The notes beneath the pieces are model-generated. The model was not told where the DNA came from, ran no database searches, and was given only the letters and a program-made list of their open reading frames with translations. Positions 1 through 64,000 of a stretch of 64,000 nt of DNA are shown here, in pieces. The position numbers and the translations under genes were made by a program. The DNA comes from Roseivirga misakiensis. GTDB taxonomy: Bacteria > Bacteroidota > Bacteroidia > Cytophagales > Cyclobacteriaceae. Positions within the stretch are counted from its first letter, which is position 1. Each line of letters begins with the position of its first letter. The stretch lies in the NCBI RefSeq assembly GCF_001747105.1, contig NZ_MDGQ01000005.1, positions 2,418,001 through 2,482,000 of the forward strand, given 5' to 3'.

Positions 1-184
1 CTGTATTTGGCAACTCCCAGAACAGGAACTTAACGAGTGTATTACCGTCTGCGGTCGTTGTAACTTCTTCATAGTAAATGGGAAAGACTGCTGTAGTAAT
101 TGTTAATGAATAAACCGAATTGGCCCAGTCATACATTGCCCAACCATTGGTTGTTCGTTTATCGTTAAGTTTAAGATTGCTCAT
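1..184 (-). CDS. MFS transporter, UMF1 family (N-terminal part only)
   Basis: The reverse strand from an ATG at 184 stays open to the window edge, giving 61 residues. They include YDWANSVYS at residues 18-26, followed by a hydrophobic stretch with FPIYY near residues 34-38. The YDWANS(A/V) signature at the start of the first membrane helix is characteristic of the UMF1 family of major facilitator permeases, inner-membrane proteins of uncertain substrate. Only the cytoplasmic N-terminus and first helix are present; the rest lies beyond position 1. It follows the ExbD genes on the same strand but is separated from them by a strong terminator at 248-278, so it probably has its own promoter. Family call fairly sure, substrate unknown. 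Confidence 0.75.
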   Translation of the reverse strand, partial: MSNLKLNDKRTTNGWAMYDWANSVYSLTITTAVFPIYYEEVTTTADGNTLVKFLFWELPNT

Positions 185-247
185 AAAGTGGCTTCTCTAT
201 AGAGGAGGGGTCAAGCCCTATTCAAAAAGTTATAAACATAAATCCAT

Positions 248-278
248 AAAAAAACCTCAGTCGATGACTGAGGTTTTT
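248..278 (-). terminator. Rho-independent terminator after the ExbB/ExbD operon
   Basis: An 8-bp stem (CCTCAGTC/GACTGAGG) with a 3-nt loop is flanked by an A-run on one side and a T-run on the other, so it can work in both directions. It lies 24 nt after the stop codon of the last ExbD gene and insulates the downstream MFS gene. Confidence 0.85.
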
Positions 279-301
279 AATATACTTAAAAGTTATTCTT
301 T

Positions 302-763
302 TTAATTATCCTTTGCCTTAGTTGGCGCAGCATACATGATCTTTCTAGCATTCGCTTCTCTCAACTCTGTTTGAATGTCAACAATGATACCCATTTTGGT
401 ATCCTCATCTACTTTCAAAGAGACGGTGATTTGATCACGTTCTACTTCACTCAATTTAGACTTTTCTTCATTTACCCATTGTACAATATTATCAGTACTG
501 ATAAATGCGTCGTTTGCCTGAATCAATGGCTCAGAACCTAGAGACTCATCTTTTGGTGACCCAACATAAAGGTAGGTTACCAACTTCTTCTTCTCTAGTT
601 TCACCAATTGCTCCGCTCTCGGAATTACTTGCTTTACTTTCAGCTCAGTTTCTCTCAATACGGTTGTTACCATAAAGAAGAAAAGAAGCATAAAGATAAT
701 ATCCGGGAGTGCAGCTGTAGGTATATCCTGACTTGATTCACTCTTTTTCTTGAACTTAGACAT
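302..763 (-). CDS. exbD: ExbD/TolR-family biopolymer transport protein (second copy)
   Basis: A 153-residue ExbD/TolR-like protein with a short cytoplasmic N-terminus, one membrane helix at about residues 19-37 and a periplasmic domain. The helix begins with the conserved Asp (LPDIIFMLLFFF), the residue that takes part in proton flow with the ExbB partner. It is the last gene of the minus-strand operon, 4 nt after the first ExbD gene. The two ExbD copies differ (153 and 220 residues), so they may form heteromeric stators. The usual role is to pass proton-motive force from the inner membrane to TonB-type outer-membrane transport or to another envelope machine. No TonB gene is adjacent, so the client is unknown. 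Confidence 0.88.
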   Translation of the reverse strand: MSKFKKKSESSQDIPTAALPDIIFMLLFFFMVTTVLRETELKVKQVIPRAEQLVKLEKKKLVTYLYVGSPKDESLGSEPLIQANDAFISTDNIVQWVNEEKSKLSEVERDQITVSLKVDEDTKMGIIVDIQTELREANARKIMYAAPTKAKDN

Positions 764-767
764 AATA

Positions 768-1430
768 TTATCCTCCTACTGATGATGGTTCTGCAATCGA
801 GATAGCTTTCGGGATACCCGCTCTAGCTCTATCATATAGTTCTTTCTGGCGAGGATCGTTTCTGTTTAACTTTCTGAATTCCTCATCAGTCAAACCAACT
901 CTTTCACCATAAATTCTATTGTAAGCCGCGTTGAGCTCATCCAATATGCTAATGAATATTGCATAGCTACTTCCACGGTCAGCTTTCAATGAAATAATTG
1001 CACTGCTCGGACCATCAGATGACTCATCTGATCCTAAGCTTCTAGCAATATAAGATTTCATTGCACCTGGTAAAGATTCGTAAACTTCTCTGTCACTCAC
1101 CTTAGCTTTACCTTTTTTGGTATCACTCGGCTTTCCAAAGTTGAGCACGAAATCATAAACCATTGTTCTTATCTGCGTAACATCGTCTAACGGTTCGTTT
1201 TCAACAAGCAACTGGTCTTCTGAGTTAATCTGTATTTTAAACAGGTTTCTCTCTTGCTGCTTGATTTCGATTGGTTCATCTTCCTCTTGTTTTGGTGGAA
1301 GAAGAAGTGTTAGTCCTTTGTTAGTGGCAATCTGGGTTGTTACAAGGAAGAAAATCAATAGTAAGAATGCAATATCGGCCATAGAGCCTGCATTTACTTC
1401 CTGACTTCCCTTGTCTTTACTTCTTGCCAT
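768..1430 (-). CDS. exbD: ExbD/TolR-family biopolymer transport protein (first copy)
   Basis: A 220-residue ExbD-type protein. The N-terminal helix (about residues 18-33, SMADIAFLLLIFFLV) carries the conserved Asp expected to pair with the ExbB channel. The periplasmic part is longer than in classical ExbD (about 140 residues), with an acidic stretch near residues 48-56 and an extended C-terminus rich in charged residues. It lies 5 nt after the 120-residue membrane-protein gene and 4 nt before the second ExbD gene, which points to a single transcript. The length and the paired copy suggest a specialised Bacteroidota variant rather than the enterobacterial ExbBD. The client system cannot be told from the sequence. 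Confidence 0.88.
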   Translation of the reverse strand: MARSKDKGSQEVNAGSMADIAFLLLIFFLVTTQIATNKGLTLLLPPKQEEDEPIEIKQQERNLFKIQINSEDQLLVENEPLDDVTQIRTMVYDFVLNFGKPSDTKKGKAKVSDREVYESLPGAMKSYIARSLGSDESSDGPSSAIISLKADRGSSYAIFISILDELNAAYNRIYGERVGLTDEEFRKLNRNDPRQKELYDRARAGIPKAISIAEPSSVGG

Positions 1431-1435
1431 AATAA

Positions 1436-1798
1436 TTATCTAATTATTCTTGATACCGATGAGTAAATTAAACCTACAACAGCGATCACAACTAGGATTA
1501 AAGTAGTTGTCATAGCACCGCCGACAAGTTTGTAAATATTACCAGCACCGTCACTAGTAGGGTCTATTTTAGACGCCTCCAATGCTTTTGCGGTAGAAGC
1601 TCCAAACTCAGTTGGCGCCATTGAATAACCAATTAGGAATACAATTGCTAAAAGGCCAATTCCTGCTGCTCCTTTAACGAGCGTTTTCGGATTGCTAATG
1701 GCATTAACAATGTTCATCCCAATAGCAGCTACGATAGCTACTAAGATCAAAACCATTGATCCATACAATCCAATATCTATCCATTGTTCCTGACTCAT
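1436..1798 (-). CDS. Small three-helix membrane protein of the ExbB/ExbD operon
   Basis: I do not recognise a named family. The 120 residues show three hydrophobic segments (about 11-33, 43-61 and 93-114) separated by a short loop and by a polar segment (about 62-90). There is no signal peptide and no recognisable catalytic motif. It sits between the ExbB-like gene (27 nt upstream) and the first ExbD (5 nt downstream), so it is probably made with the complex. It may be an accessory subunit of this stator; that is inference from position alone. The same arrangement is, from memory, common in Bacteroidota genomes. Confidence 0.72.
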   Translation of the reverse strand: MSQEQWIDIGLYGSMVLILVAIVAAIGMNIVNAISNPKTLVKGAAGIGLLAIVFLIGYSMAPTEFGASTAKALEASKIDPTSDGAGNIYKLVGGAMTTTLILVVIAVVGLIYSSVSRIIR

Positions 1799-1825
1799 AA
1801 TTTATCTTTTTAGAGTTAACAATGA

Positions 1826-2638
1826 TTACTTAGTCAGCTTGTGCTTAACTAAAAGGTCTACTAAAGAAATAGATGCATCTTCCATTGAGTTCACAATAGA
1901 GTCAATTTTAGATACACAGTAGTTATAGAATAACTGAAGAATGATCGCTACAATTAGACCAGCAACCGTAGTCAAAAGTGCTACTTTAATACCACCTGCT
2001 ACAAGAGAAGGAGAAATATCACCAGCTGCCTCAATTGCGTCGAATGCACCAATCATACCAATTACAGTACCCATGAAACCAAGCATTGGAGCTAGTGAGA
2101 TGAAAAGAGAAATCCAAACAAGACCTCTTTCTAATCGTCCCATTTCAACTGATCCGTAGGCGATAACTGATTTTTCAACCATTTCGATACCTTCAGACAT
2201 TCTCATTAGTCCTTGAGTAAAGATCGACGCTACTGGGCCTCTTGTACTTTTTGTTACCTCTTTAGCTGCTTCAACTCCACCTGATTCAAGTGCGTCTTCC
2301 ACTTTACTCAATAATTTTTGAGTGTTAGTAGTAGAAAGGTTTAAGCTAATAATTCTTTCGATGGCGATAGCCAATCCAAGAATAAGACAGATAAGTACTG
2401 GTGACATAAATTGAGGGTCACCTTCAATAAATTTATCTTTAATGATTTGATCGAAAGATTGCTCTTCTTCGGCAATCTCATACTCTGCATCCTCTGGATA
2501 TGGATCTGGTTCTTGAGCGGCCGCCGTAGTATCTGAGACAGCTTGCCCATCAACTACTGCTGGAGAATCCTGAGCGGCAGCGTTAAATCCAAAAGCAAAA
2601 ATGCCAAGGATCATCAGTAAAGAGAATAACTTTTTCAT
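1826..2638 (-). CDS. exbB: MotA/TolQ/ExbB proton channel family protein
   Basis: A 270-residue protein with a cleavable-looking signal peptide (residues 1-23, ending AAAQ), an acidic linker rich in Asp and Glu (about 25-65), a first membrane helix (about 79-97), a cytoplasmic segment, and two further helices (about 170-195 and 215-240) containing the TolQ/ExbB signature region (LGFMGTVIGMI...). Such proteins form the pentameric proton channel around ExbD helices. The signal peptide with acidic leader is an addition to the enterobacterial layout and is typical of Bacteroidota members. It is the first gene of the four-gene operon. The family call is secure; whether the partner is TonB, a gliding-type motor or another system is not. 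Confidence 0.9.
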   Translation of the reverse strand: MKKLFSLLMILGIFAFGFNAAAQDSPAVVDGQAVSDTTAAAQEPDPYPEDAEYEIAEEEQSFDQIIKDKFIEGDPQFMSPVLICLILGLAIAIERIISLNLSTTNTQKLLSKVEDALESGGVEAAKEVTKSTRGPVASIFTQGLMRMSEGIEMVEKSVIAYGSVEMGRLERGLVWISLFISLAPMLGFMGTVIGMIGAFDAIEAAGDISPSLVAGGIKVALLTTVAGLIVAIILQLFYNYCVSKIDSIVNSMEDASISLVDLLVKHKLTK

Positions 2639-2731
2639 AGTCTAGTTTTGATTAATAAAGGTTAAAACGGGTTCTAAATTATTAATAAATATCGTTAAAA
2701 GAAATTTACACTTAAAGTTTTAGTTGATCTG

Positions 2732-2819
2732 CGGAGAGAGAGGGATTCGAACCCTCGGTACCCTTTAGAGGTACACACGCTTTCCAAGCGTGCTCCTTAA
2801 GCCACTCGGACACCTCTCC
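2732..2819 (-). tRNA. tRNA-Ser (anticodon GGA)
   Basis: On the reverse strand an 88-nt cloverleaf can be drawn: acceptor GGAGAGG paired to TCTCTCC with one G-T pair, anticodon stem CACGC/GCGTG around loop TTGGAAA (anticodon GGA, reading UCC and UCU), a class II long variable arm, and a T arm with GGTTCGAATCC. The discriminator base is G, as in serine tRNAs, and CCA is not encoded. It lies alone between the asparaginase gene and the ExbB operon. Confidence 0.96.
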
Positions 2820-2911
2820 TTTCACGACTCTGCGCTTCTCACAGGCTGACAAATAAATCAATAATAATTTCAGTATGCAAGCTCAATTTTGTTTTTGTCA
2901 GCTAGGAAAAA

Positions 2912-3973
2912 TCAGTTCATTTCGCCTCTAATCGGAGATGTTAAACATATTTTCACTTCTTCAGCCTTTGTGCAAACTGCTAATGCATGCATCATTTTAG
3001 TTGTTGCCGCCTCTGTAGTCAAATCTTCTCCACTGATAACTCCTATTTGATCTAGCTTACTACTAGTTTCGTATTTACCATGCATAACTTTTCCTCCGTT
3101 ACACTGGCTTATATTTAAAATTACTTTTCCCGACTTCACGCCCATTTCGAGTAAGTCCAAAAACCACTTTTCATGTGGGACATTGCCAGCGCCGTAGCTT
3201 TCCAGAATTACACCTTTTATGTTAGGTGCCTTTATCAGATGATCAACGGTAGACGTTTGGAGCCCTGGAAAAAGCTTTAACGTTACAATTGATGGGTCCA
3301 TTCGATCAATCAATCGAAGCTTTTCGTTTGTACTGGGCATTAGATAAGACCATTGATAATCAATAGTAATACCCGCCTTGGCCAGTACCGGATAATTTTC
3401 TGATTCAAATGCATCGAATTGTTGACTTTCTACTTTTTTTGCTCGGTTACCTCTGAGCAACCTATTATTAAAGAAAATGCACACCTCTTTAATGATTGGA
3501 ATACCATCTTCTTTATCGGAGGCTATTTCCAGTGAAGTAACCAAGTTTTCGGTAGCATCGGAGCGTGGTGAGGCAATCGGCAATTGTGCCCCCGTAAATA
3601 TGACTGGCTTATTAAGACCTTGTAGCATAAAACTCAAGGCCGATGCAGAATATGCCATCGTATCGGTACCGTGCAAAATCAAGAAACCGTCGTAATCACC
3701 ATAATTATCGAAGATAATTTTTGCCATTTGTTGCCAATGGCGTATCTCCACACTAGAGGAATCAATCGGTTTAGTGAAGGAGATTACCGATAGGTTAATA
3801 TGAAGCTCTTTGACAACGGGGGCTCTCCTTAATACACTATCGAATCCACAGGGCACCAAGGTTCCTGTTTCGTCATAATCCATCCCTAAGGTTCCACCTG
3901 TATAGATGATTAGTAGCCTTGATTTTGGTTGATCAAAGAGATCAAAGTGAACGATCGGATCTAACTCAAGCAT
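2912..3973 (-). CDS. ansA: Type I L-asparaginase
   Basis: Hydrolyses L-asparagine to aspartate and ammonia, probably in the cytoplasm since no signal peptide is seen. The 353 residues carry both asparaginase hallmarks: the first catalytic threonine in IYTGGTLGM (about residues 24-32) and the second in HGTDTMAYSASAL (about residues 100-112). The C-terminal half includes the family region ILESYGAGNVP. The length fits type I enzymes. The start overlaps the end of the TatD gene by 8 nt, making this the last gene of a seven-gene overlapping operon. Some type I enzymes are allosteric; this cannot be judged here. Confidence 0.92.
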   Translation of the reverse strand: MLELDPIVHFDLFDQPKSRLLIIYTGGTLGMDYDETGTLVPCGFDSVLRRAPVVKELHINLSVISFTKPIDSSSVEIRHWQQMAKIIFDNYGDYDGFLILHGTDTMAYSASALSFMLQGLNKPVIFTGAQLPIASPRSDATENLVTSLEIASDKEDGIPIIKEVCIFFNNRLLRGNRAKKVESQQFDAFESENYPVLAKAGITIDYQWSYLMPSTNEKLRLIDRMDPSIVTLKLFPGLQTSTVDHLIKAPNIKGVILESYGAGNVPHEKWFLDLLEMGVKSGKVILNISQCNGGKVMHGKYETSSKLDQIGVISGEDLTTEAATTKMMHALAVCTKAEEVKICLTSPIRGEMN

Positions 3974-4733
3974 CGAATTGAAATAGTTTGTTTGTATTGG
4001 CGACAGTCTGCGAAATTATCTCTTCTAATGGTTTCTGATAGTAATCAGCGACTTTTTGAGCGATCAACTTGATGAAGGCTGGCTCGTTTCTTTTTCCACG
4101 ATTCGGTACCGGGGCTAAATATGGGCTATCTGTTTCCAAGACGACATTTGAGATATCTATCTCTGGAATGACCTGATCCATTCCTGCATTCTTAAAGGTA
4201 GAAACGCCCCCCAATCCAATATAAAAACCTAACTCCTTTATTCTATTTGCCTGTTCTACGCTGCCATTAAAACAGTGAAATACTCCAGTTAAATCGTCGC
4301 TTTTCAACTCCTCCACCAAGTCGATCGTCATATCTAAAGATTCTCGGCAGTGAATGATTATTGGCTTTTTGTAGGACTTAGCCCAGCCTACTTGGATTTT
4401 GAATGCTTCTATTTGTTGGTCCAAAAAACTTTTATCCCAATATAGATCGGTCCCCATCTCTCCTATCGCTGCGAATTCTCGCTTACTTAACCAATCTTCG
4501 ACGATGTATAGCTCTTTTTCAAAATCGGCTTTCACAGAGCAAGGATGCAGTCCCATTGTAGCGATGCAATAATCTGGGTGGTTACTTTCAAGCTCAAGCA
4601 TGCTGTCAATAGAGGTATGGTCAATGTTGGGCATGTAAATCCTGATTAAACCTGCTTCTTTCGCGCGCTCGAGCGTAGCATCAATATCTTCTTTGAATTG
4701 CTCTGTGTAAATATGTGCGTGACTGTCAATCAT
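3966..4733 (-). CDS. tatD: TatD-family metal-dependent hydrolase (DNase)
   Basis: A 255-residue TIM-barrel amidohydrolase-like protein. The metal ligands are visible in order: HAH (residues 5-7), GEMGTD (about 92), HCRES (about 128), HCFNGS (about 152) and the final Asp in ETDSPYLAP (about 200-208). Family members act as cytoplasmic 3'-5' DNases or RNases linked to DNA repair. The usual GEIGLD motif reads GEMGTD here, a mild variation. The gene overlaps the upstream glycosyltransferase by 4 nt and the downstream asparaginase by 8 nt. Confidence 0.92.
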   Translation of the reverse strand: MIDSHAHIYTEQFKEDIDATLERAKEAGLIRIYMPNIDHTSIDSMLELESNHPDYCIATMGLHPCSVKADFEKELYIVEDWLSKREFAAIGEMGTDLYWDKSFLDQQIEAFKIQVGWAKSYKKPIIIHCRESLDMTIDLVEELKSDDLTGVFHCFNGSVEQANRIKELGFYIGLGGVSTFKNAGMDQVIPEIDISNVVLETDSPYLAPVPNRGKRNEPAFIKLIAQKVADYYQKPLEEIISQTVANTNKLFQFDA

Positions 4734-5821
4734 GAGTGTTTTCTACCTTTCCAGCTTACTTTTCCAATAAATATTAGTCTGAGGAGCGCTAAAGTATCCA
4801 AAAGACTAATAATAATGGGTTCAATAATAAAAATTAAACCGCTAGATTTTGTTTTGATGGTCATAGTTCGGCTTTTGAGCCAACTAGTAACAAGGCCGTA
4901 CGCTAAAATGATGAATGCTACTTCGCTACTCAGGAAAAGGCTTATGGCAAAGAAAACCACCCAAAGCCTAGCAAAAAGTGCGGGTATACCGAGTATGAAA
5001 TGATGGGTAAACACCCCATTCATCCACCTACACCTTTGGGTTAAAAGTTCGTTAAAGGCTAGCTGCGGTTTAGTTTCTGCGTATCCTTTTTGCTCTACTA
5101 ACTGGATAGTCTTGAATCCAGATTTCTGAAATCGTTGGAGGATGCCTAAATCCTCGACATCTGTTGGGCCTAGTCCAATAAACCCTCCAACCTTATCATA
5201 AGCCAGTTTATTAAAGGCCATATTATTTCCTAAAATCGAAATGGGTCTGATCAAGTCTGCCATTGATTTCATCGTATGGAGCACTGTTTGCCAATCCATA
5301 AACTGTAGATTGGCTAGCCAATTCGAACGTTTTACTCGAGTATATCCGCTAACCATATCATAGCCTGCGTCGAGTGCTGAAACCATCGTTTTTAGCCATG
5401 ACGATGCCACTTCCATGTCGGCATCAATGATTACTTGAAATTGATGACTGCTCTGATCTATTAATTGGTTCAAGACATTAGCCTTAGCTATTAAACCATC
5501 CTTCTCGTGCTGAATCTCAACACCTTTGACTGAACTATACTTTGAAGCAAATGCTGCTACAATCTCTGGCGTACTATCTTCACTATTATCATTTCCGACT
5601 AGAATTTCCATCTTCTCTATCGGGTAGTCAGAGGCCAAAATGGAATTCAAACAACCTTCCAGATTTCCTTCCTCATCTCTGGCACAAACGAGGACCGTAA
5701 TGTATGGTAAATTATCAGCGGAGATGATCGGCACTTTCTTGAATCTAAACCAGAAAGACAGAACCAAGAAAAGCTCCACAAGGAAAAGGACACCATAAAT
5801 TACGATAAAAAAAGTGATCAT
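4730..5821 (-). CDS. Membrane glycosyltransferase, family 2
   Basis: A 363-residue GT2 protein: an N-terminal membrane helix (about 3-23), a GT-A domain with VCARDEEGNL (nucleotide-binding side), a D-x-D-type motif IIDADME (about 132-138), the acceptor-site QRCRW motif (about 254-258), and two or three C-terminal helices (about 275-340). This resembles processive or lipid-linked sugar transferases that use a nucleotide sugar at the inner membrane. The donor and acceptor are unknown. It overlaps a polysaccharide deacetylase upstream by 4 nt, so the pair may make and deacetylate one surface polysaccharide or glycolipid. Confidence 0.85.
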   Translation of the reverse strand: MITFFIVIYGVLFLVELFLVLSFWFRFKKVPIISADNLPYITVLVCARDEEGNLEGCLNSILASDYPIEKMEILVGNDNSEDSTPEIVAAFASKYSSVKGVEIQHEKDGLIAKANVLNQLIDQSSHQFQVIIDADMEVASSWLKTMVSALDAGYDMVSGYTRVKRSNWLANLQFMDWQTVLHTMKSMADLIRPISILGNNMAFNKLAYDKVGGFIGLGPTDVEDLGILQRFQKSGFKTIQLVEQKGYAETKPQLAFNELLTQRCRWMNGVFTHHFILGIPALFARLWVVFFAISLFLSSEVAFIILAYGLVTSWLKSRTMTIKTKSSGLIFIIEPIIISLLDTLALLRLIFIGKVSWKGRKHS

Positions 5822-6438
5822 AAGCGCTCGAACTGATAACCTAGATCGGAAAAGTATCGCAAATACTTCGGAAGTACTTCTTGTAAATTTTTAGTCGCTT
5901 TTACATTGTCGTGAAAAACAATGATGGAACCTGGTTCCGTTACCTCAATACACTTAGATAAAATAGTTTCAGGGTTAAGCTTCGCGTCGTAATCTTGGCT
6001 CAGTACATTCCACATCACTAGCCTTCTGTCTTTTAGAAGCTTTCTTTGCTCAGCCCTAAATCGTCCATAAGGTGGCCGGAATAGATCGGTATGGATGCCA
6101 CGGTTTTGCAATGTTCGATCACACTTCTCAATGTTTTCCATGAAGTCTTTCGAAGGTACTTTTCGAGCATTCAAATGATTTTGTGTATGGTTGCCAATGC
6201 TGTGGCCTTCCTTAATTATAGCATCAAAAATATCTGGATGTCTTTCTATATTCTCACCAACGCAGAAGAAAGTCGCGAGAGCATCATGGTTTTTGAGCGT
6301 TTTTAAGACCCAAGGCGTTAGCTCTGGAATAGGACCATCGTCGAATGTCAGATAAATCTTTTGCTCGTTGCTTGGCATTCGCCAAATCAAATCAGGCCAG
6401 AGATGCTCAAAAACAATGGGTGACTTATACGGTATCAT
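5818..6438 (-). CDS. Polysaccharide deacetylase (NodB homology domain)
   Basis: A 206-residue carbohydrate esterase family 4 protein. The motifs appear in order: TFDDGP (about residues 30-35) with the catalytic base and metal Asp, the metal-binding His pair in GHSIGNHTQNH (about 77-87), FRPPYGRF (about 120-127) and MWNVLSQDYD near the C-terminal side. It removes N- or O-acetyl groups from a polysaccharide. No signal peptide is obvious, so it may act at the inner face or be anchored by its operon partners. The start overlaps the phosphatase gene by 14 nt and the end overlaps the GT2 gene by 4 nt. Confidence 0.9.
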   Translation of the reverse strand: MIPYKSPIVFEHLWPDLIWRMPSNEQKIYLTFDDGPIPELTPWVLKTLKNHDALATFFCVGENIERHPDIFDAIIKEGHSIGNHTQNHLNARKVPSKDFMENIEKCDRTLQNRGIHTDLFRPPYGRFRAEQRKLLKDRRLVMWNVLSQDYDAKLNPETILSKCIEVTEPGSIIVFHDNVKATKNLQEVLPKYLRYFSDLGYQFERL

Positions 6439-7654
6439 TATTTACCCTACAAGATAGGAAAGTCAAATCATCGTCAAAGGGATGACCTGCTCGGTATGCA
6501 TCTAACGTTTCTAACAAGGCTTGGTGAGTTGTCTCTAATGGTTTACCATTTTGAGACTTTAAGAACTCTTCCAGTCTTTCTGTACCGAACTCCTCCTCTT
6601 CTTTATTAAAGGTTTCTGTGAGACCATCGGTAAATAAAAAGAGCGTAAACTCTTGAAGTTGCTTCACGCTTCCCATTTCGATAAAAGGTAATGGATCGAA
6701 AGCTCCTAAAACAGTAGAACCGATAGTTAATTTCTGTATTTGACCATTTTTGTCAAGTAATAATGGTGGATTATGACCAGAGTTTATATACCGCAGTTCT
6801 TTGGTGTTGTAATCATAAACCGCCATGAAAAAGGTAATGAAGTTCTCACGGTTTGCGTTTCGGCATAGATGGTAATTAAGCTCCTGCACAACTTCTAGCG
6901 GATCACTTGCCGTTCGCACGATCGTTCTTAGAACTGCTTGAAAATTCGACATCAATATGGCTGCAGGAATTCCCTTTCCAGAAACATCGGCTATACAAAC
7001 CACAAACTGATTTTCTTCTTCCAAAGTGATGTAGTCGTAATAATCTCCACCAACTGTGCGGCAAGGTTGATAGAAAGCTTCAATTTCTATTCGTCCAACT
7101 TTCGGTAGGTCTTTGGGGAAAAGATAGTTTTGGACATTGCTGGCAATTTCCATGTCTCGCTGAAAAGCTTGCTGTTCTAGCTGCTTTCTAGCCAAGCGTT
7201 TATTCTCTATCGCTACCAACATGATATTGCTGAGTGCTTGAATAAATGTGGTATCTACAAGGTCTTCCGACTTGCTTTTAACCTTTACAAAAACGAAGGC
7301 CAAGAGCCTGTCTTTATGCTTTACTGGGATAATAATGTCGAATTCCGAAAAGCAGGGCACTTCTAGATCCAACTTCTTAATTTCTGTGGTATCCGTTACT
7401 TGCAAACAACTACTTCCCAAGGATACTTGTGTGAAGTCTTTTTCTGTGCCGAATTGTACTTTGCATTCCCAATCAGCTTCTTTCACATAAAGTGTCAGTT
7501 TATCCAATTTAAGGTTTGCCCGAAGGGTGAATTCGAAGATTTTGTATAAGTACTCTTCAGATAAGTTACTATTAACCGCCTGCGTGATCTCTAGAAGTGC
7601 ATTCACCTCTAATTCTTTCTGATCGTATCTATTCTGTAAACTTCCCTGCGGCAT
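6425..7654 (-). CDS. PP2C-type serine phosphatase with GAF-like sensor (RsbU/SpoIIE family)
   Basis: A 409-residue signalling protein. The first 150 residues look like a GAF-type sensor; a short coiled linker contains the RsbU-like segment FQRDMEIASNVQNYLFP (about 170-186). The C-terminal PP2C domain shows the metal-binding motifs GGDYYD (about 205-210), DVSGKGIPAA (about 225-234), SGHNPP and FTDGLTE. Such phosphatases dephosphorylate anti-anti-sigma factors or similar STAS proteins in partner-switching pathways. No anti-sigma kinase or STAS partner is encoded nearby, so the target is elsewhere. The stop is followed by the deacetylase start in overlap (14 nt), and the gene begins 2 nt after the small acidic protein gene. 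Confidence 0.88.
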   Translation of the reverse strand: MPQGSLQNRYDQKELEVNALLEITQAVNSNLSEEYLYKIFEFTLRANLKLDKLTLYVKEADWECKVQFGTEKDFTQVSLGSSCLQVTDTTEIKKLDLEVPCFSEFDIIIPVKHKDRLLAFVFVKVKSKSEDLVDTTFIQALSNIMLVAIENKRLARKQLEQQAFQRDMEIASNVQNYLFPKDLPKVGRIEIEAFYQPCRTVGGDYYDYITLEEENQFVVCIADVSGKGIPAAILMSNFQAVLRTIVRTASDPLEVVQELNYHLCRNANRENFITFFMAVYDYNTKELRYINSGHNPPLLLDKNGQIQKLTIGSTVLGAFDPLPFIEMGSVKQLQEFTLFLFTDGLTETFNKEEEEFGTERLEEFLKSQNGKPLETTHQALLETLDAYRAGHPFDDDLTFLSCRVNNDTV

Positions 7655-7656
7655 AT

Positions 7657-7911
7657 TTATCTACCATTGTGTGCTAAAAGCCCTTTTTTCGATGCTAGGT
7701 AATAGTATTTTTCGAAATCTGCATCAAAGTTTAATTCATCCTCGAATACCTCATCGTTCATATTATGTAAACACTTTACCCAGCCCTTTTCCAATAACTG
7801 TTTTAGTATTGGTTTTATTTCCTCGGCAGACATTGAAAGCTCCTCAGTTAAATAGGCCAAAGGCTGTACAAAATACAGTTCGTCTAAAACGTCAAATTCT
7901 TCATCTGTCAT
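7657..7911 (-). CDS. Small acidic protein, winged-helix-like, unknown function
   Basis: I do not recognise a named family. The 84 residues are strongly acidic, with no membrane segment or signal. Residues 16-50 (YLTEELSMSAEEIKPILKQL plus the following EKGWV) read like a small winged-helix fold of the kind that switches on partner binding. It is placed between a membrane glycosyltransferase (4-nt overlap) and an RsbU-like phosphatase (2-nt gap) in a tight operon. This makes a small adaptor for the phosphatase one possible role; that is inference only. Confidence 0.7.
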   Translation of the reverse strand: MTDEEFDVLDELYFVQPLAYLTEELSMSAEEIKPILKQLLEKGWVKCLHNMNDEVFEDELNFDADFEKYYYLASKKGLLAHNGR

Positions 7912-9020
7912 TCTGCCTGTTTTACATTATAATTTCTTCCCTTCCATTCGAATGTACCAAAGTTAGCAGCCACTCCGATATAAATAGCATAGAATGGATA
8001 CAATAGATAGCTAAAAAATGTCGGTAGCCAGTGAGTTCTTTGCCCAAGGGATCGTCTTACTGACCAAAGGAATATCAATTCGATCAACAACCGCAGAACA
8101 ACTAAACTTAGTGCTTGCCACGTAAAGTCATTTTTGAATAGAATGAGCCCGAGTAGTAGTATTTGTACTAATTGAATTAGGAACACAAACAAAGCGATCG
8201 CCATAGTAGAGCCTCTCTTGCCATAATTCCATTTACTTGCCCATCGCAAACGTTGTTGCTTAAAAAGTTGCCAAGATTCCATCGCAGCCGTTTTCACCAC
8301 CGCTTTTTTCGATTTGCAAAAAGCAATACCGTCAGTATATCGGTTCGCTACTTTATGCATTAAGAGTTCATCATCGCCAGATGGAGTACCACTAATGCCA
8401 TCAAAACCATTCACGTCAGAAAATACAGCTTTTCTATAGGCCAGATTTGCTCCATTTGCCATAGTAGGCTTGCCATGAAAAATCATGGTACCCCCTACTC
8501 CAATTAAGGCAGTAGACTCCATAGATTGCATGCGCTGCCAAAAACTATTCCCTTGTAGGCCAACTGGCCCCACTAGTAGTTTCACTTTCTCATCGTGAAA
8601 AGGAATAGTCATCTCTTTTAACCATTCTGAACTCATTTCACAATCTGCATCTGTCGTGATAATGAGTTCATTTGTACTTTCCGATATACCTAGCGCAAGG
8701 GCTGCCTTTTTTCCAACTCCCTTCTTCAAACTCAACAGACGATGTTTAAAGGAGACGTCTTGAAGCAAGTCTTCTAAGACAGAAGTGCCATTATCATCAG
8801 AATGATCGTCCACAAATAATACTTCAAAATCTGGGTGCGTTTGATTCTTTAAGCTAGAAACCAAGGGAGATAAGTTCTGAGCTTCATTTCTAAATGGAAT
8901 GACAACCGATACTGGGGCATATTTTGATTGATCCTTAAAGGCCTTTCCCCTAGCCCATAATGCTGTAAAGGCAATAATGAGGAGCAGGTAAATGGAATAG
9001 ACGAGGATTAAAACAATCAC
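7908..9020 (-). CDS. Membrane glycosyltransferase, family 2 (first gene of operon)
   Basis: A 370-residue GT2 protein with an N-terminal helix (about 2-20), a GT-A domain with VVIPFRNEAQNL, DDHSDD (about 72-77) and TTDADCE (about 120), an acceptor-site QQRLRW motif (about 232-237) and three C-terminal membrane segments. Start is a GTG at 9020, the only in-frame start that keeps the N-terminal helix. It opens a seven-gene overlapping minus-strand operon and is divergent from ruvC. Such proteins transfer sugars from nucleotide donors to lipid or polysaccharide acceptors at the inner membrane. It resembles the GT2 at 4730-5821 in design but is clearly diverged. Substrate unknown. Confidence 0.85.
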   Translation of the reverse strand: MIVLILVYSIYLLLIIAFTALWARGKAFKDQSKYAPVSVVIPFRNEAQNLSPLVSSLKNQTHPDFEVLFVDDHSDDNGTSVLEDLLQDVSFKHRLLSLKKGVGKKAALALGISESTNELIITTDADCEMSSEWLKEMTIPFHDEKVKLLVGPVGLQGNSFWQRMQSMESTALIGVGGTMIFHGKPTMANGANLAYRKAVFSDVNGFDGISGTPSGDDELLMHKVANRYTDGIAFCKSKKAVVKTAAMESWQLFKQQRLRWASKWNYGKRGSTMAIALFVFLIQLVQILLLGLILFKNDFTWQALSLVVLRLLIELIFLWSVRRSLGQRTHWLPTFFSYLLYPFYAIYIGVAANFGTFEWKGRNYNVKQAE

Positions 9021-9090
9021 ATACGAATAAATACGATTACAGTGTAATTATAAAATTACTGACTTATTGTATTCACTATATTGCGATCTG

Positions 9091-9642
9091 ATGGCAGTGA
9101 TTTCGGAGAAAATAGTTTTAGGTATAGACCCTGGCACAAGTGTGATGGGTTACGGACTATTGAAAATTACTGGCAAAAAGTTGTCTCTGCTCCAATACGG
9201 CGTTATCCATTTGAGTAAGTATTCTGGTCATGAATTAAAACTGAAAAAAATCTACGACAGGGTAAGTAGTATTATTGAGGATTTCGGGCCAGACGAAGTG
9301 GCGCTTGAAGCACCGTTTTTTGGAAAAAACGTGCAATCGATGCTCAAACTTGGCAGAGCTCAAGGGGTAGCCATGGCAGCGGCTTTGGCCAAAGAAATTC
9401 CAATTACAGAATATGCTCCTAAGAAAGTAAAACAGTCCGTGACAGGTAGCGGAACGGCATCCAAAGAACAAGTTGCGGCCATGCTCAAGACTTTGCTGAA
9501 CATAAAAGAAGCTCCAAAAATGCTTGATGCCACGGATGCTCTGGCAGTAGCAGTATGTCATCACTTTCAAAATGGCAGTCCACAAAGCCGAGCCAAAAGT
9601 TGGAAAAACTTTGTGAGTGATAACCCAGGAAGGGTGAAGTAG
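9091..9642 (+). CDS. ruvC: Crossover junction endodeoxyribonuclease RuvC
   Basis: Resolves Holliday junctions by paired nicking, working with RuvAB during recombination. From the ATG at 9091 the protein has 183 residues. An upstream TTG at 9067 would add eight residues that the family lacks, so I prefer the ATG. Acidic catalytic residues are visible in GIDPGTSVMGYG (Asp about residue 12), LEAPFF (Glu about 71) and DATDALAVAVCHH near the C-terminus. The gene is alone on the plus strand, divergent from the GT2 operon with about 70 nt between starts. Confidence 0.93.
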   Translation: MAVISEKIVLGIDPGTSVMGYGLLKITGKKLSLLQYGVIHLSKYSGHELKLKKIYDRVSSIIEDFGPDEVALEAPFFGKNVQSMLKLGRAQGVAMAAALAKEIPITEYAPKKVKQSVTGSGTASKEQVAAMLKTLLNIKEAPKMLDATDALAVAVCHHFQNGSPQSRAKSWKNFVSDNPGRVK

Positions 9643-9936
9643 TCATTTTTTTTCAGGGCTTTAGTAGATAGGCAAAAGCGAATTAAACCCTCAAAACCCG
9701 GGTCATTCCCTGCAATCGATATCATGCATTCATTCGCAGATCACTATGTACCTACTGGGTATGGATTTATATTGTATGGTATAAGCGACATTTTAGCATT
9801 TCAGGTTTGCGCAATCCCAAGATAATTCAACACTGTGTTGACCATATAGAATCTTGAACGGATTACATCTGATAGCACTTACTGCAAACCAACCTAAACC
9901 ATTTTTTAAACAGGTTGGAATAAACAGAAACCTAAC
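9643..9936. other. Intergenic spacer before the GT4 gene
   Basis: About 290 bases without a supportable gene. The only structure I see is the inverted repeat at 9889-9918, listed separately. No tRNA, clear terminator or good -33/-7 promoter was found. It probably holds the promoter and leader of the GT4 gene. Confidence 0.5.
9889..9918 (+). promoter_or_regulatory. Inverted repeat in the leader of the GT4 gene
   Basis: CCAACCT and AGGTTGG form a perfect 7-bp inverted repeat separated by 16 AT-rich bases, ending 18 nt before the ATG of the GT4 gene. It could be an operator or a leader hairpin that affects translation start. There is no T-run after it, so it is not a terminator. Confidence 0.35.
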
Positions 9937-11181
9937 ATGAGAATTGGAATTATCATTGGAAGAATTGGCGGCGTGGATGGTGTTGCTCTTGAAACGGAAA
10001 AATGGATCAGTGTACTGAAAAAGCTTGGGCATAAAGTCTTTATTATGTCCGGCGAGTTTGAGTCTTGGAAAATTGATCATGAACACGATTACTTATTCCC
10101 AGCTCTATCTTTCTTTTCTGTAGAAGCAGAATGGGGTCAAAGAAAAGCTTTTTTTCAACCCGATAATGACCCTGACCCGCTGCTCGATCATGTAGAAAAC
10201 GCATCTAATATGATTGAAAAGGCAATGAGGGATTGGGTAACCGAGAAAAAGATTGACGTTTTACTCTCAGAAAATGCATCGGCCTTACCTTGCCATTTAT
10301 CGATGGGTGTAGCCATTAAAAAACTCATCCAGAATACAGGCTTGCCGATCGTTACGCATGATCATGACTTCCACTGGGAAAGAGGTGAACGATACGTTTC
10401 GGTACATCCAGAAATCAATCAATACGTCGATGATAATTTCCCTTTGCTTTTACCTAATGTTAAGCATGCAGTAATCAATACGTTTGGCGTAGAAACCTTT
10501 AAAAACAGGTTTGACATTGACGCAACTTTGGTACCGAATGTCATGGACTTTAGTAGGTCTTATGGCATTCCGACAGAGGAGAATAAATTCTTTTTGAAAG
10601 ACGTCGGTGTTGCCCCAAATGAAATTGCCCTACTTCAAGTAACCAGAATTGTTAGGCGAAAAGGCATAGAAACGGCTATTTCCCTAATAGATAAGCTTCA
10701 AGATAAAAAGCTCAAGTTGGTCATTACTGGCAACAACAATGACGACGAAAATAAGGAGTACTACAACGAACTGATCGATCAAATACATGACCTCAATTTA
10801 TCCAGTCAAGTCATTTTTGCAGCACATAAAGTGCTAGATCACAAAGACCTTTCCGATGTGTATGCTCATGGCAGAGCTTGTACATATTTCAGCACCTATG
10901 AAGGATTTGGCAATGCTTTCGTAGAGTGCGTACTGGCCAAAAAACCAATCTTCGTCAATAACTATAAGCCTGTTTACATGCAGGACATTGGGAGCAAAGG
11001 TTTTGAAACCGTAATGATTGAAGACAGCAATTTGACCGATGAACATGTACGGCAAATGTCAGAGATCATTTACAACCCTGATCGGTGCCGAGAAATTGGA
11101 GAGTACAATTTCAAACTTGGCCAGCAACACTTCTCTTTCGATGTACTGGAGTCAAAACTCCAGCATCTATTCACATTTTAA
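9937..11181 (+). CDS. Glycosyltransferase family 4, resembling mannosylglucosylglycerate synthase-type enzymes
   Basis: A 414-residue retaining GT-B glycosyltransferase, cytoplasmic. The N-terminal domain opens with GRIGGVDGVALETEKW (about residues 8-23), which positions the acceptor, and has THDHDFHWERG near 140-150. The C-terminal donor domain shows RIVRRKGIETAI (about 232) and the E-x7-E motif YEGFGNAFVE with Glu322 and Glu330. The N-terminal signature reminds me of GT4 enzymes that build glucosylglycerate-type solutes, but I cannot confirm the substrate. It lies 18 nt before a giant gene whose N-terminal domain shares the same two signatures (DG-I-x-V-ETEK and HDF-Y-WE), so the two were probably duplicated and act on related sugars. 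Confidence 0.85.
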   Translation: MRIGIIIGRIGGVDGVALETEKWISVLKKLGHKVFIMSGEFESWKIDHEHDYLFPALSFFSVEAEWGQRKAFFQPDNDPDPLLDHVENASNMIEKAMRDWVTEKKIDVLLSENASALPCHLSMGVAIKKLIQNTGLPIVTHDHDFHWERGERYVSVHPEINQYVDDNFPLLLPNVKHAVINTFGVETFKNRFDIDATLVPNVMDFSRSYGIPTEENKFFLKDVGVAPNEIALLQVTRIVRRKGIETAISLIDKLQDKKLKLVITGNNNDDENKEYYNELIDQIHDLNLSSQVIFAAHKVLDHKDLSDVYAHGRACTYFSTYEGFGNAFVECVLAKKPIFVNNYKPVYMQDIGSKGFETVMIEDSNLTDEHVRQMSEIIYNPDRCREIGEYNFKLGQQHFSFDVLESKLQHLFTF

Positions 11182-11199
11182 GTCACCAAAAAAACAAGA

Positions 11200-14100
11200 A
11201 TGATAAAAAATAAATCGAAGATCAACGGCCTAATAGAACAACTCCACAATGAAAAAATAGGCACTTGGTTTGATCTGGGTTTATTCATTGACAGATTCAA
11301 AGAGCAACAATCAAAAGCATCTTTTAAAGGAGATTCAAACTCTTTTGACACTTACATTCAAACTGGAGGAGTAGCCTTTCTCACATTCTACTTCACCATA
11401 GATGGCATTACAGTAGAAACTGAAAAGTACGCTAAAACTTTCAAGAGTATATACCCTGACATCCCCATTCATTTTATAGCTGGAGATATTAAACCAGAGG
11501 CTGATGAACTGATTCCGGGTACTGCTTTTAAAAAAGTAATCCCAGAAATGGAGGCCTTCGATGCATGGCCCCTCTACGAGGATTTCTTTAAAATCAAGAT
11601 GGAACGTGGCAGTACGGCATACAACCAGCTAATCGGAAAACTTTGGGCTGAAGTGCTCGTGTTAGTCAAAAAACTGGGCACTTACATTGAAGAAAATAAT
11701 ATTTCATTGCTCTACTTGATCAATGTTTGCTCTAACCCTGGCAATGTATCGTTAGCCATAGCCACAGTACTGATATCTGAGCACTTAGGGCTACCTGTGA
11801 TCAATAACAATCATGATTTTTATTGGGAGGGCGGTAACAGAGAAATTGAACGAAAGAAAAAGGGGCTAAAAAAAGGGCCTCGTGATTTCTTCTTCCACAA
11901 TGCCCATGTTGGTGAGTTCTTTTCGGTCATCGAAATGATTTACCCTTGGGAAAGTAGATCTTGGATGAATGTGAACATCAACCAAATTCAACAGAATCAC
12001 CTCATTGAAAAAAACGGTCACAACCCAGCAAATGTAGCTTTAATTGGCACTGCTGTAGATACTAAGCTACATCAGATGAGCAAGCGTGATATTATCAAAG
12101 CGTTTATGCAGGTTTCTACCATTTTTGCGAATAAAAAAGATACTATTACTGTACATGCAGCGGTAAAACACACCAATAGCGAACGTTCACTTAAACCAAT
12201 TCTTCTCGGCCATAAGACAATCCAAGAATTCGATTTTGTCAATAACAACATCGTCTTTTTGCAGCCTACAAGAGTGATTAGCAGAAAATCCATTGAGCTC
12301 AATTTCAAGCTTATCAAACGACTGTTTTCTTACGATGCCTTTACTGAAAAATTCATCACTAACCCTCAGTTAAAGCTCTCGCTAATTGTATCAGGACCAA
12401 TTCCTCACGGACAGCAAGGTTATTACAGCGCGCTGAAGTCTGATTTTGAAGCCTTTTTAAACCAGTTACCCAAACAGTTTAAGTCAAGGGTGCTTTTAGG
12501 CTTTTTATTTAGCGAATTCGATAAAAACGAGTTCAAGAAAAAATTCAAAAAACCATTAGATATCGAGCAACTCTACGATGTTGCCTCCTTGATCCTTTTA
12601 CCAAGCCAGACAGAAGGTAGAGGACTACCAATTATAGAGGCTGCCGCCTGCGGTACGCCTATTTTCTGCCGCCAATATGAGCCGCGAGAAGTCTATGACG
12701 AGGTAATCGGCCGTCACCTTGATAAATCTTTAAGACTTAATGTTTTGGAATTTAAGGGTGCTAAAGTTCCGAAAAGATTGGCTGAAAAAATTTGTGACCA
12801 TGTGTTCTACCCGCAGAATCGGATGGTAGATGTTACGCATAACAGAAACGTGATCATCAAAAGGTATAGCATTGAAGCGCTGCAAAAGAATATGCAATCC
12901 ATTCTAACCAGATTGCACATTCAGCTCAAAGAAATATCTGAAGAAGTCAACCCACAGGTAGTTAAACTCTTAAATCGCTATCAAGAAATTGTCAATTTTG
13001 AAAACGATGATCTAAAGGCTATCCTCAATAAAGAAACCAGACACTATCTACCTGGTTATGGTCGATTGTCGTTTATGATTTACTTAAAATCCCTCATTGA
13101 CCCAAGTTTTTTTAGAGTGGAAGAACAACTCATTCGAGGAAAAATCATGAGTTACGCTCGTATGATGGAAAGCGATATTCCAGACGCTGTCAATAAAAAC
13201 TTATCCCTTACCCATGATTACTATAACGCCATAGATGACATCTTTAAGTATGTAGATGGCACTTCTGAATTAAGGCACGATCATGCGCTAGCCTACAGAC
13301 ATAGAAATAAAAAATCGTTCGCTTACCAAGCATTTACATTTCAAGAATTGACAGGTTTGGTGAACATGATCTACAGTGATGTTTTTAAGCCGACGCATTT
13401 AACTGACTTGACCCTAGCCCCACAATTCTTCGCCGATTGGGAATTAGCATTATTTCAATTGACCAATAGTGAGTTTTTAGGCATTGATGATAGAAAAACG
13501 CTCACTCAAAAATTAAAGAATAACGTACCAAAAAGTTATTTCCCTGGCCGCTATATTAAGCACGAACTGGAATACTTCGTCCTACAACCTATCCGTTCTC
13601 AGCTTCGATTAACGATTGAAGAAGAGTTAACGAAAGAAGTTCTGGACCTTAAAGGGCATGGACTGGAAAAAGTCTACATTTTCATTCACGAACCAAGGCT
13701 AACGAAGTGGTTTTCTAGTGCAAACATTAAGGAATATCTGGAAAGCGATAAAGAACCTGAGCTCGGCCTTTTATACAAAGCTGGCATCGTACAGATTGTT
13801 GAAACCAAGCAATGGTCGGAAGGAGTTCATTTCCCACAAATGGGTGCTAAGGCCATTAAGGTTTTACGCGAGATAAAAGCCTCGAAAGGCTTCATTATAA
13901 CGAATGGAGAATATGCCGCTATGATGACGGATACTATAGAAATCGATCACTTCCACATCGGTAAAGTATTAGACAACATGACGGCCAAAATCATGGGTAT
14001 ACCAAAAGGTAGTGGTTTTATTCAGTTTGTCCCGTCGGGCGTGAGAACCACCTTGGCCTACCCTACACCGGTCCAAACGGCCAAGGATTTTGAATTGGCC

Positions 14101-15390
14101 TTGAAGAGTGATTTATATAATGATCTAAAAGCTAAAATGGGTGAAGAAACCCTGCTGAAAGTTATTTCGAAAGACGCTATTGAGAATGGCACACCAATTA
14201 ATAAACTCCTGAACAAGCTGAGCGAAAACTTAAATGGCGAAAAGATTCAAGAGAAGGTAAAATCTTCTTTTGCCGGTGGTGTATATGCCGATGGCCTGCC
14301 TTGGAGTGGTGTTATCGCCGAGGTGGATACAAAACAACATTTATGGCGTTTTGCTGCTCACATCGCCAACGATAAACCAAAAAACGTTCCAGCACTCATC
14401 AAAGAGTATAAGAAAAAAAGCCATAACCCGCATAAAATAGAACTCGCCTGGAATGGTGGATATATTCTTAATCCAGAACTCGTCGGGAAACTAGGCCTAC
14501 CAGAAACCTATATTGGCTCACCGCTGGGTTTGCTGATTATGAATGGCAAGGTTTTCTGTCCACCGCTTTTTAACAAACCTGCCTTTATTATATACAAGGA
14601 TGGTACTGTAGACATAAGACGCGTCAATTGTACAGCCGGACTCCGTGTTAAGAGTGTCAAGCAAACTCTTGATTTTCAGGCAGAATTTTATAATCGCCAT
14701 AGCAAAACTGCCCCATGTTTCTATGACCTTTCTTACAGCGATGAAACGATCAAGGCCGATGGAAATACTATCGTGAGAATTGCAGGAAATACGGTTAAAG
14801 AAGTCATCAGTACTTCCGAAAATGAATCAGTTAATATAATTCCCGTTGGCATAACCTTATCTATTCCAGCTAATTTGTTTTCCACCGACGACTTTATAGT
14901 AGGCAAAGCTCTCAATATAGAATTAGTGGAACCTGAGACTTCTCCTTTCCGATGGGATGAAATATCCTATGCGATAGAGGCCGGCCCTATGTTGATTGAT
15001 CAGGGCAAACAAATATTAAATATGGAAGTCGAGGGTTGGAAAACTACCAATTCTATTAAAACACAAGCCGCCAGATTGGATTTCACCGATATGCGAGGCC
15101 CTAAAATTGCCGTTGGCATTACCAAAGCAGGCCAGCTAATGGTTTTGATGGTCAATGGAAGAATTCGCGAATCAGTTGGTGCCACTCACTTTGATATGGC
15201 CGATATTTTAATGAAGTATGGGATGCATAAAGCCATGGGGTTCGATCCGGGCGGGAGCAGTACCCTCGTAGTCGATGACAAAATCATGAATATTTCCCCC
15301 TACAACAAAAACTATGAGTCTGACATTTACTCTTTACCACCAGAACCTCGATTTGTAGCCAATGCAATCATGGGCTGGGTTGAATCCTAA
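11200..15390 (+). CDS. 1396-residue fusion: GT4 glycosyltransferase + unknown middle region + phosphodiester glycosidase (NAGPA) domain
   Basis: Three regions are visible. Residues about 45-600 form a GT-B glycosyltransferase with DGITVETEK (68-76), NNNHDFYWEGG (202-212), a donor-site RVISRK and an E-x7-E motif (Glu472 and Glu480 in TEGRGLPIIE). Residues about 600-1015 are mostly helical, unlike anything I recognise. Residues about 1020-1395 match the phosphodiester glycosidase family (the NAGPA domain of the mammalian mannose-6-phosphate uncovering enzyme), with AWNGGY, AIEAGPMLI and the hallmark GFDPGGSSTLVV (about 1347-1358). No signal peptide or membrane helix is seen, so the protein is predicted to be cytoplasmic, unusual for NAGPA-type hydrolases. 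It may transfer a sugar and process a sugar-phosphodiester; the product is unknown. Confidence 0.8.
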   Translation: MIKNKSKINGLIEQLHNEKIGTWFDLGLFIDRFKEQQSKASFKGDSNSFDTYIQTGGVAFLTFYFTIDGITVETEKYAKTFKSIYPDIPIHFIAGDIKPEADELIPGTAFKKVIPEMEAFDAWPLYEDFFKIKMERGSTAYNQLIGKLWAEVLVLVKKLGTYIEENNISLLYLINVCSNPGNVSLAIATVLISEHLGLPVINNNHDFYWEGGNREIERKKKGLKKGPRDFFFHNAHVGEFFSVIEMIYPWESRSWMNVNINQIQQNHLIEKNGHNPANVALIGTAVDTKLHQMSKRDIIKAFMQVSTIFANKKDTITVHAAVKHTNSERSLKPILLGHKTIQEFDFVNNNIVFLQPTRVISRKSIELNFKLIKRLFSYDAFTEKFITNPQLKLSLIVSGPIPHGQQGYYSALKSDFEAFLNQLPKQFKSRVLLGFLFSEFDKNEFKKKFKKPLDIEQLYDVASLILLPSQTEGRGLPIIEAAACGTPIFCRQYEPREVYDEVIGRHLDKSLRLNVLEFKGAKVPKRLAEKICDHVFYPQNRMVDVTHNRNVIIKRYSIEALQKNMQSILTRLHIQLKEISEEVNPQVVKLLNRYQEIVNFENDDLKAILNKETRHYLPGYGRLSFMIYLKSLIDPSFFRVEEQLIRGKIMSYARMMESDIPDAVNKNLSLTHDYYNAIDDIFKYVDGTSELRHDHALAYRHRNKKSFAYQAFTFQELTGLVNMIYSDVFKPTHLTDLTLAPQFFADWELALFQLTNSEFLGIDDRKTLTQKLKNNVPKSYFPGRYIKHELEYFVLQPIRSQLRLTIEEELTKEVLDLKGHGLEKVYIFIHEPRLTKWFSSANIKEYLESDKEPELGLLYKAGIVQIVETKQWSEGVHFPQMGAKAIKVLREIKASKGFIITNGEYAAMMTDTIEIDHFHIGKVLDNMTAKIMGIPKGSGFIQFVPSGVRTTLAYPTPVQTAKDFELALKSDLYNDLKAKMGEETLLKVISKDAIENGTPINKLLNKLSENLNGEKIQEKVKSSFAGGVYADGLPWSGVIAEVDTKQHLWRFAAHIANDKPKNVPALIKEYKKKSHNPHKIELAWNGGYILNPELVGKLGLPETYIGSPLGLLIMNGKVFCPPLFNKPAFIIYKDGTVDIRRVNCTAGLRVKSVKQTLDFQAEFYNRHSKTAPCFYDLSYSDETIKADGNTIVRIAGNTVKEVISTSENESVNIIPVGITLSIPANLFSTDDFIVGKALNIELVEPETSPFRWDEISYAIEAGPMLIDQGKQILNMEVEGWKTTNSIKTQAARLDFTDMRGPKIAVGITKAGQLMVLMVNGRIRESVGATHFDMADILMKYGMHKAMGFDPGGSSTLVVDDKIMNISPYNKNYESDIYSLPPEPRFVANAIMGWVES

Positions 15391-15557
15391 AACAGGTAAA
15401 AAGGATTTGACTTATCAAACCAAAACCAAGTCGTAGTTTTTTCAGTATAAGTAAAAAGTTTAGATCGTGTTTTGGATGCAAAATCAGTATCTCAATACCT
15501 ATTCTAGGCATAATTATTGTTTAAAATTCAACCAATTCTTAAACCATAATATTATTT

Positions 15558-15860
15558 ATGAAGAGCTTAAAAACACACCTCGCATTATTCACTTTATTCT
15601 CATTTTTCTTTCTGGCTAGTTGTGGCGAAGACGTTGTTACGGATCGCGAACAAATGCAGACAGAACTCCAAGCAGCAATTAATGAATTTCGAATCGATAA
15701 CATCACGATCCATTTCGGTGAGACTTCAATCCTCTTTAACCAAGAAGACTTTAGTCTCGAAAATGGCTTCTTGGTAATTGATGGAAATCGCAAGTATGAC
15801 CTAGATAAAGTAAGGAGGTATGATGTAAACCGTACCAGCATGACGATTTACTTCCTCTAA
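15558..15860 (+). CDS. Small lipoprotein, unknown function
   Basis: A 100-residue protein with a short positive start, a hydrophobic stretch and a lipobox FLASC at about residues 19-23, so it should be lipid-anchored after signal peptidase II cleavage. The mature part is about 78 residues, polar, without motifs I recognise; its end (RYDVNRTSMTIYFL) looks beta-rich. It follows the giant fusion gene by about 170 nt on the same strand, and the HIT gene converges on it 9 nt later. No function can be given. Confidence 0.7.
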   Translation: MKSLKTHLALFTLFSFFFLASCGEDVVTDREQMQTELQAAINEFRIDNITIHFGETSILFNQEDFSLENGFLVIDGNRKYDLDKVRRYDVNRTSMTIYFL

Positions 15861-15869
15861 TGAAAAGAA

Positions 15870-16262
15870 TCAGACTTCTGATCTGATTTTCACGGCAATT
15901 TCTTCAAAGTTCTCAGGGCTCAGATTTAGCTTTGGGCGGCTGAAATCGATATCACTCATGCTATGCAGCGGAATAAGATGTATATGAGCATGTGGGACTT
16001 CTATGCCAATTACAGCTACCCCAACTCTTAAACAGGGTATAGCCTTTTCTATGGCCTGAGCCACTTTGTGCGTGAATGCTTGTAATTTGAGGTAAGTATC
16101 TTCATCCAAATCAAACAATTTATCCACCTCTAACTTTGGCACTACTAAAGTGTGTCCTTCATTAAGTGGGTTAATGTCTAAAAATGCTATTGCATCATCA
16201 TTTTCAGCGATGATGTAACCTGGTATTTCTCTTTGAATAATTCGGGTGAAGATACTCGGCAT
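15870..16262 (-). CDS. HIT-family nucleotide hydrolase
   Basis: A 130-residue histidine-triad protein (HINT/Fhit-like). The catalytic HxHxH motif is HAHIHLIPL (about residues 96-104), and the fold-defining segment FLDINPLNEGHTLVVPK (about 27-43) is intact. These proteins hydrolyse adenosine phosphoramidates or dinucleotides in the cytoplasm. The gene starts 1 nt after the greA stop codon on the same strand, so the two are one transcript. Confidence 0.93.
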   Translation of the reverse strand: MPSIFTRIIQREIPGYIIAENDDAIAFLDINPLNEGHTLVVPKLEVDKLFDLDEDTYLKLQAFTHKVAQAIEKAIPCLRVGVAVIGIEVPHAHIHLIPLHSMSDIDFSRPKLNLSPENFEEIAVKIRSEV

Positions 16263-16263
16263 C

Positions 16264-16740
16264 TTACTCTAAAGTAATCTCAAGGATTTCGAATTCCATT
16301 TTACCTGCTGGTGCTACTACTTCAGCAACTTCCCCAACCTTCTTATTTAGGATACCTTTCCCAATAGGTGACTCGTAAGAGATTTTACCACTTTTTAAAT
16401 CAGCCTCTTTTTCAGAAACTAACGTGTATTTAACCTCCATGCCATTCTTTAGATTTTTAATCTTGACTGTAGAGAGTATTGAAACCTTGGAAAGGTCTAC
16501 ATCTTCTTGTTTTTTAATTCGAGCATTACCAATCACGGTACCAAGCTCCGCAATTCGCATTTCCATTAATCCTTGAGCGTCTTTCGCTGCATCGTATTCA
16601 GCATTTTCACTCAAATCACCTTTATCTCTGGCCTCAGCAATTTGCTTAGACATATCGGCTCTTCCCTTTGTCTTTAACTCATGCAACTCATCTTTCAATC
16701 GCTGCAATCCCTCTTCAGTGTAATAACTGACACCTGCCAT
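16264..16740 (-). CDS. greA: Transcription elongation factor GreA
   Basis: A 158-residue GreA. The N-terminal coiled coil carries the acidic tip (DLSENAEYDAAKD, about residues 42-54) that enters the RNA polymerase secondary channel to stimulate cleavage of backtracked RNA. The C-terminal FKBP-like domain includes SYESPIGKGILNKKVGE. Length is normal for the family. It heads a two-gene unit with the HIT gene and follows a terminator that ends the mgtE/ksgA operon. Confidence 0.96.
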   Translation of the reverse strand: MAGVSYYTEEGLQRLKDELHELKTKGRADMSKQIAEARDKGDLSENAEYDAAKDAQGLMEMRIAELGTVIGNARIKKQEDVDLSKVSILSTVKIKNLKNGMEVKYTLVSEKEADLKSGKISYESPIGKGILNKKVGEVAEVVAPAGKMEFEILEITLE

Positions 16741-16800
16741 AATTCTAAATTTTGTATTCTATAAACAATGAACGGCCTCGAATGAAACCGTTTCCTTTAA

Positions 16801-16828
16801 ACAAATAAAATCGCCGTATCAGGCGATT
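16801..16828 (-). terminator. Terminator of the ksgA-mgtE-dehydrogenase operon
   Basis: AATCGCC and GGCGATT form a 7-bp stem with a 6-nt loop. On the minus strand the hairpin is followed by a T-rich tract (TTTTATTT). It lies about 40 nt after the stop codon of the 2-hydroxyacid dehydrogenase gene and before greA. Confidence 0.75.
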
Positions 16829-16867
16829 AGACTTCAAATTTAGCTAAAATTTACTAAACCTTAAAGT

Positions 16868-17818
16868 TTAAGCATTCCAATCAATGCGATAATGTGTGGC
16901 TATCTTTCCTACCAAAACCTCATTAATTCGCTTGAATGATGCGAAGGTCCATCCTCCTACATGTGGAGATAAAACAACATTTTTTCGTTGAAATAGATTT
17001 TCGAATCTGGTTTTCTCAACTTCTGATAACTGATCGAACTTTTCTTTCTCCAATACATCCAAGGCAGCTCCCAATACTTTACCAGAATCTAACAGACTGA
17101 TCATATCCTGAATAGGAATGATCTCACCGCGGGCAGTATTTAGCAAGTAAATATCTTTATTAAACTGGTTGATAAAATCTTCACCTACCCAGCCACGAGT
17201 TTCCTCATTTAATGGAATATGTAAACTTAGAATATCTGCCTTGGCAAACATTTTTTCTAGACTTACCTCTTCCACGTTTTTCGTACCGAATCCTTTTCTG
17301 TACTTGTCATAGACCAATACGCGGCAGTCGAACGCTCTAAGTCTCTGGACGAAAGCTTGCCCCATGTAGCCATAACCAATAATCCCAACGGTTTTATCAC
17401 TAAGCTCTACACCTCTATTCCCCTCTCGGTCCCAAATCCAGTTTCTAACTTCTTGATCGGCACGATTAATATTGTTTAATAGGTTAAGCAAAAGGCCAAC
17501 AGCATGCTCAGCTAAAGCATCTCTGTTTCCTTCAGGAGCATTTAGGATTTCTATGCCTTTAGACTCCACGTATTCCACGTCAATCTTGTCCAAACCTGCA
17601 CCTGCTCTTCCGATAAACTCTAGTTTTCCCGCACGGTCAACCAATTCTCTATCGACAGATGTTTTACTTCGGATGAGGATACCATGATAGACTCCAATTT
17701 CTTCTAGAATACCTGCTCTATCTAGTTCTGGCTTGTAAACCGGTTCTATACCAATTTCCAATAGTAATTCACAGATGCTTTTGTGCATCTCGTCCACTAT
17801 AAGGCACTTTTTACGCAT
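16868..17818 (-). CDS. D-isomer specific 2-hydroxyacid dehydrogenase (phosphoglycerate dehydrogenase-like)
   Basis: A 316-residue NAD-dependent dehydrogenase. The Rossmann glycine motif is GIIGYGYMGQ (about residues 144-153), and the catalytic trio is visible as Arg in NTARGE (about 228-233), Glu in LDVLEKE (about 257) and His in SPHVGGW (about 286). It lacks the C-terminal ACT domain of full SerA, so feedback control by serine is not expected. Phosphoglycerate dehydrogenase is the likeliest reaction, but glycerate or lactate dehydrogenase activity cannot be excluded. It starts 3 nt after the mgtE stop codon and ends that operon. Confidence 0.88.
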   Translation of the reverse strand: MRKKCLIVDEMHKSICELLLEIGIEPVYKPELDRAGILEEIGVYHGILIRSKTSVDRELVDRAGKLEFIGRAGAGLDKIDVEYVESKGIEILNAPEGNRDALAEHAVGLLLNLLNNINRADQEVRNWIWDREGNRGVELSDKTVGIIGYGYMGQAFVQRLRAFDCRVLVYDKYRKGFGTKNVEEVSLEKMFAKADILSLHIPLNEETRGWVGEDFINQFNKDIYLLNTARGEIIPIQDMISLLDSGKVLGAALDVLEKEKFDQLSEVEKTRFENLFQRKNVVLSPHVGGWTFASFKRINEVLVGKIATHYRIDWNA

Positions 17819-17821
17819 AAA

Positions 17822-19189
17822 TTAAAGTAGTAAAAGATTTGCTATGGCTAGGTAAACGATGATTCCTAAAATATCGTTCGTAGTAGTAATAAAAGGTCCT
17901 GAGGCAAGGGCTGGATTAATACCGAATTTGTCCAAAATTAAAGGTGTAGCTGTCCCCATAAAAGAGGAAAGCATCACGACACAAATCAAAGATATAGCCA
18001 CTACACTTGGTAAACCTTCTTCGCCACCTTTCCACCATAAGACTATACCAAAACTAATGGCTGCCAATACAACGCCTGTGAGCAATGCCACGAGTAACAT
18101 TTTCCCGACTCTACGACCAAATGACTCCTCAAAGGCTGATTTATTTGCCAAACTTTGAACAACCAGTGTAGAGGACTGAATCCCGACATTTCCACCAGTA
18201 GCCATAACCAATGGTATAAAAAATGCCAAAGCAGCGTTTTTCTCCAAATCTCCTTCAAAAAAGCCGATTGCCCATGCCCCGAAAGTCCCACCGATCAGTC
18301 CCACAAGTAGCCAAGGCAGACGAGCCTTTGAAATTGCCCAAATGCTGTCATCCTCCTCCACATCATTGGAAATACCAGACATTAATTGCATGTCCTCTTC
18401 GGCCTGTTCGGTGATTACATCAACGATATCGTCAATGGTAATTCTACCGACTAGTTTCCCTTGCAGATTGATCACTGGTACGGCGACCAAGTCATACTTC
18501 TGCATAATATCGGCCACTTCATCCTCATCCAGGTAAGTCTCTACCGATTTGATATCCTCATCGTAGATATCTTTTATTTGAGTTTTAGCATTGGCCAGGA
18601 TAATTTTTTTGACTGAGACTTTGCCCAGAAGCTTTTCGTTATCATCGACAACATAAATGGAATAGAGTTTTTCAACATTTTCACCCTGGCGCCTAATTTC
18701 TTCAATGGTTTGCTGAATGTTCCAATTGACATTGGCCACAACCATTTCCTTGGCCATCAGACCACCTGCACAGTCTTCGTCATAGCGCATGAGTTCTTGA
18801 ATGTGCGCTGCGCTTTCCTCGTCCTTGATCGCTGCGATCACCTCTTCGCGCGTCCGAACGGGTAAGTCATTAATGGCATCAACCGCATCATCGGATTCCA
18901 TTTCCTCGATGTATTGTGCAATCTCCTCTGAGCTCAACTCATTTAAGAACTCTTTACGAGTATCCTCCTCAAATTCTTCAATTACATCAGCACTGATTTC
19001 ATTGTTAAGCACCTCCAAGACGTACTTGGCCTGTTCAGAATCGGCTTCATCGAGTAAAAGGGAAATATCAGCTGGATCCACCCCTTCCAGTGAGCTGGCG
19101 ATAAAGGCCGCATCTTTACGTTCAACAGCTTGAACGATGGATTCCAAAAACTCTTTGGAAAGCTCAAATGCTAAGTGCTCTGCTGACAC
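17822..19189 (-). CDS. mgtE: Magnesium transporter MgtE
   Basis: A 455-residue inner-membrane Mg2+ channel. It has the acidic N-domain of helical repeats (about 1-135), a pair of CBS domains (about 140-260), a linking plug helix and a membrane domain of five helices (about 285-455) with the pore-region sequences GGNVGIQSSTLVVQSL and SGPFITTTNDILG. The acidic N and CBS domains sense cytoplasmic Mg2+ and close the pore when it is bound. The gene overlaps the end of ksgA by 19 nt, so it is probably translated by coupling. Confidence 0.95.
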   Translation of the reverse strand: MSAEHLAFELSKEFLESIVQAVERKDAAFIASSLEGVDPADISLLLDEADSEQAKYVLEVLNNEISADVIEEFEEDTRKEFLNELSSEEIAQYIEEMESDDAVDAINDLPVRTREEVIAAIKDEESAAHIQELMRYDEDCAGGLMAKEMVVANVNWNIQQTIEEIRRQGENVEKLYSIYVVDDNEKLLGKVSVKKIILANAKTQIKDIYDEDIKSVETYLDEDEVADIMQKYDLVAVPVINLQGKLVGRITIDDIVDVITEQAEEDMQLMSGISNDVEEDDSIWAISKARLPWLLVGLIGGTFGAWAIGFFEGDLEKNAALAFFIPLVMATGGNVGIQSSTLVVQSLANKSAFEESFGRRVGKMLLVALLTGVVLAAISFGIVLWWKGGEEGLPSVVAISLICVVMLSSFMGTATPLILDKFGINPALASGPFITTTNDILGIIVYLAIANLLLL

Positions 19190-19956
19190 GACGAAATTAG
19201 ATTTGTTAGTGCTACGAACTGATTTACCGATAGTGTTTCCGCCCTTAAAGCAAGTGTTGGATGGTCGGATAACTCAGCTGGCAAATTTATAGCTTTTAAA
19301 GCATTGCGCAACGTTTTCCTTCTCATTTGAAAGCCAGCTTTTACAACCCTTTTAAATAAAGCTTCGTCGCAATCTAAAGCCTTGATTTTGTTCCGTTTAA
19401 GCCTAATCACACCTGAATCCACTTTTGGTGGTGGATTAAAAACATTAGGCTTAACTGTAAACAAGTATTCTATGTCGTAGTAGGCTTGCAGTAGTACGCT
19501 TAAAATTCCATAGGTTTTATTTCCAGGAGGTGAAGCCAGCCTTTCGGCAACTTCTTTTTGGATCATACAAACCACTTCAGGAATTTCTTGGTGATGATCT
19601 AAGACCTTGAAAAATATCTGAGAAGAAATATTGTATGGAAAATTACCAACCACAGCTAGTGGTGTTCCAGTATTGGCAAAAAAATTATGCTTGAGAAAAT
19701 CCCCTGAAATGATCCGATCACTCAACGACGAATAATGCTTTTTGAGATAATCTATAGACTCATGATCTACTTCAACTACCCAAGTCTCGAACTCTTTTTT
19801 TAATAAGAACTGTGTAAGTACCCCCGTACCAGGACCTATCTCCAAAATGGTGTTGTATTCACCATGTCCAGTAAGCCCATCGGCGATTCTTTCGGCTATG
19901 CTTAAATCCTTTAAAAAGTGTTGACCGAGGTGTTTCTTGGGGCGTACTGATGACAT
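19171..19956 (-). CDS. ksgA: 16S rRNA dimethyladenosine methyltransferase KsgA
   Basis: A 261-residue methyltransferase that dimethylates two adjacent adenines near the 3' end of 16S rRNA during small-subunit assembly. Motifs: KKHLGQHFLKD at the start, SAM-binding ILEIGPGTGVLTQFLL (about 38-53), and the catalytic NFPYNIS (about 108-114). Loss of this enzyme gives kasugamycin resistance in known bacteria. It is the first gene of the three-gene minus-strand operon and is divergent from pdxA with 88 nt between starts. Confidence 0.96.
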   Translation of the reverse strand: MSSVRPKKHLGQHFLKDLSIAERIADGLTGHGEYNTILEIGPGTGVLTQFLLKKEFETWVVEVDHESIDYLKKHYSSLSDRIISGDFLKHNFFANTGTPLAVVGNFPYNISSQIFFKVLDHHQEIPEVVCMIQKEVAERLASPPGNKTYGILSVLLQAYYDIEYLFTVKPNVFNPPPKVDSGVIRLKRNKIKALDCDEALFKRVVKAGFQMRRKTLRNALKAINLPAELSDHPTLALRAETLSVNQFVALTNLISSCQQST

Positions 19957-20044
19957 GAAGACAACTTAGGTAAAAAACATTAATTTGCGCAAAAATGAGC
20001 CTTTCGATCGAAAGTAAAAACTAATAGCTTTTTTGTAAGAAGAT

Positions 20045-21070
20045 ATGAACGAGGAAAAAAGAGACAAAAGAACTAACCCAATCATCGGCATTACCATTGG
20101 AGACATCAATGGTATTGGTCCAGAGGTAATCATCAAGGCCGTAGAGAATAATAAGCTTTTTCAATACGTCACTATTCTAGTTTATGGCCATGGTAAAGCG
20201 CTTTCTCACTATAAAAAACTCTTGGATCGAGAGAAATTTAGTTTTAACCAAATTCAATCAATTGATCAGGTTAACCCCAAAAAGTTAAACGTCATTAACT
20301 GCGTCGATGCCGATCTGACTATAAATACTGGCAAAGAAACTAAGCAAGGGGGAGAATTGGCGCTAGCGGCTTTATTGAAAGCGAGTGAAGACCTGAAAAA
20401 TGATAAAATTCAAGGCATCGTTACGGCTCCAATTAACAAGAACAATATTCAATCCGAAGAATTTAAATTCCCAGGTCATACGGAGTTTTTTACGGAAAAA
20501 TTTGGCGCTAAAGACAGCCTAATGTTCTTGTGTAATGAACACTTAAAAATTGGTGTCGCCACTGGTCATATTCCATTAACTAAAATTGGAGAGCATCTAA
20601 CGAAGGAAGTTATTTTGAGAAAAGGTAACCTAATGCTTAAATCGCTTAAAAAAGACTTTGGCATTCGAAAACCTAAAGTGGCCATTCTCGGTTTGAATCC
20701 ACACGCGGGTGAAGATGGCTTGTTGGGTTCCGAAGAGGAAGAAATTATATCCCCAGCGATCAAGGAATTAAAGGACGCAGGGCATCTAGTTTATGGTCCA
20801 TATCCTGCCGATGGTTTCTTCGGCAATGGTACCTATGCCAAATTTGACGGCATTTTAGCCATGTATCATGACCAAGGGTTGATACCTTTCAAAACACTAG
20901 CTTTTGAGGATGGAGTCAATTTTACAGCTGGACTTTCAATCGTGAGAACTTCCCCTGACCATGGTACCGCATATAACATCTCAGGTAAGGGCATTGCTCA
21001 TGAACAGAGCATGCGATCGGCTATTTATATGGCGATTGATGTTATTAAGAATAGAAATTTGGACGTTTAG
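20045..21070 (+). CDS. pdxA: 4-hydroxythreonine-4-phosphate dehydrogenase PdxA
   Basis: Oxidises 4-phosphohydroxy-L-threonine in the DXP-dependent route to pyridoxal phosphate. The 341 residues include GDINGIGPEV near the N-terminus and the three metal-binding histidines in FPGHTEFF (about residue 144), LNPHAGEDGLLG (about 220) and MYHDQGLIPFK (about 276), then the C-terminal RTSPDHGTAY. Length matches the family. It is monocistronic as far as can be seen, with a hairpin about 20 nt after the stop codon. Confidence 0.95.
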   Translation: MNEEKRDKRTNPIIGITIGDINGIGPEVIIKAVENNKLFQYVTILVYGHGKALSHYKKLLDREKFSFNQIQSIDQVNPKKLNVINCVDADLTINTGKETKQGGELALAALLKASEDLKNDKIQGIVTAPINKNNIQSEEFKFPGHTEFFTEKFGAKDSLMFLCNEHLKIGVATGHIPLTKIGEHLTKEVILRKGNLMLKSLKKDFGIRKPKVAILGLNPHAGEDGLLGSEEEEIISPAIKELKDAGHLVYGPYPADGFFGNGTYAKFDGILAMYHDQGLIPFKTLAFEDGVNFTAGLSIVRTSPDHGTAYNISGKGIAHEQSMRSAIYMAIDVIKNRNLDV

Positions 21071-21088
21071 TTGTATTTTTAGGTTGTT

Positions 21089-21107
21089 GGTCAATTAATT
21101 ATTGACC
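21089..21107 (+). terminator. Hairpin after pdxA (possible weak terminator)
   Basis: GGTCAAT and ATTGACC form a perfect 7-bp stem with a 5-nt AT loop, about 20 nt after the pdxA stop codon. No clear T-run follows, so it may be a weak or factor-assisted terminator, or an operator for the downstream gene. Confidence 0.4.
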
Positions 21108-21169
21108 TGTATCGATTTAATAAACCCGCGATTGGACGCGACGTTTTTAACTTTTAGAACGCAAAAGCA

Positions 21170-21469
21170 TTGATTAAAGCCACAGCGATTGTATTGTTAC
21201 TTTCCTTCTCTAACCTTCTGGTGTTAGACAGTGGCCTATTTTCTATTGCTGAAATTGACGGTTTAGAGATTTTTGAGAATGACTCTGAAAAAGAATCCGA
21301 AAAGGATAATGAGTTAGAGGAGAACGAGAAGAGTATTTCAGAAAATCCAAAAAATCAGTTTGCTTCTATTGAATCGATGCAAGGGAACCTGTGCTCAAAT
21401 GCCGAGCATGAAAGCCACCGACTCCTCAGGCTTTATCAAGAAATACCCGTCCCCCCTCCAGAGCATTGA
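21170..21469 (+). CDS. Small exported acidic protein upstream of the SulP gene
   Basis: I do not recognise a family. The 99 residues start at a TTG (no in-frame ATG is available), followed by a hydrophobic signal-like segment (about 4-24), a strongly acidic middle (about 27-55, rich in Glu, Asp and Ser), one Cys (about 74) and a basic/aromatic end with the unusual proline run PVPPPEH. It lies about 80 nt before the SulP transporter gene on the same strand. The gene is supported mainly by the signal-like start, the distinct composition and the neat spacing; a spurious open frame remains possible. Confidence 0.55.
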   Translation: MIKATAIVLLLSFSNLLVLDSGLFSIAEIDGLEIFENDSEKESEKDNELEENEKSISENPKNQFASIESMQGNLCSNAEHESHRLLRLYQEIPVPPPEH

Positions 21470-21546
21470 ATTATTAGCTCGATTCACAACTATTTTTTAA
21501 TTCAATTCTGGGATAACCTAACGTGCCGAAAGCACACCCTATTTTT

Positions 21547-23178
21547 ATGAAGACAGATATTTTTAAAAATTTAAAGAACGATGCGCCAGCTGGCCTAGTC
21601 GTGTTTTTAGTTGCAGTACCACTTTGCCTTGGTATTGCCTTAGCTTCTGGAGCACCCCTATTTTCAGGGATTATTGCCGGTATGGTCGGTGGTATCATAG
21701 TCACAACTTTTAGTGGATCAAGCCTTGGCGTCAGTGGCCCTGCAGCCGGTTTAGCAGCCATTGTACTCGTTGGAATCCAGGATTTAGGCGCCTTCGATAT
21801 TTTCCTAATGTCTGTTGTTATAGCGGGTGTTATTCAATTTGTACTCGGTATTGCTAAAGCGGGAATTATTGGATACTACTTCCCTAGTGCCGTCATAAAA
21901 GGCATGTTGGCCGCTATCGGGGTTATTATAATTCTAAAACAGATTCCACATGCTTTTGGGTATGATGCCGATCCGGAAGGTGACCTAGGTTTCATTCAAG
22001 CAGATGGCGAAAATACATTCTCTGAGCTATTAAACATGGTCAACTTCATTTCCCCCGGGGCATTGACCATCGCTGCTATTTCACTAGGCATTCTTATTCT
22101 CTGGGAACAAAAGTTCATGAAAAGAATAAAAATCACTCAGATCATCCAAGGTCCATTGGTAGTGGTAGTTTCTGGGATTTTAATGGCCATTGGCTTTAAT
22201 GGTTCTTCGCTGGCCATAAGTTCCGATCACATGGTAAATATTCCTGTGGCAGGAGATGTGACTGGCTTTATCAATCAATTTACCTTACCAGATTTTGGAG
22301 CTATCACCAATTCAAAAGTTTGGGTTTTAGGTATCACTATCGCGATTGTAGCCAGTCTGGAGACCTTGCTATGTGTGGAAGCAACGGATAAACTTGACCC
22401 ACAAAAAAGAGTCACCCCAACTAACCGAGAGTTAAGAGCACAAGGCATTGGTAATATGGTGGCTGGCCTAATAGGCGGCTTGCCAGTAACACAGGTAATT
22501 GTAAGGAGCTCCGCAAACATCCAATCAGGCGGTAAAACAAAAGCTTCGGCGTTGATTCATGGTCTCCTGATTTTAATATCAGCAATGTTAATACCCAATA
22601 TCCTGAACATGATTCCACTTGCCAGTTTAGCAGCCATTCTATTAGTAGTTGGTTATAAGTTGGCTAAACCAGCGCTTTTCAAACAAATGTTTGCTTCGGG
22701 TTATCCTCAATTCATTCCTTTTGTAGTGACTGTTTTAGCCATAGTCCTTACCGATCTATTGAAAGGCATTGGCATTGGAATGGCGGTAGCTATTTTCTAC
22801 ATACTCCTGAATAATTTGAAAAACCCTTTTGTCATGAAAGAAACACATGACGCATCTAAGAAACATTATCGAATTATTTTAGCCGAAATGGTGACCTTTT
22901 TGAATAAAGCTCAAATCCTAAAAGAGCTCAATAGAGTCCCAAATGATTCATCTCTTTTAATTGACGCCTCTAAAACAACTTACATTCAGCACGATGTATT
23001 AGAGATAATCAATGACTTTAAAGAAAGTGCTCGATACAAAAACATTAAACTCTCTATGTGTTGTATGAAACACTTGAATTTATCGAGTTATTCGAAGTCT
23101 TTAAATGAGCTTGTAATTAGTCCAGAAGAGGCCTCGAACTTCGAAGCGAAAGATAAGACTATGGCAGCAGCCATTTGA
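21547..23178 (+). CDS. SulP-family anion permease with STAS domain
   Basis: An inner-membrane SLC26/SulP transporter of 543 residues from the ATG at 21547. An in-frame GTG at 21523 would add eight polar residues, which I consider less likely. About 10-12 membrane segments span residues 15-430, with the family start PAGLVVFLVAVPLCLGIALA (about 12-31), GPAAGLAAIV and the VTQVIVRSSAN region. The C-terminal cytoplasmic STAS domain (about 445-540) is short. Substrates in the family are sulfate, bicarbonate or other anions. No carbonic anhydrase gene is adjacent, so the substrate cannot be chosen. Confidence 0.9.
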   Translation: MKTDIFKNLKNDAPAGLVVFLVAVPLCLGIALASGAPLFSGIIAGMVGGIIVTTFSGSSLGVSGPAAGLAAIVLVGIQDLGAFDIFLMSVVIAGVIQFVLGIAKAGIIGYYFPSAVIKGMLAAIGVIIILKQIPHAFGYDADPEGDLGFIQADGENTFSELLNMVNFISPGALTIAAISLGILILWEQKFMKRIKITQIIQGPLVVVVSGILMAIGFNGSSLAISSDHMVNIPVAGDVTGFINQFTLPDFGAITNSKVWVLGITIAIVASLETLLCVEATDKLDPQKRVTPTNRELRAQGIGNMVAGLIGGLPVTQVIVRSSANIQSGGKTKASALIHGLLILISAMLIPNILNMIPLASLAAILLVVGYKLAKPALFKQMFASGYPQFIPFVVTVLAIVLTDLLKGIGIGMAVAIFYILLNNLKNPFVMKETHDASKKHYRIILAEMVTFLNKAQILKELNRVPNDSSLLIDASKTTYIQHDVLEIINDFKESARYKNIKLSMCCMKHLNLSSYSKSLNELVISPEEASNFEAKDKTMAAAI

Positions 23179-23233
23179 TTGAAAACGACCAGATTGGAGC
23201 GATCATAGAAACTGTTATTTTTTATCTAATCTA

Positions 23234-23266
23234 GTTTTCTGGTTAGTGATTATTTATCTACCTTTG
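23234..23266 (+). promoter_or_regulatory. Bacteroidota-type promoter for the DUF177-rpmF operon
   Basis: A -7 box TACCTTTG (23259-23266) matches the Bacteroidota consensus TAnnTTTG. A T-rich -33 element (GTTTTC at 23234-23239) lies about 20 nt upstream. Expected transcription start is about 23273, giving a leader of about 20 nt before the TTG start of the DUF177 gene. Confidence 0.6.
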
Positions 23267-23291
23267 CAGACCTGAAATTCAAGCAAGGAAA

Positions 23292-23831
23292 TTGAAAGCA
23301 CTCAGAGAATTTGATATTCACATTTTCAAGCTTTCTAACGGAGAGCACAATTACCAGTTTGATATTTCAGATTCGTTCTTTGAACTGTTTGAAAATGAAA
23401 TGTTTAGCAAAGGGAAACTTATTGCCAACGTTTCACTCCAAAAGTCGAGTAGTATGATTCAAATGGACTTTCAAGTTGAAGGTATCGTTGAATTAACCTG
23501 CGATAGAAGTCTGGATTTATTTGACCATCCCCTTTCTTTTGAAAGTAGGATGCTCTTTAAATACGGCGATGAAGAGAAAGAATTGTCAGAAGACGTGATG
23601 GTGATCACTAAAGATTGCCAAACGATAAATGTTGCTGACTTACTTTTTGAATTTATCGGGCTGGAAGTTCCAATGAAGAAGCTTCACCCAAGATTCCAAG
23701 AGGAAGAAGATGACAATGACGATGAACTAGTTGTAGTATACAGCTCGAAAGAAGAAGGAGACGAACAGGAAGAAGAAGGAGATGTTGATCCGCGTTGGGC
23801 AGCACTCAAAAATTTAAAGAATAACAAGTAG
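23292..23831 (+). CDS. DUF177 (YceD-like) protein, 23S rRNA accumulation factor family
   Basis: A 179-residue protein starting at TTG (23292); the N-terminal KALREFDIHIFKLSNG is what the family begins with, so the start is trusted. A central conserved region has VEGIVELTCDRSLDLFDHPL (about 60-79), and the C-terminal 35 residues are very acidic. YceD-family proteins are linked to 23S rRNA and ribosome assembly in enterobacteria and are typically encoded just before rpmF, as here (25 nt). The downstream genes fabH, efp, accB and accC make a conserved Bacteroidota gene string linking ribosome, fatty-acid and elongation functions. Confidence 0.85.
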   Translation: MKALREFDIHIFKLSNGEHNYQFDISDSFFELFENEMFSKGKLIANVSLQKSSSMIQMDFQVEGIVELTCDRSLDLFDHPLSFESRMLFKYGDEEKELSEDVMVITKDCQTINVADLLFEFIGLEVPMKKLHPRFQEEEDDNDDELVVVYSSKEEGDEQEEEGDVDPRWAALKNLKNNK

Positions 23832-23856
23832 CGAAAGCGATTAAATAGAATTTAAA

Positions 23857-24048
23857 ATGGCGCATCCTAAAAGAAAAATTTCAAGAACGAGACGTGACAA
23901 ACGTAGAACTCACAAGAAATTGACCCCTAAAACACTCGTGGTTTGCCCAACCACTGGAGAACTTCACATGCCTCACAGAGCTTTCTGGCATGAAGGAAAA
24001 CTTTATTACAAAGGAAAGGTTGTAATGGAGAAAGAGGTGCTAGCCTAA
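23857..24048 (+). CDS. rpmF: 50S ribosomal protein L32
   Basis: A 63-residue basic ribosomal protein with the family start [16 protein letters not shown]. The zinc ribbon is degenerate: only one cysteine (VVCP, about residue 30) remains of the usual four, and the partner positions read TTGELHMPH, so this is a zinc-independent (C-minus) form. It lies between the DUF177 gene and fabH, as in many bacteria, and a hairpin follows its stop codon. Confidence 0.96.
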
Positions 24049-24065
24049 ATTTCAAAAACTTAAAT

Positions 24066-24098
24066 TACTGCTCCTGGATTTCTAATTCAGGAGCAGTA
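24066..24098 (+). terminator. Hairpin terminator after rpmF
   Basis: TACTGCTCCTG and CAGGAGCAGTA form an 11-bp stem (extendable by two weaker pairs) 17 nt after the rpmF stop codon. The following tract (CTTATTTAA) is only moderately T-rich, so some transcription may continue into fabH. Confidence 0.65.
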
Positions 24099-24215
24099 CT
24101 TATTTAAGGGCTTTTCTAAGCATAATTCCGAATCCATTTTAATTCTGATTACTTAACGCTTATATTGGCTCCCTAATTTAGACTTCAGGTCGACTTTAGA
24201 CCTTAACAATACTTA

Positions 24216-25214
24216 ATGACAAACATTCGAGCTCAAATCACGGGTGTCCAAGGCTACGTTCCAGAATATGTTTTAACTAACGACGAACTGGCTACCATGG
24301 TCGACACCAATGACCAATGGATCACTTCCCGTACTGGCATCAAAGAACGCCGAATCTTAAAGGGGGACAATCAAGGCACTTCAGTAATGGGCATAGAAGC
24401 CGTCAATGGGCTTCTTGAAAAGACAAATACTTCCCCAGAAGAAATCGACCTTATCATTTGCGCCACTACAACTCCTGATATGGTTTTTCCTGCAACAGCC
24501 AACATTATTGGTGATGCTGTAGGGGCAGTCAATGCATTCAACTATGACTTACAGGCGGCCTGTTCTGGATTCATTTACGCATTAACAACTGGTTCACAGT
24601 TCATTGAAACTGGTAAATACAAAAAAGTGATTGTGGTAGGTGCCGATAAAATGTCATCAATCATAGACTATACTGATCGTACAACCTGTATTATTTTCGG
24701 TGATGGCGGCGGCGCTGTAATGCTAGAGCCTTGTGAGGAAGAGTTCGGTATTATGGATTCCATTTTAAGATCTGATGGATCTGGTGCACAGCACTTACAT
24801 ATGAAAGCGGGTGGTAGTCGTAAACCGGCTAGCGCAGAAACGCTGCAGAACAGAGAGCATTTTGTCTATCAGGAAGGGTCTTCGGTTTTTAAATTTGCCG
24901 TAACTAATATGGCAGACGTTTCTGCCGAAATCATGGAAAGAAATAACTTGGTGGGTGATGATATTTCATTTTTAGTACCTCACCAAGCAAATAAAAGAAT
25001 CATTGATGCCACAGCCAGAAGAATGGGCATCGGGGAAGAAAAGGTAATGCTCAATATCCACAGATATGGCAATACTACCAGTGGAACAATTCCGCTTTGT
25101 TTGTGGGATTATGAATCACAACTTCGAAAAGGTGACAACCTTGTAATTGCCGCATTTGGTGGCGGATTTACTTGGGGGGCCATCTGGCTAAAATGGGCTT
25201 ACGACCCGAAATAA
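24216..25214 (+). CDS. fabH: Beta-ketoacyl-ACP synthase III (FabH)
   Basis: Condenses acetyl-CoA or a branched acyl-CoA with malonyl-ACP to start fatty-acid synthesis. The 332 residues show the catalytic triad: Cys in QAACSGFIY (about residue 113), His in VPHQANKRI (about 255) and Asn in [10 protein letters not shown] (about 285). Early motif [12 protein letters not shown] is typical. The gene is 30 nt before efp and in the same direction as accB-accC, which supply malonyl-CoA, so the cluster groups fatty-acid initiation genes. Primer preference (acetyl versus branched) cannot be read from the sequence. Confidence 0.95.
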
Positions 25215-25244
25215 TTTTTTTTACTAACAAATAACAGTCATCAC

Positions 25245-25814
25245 ATGGCAACTACTGCAGATATTAAGAATGGTCTTTGTATAGTAAAAGACAACGATCT
25301 CTGGATGATTACCGAGTTTCAGCACGTTAAACCTGGTAAAGGTCCTGCATTTGTCAGAACTAAGTTGAAGAATGTTAAAAGTGGAAAGGTGGTTGACAAC
25401 ACTTTTTCAGCTGGACATAAAATCGAAACAGCAAGAGTAGAGAAAAGAGGTCATCAATTTTTATATAAAGATGATTATGGCTTCCACTTCATGAATAGCG
25501 CGACTTTTGAGCAAGTTATGATTGAGGAACAAATGATTGGTAAGGGTGCAGGATTAATTAAAGACGGTCAAGAGGTAGATATTCTTTTTCATGCCGAAAC
25601 TGAGCTACCACTCACCTGTGAATTGCCTGCTTACGTTACTTTGGAAATCACCTATACTGAACCTGGTATAAAAGGAGATACTGCCACTAATGCTACTAAA
25701 GCTGCAACCCTAGAAACAGGCGCTGAAATACAAGTGCCATTATTCATTAACTTAGGGGATAAAATAAAAGTCGACACAAGAACTCACTCATATGGTGAGC
25801 GAGTAAAAGAATAA
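25245..25814 (+). CDS. efp: Translation elongation factor P
   Basis: A 189-residue EF-P that relieves ribosome stalling at proline runs. Domain I has the loop KPGKGPAF with Lys32 at the tip, the position modified in other bacteria. Domains II and III follow, ending with the family sequence [13 protein letters not shown]. No epmA, earP or ymfI-type modification gene is near, so the modification state is unknown. It lies 30 nt after fabH and 10 nt before accB. Confidence 0.96.
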
Positions 25815-25824
25815 CTTCCTACGC

Positions 25825-26304
25825 ATGAATCCGAAAGAAATTAAGAACATGATAGACTTCATTGCCAAATCTGGTTTGGCTGAAGTGAACATTGAAACTG
25901 AAGAATTCAAAATTGAGGTAAGGCGAGATGCTGAAGCTACTGTAGTAGCAGCGGCTCCTGCAGCACCAGTGGCCGCTGCTCCAGCGCCTGCACCTGCTGC
26001 TCCTGCTCCAGCGGCCGCTCCTGAAGCTCCAGCTGCAAAACCAGCAGGAGAAGATACCAGCAAGTATGTAGAAATAAAATCACCGATGATCGGTACGTTC
26101 TACAGAACACCTAAACCAGAAGATCCACCATTTGTAAGTGTTGGAGATACCGTTGGTAATGGTGACAAGGTTTGTATCATTGAGGCAATGAAACTTTTCA
26201 ACGAAATTGAATCTGAAGTTTCAGGTACAATCGTGAAGGTTCTGGTTGAAAATGCTTCACCAGTAGAATACGATCAGCCACTCTTCTTGGTTGATCCATC
26301 ATAA
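25825..26304 (+). CDS. accB: Biotin carboxyl carrier protein of acetyl-CoA carboxylase
   Basis: A 159-residue carrier protein. The N-terminal part (about 1-38) is followed by a long Ala/Pro hinge (about 39-75) that lets the biotin arm move. The C-terminal biotinyl domain has the modified lysine in EAMKLFNEI (Lys about residue 125). AccBCD together make malonyl-CoA for fatty-acid synthesis. The next gene is accC, 51 nt downstream. Confidence 0.95.
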
Positions 26305-26355
26305 TGGCGTAGAGGGACAAACTCCCTCTTATGTTTCATCTTTAATTGAATCACT

Positions 26356-27699
26356 GTGTTCAAGAAAATATTAATTGCCAATAGAGGAGAAATCGCCCTA
26401 CGAGTTATCAGAACTTGTAAAGAAATGGGGATTAAAACAGTAGCTGTTTACTCCGCGGCAGACAAAGACAGTCTACATGTAAGGTTTGCCGATGAAGCGG
26501 TCAATATTGGTCCTGCTCCATCAAATGAGTCTTACTTAAAAATACCTCATATCATTTCAGCAGCTGAAATCACCAATGCGGATGCCATTCATCCCGGTTA
26601 TGGTTTCCTTTCAGAAAATGCTGAATTCTCTCGCGTTTGCGATGAGTATGGCATCAAGTTTATTGGTGCGAGTGCCGAAATGATCGAAAAAATGGGTGAT
26701 AAGGCTACAGCTAAAGCTACAATGAAAGCTGCGGGTGTACCGACTATCCCAGGTTCTGATGGTCTTTTAGATACTGTTGAAAACGGTATTAAAATCGCCA
26801 ATAAAATGAAATACCCCGTGATCTTGAAAGCCACAGCAGGTGGCGGTGGTCGCGGAATGAGAATTGTTAAAGATGATGACGGTTTCCAAAAAGCTTGGGA
26901 TGATGCCAGAATGGAGTCAGCGGCAGCTTTTGGAAATGATGGACTTTACCTTGAAAAGTTTATTGAAGAGCCGCGTCACGTAGAAATCCAAGTTGTTGGA
27001 GATGCTAACGGTAAAGCTTGTCACCTTTCTGAAAGAGACTGCTCTATTCAGAGAAGACATCAAAAACTAGTGGAAGAAACACCTTCTCCTGCTGTTGACA
27101 AAGACTTAAGAGACAGAATGGGAGCTGCTGCTGTAAAAGCTGCAGAAGCCATTGGTTACGAAGGGGCTGGTACCGTAGAGTTCTTATTAGATAAACACGG
27201 TGATTTCTACTTCATGGAAATGAATACCAGGATTCAAGTGGAGCACCCAATAACTGAAGAAGTAACTGACTTTGATTTAATCAAAGAACAAATCAAAGCT
27301 GCGGCTGGAATTCCTATTACTGGTTATGCCTACTATCCAAAGCTTTATGCTATGGAATGCAGAATTAACGCGGAAGATCCTGCGCACGGATTTAGACCTT
27401 CTCCAGGTAAGATTACTAATTTACATCTACCTGGTGGTCATGGTGTGAGGGTAGACAGCCACGTTTATGCTGGCTACTCAATTCCGCCAAACTATGACTC
27501 AATGATCGCTAAACTGATCGTTAGTGCTCAATCTCGTGAAGAAGTACTTGTAAGAATGAAGAGAGCATTGGAAGAGTTTGTGATAGAGGGGATTAAAACA
27601 ACAATTCCTTTCCATATCAAACTTATGGATGACGAAGGCTTCAAATCAGGTGATTTCACAACTGCCTTCTTAGAAGATTTCGACTTTTCAACTTTATAA
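26356..27699 (+). CDS. accC: Biotin carboxylase subunit of acetyl-CoA carboxylase
   Basis: A 447-residue ATP-grasp enzyme that carboxylates biotin on AccB with bicarbonate and ATP. It starts at GTG (26356), which gives the family N-terminus [19 protein letters not shown]. Glycine-rich ATP loop [12 protein letters not shown] (about 155-166), catalytic region [15 protein letters not shown] (about 285-299) and GVRVDSHVY are present. It closes the DUF177-rpmF-fabH-efp-accB-accC series and is followed by a strong terminator. Confidence 0.96.
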
Positions 27700-27700
27700 T

Positions 27701-27722
27701 AAAAGCCCCTTACGGGGCTTTT
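27701..27722. terminator. Bidirectional terminator between accC and the LytTR regulator gene
   Basis: AAAAGCCCC and GGGGCTTTT form a 9-bp stem with a 4-nt loop. A-run and T-run flanks let it end transcripts from both convergent genes. It starts 1 nt after the accC stop codon and overlaps the stop codon of the regulator gene. Confidence 0.88.
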
Positions 27723-28425
27723 ATCTTTTAAGGAACTTCCCTCCCATTATCTTATCCAGCACTGATGTTCTTAGCTGGGGTGCCATAGGTATTTCACTAC
27801 CACCTACTTTCAAAACATTACCCTCTATTTCTTCCACTTTATCCGCCGCTACAATAAACGATCGGTGAACTCTAATGAAATTATCAGGTAAGCGCTGCTC
27901 CATTTGTTTCAGTGAGACCAAAGTGATCAGTTCTGACGCGTCAGTTTGATAAATCCTCACATAGTCTTTCATACCCTCGATATAGCACAAGTTGTCTAAC
28001 AAAACCCTTTTAATGACTCCATCAACTTTTACAAAGAAGTGATCGTCAGTTCCAGTCTCCTCTTGTACTTCGAACAAGTCATACACCTTATTTACAGCCT
28101 TCAAAAACCGATCGAATGCAATTGGCTTTAGTAAATAATCTACCCCATCTAAGTCATAACTCTCCGTGGCATACTCACGATAGGCAGTAGTAAATATGAC
28201 TTTTGGTGGTTGTGCAATTGACCTAAGGAAATCCAATCCATTCATTTTCGGCATATTAATGTCCAAAAACATAAGGTCTACAGGATGATCTTCAAGAAAT
28301 TCTTTTGCCTCAATTGCACTTTTAAACTCCCCCATAAGGTTCAAAAATTTCACCTTTTGGATGTAGTCTACTACCCCCATTCTAGCGAGGGGCTCGTCAT
28401 CAATTACTATGCAGTTAATCTTCAT
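27721..28425 (-). CDS. LytTR-family response regulator
   Basis: A 234-residue regulator: receiver domain (about 1-120) with the phosphoacceptor Asp55 in LMFLDINMP and the conserved Thr in FTTAY, then a LytTR DNA-binding domain (about 135-230) with IEGMKDYVRIY and RVHRSFIVA. It should be phosphorylated by the histidine kinase encoded directly upstream (11-nt overlap) and then bind DNA in its beta-stranded LytTR fold. An ABC permease gene begins the same operon, so the target may be that permease or an envelope stress response. Confidence 0.93.
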   Translation of the reverse strand: MKINCIVIDDEPLARMGVVDYIQKVKFLNLMGEFKSAIEAKEFLEDHPVDLMFLDINMPKMNGLDFLRSIAQPPKVIFTTAYREYATESYDLDGVDYLLKPIAFDRFLKAVNKVYDLFEVQEETGTDDHFFVKVDGVIKRVLLDNLCYIEGMKDYVRIYQTDASELITLVSLKQMEQRLPDNFIRVHRSFIVAADKVEEIEGNVLKVGGSEIPMAPQLRTSVLDKIMGGKFLKR

Positions 28426-29440
28426 TCAGGTTGAGTGCTAATTGTACGCGGTACAAATTGTCCTTAAAATCAATTTCAAGTGTATGCCTGTTAGGATAAA
28501 CTAGGTTTAGCCTTCGTTTAATATTATCTATACCCAATCCACTTTTCTCCTTATCATCAGCTTTTTTCTTAGCTGAGTTCACGCAGTTAAAAGTAAGTGT
28601 CGATTCGTTCACCTCGATCGAGATATCAATCTGAACGGGGGCCTCTAAATCTGATTCACCATGCTTGAAAGCATTTTCAACAAAATTGAGAAATAGCATG
28701 GGCGCGATCGGCTTGTCGCTTAACACACCACTATAATCCCAATTCACCTGAACATGGTCTTGATGTCGAAGTTTTTGTAGCTGGATGAAGTTATCCAAGT
28801 TCTGAACTTCCTGTTCCAAAGTAATTTTATCCTTTTCAACTTCGTACAATTGGTGACTCAGTAAATCCGAAAACTTTTCCAACGTATTGGAGGCTAGTTC
28901 TGGGTTTGTCCTAATCAAAACATGAACACTATTTAATGCATTAAAGAGGAAATGAGGATTAATCTGTCCTTTCAGCATATCCAATTCCGCTTTCAAATTT
29001 TGACTCTCTAGTTCTCTTAGACGGCGCTCTTTAATATACCATTCATTGATAAAATAAAGGCTTGTGGCCAAAGCATATACTACCATAAATTCTACAGCAG
29101 TACTAGCCAAACCGCCCGCTGAACCAAAAAACTCACTCGTACTAGGACTTACATTTCTATATAAGAAAACAAAGGTTTGGGAGCCTAAATAAGCCATGAA
29201 CAGAAGCCAAACAATCATTACGAGCCCATATAAGAGACGCTTGCCCTTTAAAAGAAGCTTCGGCACAAAAACATATAAGTTTATATACACTCCACTTCCA
29301 TAGAGTAGCGCCCCGATGACATTAGCATCTACCGTGTCCCAAAAAGTTGGGGCATATGCCATATCTCGAATACTCCAGATAACAACATAAAGCATCCAAA
29401 AAAGCAGATGCGTAGCAATAAGTTTCCAGTTAGTCTTCAT
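28415..29440 (-). CDS. Sensor histidine kinase, LytS/YehU type
   Basis: A 341-residue membrane kinase. Four predicted membrane helices (about 8-25, 41-60, 70-92 and 112-130) form a sensor without a large periplasmic domain. The cytoplasmic part has the histidine box QINPHFLFNALNS with phospho-His163 and an ATPase domain with FVENAFKHG and SGLGIDNIKRRL. It overlaps the regulator gene by 11 nt and the upstream permease gene by 4 nt. Signals of this class in Bacteroidota are mostly unknown; sensing via the neighbouring permease is a possibility (inference). Confidence 0.92.
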   Translation of the reverse strand: MKTNWKLIATHLLFWMLYVVIWSIRDMAYAPTFWDTVDANVIGALLYGSGVYINLYVFVPKLLLKGKRLLYGLVMIVWLLFMAYLGSQTFVFLYRNVSPSTSEFFGSAGGLASTAVEFMVVYALATSLYFINEWYIKERRLRELESQNLKAELDMLKGQINPHFLFNALNSVHVLIRTNPELASNTLEKFSDLLSHQLYEVEKDKITLEQEVQNLDNFIQLQKLRHQDHVQVNWDYSGVLSDKPIAPMLFLNFVENAFKHGESDLEAPVQIDISIEVNESTLTFNCVNSAKKKADDKEKSGLGIDNIKRRLNLVYPNRHTLEIDFKDNLYRVQLALNLNED

Positions 29441-31860
29441 TCATATCTTAGGGCATCCACTGGATTGCCATAAGCCGCTTTTAATGATTTAAAACTCATA
29501 GTTAAAAAGGAAATGAGGCCTAACACTACACCTGCCAATAAGAAATACCAAACTTGCATTTGTATATGGTAAGCGAAATTTTCCAGCCACTTTTCCATAA
29601 CAAGATAAGTGATGACTGAAGCTATGACAAATGAGATGGCGATCAACTGCAAATACCCGCGCGACATTAGCAATACTAAGCTGCCGATAGTTGCCCCTAA
29701 AACTTTTCGTATGCCGATCTCTTTCTTTAGCTGTGTGGCTAATAAGGTAGTCATGGCAAAAAGCCCTAAACATGCCAGAATAATACTGATAGAGGAAAAT
29801 GTTAAAAACACTTTTCCAAGTTGTTTCTCGGCATCGTAAAGGCGTTCGACAGAATCATCTAAAAAGAAGTACTCAAACTGAGCAGCATTAGAAAAATCTC
29901 GCCATTCTTTTTCTATCGCCGCCATGGACTCAGATAAATTTCCAGGCGCCAATTTGACAGATATTTTACCCTGCATATAAGGCTGACTACTCGGAATAAT
30001 GCTTATAACTACTGGATCAACATCGTTGTGTAATGACACAAAATTGAAATCCTTTACTATACCGATCACACTACCTGTATGCACTGCTCGAAAAGAACCA
30101 TCTTGGCTTAAACTTCCCATATTCAATTTCTTATTCAAATCATCTTCATCCCAACCGAGCTGAGCAGCGGCAGTTTCATTGATAAGATAAGCCAGCGAAT
30201 CGGTAGACAAACGATTATCAAAACCACGACCTGCGACAATCTCAAATTGAAATAAATCACTGAAATCTAAATCCGTCTCCAGTCGCATGAAAAGCATGTT
30301 ATTTTCAGCAGATTCACCTTCTGGTAGAACATTATAATCGTAAAAACCTTCGTGTCCTGGTATTCTGGAAGATACGGCCGCCCCTCTGACCTGTGGAAGC
30401 TGTTTTAACCTATCCTTAAAAGTTTTAATTCTTGTCTGATCGGGTAGTGACCTAACTTCTAACACTACGGTTTGCTCTTTATCAAAGCCCAGCTGTTTGT
30501 TTCGCATGTACTGCAATTGAAAGTAGATGATACAAGTGGAAATGATCAAGGCAGCAGAAATAACGAACTGAAAAGTAATCAGGACTTTCTTGAAAAAACC
30601 AGCGAATGGGCTCTGCTTTGCCACTTTACCTTTCAAAATAGCAGCTGGCGAAAAACCTGATAAGAATAGCGCTGGATAGATTCCAGAGAGAAACCCAACA
30701 ATTAAGGCGATTAAGATAAGCCCGCCTAAAATTAGTGGCACATCTGCCAGCTCTACAACAAGCGACTTTTCTGTTAGCCCATTAAAGGCTGGCATGGCAA
30801 GCATAAAAAAGCCGAATCCTATTACCGCTGCAATGATTGTAACCAAAACAGACTCACTTAAATATTGAAAGACAATTTGCTCTCTAATGGCACCAAAAAC
30901 CTTTCTTACACCCACTTCTCCTGAACGGCTGATTGAACGAGCCAACGATAAATTCATGAAATTAACGCAGGCTATCGCCAGTATCAGAAATGCTGTGGTT
31001 GTAAGAATAAGTAGATACGTCTTATTGGAGGTTTTCCCCAATTCATTGGCATAATCGGTGGTGGTATGAATATCTTCTAATGCCTGCATTTTGTAGCCTC
31101 TTTGTTGTGCTGTCAGCTTGCCCAGGTACTTTTCGACCATATCAGGAAATTTAGCTTCCACCCTACCCACACTTACACCTTGTGGAACCTTTACATAGGT
31201 ATACATCGGTGGCCAATACCAATTATTAAACATCCAACCACCTTGTAGCTGTCTCAAACTGATAAAAGAGGCTAAAAAATTAAATTGGATATGAGAGTTT
31301 TTCGGTACGTCCTTTAAAATACCAGTAACCTGAAAGTCGTTTTGACCATCAACTTTTAAGGCTTTACCGATAGCATCTTCATCCCCGAAATATTTCTGGG
31401 CCATCGTCTCGGTGATCACTATCGAGAAAGGATCCGCTAAGGCAGTTTTTTTATCACCCTCCAGTAAATCAAAGTCCAGTACATCCCATAAAGTAGAATC
31501 TGCAAAAGCAAAAAGTGGCTCCTGAAATTTTTTCTCAGGTCCATTCTCAACAGAAAACTCTTCGATATGAAACCTTACGAATGCTTCAAATTCGGGGAAA
31601 TCGTTTTGCAGCGCTGGACCAATAGCGCTATAGGCATTTGCTAAGTAATTATCTCCACCTTCGGTATAGTTAACCTCTGTAATTCTATAGATACGCTCAT
31701 AATCTTTGTGAAACTTGTCAAAAGAAGATTCATCCTTAACGTAAAATAGAATCAGTAAAAAGCAGGCCATTCCAACTCCAAGCCCGAATACATTGATAAC
31801 TGTGTGCCCTTTGTGCTTGATCAAGTTTCGCCAAGCCATTTTTAGATAATTCTTAATCAT
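29437..31860 (-). CDS. MacB/FtsX-type ABC transporter permease (807 residues)
   Basis: A double FtsX-type permease of the MacB class, with an N-terminal helix (about 20-42), a first periplasmic MacB_PCD-like domain (about 45-245), three helices around 285-400, a fourth helix and a second periplasmic region (about 430-680), and three final helices. Each half ends with a coupling-type motif (GVRKVFGA and GIRKVLGAT). It has no ATPase domain and no ATPase gene beside it. Family members use ATP hydrolysis to work across the envelope, exporting peptides, lipoproteins or antibiotics by mechanotransmission. The LytS/LytR genes follow in the same operon with 4-nt overlap, so the permease may have a sensory or self-regulated role. 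Confidence 0.88.
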   Translation of the reverse strand: MIKNYLKMAWRNLIKHKGHTVINVFGLGVGMACFLLILFYVKDESSFDKFHKDYERIYRITEVNYTEGGDNYLANAYSAIGPALQNDFPEFEAFVRFHIEEFSVENGPEKKFQEPLFAFADSTLWDVLDFDLLEGDKKTALADPFSIVITETMAQKYFGDEDAIGKALKVDGQNDFQVTGILKDVPKNSHIQFNFLASFISLRQLQGGWMFNNWYWPPMYTYVKVPQGVSVGRVEAKFPDMVEKYLGKLTAQQRGYKMQALEDIHTTTDYANELGKTSNKTYLLILTTTAFLILAIACVNFMNLSLARSISRSGEVGVRKVFGAIREQIVFQYLSESVLVTIIAAVIGFGFFMLAMPAFNGLTEKSLVVELADVPLILGGLILIALIVGFLSGIYPALFLSGFSPAAILKGKVAKQSPFAGFFKKVLITFQFVISAALIISTCIIYFQLQYMRNKQLGFDKEQTVVLEVRSLPDQTRIKTFKDRLKQLPQVRGAAVSSRIPGHEGFYDYNVLPEGESAENNMLFMRLETDLDFSDLFQFEIVAGRGFDNRLSTDSLAYLINETAAAQLGWDEDDLNKKLNMGSLSQDGSFRAVHTGSVIGIVKDFNFVSLHNDVDPVVISIIPSSQPYMQGKISVKLAPGNLSESMAAIEKEWRDFSNAAQFEYFFLDDSVERLYDAEKQLGKVFLTFSSISIILACLGLFAMTTLLATQLKKEIGIRKVLGATIGSLVLLMSRGYLQLIAISFVIASVITYLVMEKWLENFAYHIQMQVWYFLLAGVVLGLISFLTMSFKSLKAAYGNPVDALRYE

Positions 31861-31970
31861 GGTTTTGTTGTTTTGAGTTTACAAAACTTGATTTAAGAAA
31901 AAGGGCTAGTCAATAAAAAAGAAATAGAAGTTCAGGGCAACTTAGTAGATGAATAGGTGCTCAGCGTAGA

Positions 31971-32537
31971 TTAGGAATTTCCTTCAATATCATCGCAGAG
32001 TTCTTGATACCATGCCTCACCATATTTTCGAATCAGCGCAACTTTCAAGAACTTATAGATTGGTACTCCAAGTTTTTCGCCCAAGGTACACGCCGCAGAA
32101 CAGATGGACCACCTGTCGTAATTCAGGGCTTCATAGTGATCATACTTTGTGATTCTAATTGGATATAAATGGCAAGAAATCGGTTTTTTAAAAGTTGTCT
32201 TACCGTCAATATAAGCTTGTTCTATACCGCACTTCAGTACATTTTCTTCATCATAAATGGCGAAAGCGCATTCTTTGCCACCGATAGTCGTTGTAGAATA
32301 GTCACCTTCGAAATCCTTAATGTACAAACCTTCTTTTTCAATAGCCTCAACGCCAGCCGCCGACAAATAGGGTTTTACCACGTCGTAGCAATCTTCCAAT
32401 TCTTTAAGTTCGGATTCTTCCAAAGGTGCTCCCAGGTCTCCTTCAACACAGCAGGCTCCTTTACATTTCTCTAAGTCGCAAACGAAGGCGTGGTCTTTTA
32501 TATCGTCGCTTATTACCGCATCTTGAATGAGAATCAT
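31971..32537 (-). CDS. DUF3109 family cysteine-rich protein
   Basis: A 188-residue cytoplasmic protein of the DUF3109 family, function unknown. Cysteines are grouped: [15 protein letters not shown] (about residues 20-34), then Cys near 48, 90, 102, 121, 142 and 146, which together look like metal or iron-sulfur ligands similar to YkgJ-type CxxCxxxCC zinc-binding proteins. The metal role is inference. It follows an FkbM methyltransferase gene by 4 nt on the same strand. In Bacteroidota it is, from memory, widely conserved. Confidence 0.85.
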
Positions 32538-32541
32538 GGGC

Positions 32542-33381
32542 TTAATTAGGTGTGGCTAGGATTTCAAAATGCTTTTTGATTTTCATGTTGTCTCTTGTAA
32601 GCTTTACCAAGTCAGCACTATCGACAAACCCATCCTCCAAATAATTGGTGTCGTTCATGTAAACAGTGTAATCATGTTTAGCAATAGAATCATATAGGGC
32701 ATGACGCTCTTCCATTGAAAGCTTCTTGTAGCACTCTGCCATTATATTGGGTCGGAATTCGGCTATTATATCGCTCATATCGTCCAGAATAGCGCTATCA
32801 TATCCTTCAGCATCAACTTTTAAAAGCCCCATTTTTGGAAGCCATTCTTTGTAGTTAGCGCGTAGGTATTTGCTAAAATTCCTACCCTCTACTTTTAACT
32901 CATAACTGTGGTTATGTCTTTGGTTTTTAATTTGAGAGAGGTAGCCACCATTACAGAAAGATGCATCTGAGTAGTGAAAAACAAAGTCACCATCTTCTTG
33001 CGTAGCAGCAAAAGGAAGCGGTACAATATTCGTAAGTTCTTGATTTAGCTGTGCGTTCTTTTCTAAGATTTTATAAACGTAAATATTCGGTTCTAGTCCT
33101 ATGACAAGTCCCTCTTTACCGACGGCCAAAGCCATAGGAACTGTCGTATCACCTGTGTGCGCTCCTATGTCTATAATCAGGTCTCCCTCTTTCGAAAGTT
33201 TTTGATAAAAGCTAATCTGTTCTTTAGATACTTCCTTTGGGCCTTCAAAAGGGTGTAACCATTGAGCATACTCGACCTTTCCTAAGCCTTCTATGTCAAA
33301 TTGCTTCACTTCGTATCCGTACTCCTTAAAAGTTCGCTTGAGTTCTCTCTTTTCCCTTTTTCGCTTGTAATAACTGAACAT
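32542..33381 (-). CDS. FkbM-family SAM-dependent methyltransferase
   Basis: A 279-residue methyltransferase from the ATG at 33381. A TTG at 33411 would add ten residues but lies in front of the -7 box at 33399-33406, so I reject it. The SAM-binding segment [19 protein letters not shown] (about 66-84), a second motif VIGLEPN (about 92-98) and [14 protein letters not shown] (about 187-200) fit the FkbM family, which methylates sugar or polyketide hydroxyl groups. It sits next to glycosyltransferase genes, so a glycan O-methyltransferase is the likeliest role. It is co-transcribed with the DUF3109 gene. Confidence 0.83.
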
Positions 33382-33398
33382 AAGAAGTGGTTTTGGTG

Positions 33399-33406
33399 CA
33401 AAAATA
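33399..33406 (-). promoter_or_regulatory. -7 box for the FkbM gene
   Basis: TATTTTTG on the minus strand matches TAnnTTTG, the Bacteroidota sigma-A -7 element. Transcription would start about 33392, 11 nt before the ATG at 33381. I do not see a clear -33 TTTG at the usual distance. Confidence 0.45.
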
Positions 33407-33487
33407 ACCAAATTAACCTATCAGATCGGTACGATAGGCTACAAATGAATAGAAGGTCTCAATAAGCGAGAATCTATCCGTTTTCTT

Positions 33488-33495
33488 TATTTTTG
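33488..33495 (+). promoter_or_regulatory. -7 box for the GT2 gene at 33505
   Basis: TATTTTTG on the plus strand fits TAnnTTTG and sits 10 nt before the ATG at 33505. It includes the alternative TTG start at 33493, which argues for the later ATG. No -33 TTTG is evident. Confidence 0.4.
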
Positions 33496-33504
33496 CGTGG
33501 TCAA

Positions 33505-34281
33505 ATGAGTAAGCCAGTTAAAATTAGTGGTGTAATTATCACCTTCAACGAGGAGCGAAACATTGAAAGGTGTCTTACTTCTCTAAAAGAAGTTTGTGAT
33601 GAGATTGTGGTAGTCGATTCTTTTTCAACTGATGGTACCAAAGCGATTTGCCAAGCACACCAAGTTAGGTTTGTCGAAAACACATTTGAGGGTCATATCG
33701 AGCAAAAGAATTTTGCCATGGCCCAAGCGACTAATGATATTGTACTTTCTTTAGATGCAGACGAAGCGCTTTCTCCGAAACTTCAAGAAAGCATATTGGC
33801 TGTAAAACAAAACTGGCAGCAACCTGCCTATCGATTTAATCGATTCACGAACTATTGTGGTCAATGGATCAAACATAGTGGCTGGTATCCTGACACAAAA
33901 ACTAGGCTTTGGGATAGACGAAATGGAAAATGGGGAGGTACAAACCCACACGATTCAGTTGAATTATCGTCGAATATAGAAGCAAAACACCTGAAAGGAG
34001 ATCTACTACATTATTCCTACTACACCATGGAAGAACATGTGCTGAGATCAGCCAAGTATGCTAAAATATCGGCCAAAGCGCTTTATAAACAGGGTAAAAA
34101 GGCCAGCTTGTTAAAGATGATCGGCAGTGCGGGTTTTAGATTTGTACAGGATTACTTTCTACGTGGTGGGATTAGAGATGGGTTCTACGGCTTAGTTATT
34201 TGTGGAACTAGTAGTCATACTACTTTTTTGAAGTATGCTTATTTACGGAACCTAAACAACGGTAAGGCAATAGAAGAATGA
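33505..34281 (+). CDS. Glycosyltransferase family 2 (WaaE/KdtX-like)
   Basis: A 258-residue GT2 enzyme from the ATG at 33505. The GT-A domain shows ISGVIITFNEERNIERC (about 6-22), VVVDSFSTDGT (about 36-46), and the D-x-D motif LSLDADEAL (about 81-89); then TRLWDRRNGKWGG, typical of the WaaE/KdtX group, which adds a sugar such as glucose to a lipopolysaccharide inner core. The last 60 residues hold an amphipathic segment that may lie on the membrane. It overlaps the next gene by 4 nt (ATGA), so the two work together, probably on lipopolysaccharide or another surface glycan. Confidence 0.87.
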   Translation: MSKPVKISGVIITFNEERNIERCLTSLKEVCDEIVVVDSFSTDGTKAICQAHQVRFVENTFEGHIEQKNFAMAQATNDIVLSLDADEALSPKLQESILAVKQNWQQPAYRFNRFTNYCGQWIKHSGWYPDTKTRLWDRRNGKWGGTNPHDSVELSSNIEAKHLKGDLLHYSYYTMEEHVLRSAKYAKISAKALYKQGKKASLLKMIGSAGFRFVQDYFLRGGIRDGFYGLVICGTSSHTTFLKYAYLRNLNNGKAIEE

Positions 34282-35942
34282 AGAAAGTTTATGACTACTT
34301 GCTACTAAGAGGGCCTCATAAGCCACAGGTTTACTTCTTGATGACCGTTATCACGGCAGTTTACTTGTTAAACTTTCATGTGAATGACATATGGACACCT
34401 AACGAAAGCTTTTATGCCGAAGCGGTTCGTGAAATGTTTGAGTCGGGAAACTTTCTAGAAATCTTCTACAACTACGAACCGCGGTATAACAAACCTCCAT
34501 TGACTTATTGGTTGATTGCTGGATCATCAAGTATTTTCGGCTTAAACGAATTTGGTATACGGCTACCTATCGTCCTTCTTGGAGTAGGCAGTATTTGGCT
34601 TACCTATTTAATCGGTCGTTTACTTTATGGCGAAAAAGGTGGTTTATATGCCATGGTCATGATGGCTTTTTCTGTACAAGTCTTAGCTGTCAAACAGTAT
34701 GCTTCTCCTGAAATCCCGTTGACATTCTTTTTTACGCTTACCATGTATTATGTCATTAAGGGTTTCTTGACTAGAAATAAAAAATACATCCTGCTCAGTT
34801 ATGTAGCACTTGGGCTTACAGTACTTACGAAAGGCTTCCCTTATATCATTGTCATCGCAAGTATTATTGGCATTTTCATCTTAGTAAAAGGGCCCGATAA
34901 ATGGAAAAGGGTATGGAAAGAAGTCAAGTTTTTAAACCTCCATATTGGCCTTCCCATTGCCCTTCTTATTGGCTTAAGCTGGGTAATTTTTATGTATTTA
35001 AAAGATGGCCAAGAGTTCTGGGAGGTCTATTATAGAGAGACCTTTGGCCGAGCGCTCAGTAAAAAAACCAATGGACCAAAACCCTTCTTTTATCTAGAGG
35101 TAATTTCTTGGAGTATTATTCCATACTCTCTAACTTTTTTCTTCGCCGTTTTGCGATGGTTCGGTGATAGGAAGAATATTTCAAAAGTTTTGTTTCCCGT
35201 TTGTTGGGTGGCTGCCATGTTGATCATTTTCACCGCGGCAAAAGGAAAAATACCGACTTACATGATTCAAGCGCATCCCGCTATGCTTTTGATGATAGTT
35301 CCACTTTTGCTCGAATACTCACCTAAGGCAAAATTTTGGCGTACTGTCTGGAAGACCACTTTCGCACTTCCTTCCATTTTGATCATTGCTGCAACGTTTT
35401 ATGCCATCTATTTTTTAGGGTTAAATGTGCTGCTCTATAGTTTAGCTGTCTTCTCGCTAATAGGTTTTGTGCTATGGCTGCGCAAAGGGAATGACCCCGA
35501 TTGGAATGTAATGATTCCTTTCTGGTCAATAACTGCTTTCTTGATATGTTTTGCGATTTATTTGCCGCGAATGGAACGTTTTCGACCTTATGATGAGCTA
35601 GGGAATGTTATTAATGTTGAACAAAAAATAAGTAAGTCAATACCGATACAAATTCAAGAAACACTTATCCATAATATCCCTTACTATGCCGAAAGATTGG
35701 CGATTAGAGACCAGACCATCGAAGAAATAAATAACAACGGTCTAAAAGCTCCAACCCTCGCTTTAATTCGAGATGAAGATTTTTCTGAGTTAGTGGGATT
35801 TAAATCTATTTGGAGTGGAATGATTTATGATTTCTCTAGCGAGTCTCAATTTTTGAAATTCGTTTTAGCCTGCCTTGATGCTGAGAAAGGGGATTTCTCA
35901 AAGTTTGCAAAATATCATGTCGTCACTAAGGATATAGAATAG
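34278..35942 (+). CDS. ArnT-like glycosyltransferase, family 39/83
   Basis: A 554-residue integral membrane protein with about 11-12 helices. The first luminal loop has WTPNESFYAEAVREM (about residues 39-53), where the usual GT39/GT83 acidic motif (DEARYAE-type) reads NESFYAE; the catalytic acidic residue is probably the Glu. The second motif YNKPPLTYWL (about 69-78) is intact. Such enzymes use polyprenyl-phosphate sugars on the periplasmic face to modify lipid A or proteins. It is coupled to the preceding GT2 gene and faces an FkbM methyltransferase gene, forming a glycan modification group. The actual sugar and acceptor are unknown. Confidence 0.83.
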   Translation: MKKVYDYLLLRGPHKPQVYFLMTVITAVYLLNFHVNDIWTPNESFYAEAVREMFESGNFLEIFYNYEPRYNKPPLTYWLIAGSSSIFGLNEFGIRLPIVLLGVGSIWLTYLIGRLLYGEKGGLYAMVMMAFSVQVLAVKQYASPEIPLTFFFTLTMYYVIKGFLTRNKKYILLSYVALGLTVLTKGFPYIIVIASIIGIFILVKGPDKWKRVWKEVKFLNLHIGLPIALLIGLSWVIFMYLKDGQEFWEVYYRETFGRALSKKTNGPKPFFYLEVISWSIIPYSLTFFFAVLRWFGDRKNISKVLFPVCWVAAMLIIFTAAKGKIPTYMIQAHPAMLLMIVPLLLEYSPKAKFWRTVWKTTFALPSILIIAATFYAIYFLGLNVLLYSLAVFSLIGFVLWLRKGNDPDWNVMIPFWSITAFLICFAIYLPRMERFRPYDELGNVINVEQKISKSIPIQIQETLIHNIPYYAERLAIRDQTIEEINNNGLKAPTLALIRDEDFSELVGFKSIWSGMIYDFSSESQFLKFVLACLDAEKGDFSKFAKYHVVTKDIE

Positions 35943-35943
35943 G

Positions 35944-36723
35944 TTAGCGCCAAGCCCAGATATATCCTGTACCATCACTATTCATTTGATCGACTAAATC
36001 GTACTTCTTTTCCTTTAAAAAGCTTACCAGTGCTGAATGATTTTGATTACCCGACTGCCCAGGGTGTGTCTCGATACTGAAATTGCTTACCAAGTCAAAT
36101 TGATCGTCGCTCATTCCGTATAGTATGGCGTATTCAGACCCTTCGCAATCAAGCTTCATTAAATCGATTTTAGTCAAGCCGTATGTTTCAATCACATCAC
36201 TAAAAACAACAGTTTCCACGTTAATCTCCTCTCCTTTTCCCTGATCAGTAAATACACTAGCCATTGTCGAAAAGCCATCAATTGTACTCGAAAAAAGCTT
36301 AATTCCATCTCTGTTTGAAGAAACCGCTTTGTTTTCAATCGTCCAGTCGAGAGTTGAGTAAGTGGATTGATAATGGGCCAATTGCTGAAAATTAAATGGC
36401 ATTGGTTCAAAAGCGATGACCTTAGCTTTCGGAAACTGAGATAGCATAAATAGGCTGAAGAACCCTACATTTCCACCAATATCAATAATCGTTGGATTTT
36501 CCGTTTTAAGCTGACCATTTGGGAAATTCTTAAGGTAAACCCTGTCAAAAAAGCTTTCCTTAAACGGCGGCATCATCTTACGTGGTACATCGATCTGGAA
36601 ACCATTTTTAAGCCTAAAGGAAAAAGTGTCCTTACCTCCCATTTTGAAGAAAAGAAATTGGGGCCAATTCTTAAAATGACTAATCAGTGAACTGTATCGG
36701 CTAACCTTGTGACTTAAAGACAT
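35944..36723 (-). CDS. FkbM-family SAM-dependent methyltransferase (second)
   Basis: A 259-residue methyltransferase from the ATG at 36723. A GTG at 36765 lies against the sahH terminator and upstream of the -7 box, so it is unlikely. Motifs: the SAM-binding TIIDIGGNVGFFSLFML (about 73-89), IAFEPMPFNF (about 97-106) and LDCEGSEYAIL (about 185-195). FkbM enzymes methylate hydroxyl groups of sugars or polyketides. It converges with the ArnT-like gene (1-nt gap) and lies after sahH, which recycles the S-adenosylhomocysteine that methyltransferases make, though a terminator divides the two. Confidence 0.82.
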   Translation of the reverse strand: MSLSHKVSRYSSLISHFKNWPQFLFFKMGGKDTFSFRLKNGFQIDVPRKMMPPFKESFFDRVYLKNFPNGQLKTENPTIIDIGGNVGFFSLFMLSQFPKAKVIAFEPMPFNFQQLAHYQSTYSTLDWTIENKAVSSNRDGIKLFSSTIDGFSTMASVFTDQGKGEEINVETVVFSDVIETYGLTKIDLMKLDCEGSEYAILYGMSDDQFDLVSNFSIETHPGQSGNQNHSALVSFLKEKKYDLVDQMNSDGTGYIWAWR

Positions 36724-36744
36724 ATTACTTTCTGAATCAGTGGG

Positions 36745-36752
36745 CAAAAATA
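36745..36752 (-). promoter_or_regulatory. -7 box for the second FkbM gene
   Basis: TATTTTTG on the minus strand, followed by CCC, fits the Bacteroidota -7 element. Transcription would begin about 36738, 15 nt before the ATG at 36723. A TTTG lies upstream but only 12 nt away rather than about 20, so the -33 box is doubtful. Confidence 0.45.
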
Positions 36753-36765
36753 ACGTTTTCTCCAC

Positions 36766-36798
36766 AAAAAAAGGCCTCGAAGTATCGAGGCCTTTTTT
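36766..36798 (-). terminator. Terminator after sahH
   Basis: GGCCTCGA and TCGAGGCC form an 8-bp stem with a 4-nt loop, flanked by an A-run and a T-run. It starts about 20 nt after the sahH stop codon and separates sahH from the FkbM gene on the same strand. Confidence 0.88.
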
Positions 36799-36816
36799 AA
36801 TTGAATTCTGTATTCA

Positions 36817-38121
36817 TTAATATCTGTAATGCTCTGGCTTGTAAGGACCTTCAACAGTTACACCAATATATTCGGCTTGTTCTTGTGTTAACTCATCAAG
36901 CTCAACTCCAATTTTAGCTAAGTGAAGCTTTGCTACCTTCTCATCTAAATGTTTAGGAAGCGTGTAAACTGCGTTTTCGTAAGCTTCTCTGTTTGTCCAA
37001 AGCTCAATTTGCGCTAGTGTTTGGTTTGTAAATGAGTTGGACATTACAAATGAAGGGTGTCCAGTAGCACAACCAAGGTTAACTAATCTACCTTCTGCTA
37101 AAACGATAATATCGTTGCCATTAATATTATACAAGTCAACTTGAGGTTTGATCTCTACTTTGCTTTCACCATGTGCCTCGTTTAACCAAGCCATATCAAT
37201 TTCATTATCGAAGTGACCGATATTACAAACGATCGTTTTATCAGTCATCGCTTCAAAGTGTCTTTGTTGGATGATATTGTAGTTACCAGTTGCTGTAACA
37301 ATAATATTTGCTCTTGGAATAGCTTTGTCCATTTTCTGAACTTCATAACCATCCATTGCAGCTTGTAAAGCACAAATCGGATCGATTTCAGTGACTATAA
37401 CTCTTACTCCTGCTCCGCTTAGAGAAGCGGCTGATCCCTTACCAACGTCTCCGTAACCAGCAACTACTGCTACTTTACCAGCTAGCATGACATCCGTAGC
37501 TCTACGAATTGCGTCGACCAATGACTCTTTACAACCATATTTGTTGTCAAATTTGGACTTAGTCACTGAATCGTTCACATTAATAGCTGGCAATGGCAAA
37601 GTTCCATTTTTCATACGCTCATAAAGTCTATGAACACCAGTAGTTGTCTCTTCTGATAGACCTTTAATGCCTGGTACTAATTCAGGATACTTATCAAGTA
37701 CCATATTCGTCAAATCACCACCATCATCAAGAATCATGTTTAGCGGCTTTCCACCTTCAAATGCAAAAATTGTCTGCTCAATACACCAATCAAACTCTTG
37801 ATCGTTCATCCCTTTCCAAGCAAACACCGGAACACCAGATTTTGCGATAGCTGAAGCGGCATGATCCTGCGTAGAGAAAATATTACAAGAAGACCAAGAA
37901 ACCTCGGCTCCTAAAGCAGTTAGTGTTTCAATTAATACAGCCGTTTGAATTGTCATGTGAAGACAACCAGCAATTCGAGCCCCTTTTAAGATTTGTGAAG
38001 GACCAAACTCTTCTCTTAATGACATCAAGCCTGGCATTTCAGCCTCGGCCAATTCTATTTCTTTTCTACCCCAATCTGCGAGATTGATATCTTTTACTTT
38101 GTAAGCTAATGTCTCCTGCAT
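36817..38121 (-). CDS. ahcY: Adenosylhomocysteinase (S-adenosyl-L-homocysteine hydrolase)
   Basis: Splits S-adenosylhomocysteine into homocysteine and adenosine, keeping methylation going. The 434 residues from the ATG at 38121 begin close to the usual [16 protein letters not shown]. The NAD-binding motif is [10 protein letters not shown] (about 216-225). [11 protein letters not shown] (about 80-90), [11 protein letters not shown] (about 182) and the C-terminal [10 protein letters not shown] are all typical. Upstream starts at 38133 (ATG) and 38148 (TTG) fall within or almost on the transcription start predicted from the promoter at 38146-38177, so 38121 is preferred. Confidence 0.96.
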
Positions 38122-38145
38122 GTTTTTATACATTAATTTTGGCTG

Positions 38146-38177
38146 CAAAGGTAAGAGAAAGCCTACCCAATTTCAAA
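38146..38177 (-). promoter_or_regulatory. Bacteroidota-type promoter of the adenosylhomocysteinase gene
   Basis: On the minus strand TTTG (38174-38177) is followed after 20 nt by TACCTTTG (38146-38153), an almost ideal -33/-7 pair. The expected start near 38139 gives an 18-nt leader to the ATG at 38121. This is the best promoter match seen in the window and it also settles the start of the gene. Confidence 0.75.
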
Positions 38178-38190
38178 AAAAGCTGACGCC

Positions 38191-38955
38191 TTATAAGAGA
38201 AATTCGATCTCCTTGAAATCAAAGACTTCGACTTTACCATTTACACCGACCATTAAACGGCCATTTGAATCTATACCCTCAATAATTCCCTCGAAATCAT
38301 ATTCAGATTTAAACTTCATAGACTGCTTAAATCCAAGTAGATGTTGTAAGTAGTATTCTTTTAACTCTTGTGTTTTATTAGACTTCACCTTTAAATACTG
38401 AGCTTCAATATTTGAGATTAACTGTTCAAAAACATGAATCCTATCAAATTCCTTTTTCCCTCCATTTTCTGACAACAAGGAAGTAGCCTCTAACCCACCA
38501 AAGTCAAGCTGATTTACATTCAGGCCAATCCCGATCACGGAATTCTCTATAGAACCACTGCGGACTGAATTTTCAATGAGAATTCCAGCTATTTTTGACC
38601 TTCCAATAAACAGATCATTTGGCCACTTTACATTACAGGTAGTACTTGGCAAGAAATCGGCAATAGTTGCCCTAACACCTAAAGAAACAGCCATATTAAG
38701 CACAAAATGATCGGCAGGCTTCACAAATGAAGGCTTGAGAATTATCGATAGCATCAGGTTTTTATTAGGCTCTGAAATCCAAGAATTTCCCCTTTGCCCA
38801 CGACCCTTCTTTTGATCATCAGTAACTATGACAGTACCTTCAATCGTGTCAGTGTTTTGAATGATTTGTAGACCTAAGTCATTGGTCGAATGACAACTTG
38901 GCATATAAATCACCTTTTTACCTAGAAATAAGGTGTTAGCAAGAATTTTGTACAA
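38191..38955 (-). CDS. birA: Biotin--[acetyl-CoA-carboxylase] ligase (BirA without repressor domain)
   Basis: Attaches biotin to AccB through biotinyl-AMP. From a TTG at 38955 the protein has 254 residues and starts LYKILANTLFLGKKVIYMPSC, which is how related proteins begin. A longer TTG start at 38982 would add nine residues. Motifs: SCHSTNDLG (biotin pocket side), DDQKKGRGQRGNSW (catalytic loop) and VKWPNDLFIGRSKIAGIL. No N-terminal helix-turn-helix is present, so it is an enzyme only, without biotin-operon repression. It is divergent from rsfS and lies upstream of sahH on the same strand. Confidence 0.92.
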   Translation of the reverse strand: MYKILANTLFLGKKVIYMPSCHSTNDLGLQIIQNTDTIEGTVIVTDDQKKGRGQRGNSWISEPNKNLMLSIILKPSFVKPADHFVLNMAVSLGVRATIADFLPSTTCNVKWPNDLFIGRSKIAGILIENSVRSGSIENSVIGIGLNVNQLDFGGLEATSLLSENGGKKEFDRIHVFEQLISNIEAQYLKVKSNKTQELKEYYLQHLLGFKQSMKFKSEYDFEGIIEGIDSNGRLMVGVNGKVEVFDFKEIEFLL

Positions 38956-39011
38956 TGAAATTTTGTTAATTTTGAACACCAAAATAAGTCAAAAATCACT
39001 TAAGAGTCTTA

Positions 39012-39368
39012 ATGAATTCTGAAGAGCTGAGCAGCATCGTTGTCAAGGGGATGGAAGAGAAGAAAGCTGAGAACATTGTACTAATGGATCTCAGAAATGT
39101 AAAGGGTTCTGTGAGTGACTTTTTTGTCATTTGTTCAGGGAATTCAAATACTCATATTCAGTCCATAGCGGAATCAATTGAAGTCGAAACCAAGAAAACC
39201 TCAAAGGAGGCTCCTTGGAAAAAAGAGGGATTTAACAACCGTGAATGGGTTCTTATAGATTATGTGAGCGTCGTAGCTCATGTCTTTGACAAAGAAAAGC
39301 GCAATCATTACGCACTAGAAGACCTTTGGGGTGATGCAGAAATCACTGAGATCGTCAATAATTCTTAA
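39012..39368 (+). CDS. rsfS: Ribosomal silencing factor RsfS
   Basis: A 118-residue protein that binds L14 on the large subunit and blocks subunit joining when nutrients are low. The family sequence is visible: SDFFVICSGNSNTHIQSIAES (about residues 36-56) and the C-terminal WVLIDYVSVVAHVFDKEKRNHYALEDLWGD (about 77-106), whose final ALEDLWGDA is conserved. It lies 60 nt before ftsH, as in many Bacteroidota, suggesting a common transcript. Confidence 0.94.
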   Translation: MNSEELSSIVVKGMEEKKAENIVLMDLRNVKGSVSDFFVICSGNSNTHIQSIAESIEVETKKTSKEAPWKKEGFNNREWVLIDYVSVVAHVFDKEKRNHYALEDLWGDAEITEIVNNS

Positions 39369-39428
39369 TTAACTTTATTGATTCAAGCGCGTTATAAAGT
39401 AGGTTTATAAAAATTTAAAATATTTAGA

Positions 39429-41537
39429 ATGGCCGATAGCCCAAGAAAGAAGAACATTTTAGGGAAACCTGGACCGGGAGGTAAAAGACCAAACAATCAG
39501 GTGTGGATTATTACGTCGTTAATAGTCGTCTTTTTAGCTGTGTCTCTTCTGACCAATCAAAGTTCAGGAATACCGATTACAAAGTTCCGTTTCGAAGAAA
39601 TGATCAAAAGTAATGATGTCGCCAAAGTCGTCTTCATTAATGGTCAAAACACAATCGAAATCACACTAAAACAAGAAGCGCTTCAAAACGCCAAATATAA
39701 ACAAGAGCTGGACGGTAATAATTTGTTCGGTTTTAATAGTGGCCCACAATACGTACTTGAAAAATATTTTAACTCATCTGAAAGATTTGAAGAGTACTAT
39801 GAGCAATTCAAAAAAGACAACAACATTCCAAGATCTCAGGATGTACCGCTAGAATTCGACACACGGACTACTGTGATGGACTTTCTTAGCACTTGGGGCT
39901 TCCTTATCCTTATCATTCTATTCTTCTGGTTGATGATGAGAAGAATGACAGGTAATGCTGGTCCGGGCGGACAAATCTTTAATATTGGTAAATCTAGAGC
40001 TGCTCTTTTTGATGCAGAAAGCAAAGTCAAAATTACCTTTGACAATGTAGCGGGTTTAGATGAAGCAAAAGAAGAAGTTCAGGAAATCGTTGAATTCCTT
40101 AAGAACCCTTCAAAATTCACGAAACTTGGTGGTAAAATACCAAAAGGAGCTCTTTTGGTTGGCGCACCTGGTACTGGTAAAACTTTATTGGCTAAAGCAG
40201 TAGCTGGTGAGGCTGCCGTGCCTTTCTTCTCACTTTCTGGTTCTGACTTCGTAGAAATGTTCGTCGGCGTAGGAGCAGCAAGAGTTAGAGACTTATTTAA
40301 ACAAGCCAAAGAGAAAGCTCCTTGTATAGTTTTCATCGATGAAATTGATGCTATCGGACGTTCACGTGGAAAAGGCCAAATGCCTGGCTCTAACGATGAA
40401 CGTGAGAATACCCTAAACTCGCTTTTAGTAGAGATGGATGGTTTCGCAACCGATTCTGGTGTAATTATTTTGGCGGCAACCAACAGACCTGATGTTCTTG
40501 ATTCTGCACTCTTAAGACCTGGTCGTTTCGATAGACAGATCAGTATAGACAAGCCAGATATCGTTGGTAGAGAAGCAATATTCAAAGTACACTTAGGCCC
40601 TATTAAAGTGGCCAAAGACATCGATGCCAAAAAGCTATCGGCCCAAACACCAGGGTTTGCCGGAGCAGAAATCGCCAACGTCTGTAATGAAGCTGCTCTA
40701 ATAGCTGCTAGACGCGATAAGAAGTCTGTCGACATGGACGACTTCAATAATGCCATTGATAGAGTAATTGGTGGTTTAGAAAAGAAAAGTAAAATCATTT
40801 CCCCAGAAGAGAAACAAATCGTGGCTTACCACGAGGCAGGTCATGCCGTTGCAGGATGGCACCTAGAACATGCCGATCCTTTGGTGAAAGTGTCAATAGT
40901 TCCAAGGGGAGTTGCAGCACTTGGTTACGCGCAGTACTTACCAAAAGAACAGTTCCTTTATCAGACGGAACAATTGATGGATGAAATGTGCATGACCCTA
41001 GGTGGACGTGCAGCTGAAGAAATCATATTTGGCAAGATATCAACTGGCGCATTAAGTGATCTTGAGCGAGTAACAAAAGTAGCTTACAGTATTGTGACTG
41101 TTTATGGTATGAACAAAAAAATTGGTCATATCTCATTCTATGATTCTAAGCAGAGTGATTATGGAGGGTTCTCTAAACCTTACTCTGAAGATACGGCAAA
41201 AACTATCGATGAAGAAGTAAAGAAAATCGTCGATGAGGCTTACAAGAGAACCATAAACTTGTTGACTGAGAAAAAAGAGCAATTAGAAATCCTTGCTCAA
41301 GAGTTACTTGAAAAGGAGATTCTATTCCAGTCTGATCTTGAAGGCTTAATCGGAAAGAGACCGTTTGAGAAACAAACAACTTATGAGGCGTATACTAACG
41401 GTAACAATAGTGACTCTGCAGTTGAAGAAGTTGTAGCCGATGAAGTGAAAGAAGAAAAACCAGCTGAAACAAAAGCGTCTGAAACTGACACTTCTGATTC
41501 AGAAGAAACACCGAACGACAAAAAGACTGATGCATAA
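39429..41537 (+). CDS. ftsH: ATP-dependent zinc metalloprotease FtsH
   Basis: A 702-residue membrane-bound AAA+ protease that degrades misfolded membrane proteins and short-lived regulators such as LpxC in other bacteria. Two membrane helices (about 25-42 and 150-170) flank a periplasmic region of about 105 residues. Walker A is GAPGTGKT (about 243-250), Walker B and second region of homology follow, and the zinc site HEAGH is near residues 468-472 with the third ligand Asp downstream. The C-terminal 45 residues are acidic and repeat-poor. Placed after rsfS and before an lpxH-like gene, with a terminator immediately after it. Confidence 0.97.
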
Positions 41538-41559
41538 GCATCAAGAAAATAGTAGAATA

Positions 41560-41588
41560 AAAAAATCAGGTCTCGGCCTGATTTTTTT
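41560..41588 (+). terminator. Terminator after ftsH
   Basis: AATCAGG and CCTGATT pair, extended by A-run/T-run pairs, around a 6-nt loop, with a long T tract. It lies about 25 nt after the ftsH stop codon. Confidence 0.82.
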
Positions 41589-41623
41589 ATTTAAGGGGGT
41601 TTTACAATTTTTGTCTTAATCCA

Positions 41624-42388
41624 ATGATGAAGCTCACTCCTAATAATAATGAAAAAGTCTATTTCGCCTCAGATTTTCATCTTGGAGTACCTGATAAGGT
41701 AACTAGCCAAGCTAGGGAAGAAAAGATAATTAAGTGGCTTGATGAATGTAAAAAAGATGCTCATGCCATCTTCTTAGTAGGAGACTTGTTTGATTTTTGG
41801 TTTGAATATAAAACGACCGTGCCTAAAGGTTTTGTTCGTTTTCAAGGAAAGTTAGCTGAAATCGTCGACGCTGGTATTGAGCTCGTGATCTTTACTGGAA
41901 ATCATGATTTATGGATGTTTGGTTACTTTGATGAGGAAATCGGAGCCAAAGTTATTTATGACCCAATACAACTATACCTGAATGACACTAAGATTTACAT
42001 TGGACATGGTGATGGTATAGGTCCTGGAGATAAGGGGTATAAAATGCTCAAGAAGATTTTTCGAAACTCATTCTTTCAATGGGCTTTTCGTTGGCTTCAT
42101 CCTAATATCGGCATAGCATTGGCAAATTTTTGGTCGGGTAAAAGTCGAGCACAGGCTAATCACACCGAACAAAAGTTTATGGGGGACGATGAATGGCTTT
42201 GGGACTACTCTAAATCCATTGAGAAAAAAGAGCATCACGACTACTATATATTTGGACATAGACATTTACCGTTAGATTTAGAGGTGGGTGATAAAGCCAA
42301 ATACATAAATCTAGGTGAGTGGTTGAACTATGATACCTACGCCCAATATTCAAATGGAAATATTGAACTTAAAACTTTTGAAGGCTAA
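41624..42388 (+). CDS. UDP-2,3-diacylglucosamine diphosphatase family protein (LpxH-like)
   Basis: A 254-residue calcineurin-like metallophosphoesterase. Metal-binding motifs in order: SDFHLG (about residues 16-21), GDLFDFWFE (about 50-58), TGNHDLWMFGY (about 87-97), GHGDG (about 124-128) and FGHRHLP (about 210-216). LpxH removes UMP from UDP-2,3-diacylglucosamine in lipid A synthesis. The length and the GDLFDFW/GNHD motifs fit LpxH better than a general phosphoesterase, but I do not assign the symbol with certainty. The ATG codon is doubled (41624 and 41627). The downstream gene overlaps its last 35 nt. Confidence 0.82.
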   Translation: MMKLTPNNNEKVYFASDFHLGVPDKVTSQAREEKIIKWLDECKKDAHAIFLVGDLFDFWFEYKTTVPKGFVRFQGKLAEIVDAGIELVIFTGNHDLWMFGYFDEEIGAKVIYDPIQLYLNDTKIYIGHGDGIGPGDKGYKMLKKIFRNSFFQWAFRWLHPNIGIALANFWSGKSRAQANHTEQKFMGDDEWLWDYSKSIEKKEHHDYYIFGHRHLPLDLEVGDKAKYINLGEWLNYDTYAQYSNGNIELKTFEG

Positions 42389-43181
42389 CCTAATTATAGC
42401 GTTTGCTCTTTTCTCCACTGCTTTATTAGGTCAGGAAAATGGTGTAAAGACCTCTTTTGACATAGATTATAAACCCGTCATGGCGTCAATCGATCGGCAA
42501 GGAAACTTATACTTTGCTAACGCTGGTGGGGCAATTGATAAATACGATCAAGACGGCAAACTTCTCTACCATTTTTCCCCTCAACGTAAAAGCAAACCTA
42601 GTATAATAGAGGCATGGCAAGAACTAAGAATCTTTGTTCATTATAAGGACTTACAGCAATATCTCTTCTTAGACCGATTTCTTAATAATTCAGAGCGCTA
42701 TTCATTGGATTTTAGCCAAAGCAATAACTTTTCTGGTCATGTTACTTTATCTGGTGATAACAATCTTTGGGCGATCAATGAACAAGAGCTCAGCCTCCAA
42801 AAAATAGATATTAATAATCAAGAGGTTCTTTTTGAAACTAAACTGAACTTACAACTAGATTTTGATCACTTGGAGGTTCAATTCATTCGTGATTACCAGA
42901 ATTACCTCTTTATATCAGATGCTGAATTAGGCGTATTAATGTTCGACAACCTAGGTAATTATATTGAACAAATAATACCTAAAGCGGATATAGCGTTTTT
43001 CAGTTTCTCTAAAAACGAATTAATTTATCTAACTCATAGAAAACTCATCCTGAGAGATATTTATACAAAAAAAGAAAGGGAGATCAGAATACCCGATCTC
43101 CCTTATCAATTTGCTTTTATGGAAAACAATAAACTATTCTTAATCCGTAATCAAACTGTTGATCTTGTTAAGATTAATTAG
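42354..43181 (+). CDS. Exported protein of unknown function, beta-propeller-like
   Basis: A 275-residue protein from the ATG at 42354; an upstream ATG at 42330 would lengthen the overlap with the lpxH-like gene to 59 nt and spoil the signal peptide. Residues 1-27 look like a signal peptide (LIIAFALFSTALLGQ). The rest alternates beta-type strands with repeated patterns such as DRQGNLYFANAGGAIDKYDQ and DNLGNYIEQIIP, suggesting a small propeller, but I recognise no family. It overlaps the lpxH-like gene by 35 nt and the tolC-type gene tail-to-tail by 8 nt, so its position is fixed but its role is open. Confidence 0.75.
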   Translation: MEILNLKLLKANLIIAFALFSTALLGQENGVKTSFDIDYKPVMASIDRQGNLYFANAGGAIDKYDQDGKLLYHFSPQRKSKPSIIEAWQELRIFVHYKDLQQYLFLDRFLNNSERYSLDFSQSNNFSGHVTLSGDNNLWAINEQELSLQKIDINNQEVLFETKLNLQLDFDHLEVQFIRDYQNYLFISDAELGVLMFDNLGNYIEQIIPKADIAFFSFSKNELIYLTHRKLILRDIYTKKEREIRIPDLPYQFAFMENNKLFLIRNQTVDLVKIN

Positions 43182-44547
43182 ACCCTGCTGGTCGAGATTC
43201 TCCAGTGAAAATGTCTAAGATGAGTTTTCTCAGCATAATCCCATACTTCGCCTGTACCAGTTGAAATTCCCCACCAATTTGATTATTTAAGCTTTGCAAG
43301 TAAGTTACGAAGTCGATTGTACCACTTTCGTATCTAGTCTTTGAAAACTCAAAAGACGTGTTTAAATTAACTAAACTCTCCTTTGCGGCGGCATATGCGG
43401 TTTTAGCATTTACAAGACCCAGGTAAGCTTGTTGGACTTGGTTAGTCAGCGTGTTTTTAGTTTGTTCTACATTAAGCTGTGCATTTAGCAACTGCATTTT
43501 TGATTGTTGTATCCCTGTCCTATTCGCAAACCTTGTAAACAGAGGAACTCTCAAATTCAGACTCGCACTCTTACTTTCATTACGTTCGAATTGGGTACTC
43601 CAATCAGTAACTTCTGTTCTTGTTGGTCTACCTTCTGCGTCAGTTTCTAAAACATTCACGAAGTTCGAAGACCAATTAGTACCCCAAGAAGCACTCGCAT
43701 CCAAACTTGGCATCCAGCTATACTTTGCCCTCTTAAGTGACTTTTCTGAGGCTTCTAAAGCAATATTAGCAGACTTTAACCCAGGACTATAAGCAATAGA
43801 CTTGTCGTAAACCGAGTTAAACTCCTCAATCTCTACTTCGAGTTCTGCGTCGTTTACTGTAATACCAGCAAAATCATAATCTTCACTGGCATCTAAAAGT
43901 AATAATTGAATCAATGCCAGTTCGCTAGTGGCCAAAGTGTTAGATTGATTCACTATGGTTAGTTTTTGCTGAGCAATAAGAGACCTGAAATTATAAACCT
44001 CTTCCATACTACCGGTCCCAGCCCTTTCAATTCTCTCCTGCCTTTGTAGCTGCTCATTCAATAATTCAAGTGTCCGATTTGATATTTTCAACTGTTCTTT
44101 CGTTGAAATAATACTTAAAAATCCATTTATCACTGAAGCCTCAGTAGCTTGAATATTGCTTTCTATTGTTTGTAGAGCAGCCTGATATTCAAGTTTTCTT
44201 TGTCCCATAATCAGTCGATTACTGAACCCATCAAAAAGCGTTACACCTGCACTCAATGACCCACCACCAAAAAGGGTGGTCGTATTGACTAGGTCTCCAA
44301 CCGTTTGGTCAAACTGAAGACCTTCACTCCAGTTGTGACTTGCATTTGCATTCAAAGAAGGTAAAAAATTGAATTTGCTTTGTGTGAAGCCAGCTTTTGC
44401 GCTGATCGCGTTATTTCGAGCTGTCTTGATACTGATATTATTTTTAAGTGCAATATCAATACACTCCTCCAGCGTTAAGATACGTTGAGCGAATACACCT
44501 CCACTCACCAATAGTCCTAGTACGACTGTATATATAAACTTTTTCAT
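43174..44547 (-). CDS. TolC-family outer-membrane efflux protein
   Basis: A 457-residue outer-membrane channel. The signal peptide (about 1-20) is followed by RILTLEECIDIALKNN, the typical start of TolC/OEP proteins, and then two OEP repeats with long helical hairpins (about 130-210 and 330-415) and two beta-hairpin regions. It forms the outer-membrane exit for the HlyD protein and ABC ATPase encoded upstream. A large perfect inverted repeat (44608-44641) lies between it and the ABC gene, which could set its expression level separately. Confidence 0.92.
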   Translation of the reverse strand: MKKFIYTVVLGLLVSGGVFAQRILTLEECIDIALKNNISIKTARNNAISAKAGFTQSKFNFLPSLNANASHNWSEGLQFDQTVGDLVNTTTLFGGGSLSAGVTLFDGFSNRLIMGQRKLEYQAALQTIESNIQATEASVINGFLSIISTKEQLKISNRTLELLNEQLQRQERIERAGTGSMEEVYNFRSLIAQQKLTIVNQSNTLATSELALIQLLLLDASEDYDFAGITVNDAELEVEIEEFNSVYDKSIAYSPGLKSANIALEASEKSLKRAKYSWMPSLDASASWGTNWSSNFVNVLETDAEGRPTRTEVTDWSTQFERNESKSASLNLRVPLFTRFANRTGIQQSKMQLLNAQLNVEQTKNTLTNQVQQAYLGLVNAKTAYAAAKESLVNLNTSFEFSKTRYESGTIDFVTYLQSLNNQIGGEFQLVQAKYGIMLRKLILDIFTGESRPAGSN

Positions 44548-44607
44548 AATAGTGTTTTCTATCCTAAAGGCAATACTATGTCATTAAGCCATTTTCAGGC
44601 TTTTAAA

Positions 44608-44641
44608 ATTCGTTCATTTGCTTATTGGCAAATGAACGAAT
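44608..44641 (-). repeat. Perfect 14-bp inverted repeat between the ABC ATPase and tolC-type genes
   Basis: ATTCGTTCATTTGC and GCAAATGAACGAAT form a perfect 14-bp stem with a 6-nt loop (TTATTG). It lies 20 nt after the ABC stop codon and about 60 nt before the tolC-type ATG in the same transcript. Only about four T residues follow on the minus strand, so it is at most a weak terminator; it may instead be a processing or stabilising hairpin, or a protein-binding site. Confidence 0.75.
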
Positions 44642-44660
44642 ACCCTTTAAAGGGGAAATA

Positions 44661-45374
44661 TTATACTAGTGAGTTTTCTTTTGAATTGATATTCTCAGAT
44701 ACAACCTGACCATCAAAAAGATTGATAACTCGATGAGCGTATTCAGCATCAGTAGCTGAGTGAGTTACCATAATTACGGTAGTACCCTTTGAATTAAGGT
44801 CGCTTAAAAGCGTCATTACTTCTTGACCGTTAGTAGAATCCAAGTTACCAGTAGGCTCATCCGCTAATATAAGATTAGGCTTGGCCACAACAGCTCTAGC
44901 TACAGCTACCCTTTGTTGCTGACCACCTGATAGTTGTTGCGGGAAGTGATCTTTTCTGTGCATAATCTGCATAGTCTCAAGCACCTCTTCTACTCTTTTC
45001 TTTCTATCAGCAGCAGGGTATTTTAAGTAAATAAGAGGAAGCTCAACATTTTCATATACTGTAAGCTCGTCTATTAAGTTAAAGCTCTGGAATACGAAGC
45101 CAATGTTTTTCTTTCTAAGCTCAGCTCTTTGTCTTTCAGAATATTTTGACACCTCTTCATCGTAGAAGAAGAATTCTCCTTCAGATGGATTATCCAATAA
45201 TCCGATGATGTTCAAAAGTGTAGATTTACCACAACCAGACGGTCCCATGATCGCTACAAACTCACCTTCAGAAATCGCAAGATTTACGTTATTCAGTGCA
45301 GTTGTCTCGATCTCGTCCGTATAATAGAACTTCTTTAGACCTTTTGTTGTGATGATTTTTTTACCATTTTCCAT
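44661..45374 (-). CDS. ABC transporter ATP-binding protein, MacB/LolD type
   Basis: A 237-residue ATPase. Walker A is GPSGCGKST (about residues 44-52), the signature LSGGQQQRV (about 145-153), Walker B LILADEPTG (about 166-174) and the switch His in MVTHS. Its spacing matches the LolD/MacB group (two separate permease partners or an FtsX-like one). No permease is encoded in the operon, unlike the usual MacA-MacB layout; the partner must be elsewhere. It is 31 nt after the HlyD gene and should energise export. Confidence 0.92.
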   Translation of the reverse strand: MENGKKIITTKGLKKFYYTDEIETTALNNVNLAISEGEFVAIMGPSGCGKSTLLNIIGLLDNPSEGEFFFYDEEVSKYSERQRAELRKKNIGFVFQSFNLIDELTVYENVELPLIYLKYPAADRKKRVEEVLETMQIMHRKDHFPQQLSGGQQQRVAVARAVVAKPNLILADEPTGNLDSTNGQEVMTLLSDLNSKGTTVIMVTHSATDAEYAHRVINLFDGQVVSENINSKENSLV

Positions 45375-45405
45375 AATGTAAAAGTTATCAGTTGTTTGAA
45401 TTAAT

Positions 45406-46653
45406 TTATTGTTTGATTATTAATTTGTCCTTGTCTTCGTACCCTTCGTATGATGAAAATATAACTTTTTCTCCAGGTTGCAAGCCTTCTAGGACTTCAT
45501 AATGTCTTGGTGTTTGGTTTCCGATGCGGATTTGTCTCCTTGTTGCGAACTCTCCTGACTCGTCAACTACGAAGATCCAGTTACCGCCGGTAGTTTGGAA
45601 GAAGCTTCCTCTTGGGATTTGGATAGCGTTTTTCTCTTCGCTCAATTGTAGTCTAATAGAGATAGTTTGTCCCCTTCTTACCCCGGCAGGAACTTCACCG
45701 ACCATTTCTACTACAAATGTGCCATTGTTAATTTCCGGAAATTTCTTTCTGATCTCTAGCCCATATGTCGCTCCAGCAAAATCGTAAGTACCTCTTAGCC
45801 CTTCATAAACTCTTGGCAGATAATGCTGATCTACGTTGGCTTGAATTTTAAATCCTTTTAAATCATCTATCTGAGCGATAGTCATACCCTGACTGATGCT
45901 CTGACCTATCTCCGCATTTACCGTTGATAACAAACCATCAACAGGTGCAGTTACCCAAAGATCATCTAACTGACCAGCCACAATCTTTAAACTTTCTTGA
46001 GATGTAACTAGGCGTTGTTTGTTTTGATTTACTTGGTTTACAGAATTTAAAGAGTCAAACTCTTTGGTTTGTATAGTATTCACTCTTGTTGCAACAAGTC
46101 TATCATATGCTCTTTTAGAATTAAGAAATTCTTGTTCAGAAATAACTTTATCTTTCCAGAGCTGTTGATTCCGGGTATAAACATCTTTAGCCTGATCAAT
46201 ATCAAAATCGATCGCAATTACTTGGGCGTTTGATCTAAATAGTGATTGCTTAAGATTGTTGTTTGTGATTTCAATCTCATTTCTAAGTCGGTTTGTTTGA
46301 GTTTGTTGGCCTATGTAGTTCATTTCAAGACCACTATTCTCCAGTTTAAGGATAGTATCTCCTTTTTGAACTTCCACACCTCCTTCGAGAAACTTAACTT
46401 GAACGTTACCTCCTACTTTTGCATCAAGCCTATAAGTAGCTATCGGCTGTACATTACCTTCAATTGGAATATATTCTTGAAATGGGCCTTCAACCACGTC
46501 GGCCATACTGATTTTCTCAGCATCCACATTCAATTTTGCTGCGTTATCTGCAAATACAAATACTTTGAGTATTAAGAATAACATAGCACCACTACCAAGG
46601 ATGGTCGCGATTCTCTTAGTGGTCCAGATTTTCTTTTTGATTTTTTTGTCCAT
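45406..46653 (-). CDS. HlyD/MacA-type membrane fusion protein
   Basis: A 415-residue periplasmic adaptor from the ATG at 46653. The frame is open further up to a TTG (46716), but that would cover the -24/-12 element at 46692-46708, so it is rejected. A single helix (about 15-33) anchors it; a barrel-sandwich lipoyl part, a coiled coil (about 105-205, with repeated Gln/Asn) and beta-barrel parts follow, with LRLDAKVGGNVQVKFLEG-type lipoyl sequence (about 70-90). It links the inner-membrane ABC transporter to the TolC channel. It is the first gene of the three-gene operon and is predicted to be driven by sigma-54. Confidence 0.9.
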   Translation of the reverse strand: MDKKIKKKIWTTKRIATILGSGAMLFLILKVFVFADNAAKLNVDAEKISMADVVEGPFQEYIPIEGNVQPIATYRLDAKVGGNVQVKFLEGGVEVQKGDTILKLENSGLEMNYIGQQTQTNRLRNEIEITNNNLKQSLFRSNAQVIAIDFDIDQAKDVYTRNQQLWKDKVISEQEFLNSKRAYDRLVATRVNTIQTKEFDSLNSVNQVNQNKQRLVTSQESLKIVAGQLDDLWVTAPVDGLLSTVNAEIGQSISQGMTIAQIDDLKGFKIQANVDQHYLPRVYEGLRGTYDFAGATYGLEIRKKFPEINNGTFVVEMVGEVPAGVRRGQTISIRLQLSEEKNAIQIPRGSFFQTTGGNWIFVVDESGEFATRRQIRIGNQTPRHYEVLEGLQPGEKVIFSSYEGYEDKDKLIIKQ

Positions 46654-46691
46654 TGCTGTCGTTATAAATGTTTTCGATCCGGCCACCCATA

Positions 46692-46708
46692 GACAACAAG
46701 GGTGCCAC
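46692..46708 (-). promoter_or_regulatory. Sigma-54 (-24/-12) promoter of the HlyD-ABC-TolC operon
   Basis: On the minus strand GTGGCACCCTTGTTGTC matches the sigma-54 consensus TGGCAC-N5-TTGC with exact GG-to-G spacing; only the C of the -12 GC is replaced by T. The expected start is about 46681, giving a leader of about 28 nt to the ATG at 46653. A sigma-54 activator gene lies on the other strand about 550 nt away. Confidence 0.6.
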
Positions 46709-46842
46709 TTTTTCAAATAACTGATAAACAGGGTCTTATGAATTAATCTAGAACATTGGCAGAAGTGAAAGTGTACAATTATAACACAACAATTGATCGT
46801 AATCGAACACTTTTGAACAGTTGCTTATTCGAAGGAGGACAT

Positions 46843-46874
46843 AAAAAAAGGCTCAGTATGGTCAGTACCGAGCC
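46843..46874 (-). terminator. Minus-strand terminator-like hairpin in the intergenic region
   Basis: GGCTC/GAGCC with further inner pairs and one mismatch, followed on the minus strand by seven T residues. No minus-strand gene lies upstream of it up to the divergent regulator gene, so it would end a short untranslated transcript or block read-through into the sigma-54 promoter. Confidence 0.6.
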
Positions 46875-47092
46875 CAAAGGTCAAAAACTCAAAATATCTG
46901 AATTAACGTTTAAATTAATTCAAAACAACGCTTGCAATATATGTACTAAAATGTCTTTCGCAAAATCTTAGTTCCGTAAATGTTGGATTTTTTTTCAGAT
47001 GGCTGGCGAAACACATGTACATACTCATTTAATTAAAGTTCATCATGCAATAATTAATATTACCGAAAAGCGTTACCTCGGACTACATATTT

Positions 47093-47110
47093 CCATAGTG
47101 CATACTATGG
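47093..47110. promoter_or_regulatory. 18-bp dyad, candidate activator-binding site
   Basis: CCATAGT and ACTATGG form a perfect 7-bp dyad around 4 bases. It lies about 95 nt upstream of the -24 element of the regulator gene, a normal distance for the enhancer site of an NtrC-type activator. It is followed by an A-rich tract, which makes a terminator reading less likely on the plus strand. Confidence 0.45.
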
Positions 47111-47204
47111 TTAAAAAGAGGAAGCTGTTCATATTCGTCCAACTTATGTAACATAATCGGACACAGAAACTGATAAAAACTATATATTACACCATTACGC
47201 TGCA

Positions 47205-47221
47205 TTGGCACTATTTAAGCT
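47205..47221 (+). promoter_or_regulatory. Sigma-54 (-24/-12) promoter of the response-regulator gene
   Basis: TTGGCACTATTTAAGCT has the -24 GG and -12 GC with the exact 10-nt spacing and the TTGGCAC core of the sigma-54 consensus. The start would be about 47232, about 21 nt before the GTG at 47254. This suggests that the activator controls its own gene. Confidence 0.68.
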
Positions 47222-47253
47222 CTAGCAGCAGCATTCTAAAAACTAATGATACT

Positions 47254-48630
47254 GTGGAAAAAGAATTAGGTAAGATTTTAATCATCGATGATGACGAGGA
47301 TGTATTAATTGCGGCTAAGCTCTTATTGAAGAAGCACGCTAAAGAGGTTATCATTGAAAAGAACCCCAAGAAGATTCCTTTCTTAATGAATAATGGCACT
47401 TACGATGTCATTCTTCTCGACATGAACTTCAGTAAGGACATTACCAGTGGTAAGGAGGGTTTTTATTGGTTAGAACAAATCCTAGACGCCGATCCACAAG
47501 CAGTAGTCATTCTTATCACGGCCTTTGGTGATGTAGAAATGGCCGTAAAAGCGCTGAAAGAAGGTGCTACTGATTTTGTGCTAAAACCTTGGCAAAATGA
47601 GAAATTAATCGGTACGCTGTCTGCGGCCATTAAACTAAAACAGTCATACAAAGAGGTTAACAAGCTAAAAAGTGCTAAAAAGCAGCTTGAAGATGATATA
47701 AATAAGCCATTTAAAGATATCCTGGGAGAAAGTCCTGCGATGAAAAATGTCTTTAGCATCATAGACAAAGTCGCAGGTACCGATGCCAACGTATTAATTC
47801 TTGGTGAAAATGGTACAGGTAAAGAACTAGTAGCCCGCGCTATTCATCAAAGATCTTTAAGGAAAGAGAATGTCTTTGTGGGCGTGGATATGGGTGCGAT
47901 TACAGAAACTCTTTTTGAAAGTGAGCTCTTTGGCCACAAAAAGGGAGCCTTTACGGATGCCAAAGAAGATCGAGCCGGACGGTTTGAAGTAGCTACTGGC
48001 GGATCACTTTTCTTAGACGAGATTGGCAACTTGGGCATGCCACTCCAATCAAAATTACTTTCAGTACTTCAGCAAAGACAGGTCACAAGAATCGGTTCTA
48101 ACAAATCCGTAGATATAGATATCAGACTGATATGTGCCACAAACATGCCTGTTTACGATATGGTTGCTGAAAATACATTCAGACAAGACCTGCTATATAG
48201 GATCAACACGGTGGAATTACATTTGCCTCCACTGAGGGAAAGACAGGATGACGTAAACCTCCTAGCGGAGCACTTTGTGAAAGTTTACTGTGAAAAGTAT
48301 AGAAAGCCACCAAAGAAAATAGCCGCTTCTACTTTGAAGAAAATGGCCAAATATCCATGGCCAGGTAATATTCGTGAATTACAGCACGCCATTGAGCGGG
48401 CTATTATCATGAGTGAAGGAAATATTCTAATGCCAGATGATTTCTTCTTCTTGGTACAGAAAACAGATGGAAATACAGAAGCCAGTGACAACCTGAATTT
48501 GGATGATGTAGAGAAAAATGTGATTCTAAAAGCAGTAAATAAACACTCCGGAAACATTTCAAAAGCCGCGAAAGAATTGGGTCTCACACGAGCCTCTCTT
48601 TACAGAAGATTAGAAAAGCATGGGCTTTAA
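47254..48630 (+). CDS. Sigma-54-dependent response regulator (NtrC family)
   Basis: A 458-residue activator starting at GTG (47254). Receiver domain (about 1-125) with Asp56 in VILLDMNFS; AAA+ domain (about 155-390) with Walker A GENGTGKE (184-191), the sigma-54 contact loop GAFTDA (231-236, where most families have GAFTGA), and LFLDEIGNL; a Fis-type helix-turn-helix at the end (SGNISKAAKELGLTRASLYRR). The GAFTDA variant is, from memory, common in Bacteroidota. A kinase gene follows with an 11-nt overlap. It probably activates the facing exporter operon and itself. Confidence 0.95.
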   Translation: MEKELGKILIIDDDEDVLIAAKLLLKKHAKEVIIEKNPKKIPFLMNNGTYDVILLDMNFSKDITSGKEGFYWLEQILDADPQAVVILITAFGDVEMAVKALKEGATDFVLKPWQNEKLIGTLSAAIKLKQSYKEVNKLKSAKKQLEDDINKPFKDILGESPAMKNVFSIIDKVAGTDANVLILGENGTGKELVARAIHQRSLRKENVFVGVDMGAITETLFESELFGHKKGAFTDAKEDRAGRFEVATGGSLFLDEIGNLGMPLQSKLLSVLQQRQVTRIGSNKSVDIDIRLICATNMPVYDMVAENTFRQDLLYRINTVELHLPPLRERQDDVNLLAEHFVKVYCEKYRKPPKKIAASTLKKMAKYPWPGNIRELQHAIERAIIMSEGNILMPDDFFFLVQKTDGNTEASDNLNLDDVEKNVILKAVNKHSGNISKAAKELGLTRASLYRRLEKHGL

Positions 48631-49969
48631 AAACTTACGCTTACTTCTAATAGGAAGGTTAATCTTACTCATTGGTTCTATTTTGTTACTGGGCTATGTC
48701 TTTTACCAAGCTCCTAACAATGTAAACCTCACCTTCGTGATAATTCTGATTATCATTCAAATTGTCTTACTAGTTAGATCGATCGACAAGACGAATAGAG
48801 AAATATCTGGGTTTTTAAGTTCTATCAAATACGATGACTTCACGACCACCTACCCTACTCATGGAAGAGGTAAATCAATGAATGAGCTTTACGCAGAGTT
48901 CAACAATGTCATCAAAAAGTTTCGTGAAATCCGTGCCGATAAAGAGGCTAACTATCATTACTTCAGAACAATTGTACAACACGTAGGCATTGGACTAATC
49001 ACATTCAATAAACTAGGAGATGTTCAGATCATAAATAGCTCTGCCAAAAAACTCATAGGGGTTGAATCCTTAAACAACATTTTTGAACTCAGTAAAGTGA
49101 GCGCCAAGCTTGTGGAGTCATTGGTGAAATTAAAAACTGGTGGTAGCGCATTGATAGAGCTGACGAATGAGGGTACTCGAACTCAGCTATCGGTTTACGT
49201 GATTGAACTCGTTTTGAGAGGAGAAGAATTTAAACTTGTTTCCGTTCAAAATATTCAAAGCGAACTGGAAGAAAAAGAAATGGAGGCATGGCAAAACTTG
49301 ATTCGAGTGCTTACCCATGAAATCATGAATTCTGTTACTCCCCTTTCATCCTTGGCCGCCACAGTTGAAACTAATTTGGTTGATAACATAGAAGATGATG
49401 TTCCGATAGAAAAAGACGAGTTGGAAGACATTTACTTGGCAGTTCAAACAATCAAAAGGCGAAGCGAAGGGTTGATCAGGTTTGTATCGGACTTTAGAAA
49501 TCTAACAAGAATTCCTGAGCCGAAACTTCATGAAATAGAAGTCAAAAAAGTTCTTGATCACGTTAGCTTATTGCTAAAGCTTGAGATTGAAAATAAGAAT
49601 ATCGATTACATCGTGAACATAGCGCCAATTGGGCTAATGTTCAATGTAGACAAAGAATTATTAGATCAGGTATTAATTAACTTATTGCAAAATGCTATCC
49701 ATGCACTGGATGAAAATGATGGCGAAAAAGCGCTAATCGTCAACGCCTTTATCAACGAATACGGCAGACCGACACTTACAATTAGAGATAACGGTGTGGG
49801 AATAGACGAAGAAGCTCTAGGCAAAATATTCATCCCGTTTTTTACGACGAAAAAACAAGGTTCGGGAATCGGGCTTAGTTTATCGAAACAAATTATGCGT
49901 AAACATGGTGGATCGATCACTGTAAAGTCGGTAATGAACGAAGGCACAGAATTTACTTTAACGTTTTAA
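48620..49969 (+). CDS. Sensor histidine kinase, partner of the sigma-54 regulator
   Basis: A 449-residue kinase. Two membrane helices at the start (about 9-28 and 33-50) leave almost no periplasmic loop, so the signal is probably sensed in or at the membrane. A linker and PAS-like domain (about 110-210) follow; the histidine box is LTHEIMNSVTPLSSL with phospho-His233; the ATPase domain has NLLQNAIHAL, DNGVGID and GSGIGLSLSKQ. It overlaps the regulator gene by 11 nt. Likely signal: envelope or export stress (inference from the neighbouring exporter). Confidence 0.93.
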   Translation: MGFKNLRLLLIGRLILLIGSILLLGYVFYQAPNNVNLTFVIILIIIQIVLLVRSIDKTNREISGFLSSIKYDDFTTTYPTHGRGKSMNELYAEFNNVIKKFREIRADKEANYHYFRTIVQHVGIGLITFNKLGDVQIINSSAKKLIGVESLNNIFELSKVSAKLVESLVKLKTGGSALIELTNEGTRTQLSVYVIELVLRGEEFKLVSVQNIQSELEEKEMEAWQNLIRVLTHEIMNSVTPLSSLAATVETNLVDNIEDDVPIEKDELEDIYLAVQTIKRRSEGLIRFVSDFRNLTRIPEPKLHEIEVKKVLDHVSLLLKLEIENKNIDYIVNIAPIGLMFNVDKELLDQVLINLLQNAIHALDENDGEKALIVNAFINEYGRPTLTIRDNGVGIDEEALGKIFIPFFTTKKQGSGIGLSLSKQIMRKHGGSITVKSVMNEGTEFTLTF

Positions 49970-50021
49970 TATCTTTCAGGAATCATTTATCTTCCCAAAT
50001 ACATTCATTCAATAACTCATA

Positions 50022-50261
50022 ATGAGCAACACCCTTGACCGCGTCATCCAAATCCTTGTAGAAAAAATAGGAATAGCCCCGACTGAGGCTACAACTGACG
50101 CCAACTTCATAAAAGACTTAGGAATAGATTCCCTTGACTACGCGGAAATTGTCATGGAGTTTGAACAATCATTCAATATTAGAATCCCAGATAGCGATGC
50201 TGAAAGGCTACAGACTGTCGGACAGGCTGTGGAATATATTGATGAGAAAATTAGCGCTTAA
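50022..50261 (+). CDS. Acyl carrier protein (orphan)
   Basis: A 79-residue acidic carrier protein with the phosphopantetheine site DLGIDSLDYAE (Ser37). Housekeeping AcpP in this phylum has DLGADSLDTVE, so this is probably a second, specialised carrier. No fabF or other fatty-acid gene is beside it; the neighbours are a histidine kinase gene and a divergent DUF429 gene. It may serve a separate acyl or peptide pathway, but no partner enzyme is visible in the window. Confidence 0.85.
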   Translation: MSNTLDRVIQILVEKIGIAPTEATTDANFIKDLGIDSLDYAEIVMEFEQSFNIRIPDSDAERLQTVGQAVEYIDEKISA

Positions 50262-50274
50262 GCTTACAGAAGGT

Positions 50275-50865
50275 TCAATAATATATTAACCCCTCTTGTG
50301 GGTTACCAGTACTACACTCCCCAGATGTACCAATACGCTTGGCCGCATAAAGAGCCAATAAACTGTCAAAATCATGACTAGTTTCAATTTCTAATGCGGG
50401 TGCCAATACCAAACCAAGCTTTTCCATAACCATCATCATCTGGAGGTAATCTGGTTTTTTGCTTTTATAACCGTATGTCTTAAGCGCTAAGTTAAAGGCT
50501 ACCCTTGCCGGATAAACCTCATACACTTTGAGCCCATCTGTTTCTAGCTCATTTTTCAATTTCATAGCCCTTGCTGTAAGACCGCCAAGAAACATTGGAG
50601 ACATAGCTTTTAATTCTTTGTCACACGACCTGTAGAAATAGTCATTACAATCCACAATCTTATTATAGATACCGGGCAATGAAAGTGGCGCATCAAGCCC
50701 GATTACTCTCAATTGGTGTTCAACTACAAAATCTCGAATCATTTTGTCCGCATCCTCACCTTTTTTGGACCTTAAAAGCTGAATAAAATCACCCTCCTCG
50801 TAAGCAATTACCGTTGTACCAGCCAGCTTACTACCATAATCAATCCCTACTTTCTCCTTAACCAT
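50275..50865 (-). CDS. DUF429 family protein
   Basis: A 196-residue protein of the DUF429 family (predicted RNase H-like nuclease fold). The N-terminus KVGIDYGSKLAGTTVIAY (about residues 5-22) gives the first acidic/glycine motif, RVIGLDAPLSLP (about 53-64) the second, and VYPARVAFNLALK (about 117-129) a further conserved site; the exact role of the family is unknown. Convergent with the ACP gene and divergent from the TlpA-like gene, so probably expressed alone. Confidence 0.8.
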   Translation of the reverse strand: MVKEKVGIDYGSKLAGTTVIAYEEGDFIQLLRSKKGEDADKMIRDFVVEHQLRVIGLDAPLSLPGIYNKIVDCNDYFYRSCDKELKAMSPMFLGGLTARAMKLKNELETDGLKVYEVYPARVAFNLALKTYGYKSKKPDYLQMMMVMEKLGLVLAPALEIETSHDFDSLLALYAAKRIGTSGECSTGNPQEGLIYY

Positions 50866-50908
50866 TAGTTACTCTACTATATTTATAGTAGATTTCAAAA
50901 AAAGCAGA

Positions 50909-52492
50909 ATGAAACACACGTCAATAACCTTTTTATTCATCTCCTTATGCATTATGGGTTGTAACAAGCAACCCGTCGAAGAGGTTTTCAAAACAACCAA
51001 AACTTCTCCAGATCAGATCGTTTTGATCTTTAATGACCCTGTCCAAAATGGATTCTTCACTTTCTCCAACGGAAGCTCGGCAGGCAGAACACGCAACGGC
51101 GATGAAATACAGTACATTGACGATCAATACATCTATAGAAAGCTTAAAATAGATTTTTCCAAAAAGTCAGATACCGTCGTTTTAAAATCTAAAAGAGATT
51201 GGGTGGAAGTTACCCTTATGTACAAAGGGGTGGACGATCTGACCTACATTTTCAAAAATGGTGATACAACTGTATTCAACTATGACGGGGTTAAACCAAT
51301 AGCTAGGCTTATTAACCGTGAGGAAGCTTATAACACGACTAACTTCTCGCTTTACTTGAGAGATTCTATAGCTACAAATGACTATTTAAGCAGCGATATT
51401 ATCAGACTACCCATGCTACTTTGGGATCAGTATGATTCTATTTCAGATTTTAAGGCAAGAGATGAAGCGATCGTAGCCGATGCATCCAGAACTTTTAAAA
51501 GTGATATTCAGCAAGAAGTCGATCGGCTAGATAAACTTTTTCAGAATGATCAGATGGATGAGCAACAATACAAAATGCACATGCGATCACTTCATGCAAG
51601 GCTTATCACTCTAAAGAATGCACTTACCTTTTTACCCGAAGACTCCAAATCTTCATTGGTCAACTCAGTCGTTAAGCAACTTGAAAGTAAATCTCCTGAA
51701 TTAATGAGCCGGGCCGATTCTCTATTATACTTGATGAATTACTCAGGCAGCCTGTCCAATAGTATTGTCACTGCTTATCGTAACACCGTTCCAATGATTT
51801 CACAACAAACCAGTGGTGGTGGGGGTAGCACTAGAGACTATCGTCAACTTTATGATTCATTGAGGATCAGAACCGACCTGACTGATGTTGAGAAGAAATT
51901 ACTTCAATACAATAATTTGAAATCTATCTTATCTCAAACTACTTTCTTTAGCATCGCATCGCGATTAAAGTATCTCACTCGGTTCAGAAATGATTTCCAA
52001 GATACAATTCTGGTAAATGATTTAATGAAGCAATTTCAGATTGAGTTTCGCATAGATGACGAGATTCAGGTAGAATCTCTAGAGGGACAAAAAAGCACCC
52101 TGAAAGATTTAATTGCCTCTTATAATGGCGAAGCAGTATATGTTGATTTTTGGGCAAGTTGGTGTGCTCCCTGCATTCGAGAAATGCCAGCATCTAAAAG
52201 GATGACTGAAACCTACGCAAATGATGACATCACTTTCATCTATCTTTCCACGGACAGGCGTGCCGCTGATTGGAAGAAATCGATCGATAAAAACAATTTA
52301 AAATCAGGCCTACATTACAGAATAACTAACGCAAATACCTCTCAAGGATTGGAAGATTTAAACATCCCATTTATCCCACGATATATGATTTACAACCAAG
52401 CAGGTGAACTTGTCAATAATGATGCCCCAAGGCCTAGTGAGACCGATTTATTGACGTCAGAATTCCAAAAGTATCTAAGCTCAAAAAATTAA
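50909..52492 (+). CDS. TlpA-like thioredoxin-fold lipoprotein
   Basis: A 527-residue exported protein. The lipobox MGCN (Cys about residue 18) predicts a lipid anchor. A large N-terminal part (about 30-390) with a beta-rich start and a helical middle precedes a C-terminal thioredoxin-like domain (about 395-520) with the redox motif WASWCAPC (about 414-421). TlpA/ResA-type proteins reduce disulfides or help cytochrome maturation in the periplasm. The helical region before the domain is of the kind that regularly precedes thioredoxin folds in Bacteroidota (DUF4369-type architectures), but I cannot assign it firmly. It lies 48 nt before the methionine sulfoxide reductase gene. Confidence 0.85.
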   Translation: MKHTSITFLFISLCIMGCNKQPVEEVFKTTKTSPDQIVLIFNDPVQNGFFTFSNGSSAGRTRNGDEIQYIDDQYIYRKLKIDFSKKSDTVVLKSKRDWVEVTLMYKGVDDLTYIFKNGDTTVFNYDGVKPIARLINREEAYNTTNFSLYLRDSIATNDYLSSDIIRLPMLLWDQYDSISDFKARDEAIVADASRTFKSDIQQEVDRLDKLFQNDQMDEQQYKMHMRSLHARLITLKNALTFLPEDSKSSLVNSVVKQLESKSPELMSRADSLLYLMNYSGSLSNSIVTAYRNTVPMISQQTSGGGGSTRDYRQLYDSLRIRTDLTDVEKKLLQYNNLKSILSQTTFFSIASRLKYLTRFRNDFQDTILVNDLMKQFQIEFRIDDEIQVESLEGQKSTLKDLIASYNGEAVYVDFWASWCAPCIREMPASKRMTETYANDDITFIYLSTDRRAADWKKSIDKNNLKSGLHYRITNANTSQGLEDLNIPFIPRYMIYNQAGELVNNDAPRPSETDLLTSEFQKYLSSKN

Positions 52493-52540
52493 ACTTTTGC
52501 GACTTATCTTTTGTTGAAGAAATTCAAAGAAAGGATAATT

Positions 52541-53521
52541 ATGCTCACGTGGATTGATGTGATCAAATTTGCCAATAATGGCAACCCGACTCCAGACAAA
52601 AGAGTCGAAAAAACTGCGGAAGAATGGAGAGAGATTCTTACCCCAGAACAATTTCAAATTGCAAGACTTAAAGGCACAGAAAGAGCAGGAACTGGTGAAT
52701 TTTGTGAACGCCACGAGCCAGGACTTTATGGCTGTGTTTGTTGTGGCACCCCCCTATTCGATTCAAGGGTAAAATTTGAATCAGGCACGGGATGGCCAAG
52801 TTTTGCCCAACCCGTAAAGGAAAATGCAATTGGCTATATAAAGGACACTAGCTATGGCATGACACGCGTTGAAGTCGTCTGTAACACTTGCGATGCTCAC
52901 CAAGGCCATGTATTTCCTGACGGACCCGAACCTAGTGGATTGAGGTACTGTATTAATTCAGCTTCAATGCAACTATTGGAAGATGACAATAAGGAAACCA
53001 CCGCTGTTATTGGTGGCGGGTGTTTTTGGTGTACTGAGGCTGTTTTTCAACGGGTAAAGGGAGTGAGTCACGTGGAGTCTGGCTATTCTGGCGGAGCGAT
53101 CAAAAATCCAACCTACAGAGAAATATGTACAGGTAGAACAGGGCATGCAGAGGTGATTAAAATTACCTACAACCCAGAAGAGCTTCCATATGCGGATTTG
53201 TTAAGAATATTCTTTTCAACGCATGACCCGACCACTCTGAACCGACAAGGTTATGATCAAGGAACACAGTATCGTTCAGTTATTTACTTTCAAGATGAGG
53301 AAGAGCAGCGTATTGCGACAGAAGTCATGGAAGAAATGGCAGATTATTTTGACGACAAAATAGTAACCGAATTAAGCCCTTTAGGTGCTTATTATCCTGC
53401 TGGCGAAGACCACCAGAATTACTATAATGAGCATAGAAGTCAAGGCTATTGCACGGTAATTATTGACCCAAAAATTCAAAAATTAAGAGCCATGTTTTCC
53501 AGCAGATTGAAACCTGAGTAA
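52541..53521 (+). CDS. msrAB: Fused peptide methionine sulfoxide reductase MsrB-MsrA
   Basis: A 326-residue bifunctional enzyme from the ATG at 52541, which has AGGA at a good distance; TTG starts ten residues upstream are less likely. MsrB comes first with zinc ligands CVCC and CNTC (about residues 65-68 and 112-115) and catalytic Cys137 in RYCINSAS. MsrA follows with catalytic Cys161 in GGGCFWC. Together they reduce both S and R epimers of methionine sulfoxide. No signal peptide is visible, so cytoplasmic. The MsrB-first order is the reverse of the neisserial PilB fusion. A terminator follows. Confidence 0.95.
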   Translation: MLTWIDVIKFANNGNPTPDKRVEKTAEEWREILTPEQFQIARLKGTERAGTGEFCERHEPGLYGCVCCGTPLFDSRVKFESGTGWPSFAQPVKENAIGYIKDTSYGMTRVEVVCNTCDAHQGHVFPDGPEPSGLRYCINSASMQLLEDDNKETTAVIGGGCFWCTEAVFQRVKGVSHVESGYSGGAIKNPTYREICTGRTGHAEVIKITYNPEELPYADLLRIFFSTHDPTTLNRQGYDQGTQYRSVIYFQDEEEQRIATEVMEEMADYFDDKIVTELSPLGAYYPAGEDHQNYYNEHRSQGYCTVIIDPKIQKLRAMFSSRLKPE

Positions 53522-53542
53522 GCTCACTTATTAAGAAAAAGA

Positions 53543-53575
53543 AAAGGCTCCGCTCAAATTGAGTTCGGAGCCTTT
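53543..53575. terminator. Terminator between msrAB and pbpC
   Basis: AAAGGCTCCG and CGGAGCCTTT form a 10-bp stem, and the inner CTCAA/TTGAG extends it. A-rich and T-rich flanks on either side allow termination of both convergent genes. Confidence 0.8.
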
Positions 53576-53676
53576 CTATTTAATCTAATCAACTTTCACG
53601 ATTGTATGAGCTGGTTAACCTTTGAGCTCTAATTCCTTAGACAGTGTAGCCTTCCCAAAAGTTGGATTGCTTTTCA

Positions 53677-56034
53677 CTATTCTTCAGATTCTTTCGATAA
53701 CACTCGAAATTTGCGCTTAAATTGATTGCCTTCAGGATCAATAATAGTGATAATGTGATCTCCCGGAGATGGTTTTAAGCTAATCTCATGTTTTGATAAA
53801 GTACTCCCGATATAGACATCGTCTAAATGCCAAAACAGTTCTATATCACTTTCTCGATGTGTAGCTTCGAATACTAACTCACTGCGCACCCCATCTTGAG
53901 CGATCGGTATGTACAAAGCAGCATTTTCCTGTGGGTAAATCATATCCATAACCATCAAAGAAAGGCTCGTGTCTTCACACCCAGGCATCAAGGGTGGTAA
54001 GTCCAAGTACATTGGGTTTTTCTTCTTATAATATTCAGCCTCTTTTGGAGGTAAAACCAACCAATTCTTGGTTACAATATCTTTTAAAGGGTAACAACCC
54101 GCATTTACCCTAAAGCGCTCAGTCTTATCTAAATGCACCCTTTGGTGATACGGGCTCGTCGTCGTTCGCAAACCAACCTTAGGAATTTCAACCGTATCCA
54201 CTTTGGCGGAATAAGGTGAAGATAAAAAGCCAGTTTCTCGATCTACGATTGCGGTGACGAGTTCGGATTTTGGAGGTTTGAACCAAGTGGTTTCAGGCAG
54301 TAAATCAAACACATCGAACATTAAAGGAGCCGCAGCTTTAATTCCAGTCAAACCTGGTCTTCCTTCACCATCGGCATTCCCAACCCAAACGCCAACGACA
54401 TATTCAGGTGTTACGCCGATCGCCCATCCATCGCGGTAGCCAAAGCTAGTACCTGTTTTCCAGGCAACTTTTCTAGCACTGCTATACAACTTCCACGAGG
54501 CATCTTCAGCAGGACGATAGACCTCCAACATAGCCTTAAAGGCAAACCAAACTGATGAAGCATTTAAAGAGGGAACCTCTCGATTTGCTTCAAAATCCTT
54601 CGATTCAAAGGAAGCAAATGCATAACCTTGATAATCTGTTGTAAAACGCCTGCTGCTATGATTGTTTAATGTTCTAGACATGCCGGCATAAATGTTAGCC
54701 ATGTCCCAAAGCGTGCCTTCGGAACCACCTAAAATCATTGATAAACCATAAAAACCAGGTGGGTTATTTAGGGTTGTCATACCCAAATCCCTCAACTTTT
54801 GATGGAATTTCGGGTAGCCATACATTTTAAGCATATTCACAGCGGGCACATTTAAAGACCTTGAAATAGCCATATCCGCATGCACTACGCCATCATACTT
54901 TCTAGTGAAATTTTTTGGTGCAAAATCGGTATAAAAAGTAGGTACATCTGGAATTAAGGTTTTCGGCAAAATGAGGCCCTCATCCAATAGACTTGCATAC
55001 AAAAGCGGTTTCAAAAGACTGCCCGTACTCCTCGGTGCTTGAATCACATCCACGGCCCCAGCATGCTCCGAACCACTTTCAGGAACATTGCCTGCATAAG
55101 CCATCACTTGATTAGATTTAACATCTAACACTAAAACCGCGGCATTATGAATCCCATCTGTTTTCAAAAGTGCGTGATGCGCGTTAAGAACACTATTCAC
55201 CCTGTCTTGAAGAAATCCGTCGACACTTGAATTCGTCACCTTTCCCTTTGCCCCAGATTGAGCCAAATAACTTAGAAAATGATCCGCTTTTTGGGGCAAT
55301 CTTGCTGGTCCGTCAGGCAGTGGTTCAGCCTTTGCCAACTCAAAAGATATTTCGTCCATTGCCCCAGCATTGTAAAGTCGCTGGAGCAGTCTATTCCTTT
55401 TATCAAGCAACTTTTCATTACGTTTTCCAGGAAAAAGAAGCGAAGGTTGATTGGGTAAAATAGCCAATAAGGCTGCTTCCGCCCAAGAAAGGTTTTTTGG
55501 AGGACGCTGAAAATAACGCCAAGCTGCCGCATTTAAACCCACCGTATTTCCACCAAATGGTGCATGCGACGCATATAGTTTTAAAATACTTGATTTGGAA
55601 TAGCGGAGTTCAAGCCGCGTAGCCAAAGCCATTTCTACCAACTTTTCCTTAACTGATCGCGACTTACCTTTACGTGAAAGTCTGATAACCTGCATAGAAA
55701 TGGTACTCCCGCCGCTGACAGTTTCAGAAGCTGTCAAATTTTGCCAAAGTGCTCTACCAATTGCTAAAGGATTAACTCCCGGGTGACGATAGAAGTGCTG
55801 ATCTTCGAACATAAGCAAAGCCACTTCATATTTTTCCGGTAAGGCTTCTACTTCTGGAAAACGCCACTGCCCGTCATCGGCAATTCTAGCGGAAAGCAAT
55901 TCACCGCGAAAATCATTGACAACAGTGGCAAAGGGGTCGTTAAATAGTTCCTTTGGGAGCATATAATAATACCCTATCCCTGCGATCAACATCAGGGAGA
56001 AAATCCATTTCTTATATGTAGACAAAAATTTCAC
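53677..56034 (-). CDS. pbpC: Penicillin-binding protein 1C (PbpC)
   Basis: A 785-residue bifunctional cell-wall synthase. An N-terminal helix (about 9-25) anchors it. The transglycosylase domain has the catalytic EDQHFYRHPG (Glu77) and GGSTISMQV. The transpeptidase domain shows the active-site Ser in RSTGSLLKP, the SxN motif SRSLN and the KTG motif WKTGTSFG. A C-terminal BiPBP_C domain of about 90 residues follows. The gene follows the alpha-2-macroglobulin gene by 18 nt, the conserved pairing seen in enterobacteria (yfhM-pbpC). Confidence 0.95.
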   Translation of the reverse strand: MKFLSTYKKWIFSLMLIAGIGYYYMLPKELFNDPFATVVNDFRGELLSARIADDGQWRFPEVEALPEKYEVALLMFEDQHFYRHPGVNPLAIGRALWQNLTASETVSGGSTISMQVIRLSRKGKSRSVKEKLVEMALATRLELRYSKSSILKLYASHAPFGGNTVGLNAAAWRYFQRPPKNLSWAEAALLAILPNQPSLLFPGKRNEKLLDKRNRLLQRLYNAGAMDEISFELAKAEPLPDGPARLPQKADHFLSYLAQSGAKGKVTNSSVDGFLQDRVNSVLNAHHALLKTDGIHNAAVLVLDVKSNQVMAYAGNVPESGSEHAGAVDVIQAPRSTGSLLKPLLYASLLDEGLILPKTLIPDVPTFYTDFAPKNFTRKYDGVVHADMAISRSLNVPAVNMLKMYGYPKFHQKLRDLGMTTLNNPPGFYGLSMILGGSEGTLWDMANIYAGMSRTLNNHSSRRFTTDYQGYAFASFESKDFEANREVPSLNASSVWFAFKAMLEVYRPAEDASWKLYSSARKVAWKTGTSFGYRDGWAIGVTPEYVVGVWVGNADGEGRPGLTGIKAAAPLMFDVFDLLPETTWFKPPKSELVTAIVDRETGFLSSPYSAKVDTVEIPKVGLRTTTSPYHQRVHLDKTERFRVNAGCYPLKDIVTKNWLVLPPKEAEYYKKKNPMYLDLPPLMPGCEDTSLSLMVMDMIYPQENAALYIPIAQDGVRSELVFEATHRESDIELFWHLDDVYIGSTLSKHEISLKPSPGDHIITIIDPEGNQFKRKFRVLSKESEE

Positions 56035-56052
56035 TGAAACTTATCCCTAGCC

Positions 56053-59000
56053 TTAATTTCCTCTATTTACATTCACCCATTTGCCTGCCGATCGCGCATT
56101 AATTGTATCATCATACATCGCCTCCACTTTGACCGTTGGCAGGTAGTATCTTCCAGCATAAGTTGCATTTAATGCCACCTTAAACTTCTTTTCTTCGCTT
56201 GGCCTCAAGTCAAAATAGGTATACACGCGATCATCCCTAATGTCTCTGTATTCGTAATTCGCCTTGGTGGCCACTCCAGGGATTTCATTCAGTCTATCGT
56301 TCAAAATCTCCCAACCAGAAGGGAAAACCTGACTCAAGGCTAAGTCTCGATAAACTCCCTTCGTTCCCGTATTGTAAACTGATACCTCAGCAAAGAAATC
56401 TGTCCCCTGTTCTAAAGTGACTGGGTCTATGACATTCCCGTTTCGATCAGAATAAACGATCTTCAATCGCAAACCCTTTTCAACAGCTTGTTCTGCACCT
56501 GCCATCGGTTGGCCTCGTTTCAACACTCGGACGAATAGTATTCCTTCCGATGTATTATCTACGCTAAAACTCTTTTGCTCTACCCCTTTTACATCGGCGT
56601 CCACTAGGATCATTGATTTCGCAGAGTTCACGTCAACAAGATTACCATTATCGACCTGGTAGGTAGCTTTAATTCCATCACTTGTCCCATCGGCACCAAC
56701 AAACTTAATAATGGATAGTAAAGCATAAGCGGTAGTTTGTGTACTCATCCAACGATCTTCACTCAACAGTTTCGCGATAGCTCTCATCAAGGTTAATCCC
56801 TCATTTTGCAAGCCTAAAAGCCCGAGGGTTTCTAAAATCATTGCATCATCTCTGAGCTTAGAACCATAGTAATAGTAGTAGTTTCTTCTTTTGGTTTGCC
56901 TTGGCAAATCATTAATCATTTCCATAGCCACCTGTTTTCTACCAACAAGGGCGTAAGCTGCGGCAAGTCGCCATTTGGCCGCGATACTTAATAAACTATT
57001 TTCCCTAAGCCTGTTCATGGCACCAAGTTCTGGCGACTGAGCCTTGGCCAAGGTATACAACCTATAGGCCTGTACCAGATCGTCATTATAACTCGAATTT
57101 TTGCTCCAGCTTCTGGCACGCTTCCGTTGGTATTTGGTCCAATCACTTAAAAGCTTCGCAGGGACAAAATAGCCTTTATCTTTTGCCTCTAACAGGAAAT
57201 GACCTGCGTAATTGGTTCCCCAATCGTTGTCGTCGCTTTGGCCTGGCCAATAAGCAAAACCACCCAGCGGCGTCTGGAATTTCTGAATCCGATTGATCCC
57301 ATTAGTAACATTGGTTTGAATTTTCAACTGTTCCTCGTTTGATAAATCAGCCATATCGTTGAGGAATAACTGAGGAAATACTGCCGATGTAGTTTGTTCG
57401 ATACATCCATGAGGATAAGACATCAAATAACCCAATCGCTTTTTTAGATTAATCGGTGGGATAGAGCTCATTTCCAAAGTCATATCATTGGTACCCACTA
57501 TCCCAACTTGTGCAAAGGTTTCGCTCCACTTCTCTCCCTTCTGAAGGGCTTTCTCAGTTACATCTGTTACTTCAGGATTAGGGTTTCTAACCTGTACTTC
57601 TAATTCGTAGGTGGCAGTTTCTCTCCCTGACTTCGCCACTATCTTCACAGTGCCGACTCCGAGAGCTTCGGCAACTTCGAAGTCAAAATCAATGATCTGA
57701 TCACCAATTTCATCAAATTGAATAGTCCGCTTGGTAGAAGCTCCAAAATTCAAGAGACTATTTCCAACCACAGAAACTTCAACTTCTTTGATGGCGGGTT
57801 CTAAAACAAAAACATTCACTGGCAAACTGATCTTTTCCCCAGGGCCAACAACTCTTGGTATAGTACCAAGTACCATAAGTGGTTTACGAACGGGTGTCGC
57901 TTTTTCTACCTTTCCATAAGCGCCATTCTCACCAGCCACTACCATTGTTCTTACCGAACCGATATAATTTGGCATGGTGAATTTGTGATTTGCTTTTTCT
58001 CCCTTTTCTAGCTCAAAAGGTCCTAAATGGACTACTACAGGCTTAAATCGGTTAGCTTTTGCTTTCTCAGGCTTAGCGGCCGATCCATCGCCTCCCAGTG
58101 CCAAAAGTTTAGATAAATCGCCATCAAAAGCCCCAATTACATCTTCATAAAGATCCCAAGTTTTAACACCTAATGCCTGTCTGGCAAAGAAAGTATTCCA
58201 TGGATCGGGCGTTTTGAATCGCGTAATGTCTAACAAGCCTTCATCGACTACCGCAATGGTATAGGTCATCGGTTTACCATCGGCTTCGCTAACAGTTAAG
58301 TTCACTTCGGATTCTGGCTCCAATACGCTTGACATTTCTATTTCAGGATTAAGCTTTGTATTCGGATCGGAAACATTAATCGGTACGATACCATACAGCC
58401 TGATCGGCAGGTCATTTTTAGTCTGCATATGTGGCTGGAGGAGCGTTGTACTCACGTATGCATTTGGCACCATTTCTTCCGTTGTGGTAAATTCAAAAGT
58501 ATTGTACCCCTCAGTAGTTTCTACCCAATAGGAGGCTACTACCTTGCTACCATTTTCTACGCTGACTAATGCGCGTCCTTCGGTACTTGCAGGAATGTTC
58601 ACTTTGACCTTTTCCCCTACACCATAATCTTCAGCATCAGTAGAAAAATTTAAAAGTGCTGCACCGCCAGGCCTCGACTCTTCGGCCCAACCTGGCCAGT
58701 CAAAGTAAGTAATAGAGCCGGCCGAATGACCAGAATCGGTATCGCGAACACGCACATAGTATCGTCCCCAATCCTTATTTGGAATGGCCAATTTTACCTT
58801 AGCTTGGCCATTTGTCGTATTGATTTGCTCTCGATGATACGGGCTGCTATAATTACGACTCACGTAATAAGCCAAATTATCATTTGAGCGATCCCACCAC
58901 CACCGCCAATTAAGTTTAAAGACTTCAAGCACGAGTCCTTTCTTGTCGACAGGTTTCCCATTAGCATCAACGGAAACAATTTCAAGTTCATGATCTTTAT

Positions 59001-61602
59001 TGGTCAATAACTGTCCTCTCCTATCTCCTTCAGGCCTCTTAATGCCCACAAAACTGCTGTAAGGGTAAAAAGGAATACTGAATTGATCTATACTAAAATC
59101 TCCTCCTGGCTCGAATACTTTACCACTAAAAGTAGCCATCAATTTTCCCGGTGCTGTAGTTTGTTTGCTCAGTGTTACATTAACTTTTGCGTTACCAGTC
59201 TGATCAACCGACCCACTGAAAATTCTTTGCGTTTCAGCACTAAATTCTTTGGCTTTATCGTCGAAAGTATATTGAGGATAATCGTTAAAACTGGTTGCTG
59301 TGGGTGTAAGGATCAAATCGAACTCAGCCTTCAAATTTTTAGCTGACACACCGCTGAGCCATTGCACATTTAAATCACCTTTTAGGGTGTTGTCTGTTAC
59401 ACTGATTCGATCCTTATCGAATTTCAGGTCAATCTTCAACCGATTCGGTTTTACTGTTTCTATTTTAATCCGCTTCGTGAACGTGGCACCTCCTACCGTA
59501 GTTCTTGCCAACCAATTGCCTGTCGGATCATCGATATCTGTTTTAAGCGGAAAGTGATAAAAACCGTTGGTTGATGTGGTTTCTACCTTTCTGGTTTTAA
59601 TATTTCCTGAGGGATCGATCAACTCCATTACCACGGGATGTTCCTCAGGTAAATTGTTATCGGGATCGGCCAAGATAAAATTGAGGTAGATATGATCGCC
59701 CGGCCGCCAAACACCGCGTTCTCCATAAATGTAACCCTGTACACCTCTTTGAACTTTCGCTCCGCCGACATTAAAATTACTGAGTGAAAGGGCTCTACCG
59801 TCCCAAAGTTTCAAATACCCTCTTTCATCACCTCTATTAGCGACCAAGAGGAATGGCTTTCTGTCAAGGTCAAGAGATACCCTACCGTCAGCATCAGTAG
59901 TGAGCGTCTCAATTATCTCTTGTTGATAATCATAAATATCTACCCGAACATTAGACAAAGGCTCCGTTGTTTTAACGTCCGTGACGTAAGCTTCTAGGTT
60001 TCTGTTATTGCCCATTTTGGCAATCAAACCTAAATCAGAGGCTAAAATATTAGTGGAAACCAGTCGGTTTCTACCAGCATAATAACTCACATGACAAGGG
60101 TTTTCTCTCTCACGCCATACATACCCTCTACCATATCCATAATTATAATAGCTATCGTAGCCTCCAGCACGTTCTCCTGAATAATCATCCCATTCATCTG
60201 TTTCGATATTGCCTGATACAATAAGCTCATCCGAAATTGGCTCTCCACAGTCATAAAGCGAGTAAGCCTTTTTGAAATTTAACCTAACCTGATAGATCGC
60301 TCCAGGTTCAGTGGCTATCATGTCAGAAATGTCCAGATTGAACCGGTTCCATTTACTCAGGTTCATAACACCCGAAGGATCAAGTTGTACCATACTTTTG
60401 TGAATCGGCCTACCGACTCTCCTCAATTGATCGTTTCCATTCAGGTTATTGGTCTGTAAAAACTGGACGACATTTTTTTCATAGATTTTAATAATCATCA
60501 CATCGACTGCTCGAAGGTTGACAGCCTCAAATGGCAAGACAAGTCCATCGGTACTTGGTAGAATTGTCCCTTTTGATATCAGCTTTACCTGCGGTTTGGT
60601 CTGAGCAAAAGAAACATTGAAGTCCAAATTGTTCTTCATCCCATACCCCAATTTGTTTTTGATACCGGGGTAAACCGACAAGCGCTTAACGCCTGACTTC
60701 GCTTGGGAGGCATATACTTTAACCTCGTTATCCTTAATAGAAAATCGCAGGTCAGTTTCGCCTTCTAATGTTATAAGCCCACTTAAATCCTGGCGTTCAT
60801 CAAGTGGATCAGAAAAATTTAAAACTACATGAGCGTCGCCTTCTCGAACAACGCGGGTGTTCAATACCTTAAAATCATTTAGGCCTGGTATATCCACTTC
60901 CCCTTTCGATCGCCTATCTACACCTATACTGCTACCATTTAAAGCATAGGTCATTATTTCATTTTCCTCTTTTCTGGTGAGTCCAGTAACTTGAAACTGA
61001 TGGTTAGTCCCGTTATTCTGATCGAATACCCAACTGACCTTAAGATCTTCTCCTTTTTGTCGCGCCGTTAAAACCTTTTTAAGCTGAAGCGTATCGACAT
61101 AATCAGCTGTCAGTAATTCTCCTTTTACGATTTGCTTTCGCATTGGGTCAGCCTCATCACTTATTTGACCCAGAATTCTGATATCGTAGTCTTGCTTGAT
61201 CGTTTCAACCTTAAACTTAAACTCCTTTTGACCTTCATCGAAGGATAGACCAAGGGCTTCCAAATCTAGTTTAGCGGTATAGGTACTATTATTTTTGAGA
61301 GGCGTTGCTGGTACAAACTCTAAAACCCTTGGCGTAGCCCATCTTAACTCTCCTGAAATTTTCGGAGAAAAGCTTAAAACATTCTGTAAACGCTGATACT
61401 TAGCCTCCACATCTGAACTTAATTGAACCGTGATCAGTGATCGGGTTGAAATCTTACCAGAAGTATATGCCGATACAATTTCGTTGAAATCTTCATCTGC
61501 CTGTTGATCGTAATTTTCCTCTTCCTGCTTCTGTGGGCTACAGGCTACTATGACGAATACTAGGACAAGACTAAAAAGCCGAAGATGGGCATTTGCGGGC
61601 AT
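56053..61602 (-). CDS. Bacterial alpha-2-macroglobulin (YfhM-like lipoprotein)
   Basis: An 1849-residue periplasmic protease trap. A lipobox-like VIVACSP (Cys about residue 21) suggests a lipid anchor. MG-type beta domains fill the first two thirds, including a Tyr/Gly-rich loop (about 470-500). The alpha-2-macroglobulin domain and bait-like region are followed by the intact thioester YPHGCIEQ (Cys1400) and the helical thioester domain (about 1390-1680), then C-terminal receptor-binding-like sheets. It should inactivate attacking proteases near the inner membrane. It heads an operon with pbpC, which repairs peptidoglycan: a defence pair. Confidence 0.95.
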   Translation of the reverse strand: MPANAHLRLFSLVLVFVIVACSPQKQEEENYDQQADEDFNEIVSAYTSGKISTRSLITVQLSSDVEAKYQRLQNVLSFSPKISGELRWATPRVLEFVPATPLKNNSTYTAKLDLEALGLSFDEGQKEFKFKVETIKQDYDIRILGQISDEADPMRKQIVKGELLTADYVDTLQLKKVLTARQKGEDLKVSWVFDQNNGTNHQFQVTGLTRKEENEIMTYALNGSSIGVDRRSKGEVDIPGLNDFKVLNTRVVREGDAHVVLNFSDPLDERQDLSGLITLEGETDLRFSIKDNEVKVYASQAKSGVKRLSVYPGIKNKLGYGMKNNLDFNVSFAQTKPQVKLISKGTILPSTDGLVLPFEAVNLRAVDVMIIKIYEKNVVQFLQTNNLNGNDQLRRVGRPIHKSMVQLDPSGVMNLSKWNRFNLDISDMIATEPGAIYQVRLNFKKAYSLYDCGEPISDELIVSGNIETDEWDDYSGERAGGYDSYYNYGYGRGYVWRERENPCHVSYYAGRNRLVSTNILASDLGLIAKMGNNRNLEAYVTDVKTTEPLSNVRVDIYDYQQEIIETLTTDADGRVSLDLDRKPFLLVANRGDERGYLKLWDGRALSLSNFNVGGAKVQRGVQGYIYGERGVWRPGDHIYLNFILADPDNNLPEEHPVVMELIDPSGNIKTRKVETTSTNGFYHFPLKTDIDDPTGNWLARTTVGGATFTKRIKIETVKPNRLKIDLKFDKDRISVTDNTLKGDLNVQWLSGVSAKNLKAEFDLILTPTATSFNDYPQYTFDDKAKEFSAETQRIFSGSVDQTGNAKVNVTLSKQTTAPGKLMATFSGKVFEPGGDFSIDQFSIPFYPYSSFVGIKRPEGDRRGQLLTNKDHELEIVSVDANGKPVDKKGLVLEVFKLNWRWWWDRSNDNLAYYVSRNYSSPYHREQINTTNGQAKVKLAIPNKDWGRYYVRVRDTDSGHSAGSITYFDWPGWAEESRPGGAALLNFSTDAEDYGVGEKVKVNIPASTEGRALVSVENGSKVVASYWVETTEGYNTFEFTTTEEMVPNAYVSTTLLQPHMQTKNDLPIRLYGIVPINVSDPNTKLNPEIEMSSVLEPESEVNLTVSEADGKPMTYTIAVVDEGLLDITRFKTPDPWNTFFARQALGVKTWDLYEDVIGAFDGDLSKLLALGGDGSAAKPEKAKANRFKPVVVHLGPFELEKGEKANHKFTMPNYIGSVRTMVVAGENGAYGKVEKATPVRKPLMVLGTIPRVVGPGEKISLPVNVFVLEPAIKEVEVSVVGNSLLNFGASTKRTIQFDEIGDQIIDFDFEVAEALGVGTVKIVAKSGRETATYELEVQVRNPNPEVTDVTEKALQKGEKWSETFAQVGIVGTNDMTLEMSSIPPINLKKRLGYLMSYPHGCIEQTTSAVFPQLFLNDMADLSNEEQLKIQTNVTNGINRIQKFQTPLGGFAYWPGQSDDNDWGTNYAGHFLLEAKDKGYFVPAKLLSDWTKYQRKRARSWSKNSSYNDDLVQAYRLYTLAKAQSPELGAMNRLRENSLLSIAAKWRLAAAYALVGRKQVAMEMINDLPRQTKRRNYYYYYGSKLRDDAMILETLGLLGLQNEGLTLMRAIAKLLSEDRWMSTQTTAYALLSIIKFVGADGTSDGIKATYQVDNGNLVDVNSAKSMILVDADVKGVEQKSFSVDNTSEGILFVRVLKRGQPMAGAEQAVEKGLRLKIVYSDRNGNVIDPVTLEQGTDFFAEVSVYNTGTKGVYRDLALSQVFPSGWEILNDRLNEIPGVATKANYEYRDIRDDRVYTYFDLRPSEEKKFKVALNATYAGRYYLPTVKVEAMYDDTINARSAGKWVNVNRGN

Positions 61603-61769
61603 AACAGTTCTATTAAATTGTGGAGATCCGAAGACCTAAGAAAGATAAAAAATTGAGGAGTTAATCATGCACCTCATTACAATAACTAACTTTATAGTTT
61701 TTATTGTGTGAAAATTAGGGAGAGTGTAACCTATTTTTTAAAAAGTGGATCGTAGTTAAAAAAACAACT

Positions 61770-62171
61770 ATGAAAAAGGTCAATAACTTTTCAAGGATTA
61801 CAGCTATGACATTGATTCTTGCTCTTTTAGGCTTTTCAGCTTTCGGTCAAACGACTGCGGCAAAAGCGAAGGAAAAAACGAACGACAAAGCATTAAAAGC
61901 ATATGTGGGAGCTTATGAATTCGACAAAAACACTGATATGGGTTTTGATGTGACAGTTTGGCTAGAGGAAAACGGTAATCTTTATGCGCAACCTTCAAAC
62001 GAATCTCAGCCACCAGCACAACTCATAAAAGTATCGGAAGATAAATTTGAGTTAGCCAATACTGGCGGACTGATGATGTCATTCGAAAGAGATAAGAAAA
62101 AAGAGGTGATTTCATTAAGGATTTCAGAGGCTGATCAGTTCTTTACCTGCATCAAGAAAAAAGACAAATAA
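61770..62171 (+). CDS. Small exported protein with DUF3471-like domain
   Basis: A 133-residue protein with a signal peptide (about 1-27, ending SAFGQ) and a mature part with KAYVGAYEFDKN followed by beta strands, ending MMSFERDKKKEVISLRISEAD. The pattern Y-x-G-x-Y-x-F near the start resembles the DUF3471-type tail domain of beta-lactamase-like proteins, here standing alone. I assign no function. It begins 61 nt before the next gene, an ABC permease on the same strand. Confidence 0.7.
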   Translation: MKKVNNFSRITAMTLILALLGFSAFGQTTAAKAKEKTNDKALKAYVGAYEFDKNTDMGFDVTVWLEENGNLYAQPSNESQPPAQLIKVSEDKFELANTGGLMMSFERDKKKEVISLRISEADQFFTCIKKKDK

Positions 62172-62231
62172 CCGATGCAACCTTCCTAGAGGAATCAACA
62201 TCTGATCTGCATAAGGTCAACCAACAACGTT

Positions 62232-64000
62232 ATGCTAAAATCATACCTCAAAACAACTTTGCGGACTATCAAACGTAGTCCGCTAGCTTCATTTATCAAC
62301 ATTTTCGGTTTAGCAATGGCTCTCGGAGTAGCCATAATGGTCTATTCTTTTGTAGACATGGAGTACACTACCGATCAATTTCATGAGAACAAACATGAAA
62401 TTTATATGGCTACCTCTACGCTAAGCCGAAGCGGTCAGGAAGCACAGTATGGCATTATCCCAGCTCCTTACGCTCAAATCTTAATGAATGATTTCCCTCA
62501 AATCGATCGGGTTATCAGAATGGAACACAGAGGCGGAGTCTTAAAGAATGGCGCCAGCGTGTTCAACGAAACTTTCACTTTTGTGGACCCTGGGTTCTTG
62601 GATATGTTTACTTTCCCCTTAAAGTGGGGTAACAAATCCGCATTGAATGAGCCTAATAAAATTATTATTAGCGAGAATACGTCCATTAAATATTTTGGTG
62701 ATACCAACCCTTTAGGGAAGTCTATGACTTTCGAATTTGGTGCTTTAAAGTACACATTTGAAGTCGCTGGTGTAGCAGAAAAGTTCCCATATAAAAGAAG
62801 TATGGACTTTCGCGTCTTGGTCAATTTCGATCAGCTAAAACAAATTGATCCAGCCGTGAAACTCACTGATTGGGGTACATTTTTAGACGGTACTTTTATT
62901 CAAACAAATAACCCAAGTGCCGTTGCGAATATTACTCAAAATGTTCAGCAATATGTAGCGCTACAAAATGAAGTCCGCAAGGATTATCCGGCCACCGCTT
63001 TTGGCTTCTTCCCTTGGGTAGACCTTTACCTAAAAGGTGATGACATGAGAAATACAGTTACGGGCAGTACGGACGGAGTAGGAAGTCTTGTCTTATCTAT
63101 TATCGCAGGGTTTATCTTGGTGCTGGCCATCTTCAATTACATTAACATCGCGATCGTTTCTGCTACTAAACGGCTTAAAGAAATCGGTGTACGAAAAGTA
63201 ATGGGAAGTACTCGCAAATCTTTGGTCTTCCAATTTTTATCGGAAAATGTATTTCTTACACTGATAGCACTTATACTCGGTTTTATTTTGGGTGTGACAG
63301 TGCTTATTCCAGGTTTCGACCAAATGTTTGACATTGGCATGGAGTTCGACATCGCCCAACCGTCGCTTTGGATCTTCTTACTAATTCTAGTGGTCTTTAC
63401 TGGTTTAGCTTCTGGGGCCTATCCTGCCTTATACATTTCAAATTTTAGCGCAGTCAACATTTTCAGGGGACGGCTGAAGTTTGGAGGAAAAAATAAGATG
63501 ACGAAAATCTTCCTCACCTTCCAATATATACTCGCCTGTATTGCTGTCGTTGGCGGTATTATGTTTACGCAAAACACGGCTTTCCAAAAAAGCCAAGACT
63601 GGGGTTACAATGAAAAAGCGACCATAAGCACCAATATTTCTCCTGCCACTGAAGCAATGCAACTCATGGCTGCTATGGAGTCAAATCCAAACATCGCATC
63701 TATTGCTCCTTCGAAACACCATTTGAGCAGACGATCGACAAGAATGGAAATTCAAATTTTAGAGAAGGATTACGATATTCTGACCCTTGAGATTGGTCCT
63801 GAATATGTAGAAACTATGGAATTAGAAGTTCTCGAAGGCAGAACATTTGAAAAAAACAGAGAAACAGATTTTCAAAATGTATTGATCAACGAGCAGATGG
63901 CCAAGCTGCTTAATCCTCAAGGTGCACTTGGCGAACGTTTCAAATCGGATACCCTAAACTTCGCAGTAATCGGCATCTTGAAGGACTTTCATCAATACAA
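62232..64000 (+). CDS. MacB/FtsX-type ABC transporter permease (cut by the window end)
   Basis: Open from the ATG at 62232 to the window edge, about 589 residues. The N-terminal helix (about 15-40, FINIFGLAMALGVAIMVYSF) precedes a MacB_PCD-type periplasmic domain (about 45-270); three membrane helices follow (about 285-310, 335-360 and 375-400) with the FtsX-type coupling sequence LKEIGVRKVMG (about 315-325), then the fourth helix and start of a second periplasmic domain. It is a second representative of the class at 29437-31860. No ATPase gene precedes it. It may pair with the ATPase at 44661-45374 or one elsewhere. Confidence 0.85.
   Translation, partial: MLKSYLKTTLRTIKRSPLASFINIFGLAMALGVAIMVYSFVDMEYTTDQFHENKHEIYMATSTLSRSGQEAQYGIIPAPYAQILMNDFPQIDRVIRMEHRGGVLKNGASVFNETFTFVDPGFLDMFTFPLKWGNKSALNEPNKIIISENTSIKYFGDTNPLGKSMTFEFGALKYTFEVAGVAEKFPYKRSMDFRVLVNFDQLKQIDPAVKLTDWGTFLDGTFIQTNNPSAVANITQNVQQYVALQNEVRKDYPATAFGFFPWVDLYLKGDDMRNTVTGSTDGVGSLVLSIIAGFILVLAIFNYINIAIVSATKRLKEIGVRKVMGSTRKSLVFQFLSENVFLTLIALILGFILGVTVLIPGFDQMFDIGMEFDIAQPSLWIFLLILVVFTGLASGAYPALYISNFSAVNIFRGRLKFGGKNKMTKIFLTFQYILACIAVVGGIMFTQNTAFQKSQDWGYNEKATISTNISPATEAMQLMAAMESNPNIASIAPSKHHLSRRSTRMEIQILEKDYDILTLEIGPEYVETMELEVLEGRTFEKNRETDFQNVLINEQMAKLLNPQGALGERFKSDTLNFAVIGILKDFHQY

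Follow-up and report, generated by a model that had tools for sequence, protein, structure and literature searches.

The window, a stretch of 64,000 nucleotides of the Roseivirga misakiensis genome, carries a gene for a three-part fusion protein, preceded on the same strand by a gene for a second glycosyltransferase. The features were placed as follows (sources of the assignment in brackets):

9937-11181, forward strand: partner gene, GT4 glycosyltransferase of 414 aa with E322-x7-E330 (ORF, Pfam, NCBIfam, locus counts)
11182-11199, forward strand: intergenic gap of 18 bp between partner and fusion (comparison of relatives)
11200-15390, forward strand: fusion protein of 1396 aa, GT4 + DUF89-like + NAGPA (ORF, Pfam, relatives, AlphaFold2/Foldseek)
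11377-12909, forward strand: GT-B (GT4) glycosyltransferase part, residues ~60-570 (AlphaFold2, Foldseek, Pfam, alignment)
12922-14259, forward strand: central domain with a DUF89-like fold, residues ~575-1020 (AlphaFold2 model, Foldseek)
14302-15387, forward strand: NAGPA phosphodiester glycosidase domain, residues ~1035-1396 (Pfam, Foldseek)

The called open reading frame of the fusion starts with ATG and coincides exactly with 11200-15390. Peak hydropathy in 19-residue windows was 0.18 in the first windows and 1.78 anywhere in the protein: neither a signal peptide nor a membrane segment was indicated and the N-terminus was not hydrophobic, as judged from hydropathy and not from a trained predictor. 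At this level, the single chain without export signal described in an earlier note on this DNA was borne out.

Relatives of the fusion were encoded at 79 or more loci of genome contigs (79 being drawn from 80 of 120 confirmed stretches), with 44-83% identity in the best segment and mostly at near full length, so the fusion is not a chance product. The fusion alignment contained 75 rows from 81 loci, after short or split sequences (L061, L073, L076, L081, L082 and L083) were left out. Models and scans covered 38 representatives with less than 80% mutual identity; the NAGPA alignment had 30 rows and the tree 40 rows. The fusion was conserved along its full length among the relatives, and all three parts were kept in the representatives examined. 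No characterised or described fusion of this kind was found in the open-licence PMC literature; prior characterisation was an outcome for which the earlier note had allowed.

Domains of the fusion protein

The N-terminal part is predicted to be a GT4 transferase, from its GT-B fold and its motif residues. Glycos_transf_1 matched residues 449-494 (30.4 bits, Pfam cut-off 26.4), and a Pfam glycosyltransferase match was obtained in 38/38 representatives at E≤0.01. GT4, a family of retaining GT-B glycosyltransferases, is marked by an E-x7-E motif and a phosphate-binding Arg/Lys pair; here E472 and E480 (8 apart), R358 and K363 were invariant in 75/75 rows, which upholds the GT-B transferase with two conserved Glu proposed previously. 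The AlphaFold2 model of this part (pLDDT 83.0) was matched by Foldseek to GlgM (6tvp, E 2.3e-11) and also to BshA, MshA and sucrose-phosphate synthase (E ~1e-11 to 1e-9).

At the other end of the chain, Pfam matched NAGPA (PF09992) to residues 1225-1371 with 69.1 bits (cut-off 25, E 6.8e-19), and the sequence GFDPGGSSTLVV, cited in the earlier note for a NAGPA-type domain, was found there with its D as residue 1349 and its P as residue 1350. The domain of the window protein contains N1085-G-G and D1349-P-G-G-S-S: N-G-G was present in 75/75 rows and D1349 in 73/74, the exception being the cut-off sequence L003. That sequence, truncated by a contig end, is probably also the single miss among the representatives, 37/38 of which matched PF09992 at E≤1. 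The animal DGGG motif reads DPGG in 30/30 rows of the NAGPA alignment, and an Arg of animal NAGPA enzymes corresponds, by eye, to Lys1302, which is K in 74/74 rows. Foldseek matched NAGPA-type structures, led by 5h3k (E 2.7e-21) and including animal NAGPA (6pki, E 6.1e-13); 5h3k and 6ozd also matched the domain by sequence. Poor alignment of the C-terminal domain with NAGPA profiles, which would have spoken against the earlier assignment, was not seen: with the profile above its cut-off and the modelled fold in agreement, the domain is assigned to the NAGPA family. It thus resembles NAGPA (the mannose-6-phosphate uncovering enzyme) and bacterial DUF2233 proteins (5h3k, 6pki, 3ohg) in profile, and 5h3k and the animal enzymes in fold, but differs from these proteins in being joined to a GT4 part and in lacking an export signal. 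Its known members are mainly exported or lysosomal enzymes.

For residues 600-1015, where the earlier note had proposed a structure prediction, AlphaFold2 and Foldseek gave a DUF89-like fold that had been overlooked. The description of a 400-residue helical part of unknown nature holds only in part: residues ~585-824 are mainly helical with four short strands, a mixed alpha/beta region follows (~824-945), and helices extend to ~1011. Foldseek returned 21 PDB matches at E≤0.001, the first 14 NAGPA-type and the remaining 7 all DUF89: 1xfi (E 9.0e-7, probability 1.00), 2g8l (E 2.2e-6), 2ffj, 8tkz and 6umr, which we take to be human ARMT1, were among the latter. Agreement in fold is moderate, with a TM by target length of 0.35-0.60 and an rmsd of 7-12 Å over long alignments with gaps. 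Sequence searches of the central domain with Pfam, hmmsearch and hhalign gave no DUF89 match: PF01937 did not appear in the Pfam listing of the 38 members at E≤1 (25 of 26 families), and the hhalign probability was below 1%. A plain GT4 + NAGPA reading of the protein was ruled out by Foldseek, as the central domain has a fold of its own.

According to the model, the central domain has the fold of the DUF89 metal-dependent metabolite phosphatases; phosphatase activity is putative, since the active site is recognisable only in part. Candidate active-site residues are D634-P635, N676, D763-D764, E789 and E791; D763 could be the first metal-site aspartate (an assignment made post hoc, once the fold was known), and E789 or E791 could be the second. 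Residue 763 was D in 71 and N in 3 of 74 rows, and residue 764 was D in 52, N in 15 and H in 7. The literal Asp-Asn signature of DUF89 was therefore present in at most 15/74 rows and mostly replaced by Asp-Asp, so the domain could be inactive or have another chemistry. In short DUF89 proteins, [DN]P[YF] and GNxID are spaced by 42 (first letter to N) in 7/8 sequences, the eighth lacking the first motif; these eight represent only a handful of families and do not count as independent (L087, with an in-frame stop, and the fragment L105 were excluded). The fusion has the same spacing of 42 from D634-P635 to N676, spotted after the fold match. Compared with DUF89 (PF01937; 1xfi At2g17340, 2g8l PH1575, 6umr), the fusion is thus alike in fold and, post hoc, in the spacing of DP and N-x-x-D, whereas N676 and D763 are 87 residues apart, against ~49 in the short proteins.

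The partner gene and distribution of the pair

In most Flavobacteriaceae relatives, partner and fusion are separated by 8-14 bp, against 18 bp here, and these short gaps suggest that the pair lies on one putative transcript. Among the 81 fusion loci, the partner was in tandem at 51 and nearby at 14, and was encoded elsewhere in 14 of the remaining 16 genomes (79/81 in all); in 2 of the 81 fusion genomes it was not found. Counted among fusion carriers, the partner is near-obligate; this and the DUF89-like fold of the central domain are the additions to the earlier note.

The best full-length model for the partner was NF041101, mannosylglucosylglycerate synthase (214.9 bits), which matched 32/32 partner members scanned and was also the best NCBIfam match of the fusion (49.5 bits). 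It is the nearest model of the partner, yet both proteins fall far below its equivalog cut-off of 640, and the partner appears to be a full-length but distant relative of that synthase. NF010496, which we take to be GpgS, had no matches over its cut-off in 9/9 carriers scanned, and MpgS was not found in the R. misakiensis genome, which means that the closest solute pathways known are missing. In view of these results, mannosylglucosylglycerate itself is unlikely to be the product.

The fusion was patchily distributed, being present in 2/194 genomes of the order of its host (its own included), and many carriers are marine to judge by genus and sample names. In the tree, the window protein nested among Flavobacteriaceae proteins, whereas identities of the host's GreA showed no flavobacterial affinity, a mismatch that speaks for lateral transfer of the fusion. 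Two congeners have other genes in the interval that holds it. Composition gave no sign of transfer (fusion GC 0.40, GC3 0.41; GC3 of neighbours 0.32-0.44). Plasmid cargo was ruled out because plasmids gave no match, and phage cargo because no relative of the central domain was confirmed in viral contigs; in BFVD, 24 matches were obtained at E≤0.001, of which 9 were named phosphodiester glycosidase and none DUF89. Besides the pair, neighbour clusters were common to at most 21/81 loci, many of which are short contigs with little flank. The recurrent neighbours differ by lineage and were, by eye, mostly ordinary (HemW-, RuvB-, NadA-, RpiB- and Rrf2-like), along with a PAS sensor, an epimerase-like protein and unknown proteins.

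A possible cytosolic pathway and its alternatives

Three folds, conserved GT motifs, a near-obligate partner and signs of transfer are directly supported. The pair probably makes a small sugar compound, described in none of the literature found, for which an intracellular glycoside or compatible solute, along the lines of the earlier note, would be the best fit. Our leading reading, held with a little less than even confidence, is that the pair forms a self-contained, laterally moving cytosolic pathway to a small glycoside via a phosphorylated intermediate. The partner GT4 would form or extend a glycoside from a nucleotide sugar, in the manner of mannosylglucosylglycerate synthase, and the GT4 domain of the fusion would add another sugar, yielding or consuming a phosphorylated intermediate. 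To judge from its fold, the DUF89-like domain may then take off the phosphate, as in synthase/phosphatase fusions for compatible solutes; the NAGPA domain, going by its family, may cut a sugar off a phosphodiester and uncover the phosphate before that step, or may clear away a by-product, for example a glycosyl-phosphodiester or a nucleotide sugar. The product would probably be kept in the cell, most likely as an osmolyte or stress solute.

Related architectures are the sucrose-phosphate synthase/phosphatase and trehalose-6-phosphate synthase/phosphatase fusions, and MgsD, in which a GT-A transferase is joined to a HAD phosphatase. MgsD likewise has a nucleotide-sugar transferase and a phosphatase-type domain in one cytosolic chain; the fusion has other transferase and phosphatase folds, contains a NAGPA domain in addition and is accompanied by another GT4 protein. 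MgsD is described as a bifunctional synthase/phosphatase that produces the solute mannosylglycerate (PMC8490865). It counts against the cytosolic pathway that known solute pathways offer no obvious step for a NAGPA activity. In a more specific and rather improbable version, NAGPA would uncover a sugar-1-phosphate diester, the DUF89-like domain would dephosphorylate the exposed ester and GT4 would glycosylate the freed position, so that a glycosyl-phosphate cap is swapped for a glycosidic bond; together with the partner, the fusion would then produce intracellular solutes of a new class, in bacteria that are largely marine and connected by lateral transfer.

In an alternative reading, the fusion would decorate or edit a lipid-linked or envelope phosphoglycan at the cytosolic face, with the two transferases building the glycan and NAGPA trimming a sugar-1-phosphate branch. 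GT4 enzymes often act in envelope glycan synthesis, and VpsD- and HpsP-type exopolysaccharide transferase models weakly matched 9 and 4 of 32 partners, respectively (E≤1e-10). The phosphoglycan product, an option in the earlier note, nevertheless found little support, given the lack of a membrane segment by hydropathy and the mostly ordinary neighbours shared by so few loci, and we consider it unlikely. A similarly low probability is given to NAGPA and the DUF89-like domain acting as quality control, destroying wrong products of the transferase (mis-made phosphodiesters, phosphorylated dead-end glycosides) and catalysing no pathway steps. In keeping with such a role, DUF89 enzymes are described as phosphatases for the damage control or repair of metabolites (PMC8669784, PMC9352595), and the animal NAGPA enzyme is said to hydrolyse UDP-GlcNAc (PMC12024695). 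Against it, the three-part fusion was retained in the representatives, which suggests a required rather than an accessory step.

The patchy spread, the signs of lateral transfer and the other genes in the interval of two congeners would also suit a conflict or defence module that either installs or strips off a modification on the nucleotide or nucleic acid of an invader, and a weak GT4-conflict match was obtained in 31/38 representatives at E≤0.01. This match reached only 19-20 bits in the window protein (cut-off 26), however, and PADLOC families gave no match for the fusion and one weak match (E 0.047) for the partner. The Pfam scan found neither a toxin nor an effector domain; the full-length conservation of the fusion and the result for viral contigs also argue against defence, which we regard as the least probable of these explanations, and a distant one.

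If the cytosolic pathway is correct, a NAGPA domain in the cytosol would gain a role, as would a DUF89-like domain missed by the sequence models used here. As the two proteins occur together in nearly all carriers, unlinked cases included, the pathway should be tractable, and expression of the pair could expose a new solute or phosphoglycoside.

Domain architecture of the fusion protein

The following pair of genes was analysed:

9937-11181, forward strand: partner GT4 gene (414 aa), 18 bp upstream of the fusion
11200-15390, forward strand: fusion ORF (1396 aa)

Pfam searches of the fusion protein placed Glycos_transf_1 at residues 449-494 and NAGPA at residues 1225-1371, both exceeding the cut-offs, and the E472-x7-E480 motif of the GT part and the string GFDPGGSSTLVV were found in the protein. 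These matches bear out the GT4 and NAGPA domains in one chain that the earlier note had read from the sequence. Its cytoplasmic placement of the protein, lacking an export signal, was likewise upheld by hydropathy analysis, which revealed no hydrophobic N-terminal or membrane segment; a third, central domain and the partner gene had been overlooked. Among the 38 fusion representatives (<80% mutual identity), Pfam detected the GT domain in 38 and the NAGPA domain in 37. The fusion is a real, conserved architecture and is apparently uncharacterised so far: no description of it was found among open-licence PMC papers. The AlphaFold2 model of residues 1-1060 was good (pLDDT 83.0, pTM 0.81), and with Foldseek the N-terminal part grouped with GT4-type enzymes (GlgM, BshA, MshA, sucrose-phosphate synthase).

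In the NAGPA domain, N-G-G (1085-1087) was conserved in 75/75 aligned fusion proteins and D1349 in 73/74, the sole exception being the cut-off protein of locus L003. The domain differs from the animal NAGPA enzymes, whose DGGG is replaced by DPGG (30/30 aligned fusion proteins) and one Arg of which corresponds to Lys1302. The NAGPA family is described as freeing sugars linked by phosphodiester (PMC12419801), and UDP-GlcNAc is reported as a further compound that the animal enzyme hydrolyses (PMC12024695). The fusion was the single NAGPA match (E<=1e-5) in its own genome.

The AlphaFold2 model of residues 575-1396 was also good (pLDDT 82.8, pTM 0.84) and gave 21 Foldseek hits at E<=0.001: hits 1-14 were NAGPA-type and hits 15-21 were DUF89 proteins (from Arabidopsis, two archaea and fission yeast, plus one more entry with DUF89 in its title). 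With TM-scores (normalised to the target) of 0.35-0.60 and rmsd values between 7 and 12 Å, the DUF89 matches are fold-level, not close. Foldseek output carries no residue range; the DUF89 match was inferred to lie in the central part (approximately 575-1020) because of the helical-then-alpha/beta order there, unlike the beta-rich NAGPA domain. By its modelled fold, the central domain would be DUF89. Sequence comparison did not detect DUF89 membership, and the motif likenesses below were spotted only after the fold match, so the domain was labelled DUF89-like and was not filed as a DUF89 member.

Two catalytic aspartates are reported as essential in characterised DUF89 enzymes (PMC9352595). Eight short DUF89 proteins were fetched, and in the seven with both patterns [DN]P[YF] came before GNxID at a spacing of 42 (first letter to N); D634-P635 and N676-x-x-D679 of the fusion are also 42 residues apart, position 679 being D in 54/75 and E in 17/75 rows of the alignment. 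D763 lies where a predicted strand ends; the position holds D in 71/74 and N in 3/74 rows, and the next one holds D (52), N (15) or H (7). This 763-764 pair resembles the Asp-Asn signature of DUF89. E789 and E791 are each conserved in 73/75 rows. Polar residues of the helical part (D634, R639, E641, D694, R700, R702, E716) are invariant in 75/75 rows, from which we infer that the central domain is likely functional.

Distribution of the fusion and its partner

From the 120 stretches confirmed in a genome_contigs scan, the best 80 were retained, giving 79 loci. The fusions of these 79 loci were 44-83% identical to that of the window, and their titles were largely Flavobacteriaceae (Winogradskyella, Lutibacter, Flavivirga, Algibacter, Polaribacter, others), Marinifilum and Bacteroidales. 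Few or single MAG carriers were labelled Calditrichota, Planctomycetota, Desulfobacterales, Chlorobiota or Gammaproteobacteria, labels that may be wrong. The fusion was rare in the window's order (2/194 genomes, its own included), and the central domain was found in 1/395 genomes sampled across the phylum, namely its own. In two drafts the fusion was broken into two ORFs (L081:7212-11380 and L082:5992-10184), by either sequencing error or real decay; it was intact in L007, another strain of the L082 species.

Adding the window and one same-order genome (fusion split across two contigs) brought the fusion loci to 81. In 51/81 the partner immediately preceded the fusion on the same strand (gaps <=323 bp), in 14/81 it lay close by on the other strand, and in 16/81 it was missing from the fetched stretch. 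Genome-wide searches recovered it in 14 of these 16 (one partial at a contig end) and did not find it in the other two (records of 2.2 and 2.3 Mb). Counted from fusion carriers, both genes were thus present in 79/81. Other neighbours recurred within lineages only, the commonest cluster being a HemW-like protein (by eye, 21 loci). In a Caldithrix MAG (L079:332-2990), two tandem partner GT4 genes precede the fusion.

The mannosylglucosylglycerate synthase NCBIfam model matched 32/32 partner proteins scanned (next-best model, 9/32). It was also the best model for the window partner, at 214.9 bits versus a cut-off of 640.

Genomic site and origin of the pair

A maximum likelihood tree was built from 40 fusion proteins by a quick method, with SH-aLRT as its sole measure of support. 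In it, the window fusion fell inside a 17-row group (support 100) whose 16 other rows were Flavobacteriaceae (15) and Bacteroidia (1) by title, far from the protein of the same-order genome. Identity comparison of the adjacent GreA gave a different picture: 67% to the same-order genome, 85-90% to three congeners and 55-63% to six Flavobacteriaceae carriers. The RuvC-HIT interval (window 9643-15869) carries other genes in the two congeners where both flanks were found (in one, an ORF of 355 aa that looks sensor-kinase-like by eye; in the other, several ORFs), and tblastn found neither gene of the pair in the stretches from four relatives. Together these results argue that the pair most likely arrived through transfer into a variable site. 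Its absence from the relatives could instead reflect loss, which fits the tree less well. Nothing unusual was seen in the base composition of the pair.

Other ORFs of the window were as follows:

7908-9020, reverse strand: GT2 family gene beside RuvC
15558-15860, forward strand: small ORF (100 aa) between fusion and HIT, lipobox-like start (by eye)
56053-61602, reverse strand: 1849-aa ORF, longest among the window ORFs listed

The GT2 gene was 45-46% identical in two congeners, in which RuvC, HIT and GreA were 65-85% identical; it may be either fast-evolving or replaced. Tblastn found no counterpart of the small ORF in the stretches from four relatives, and the ORF had no Pfam family above cut-off and no PADLOC family.

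Proposed function

Combining a glycosyltransferase with a phosphatase in a single chain is described for enzymes that form a phosphorylated glycoside and immediately remove its phosphate, e.g. MgsD for mannosylglycerate (PMC8490865), and mannosylglucosylglycerate is reported to accumulate in the marine planctomycete Rhodopirellula baltica (PMC3694870). The NAGPA domain, whose role is the weakest link of the proposed pathway, could act in uncovering ahead of dephosphorylation, or else in side-product clearing. NF010496, which we take to be GpgS, had no match over cut-off in 9/9 carriers, and MpgS was not found in the window's own genome; the known glycerate solutes are therefore unlikely products. 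A location in the cytosol, the grouping of two genes as a self-contained unit and the kinship of the partner with mannosylglucosylglycerate synthase would fit a fusion and partner that make a small intracellular glycoside, probably something other than the known glycerate solutes.
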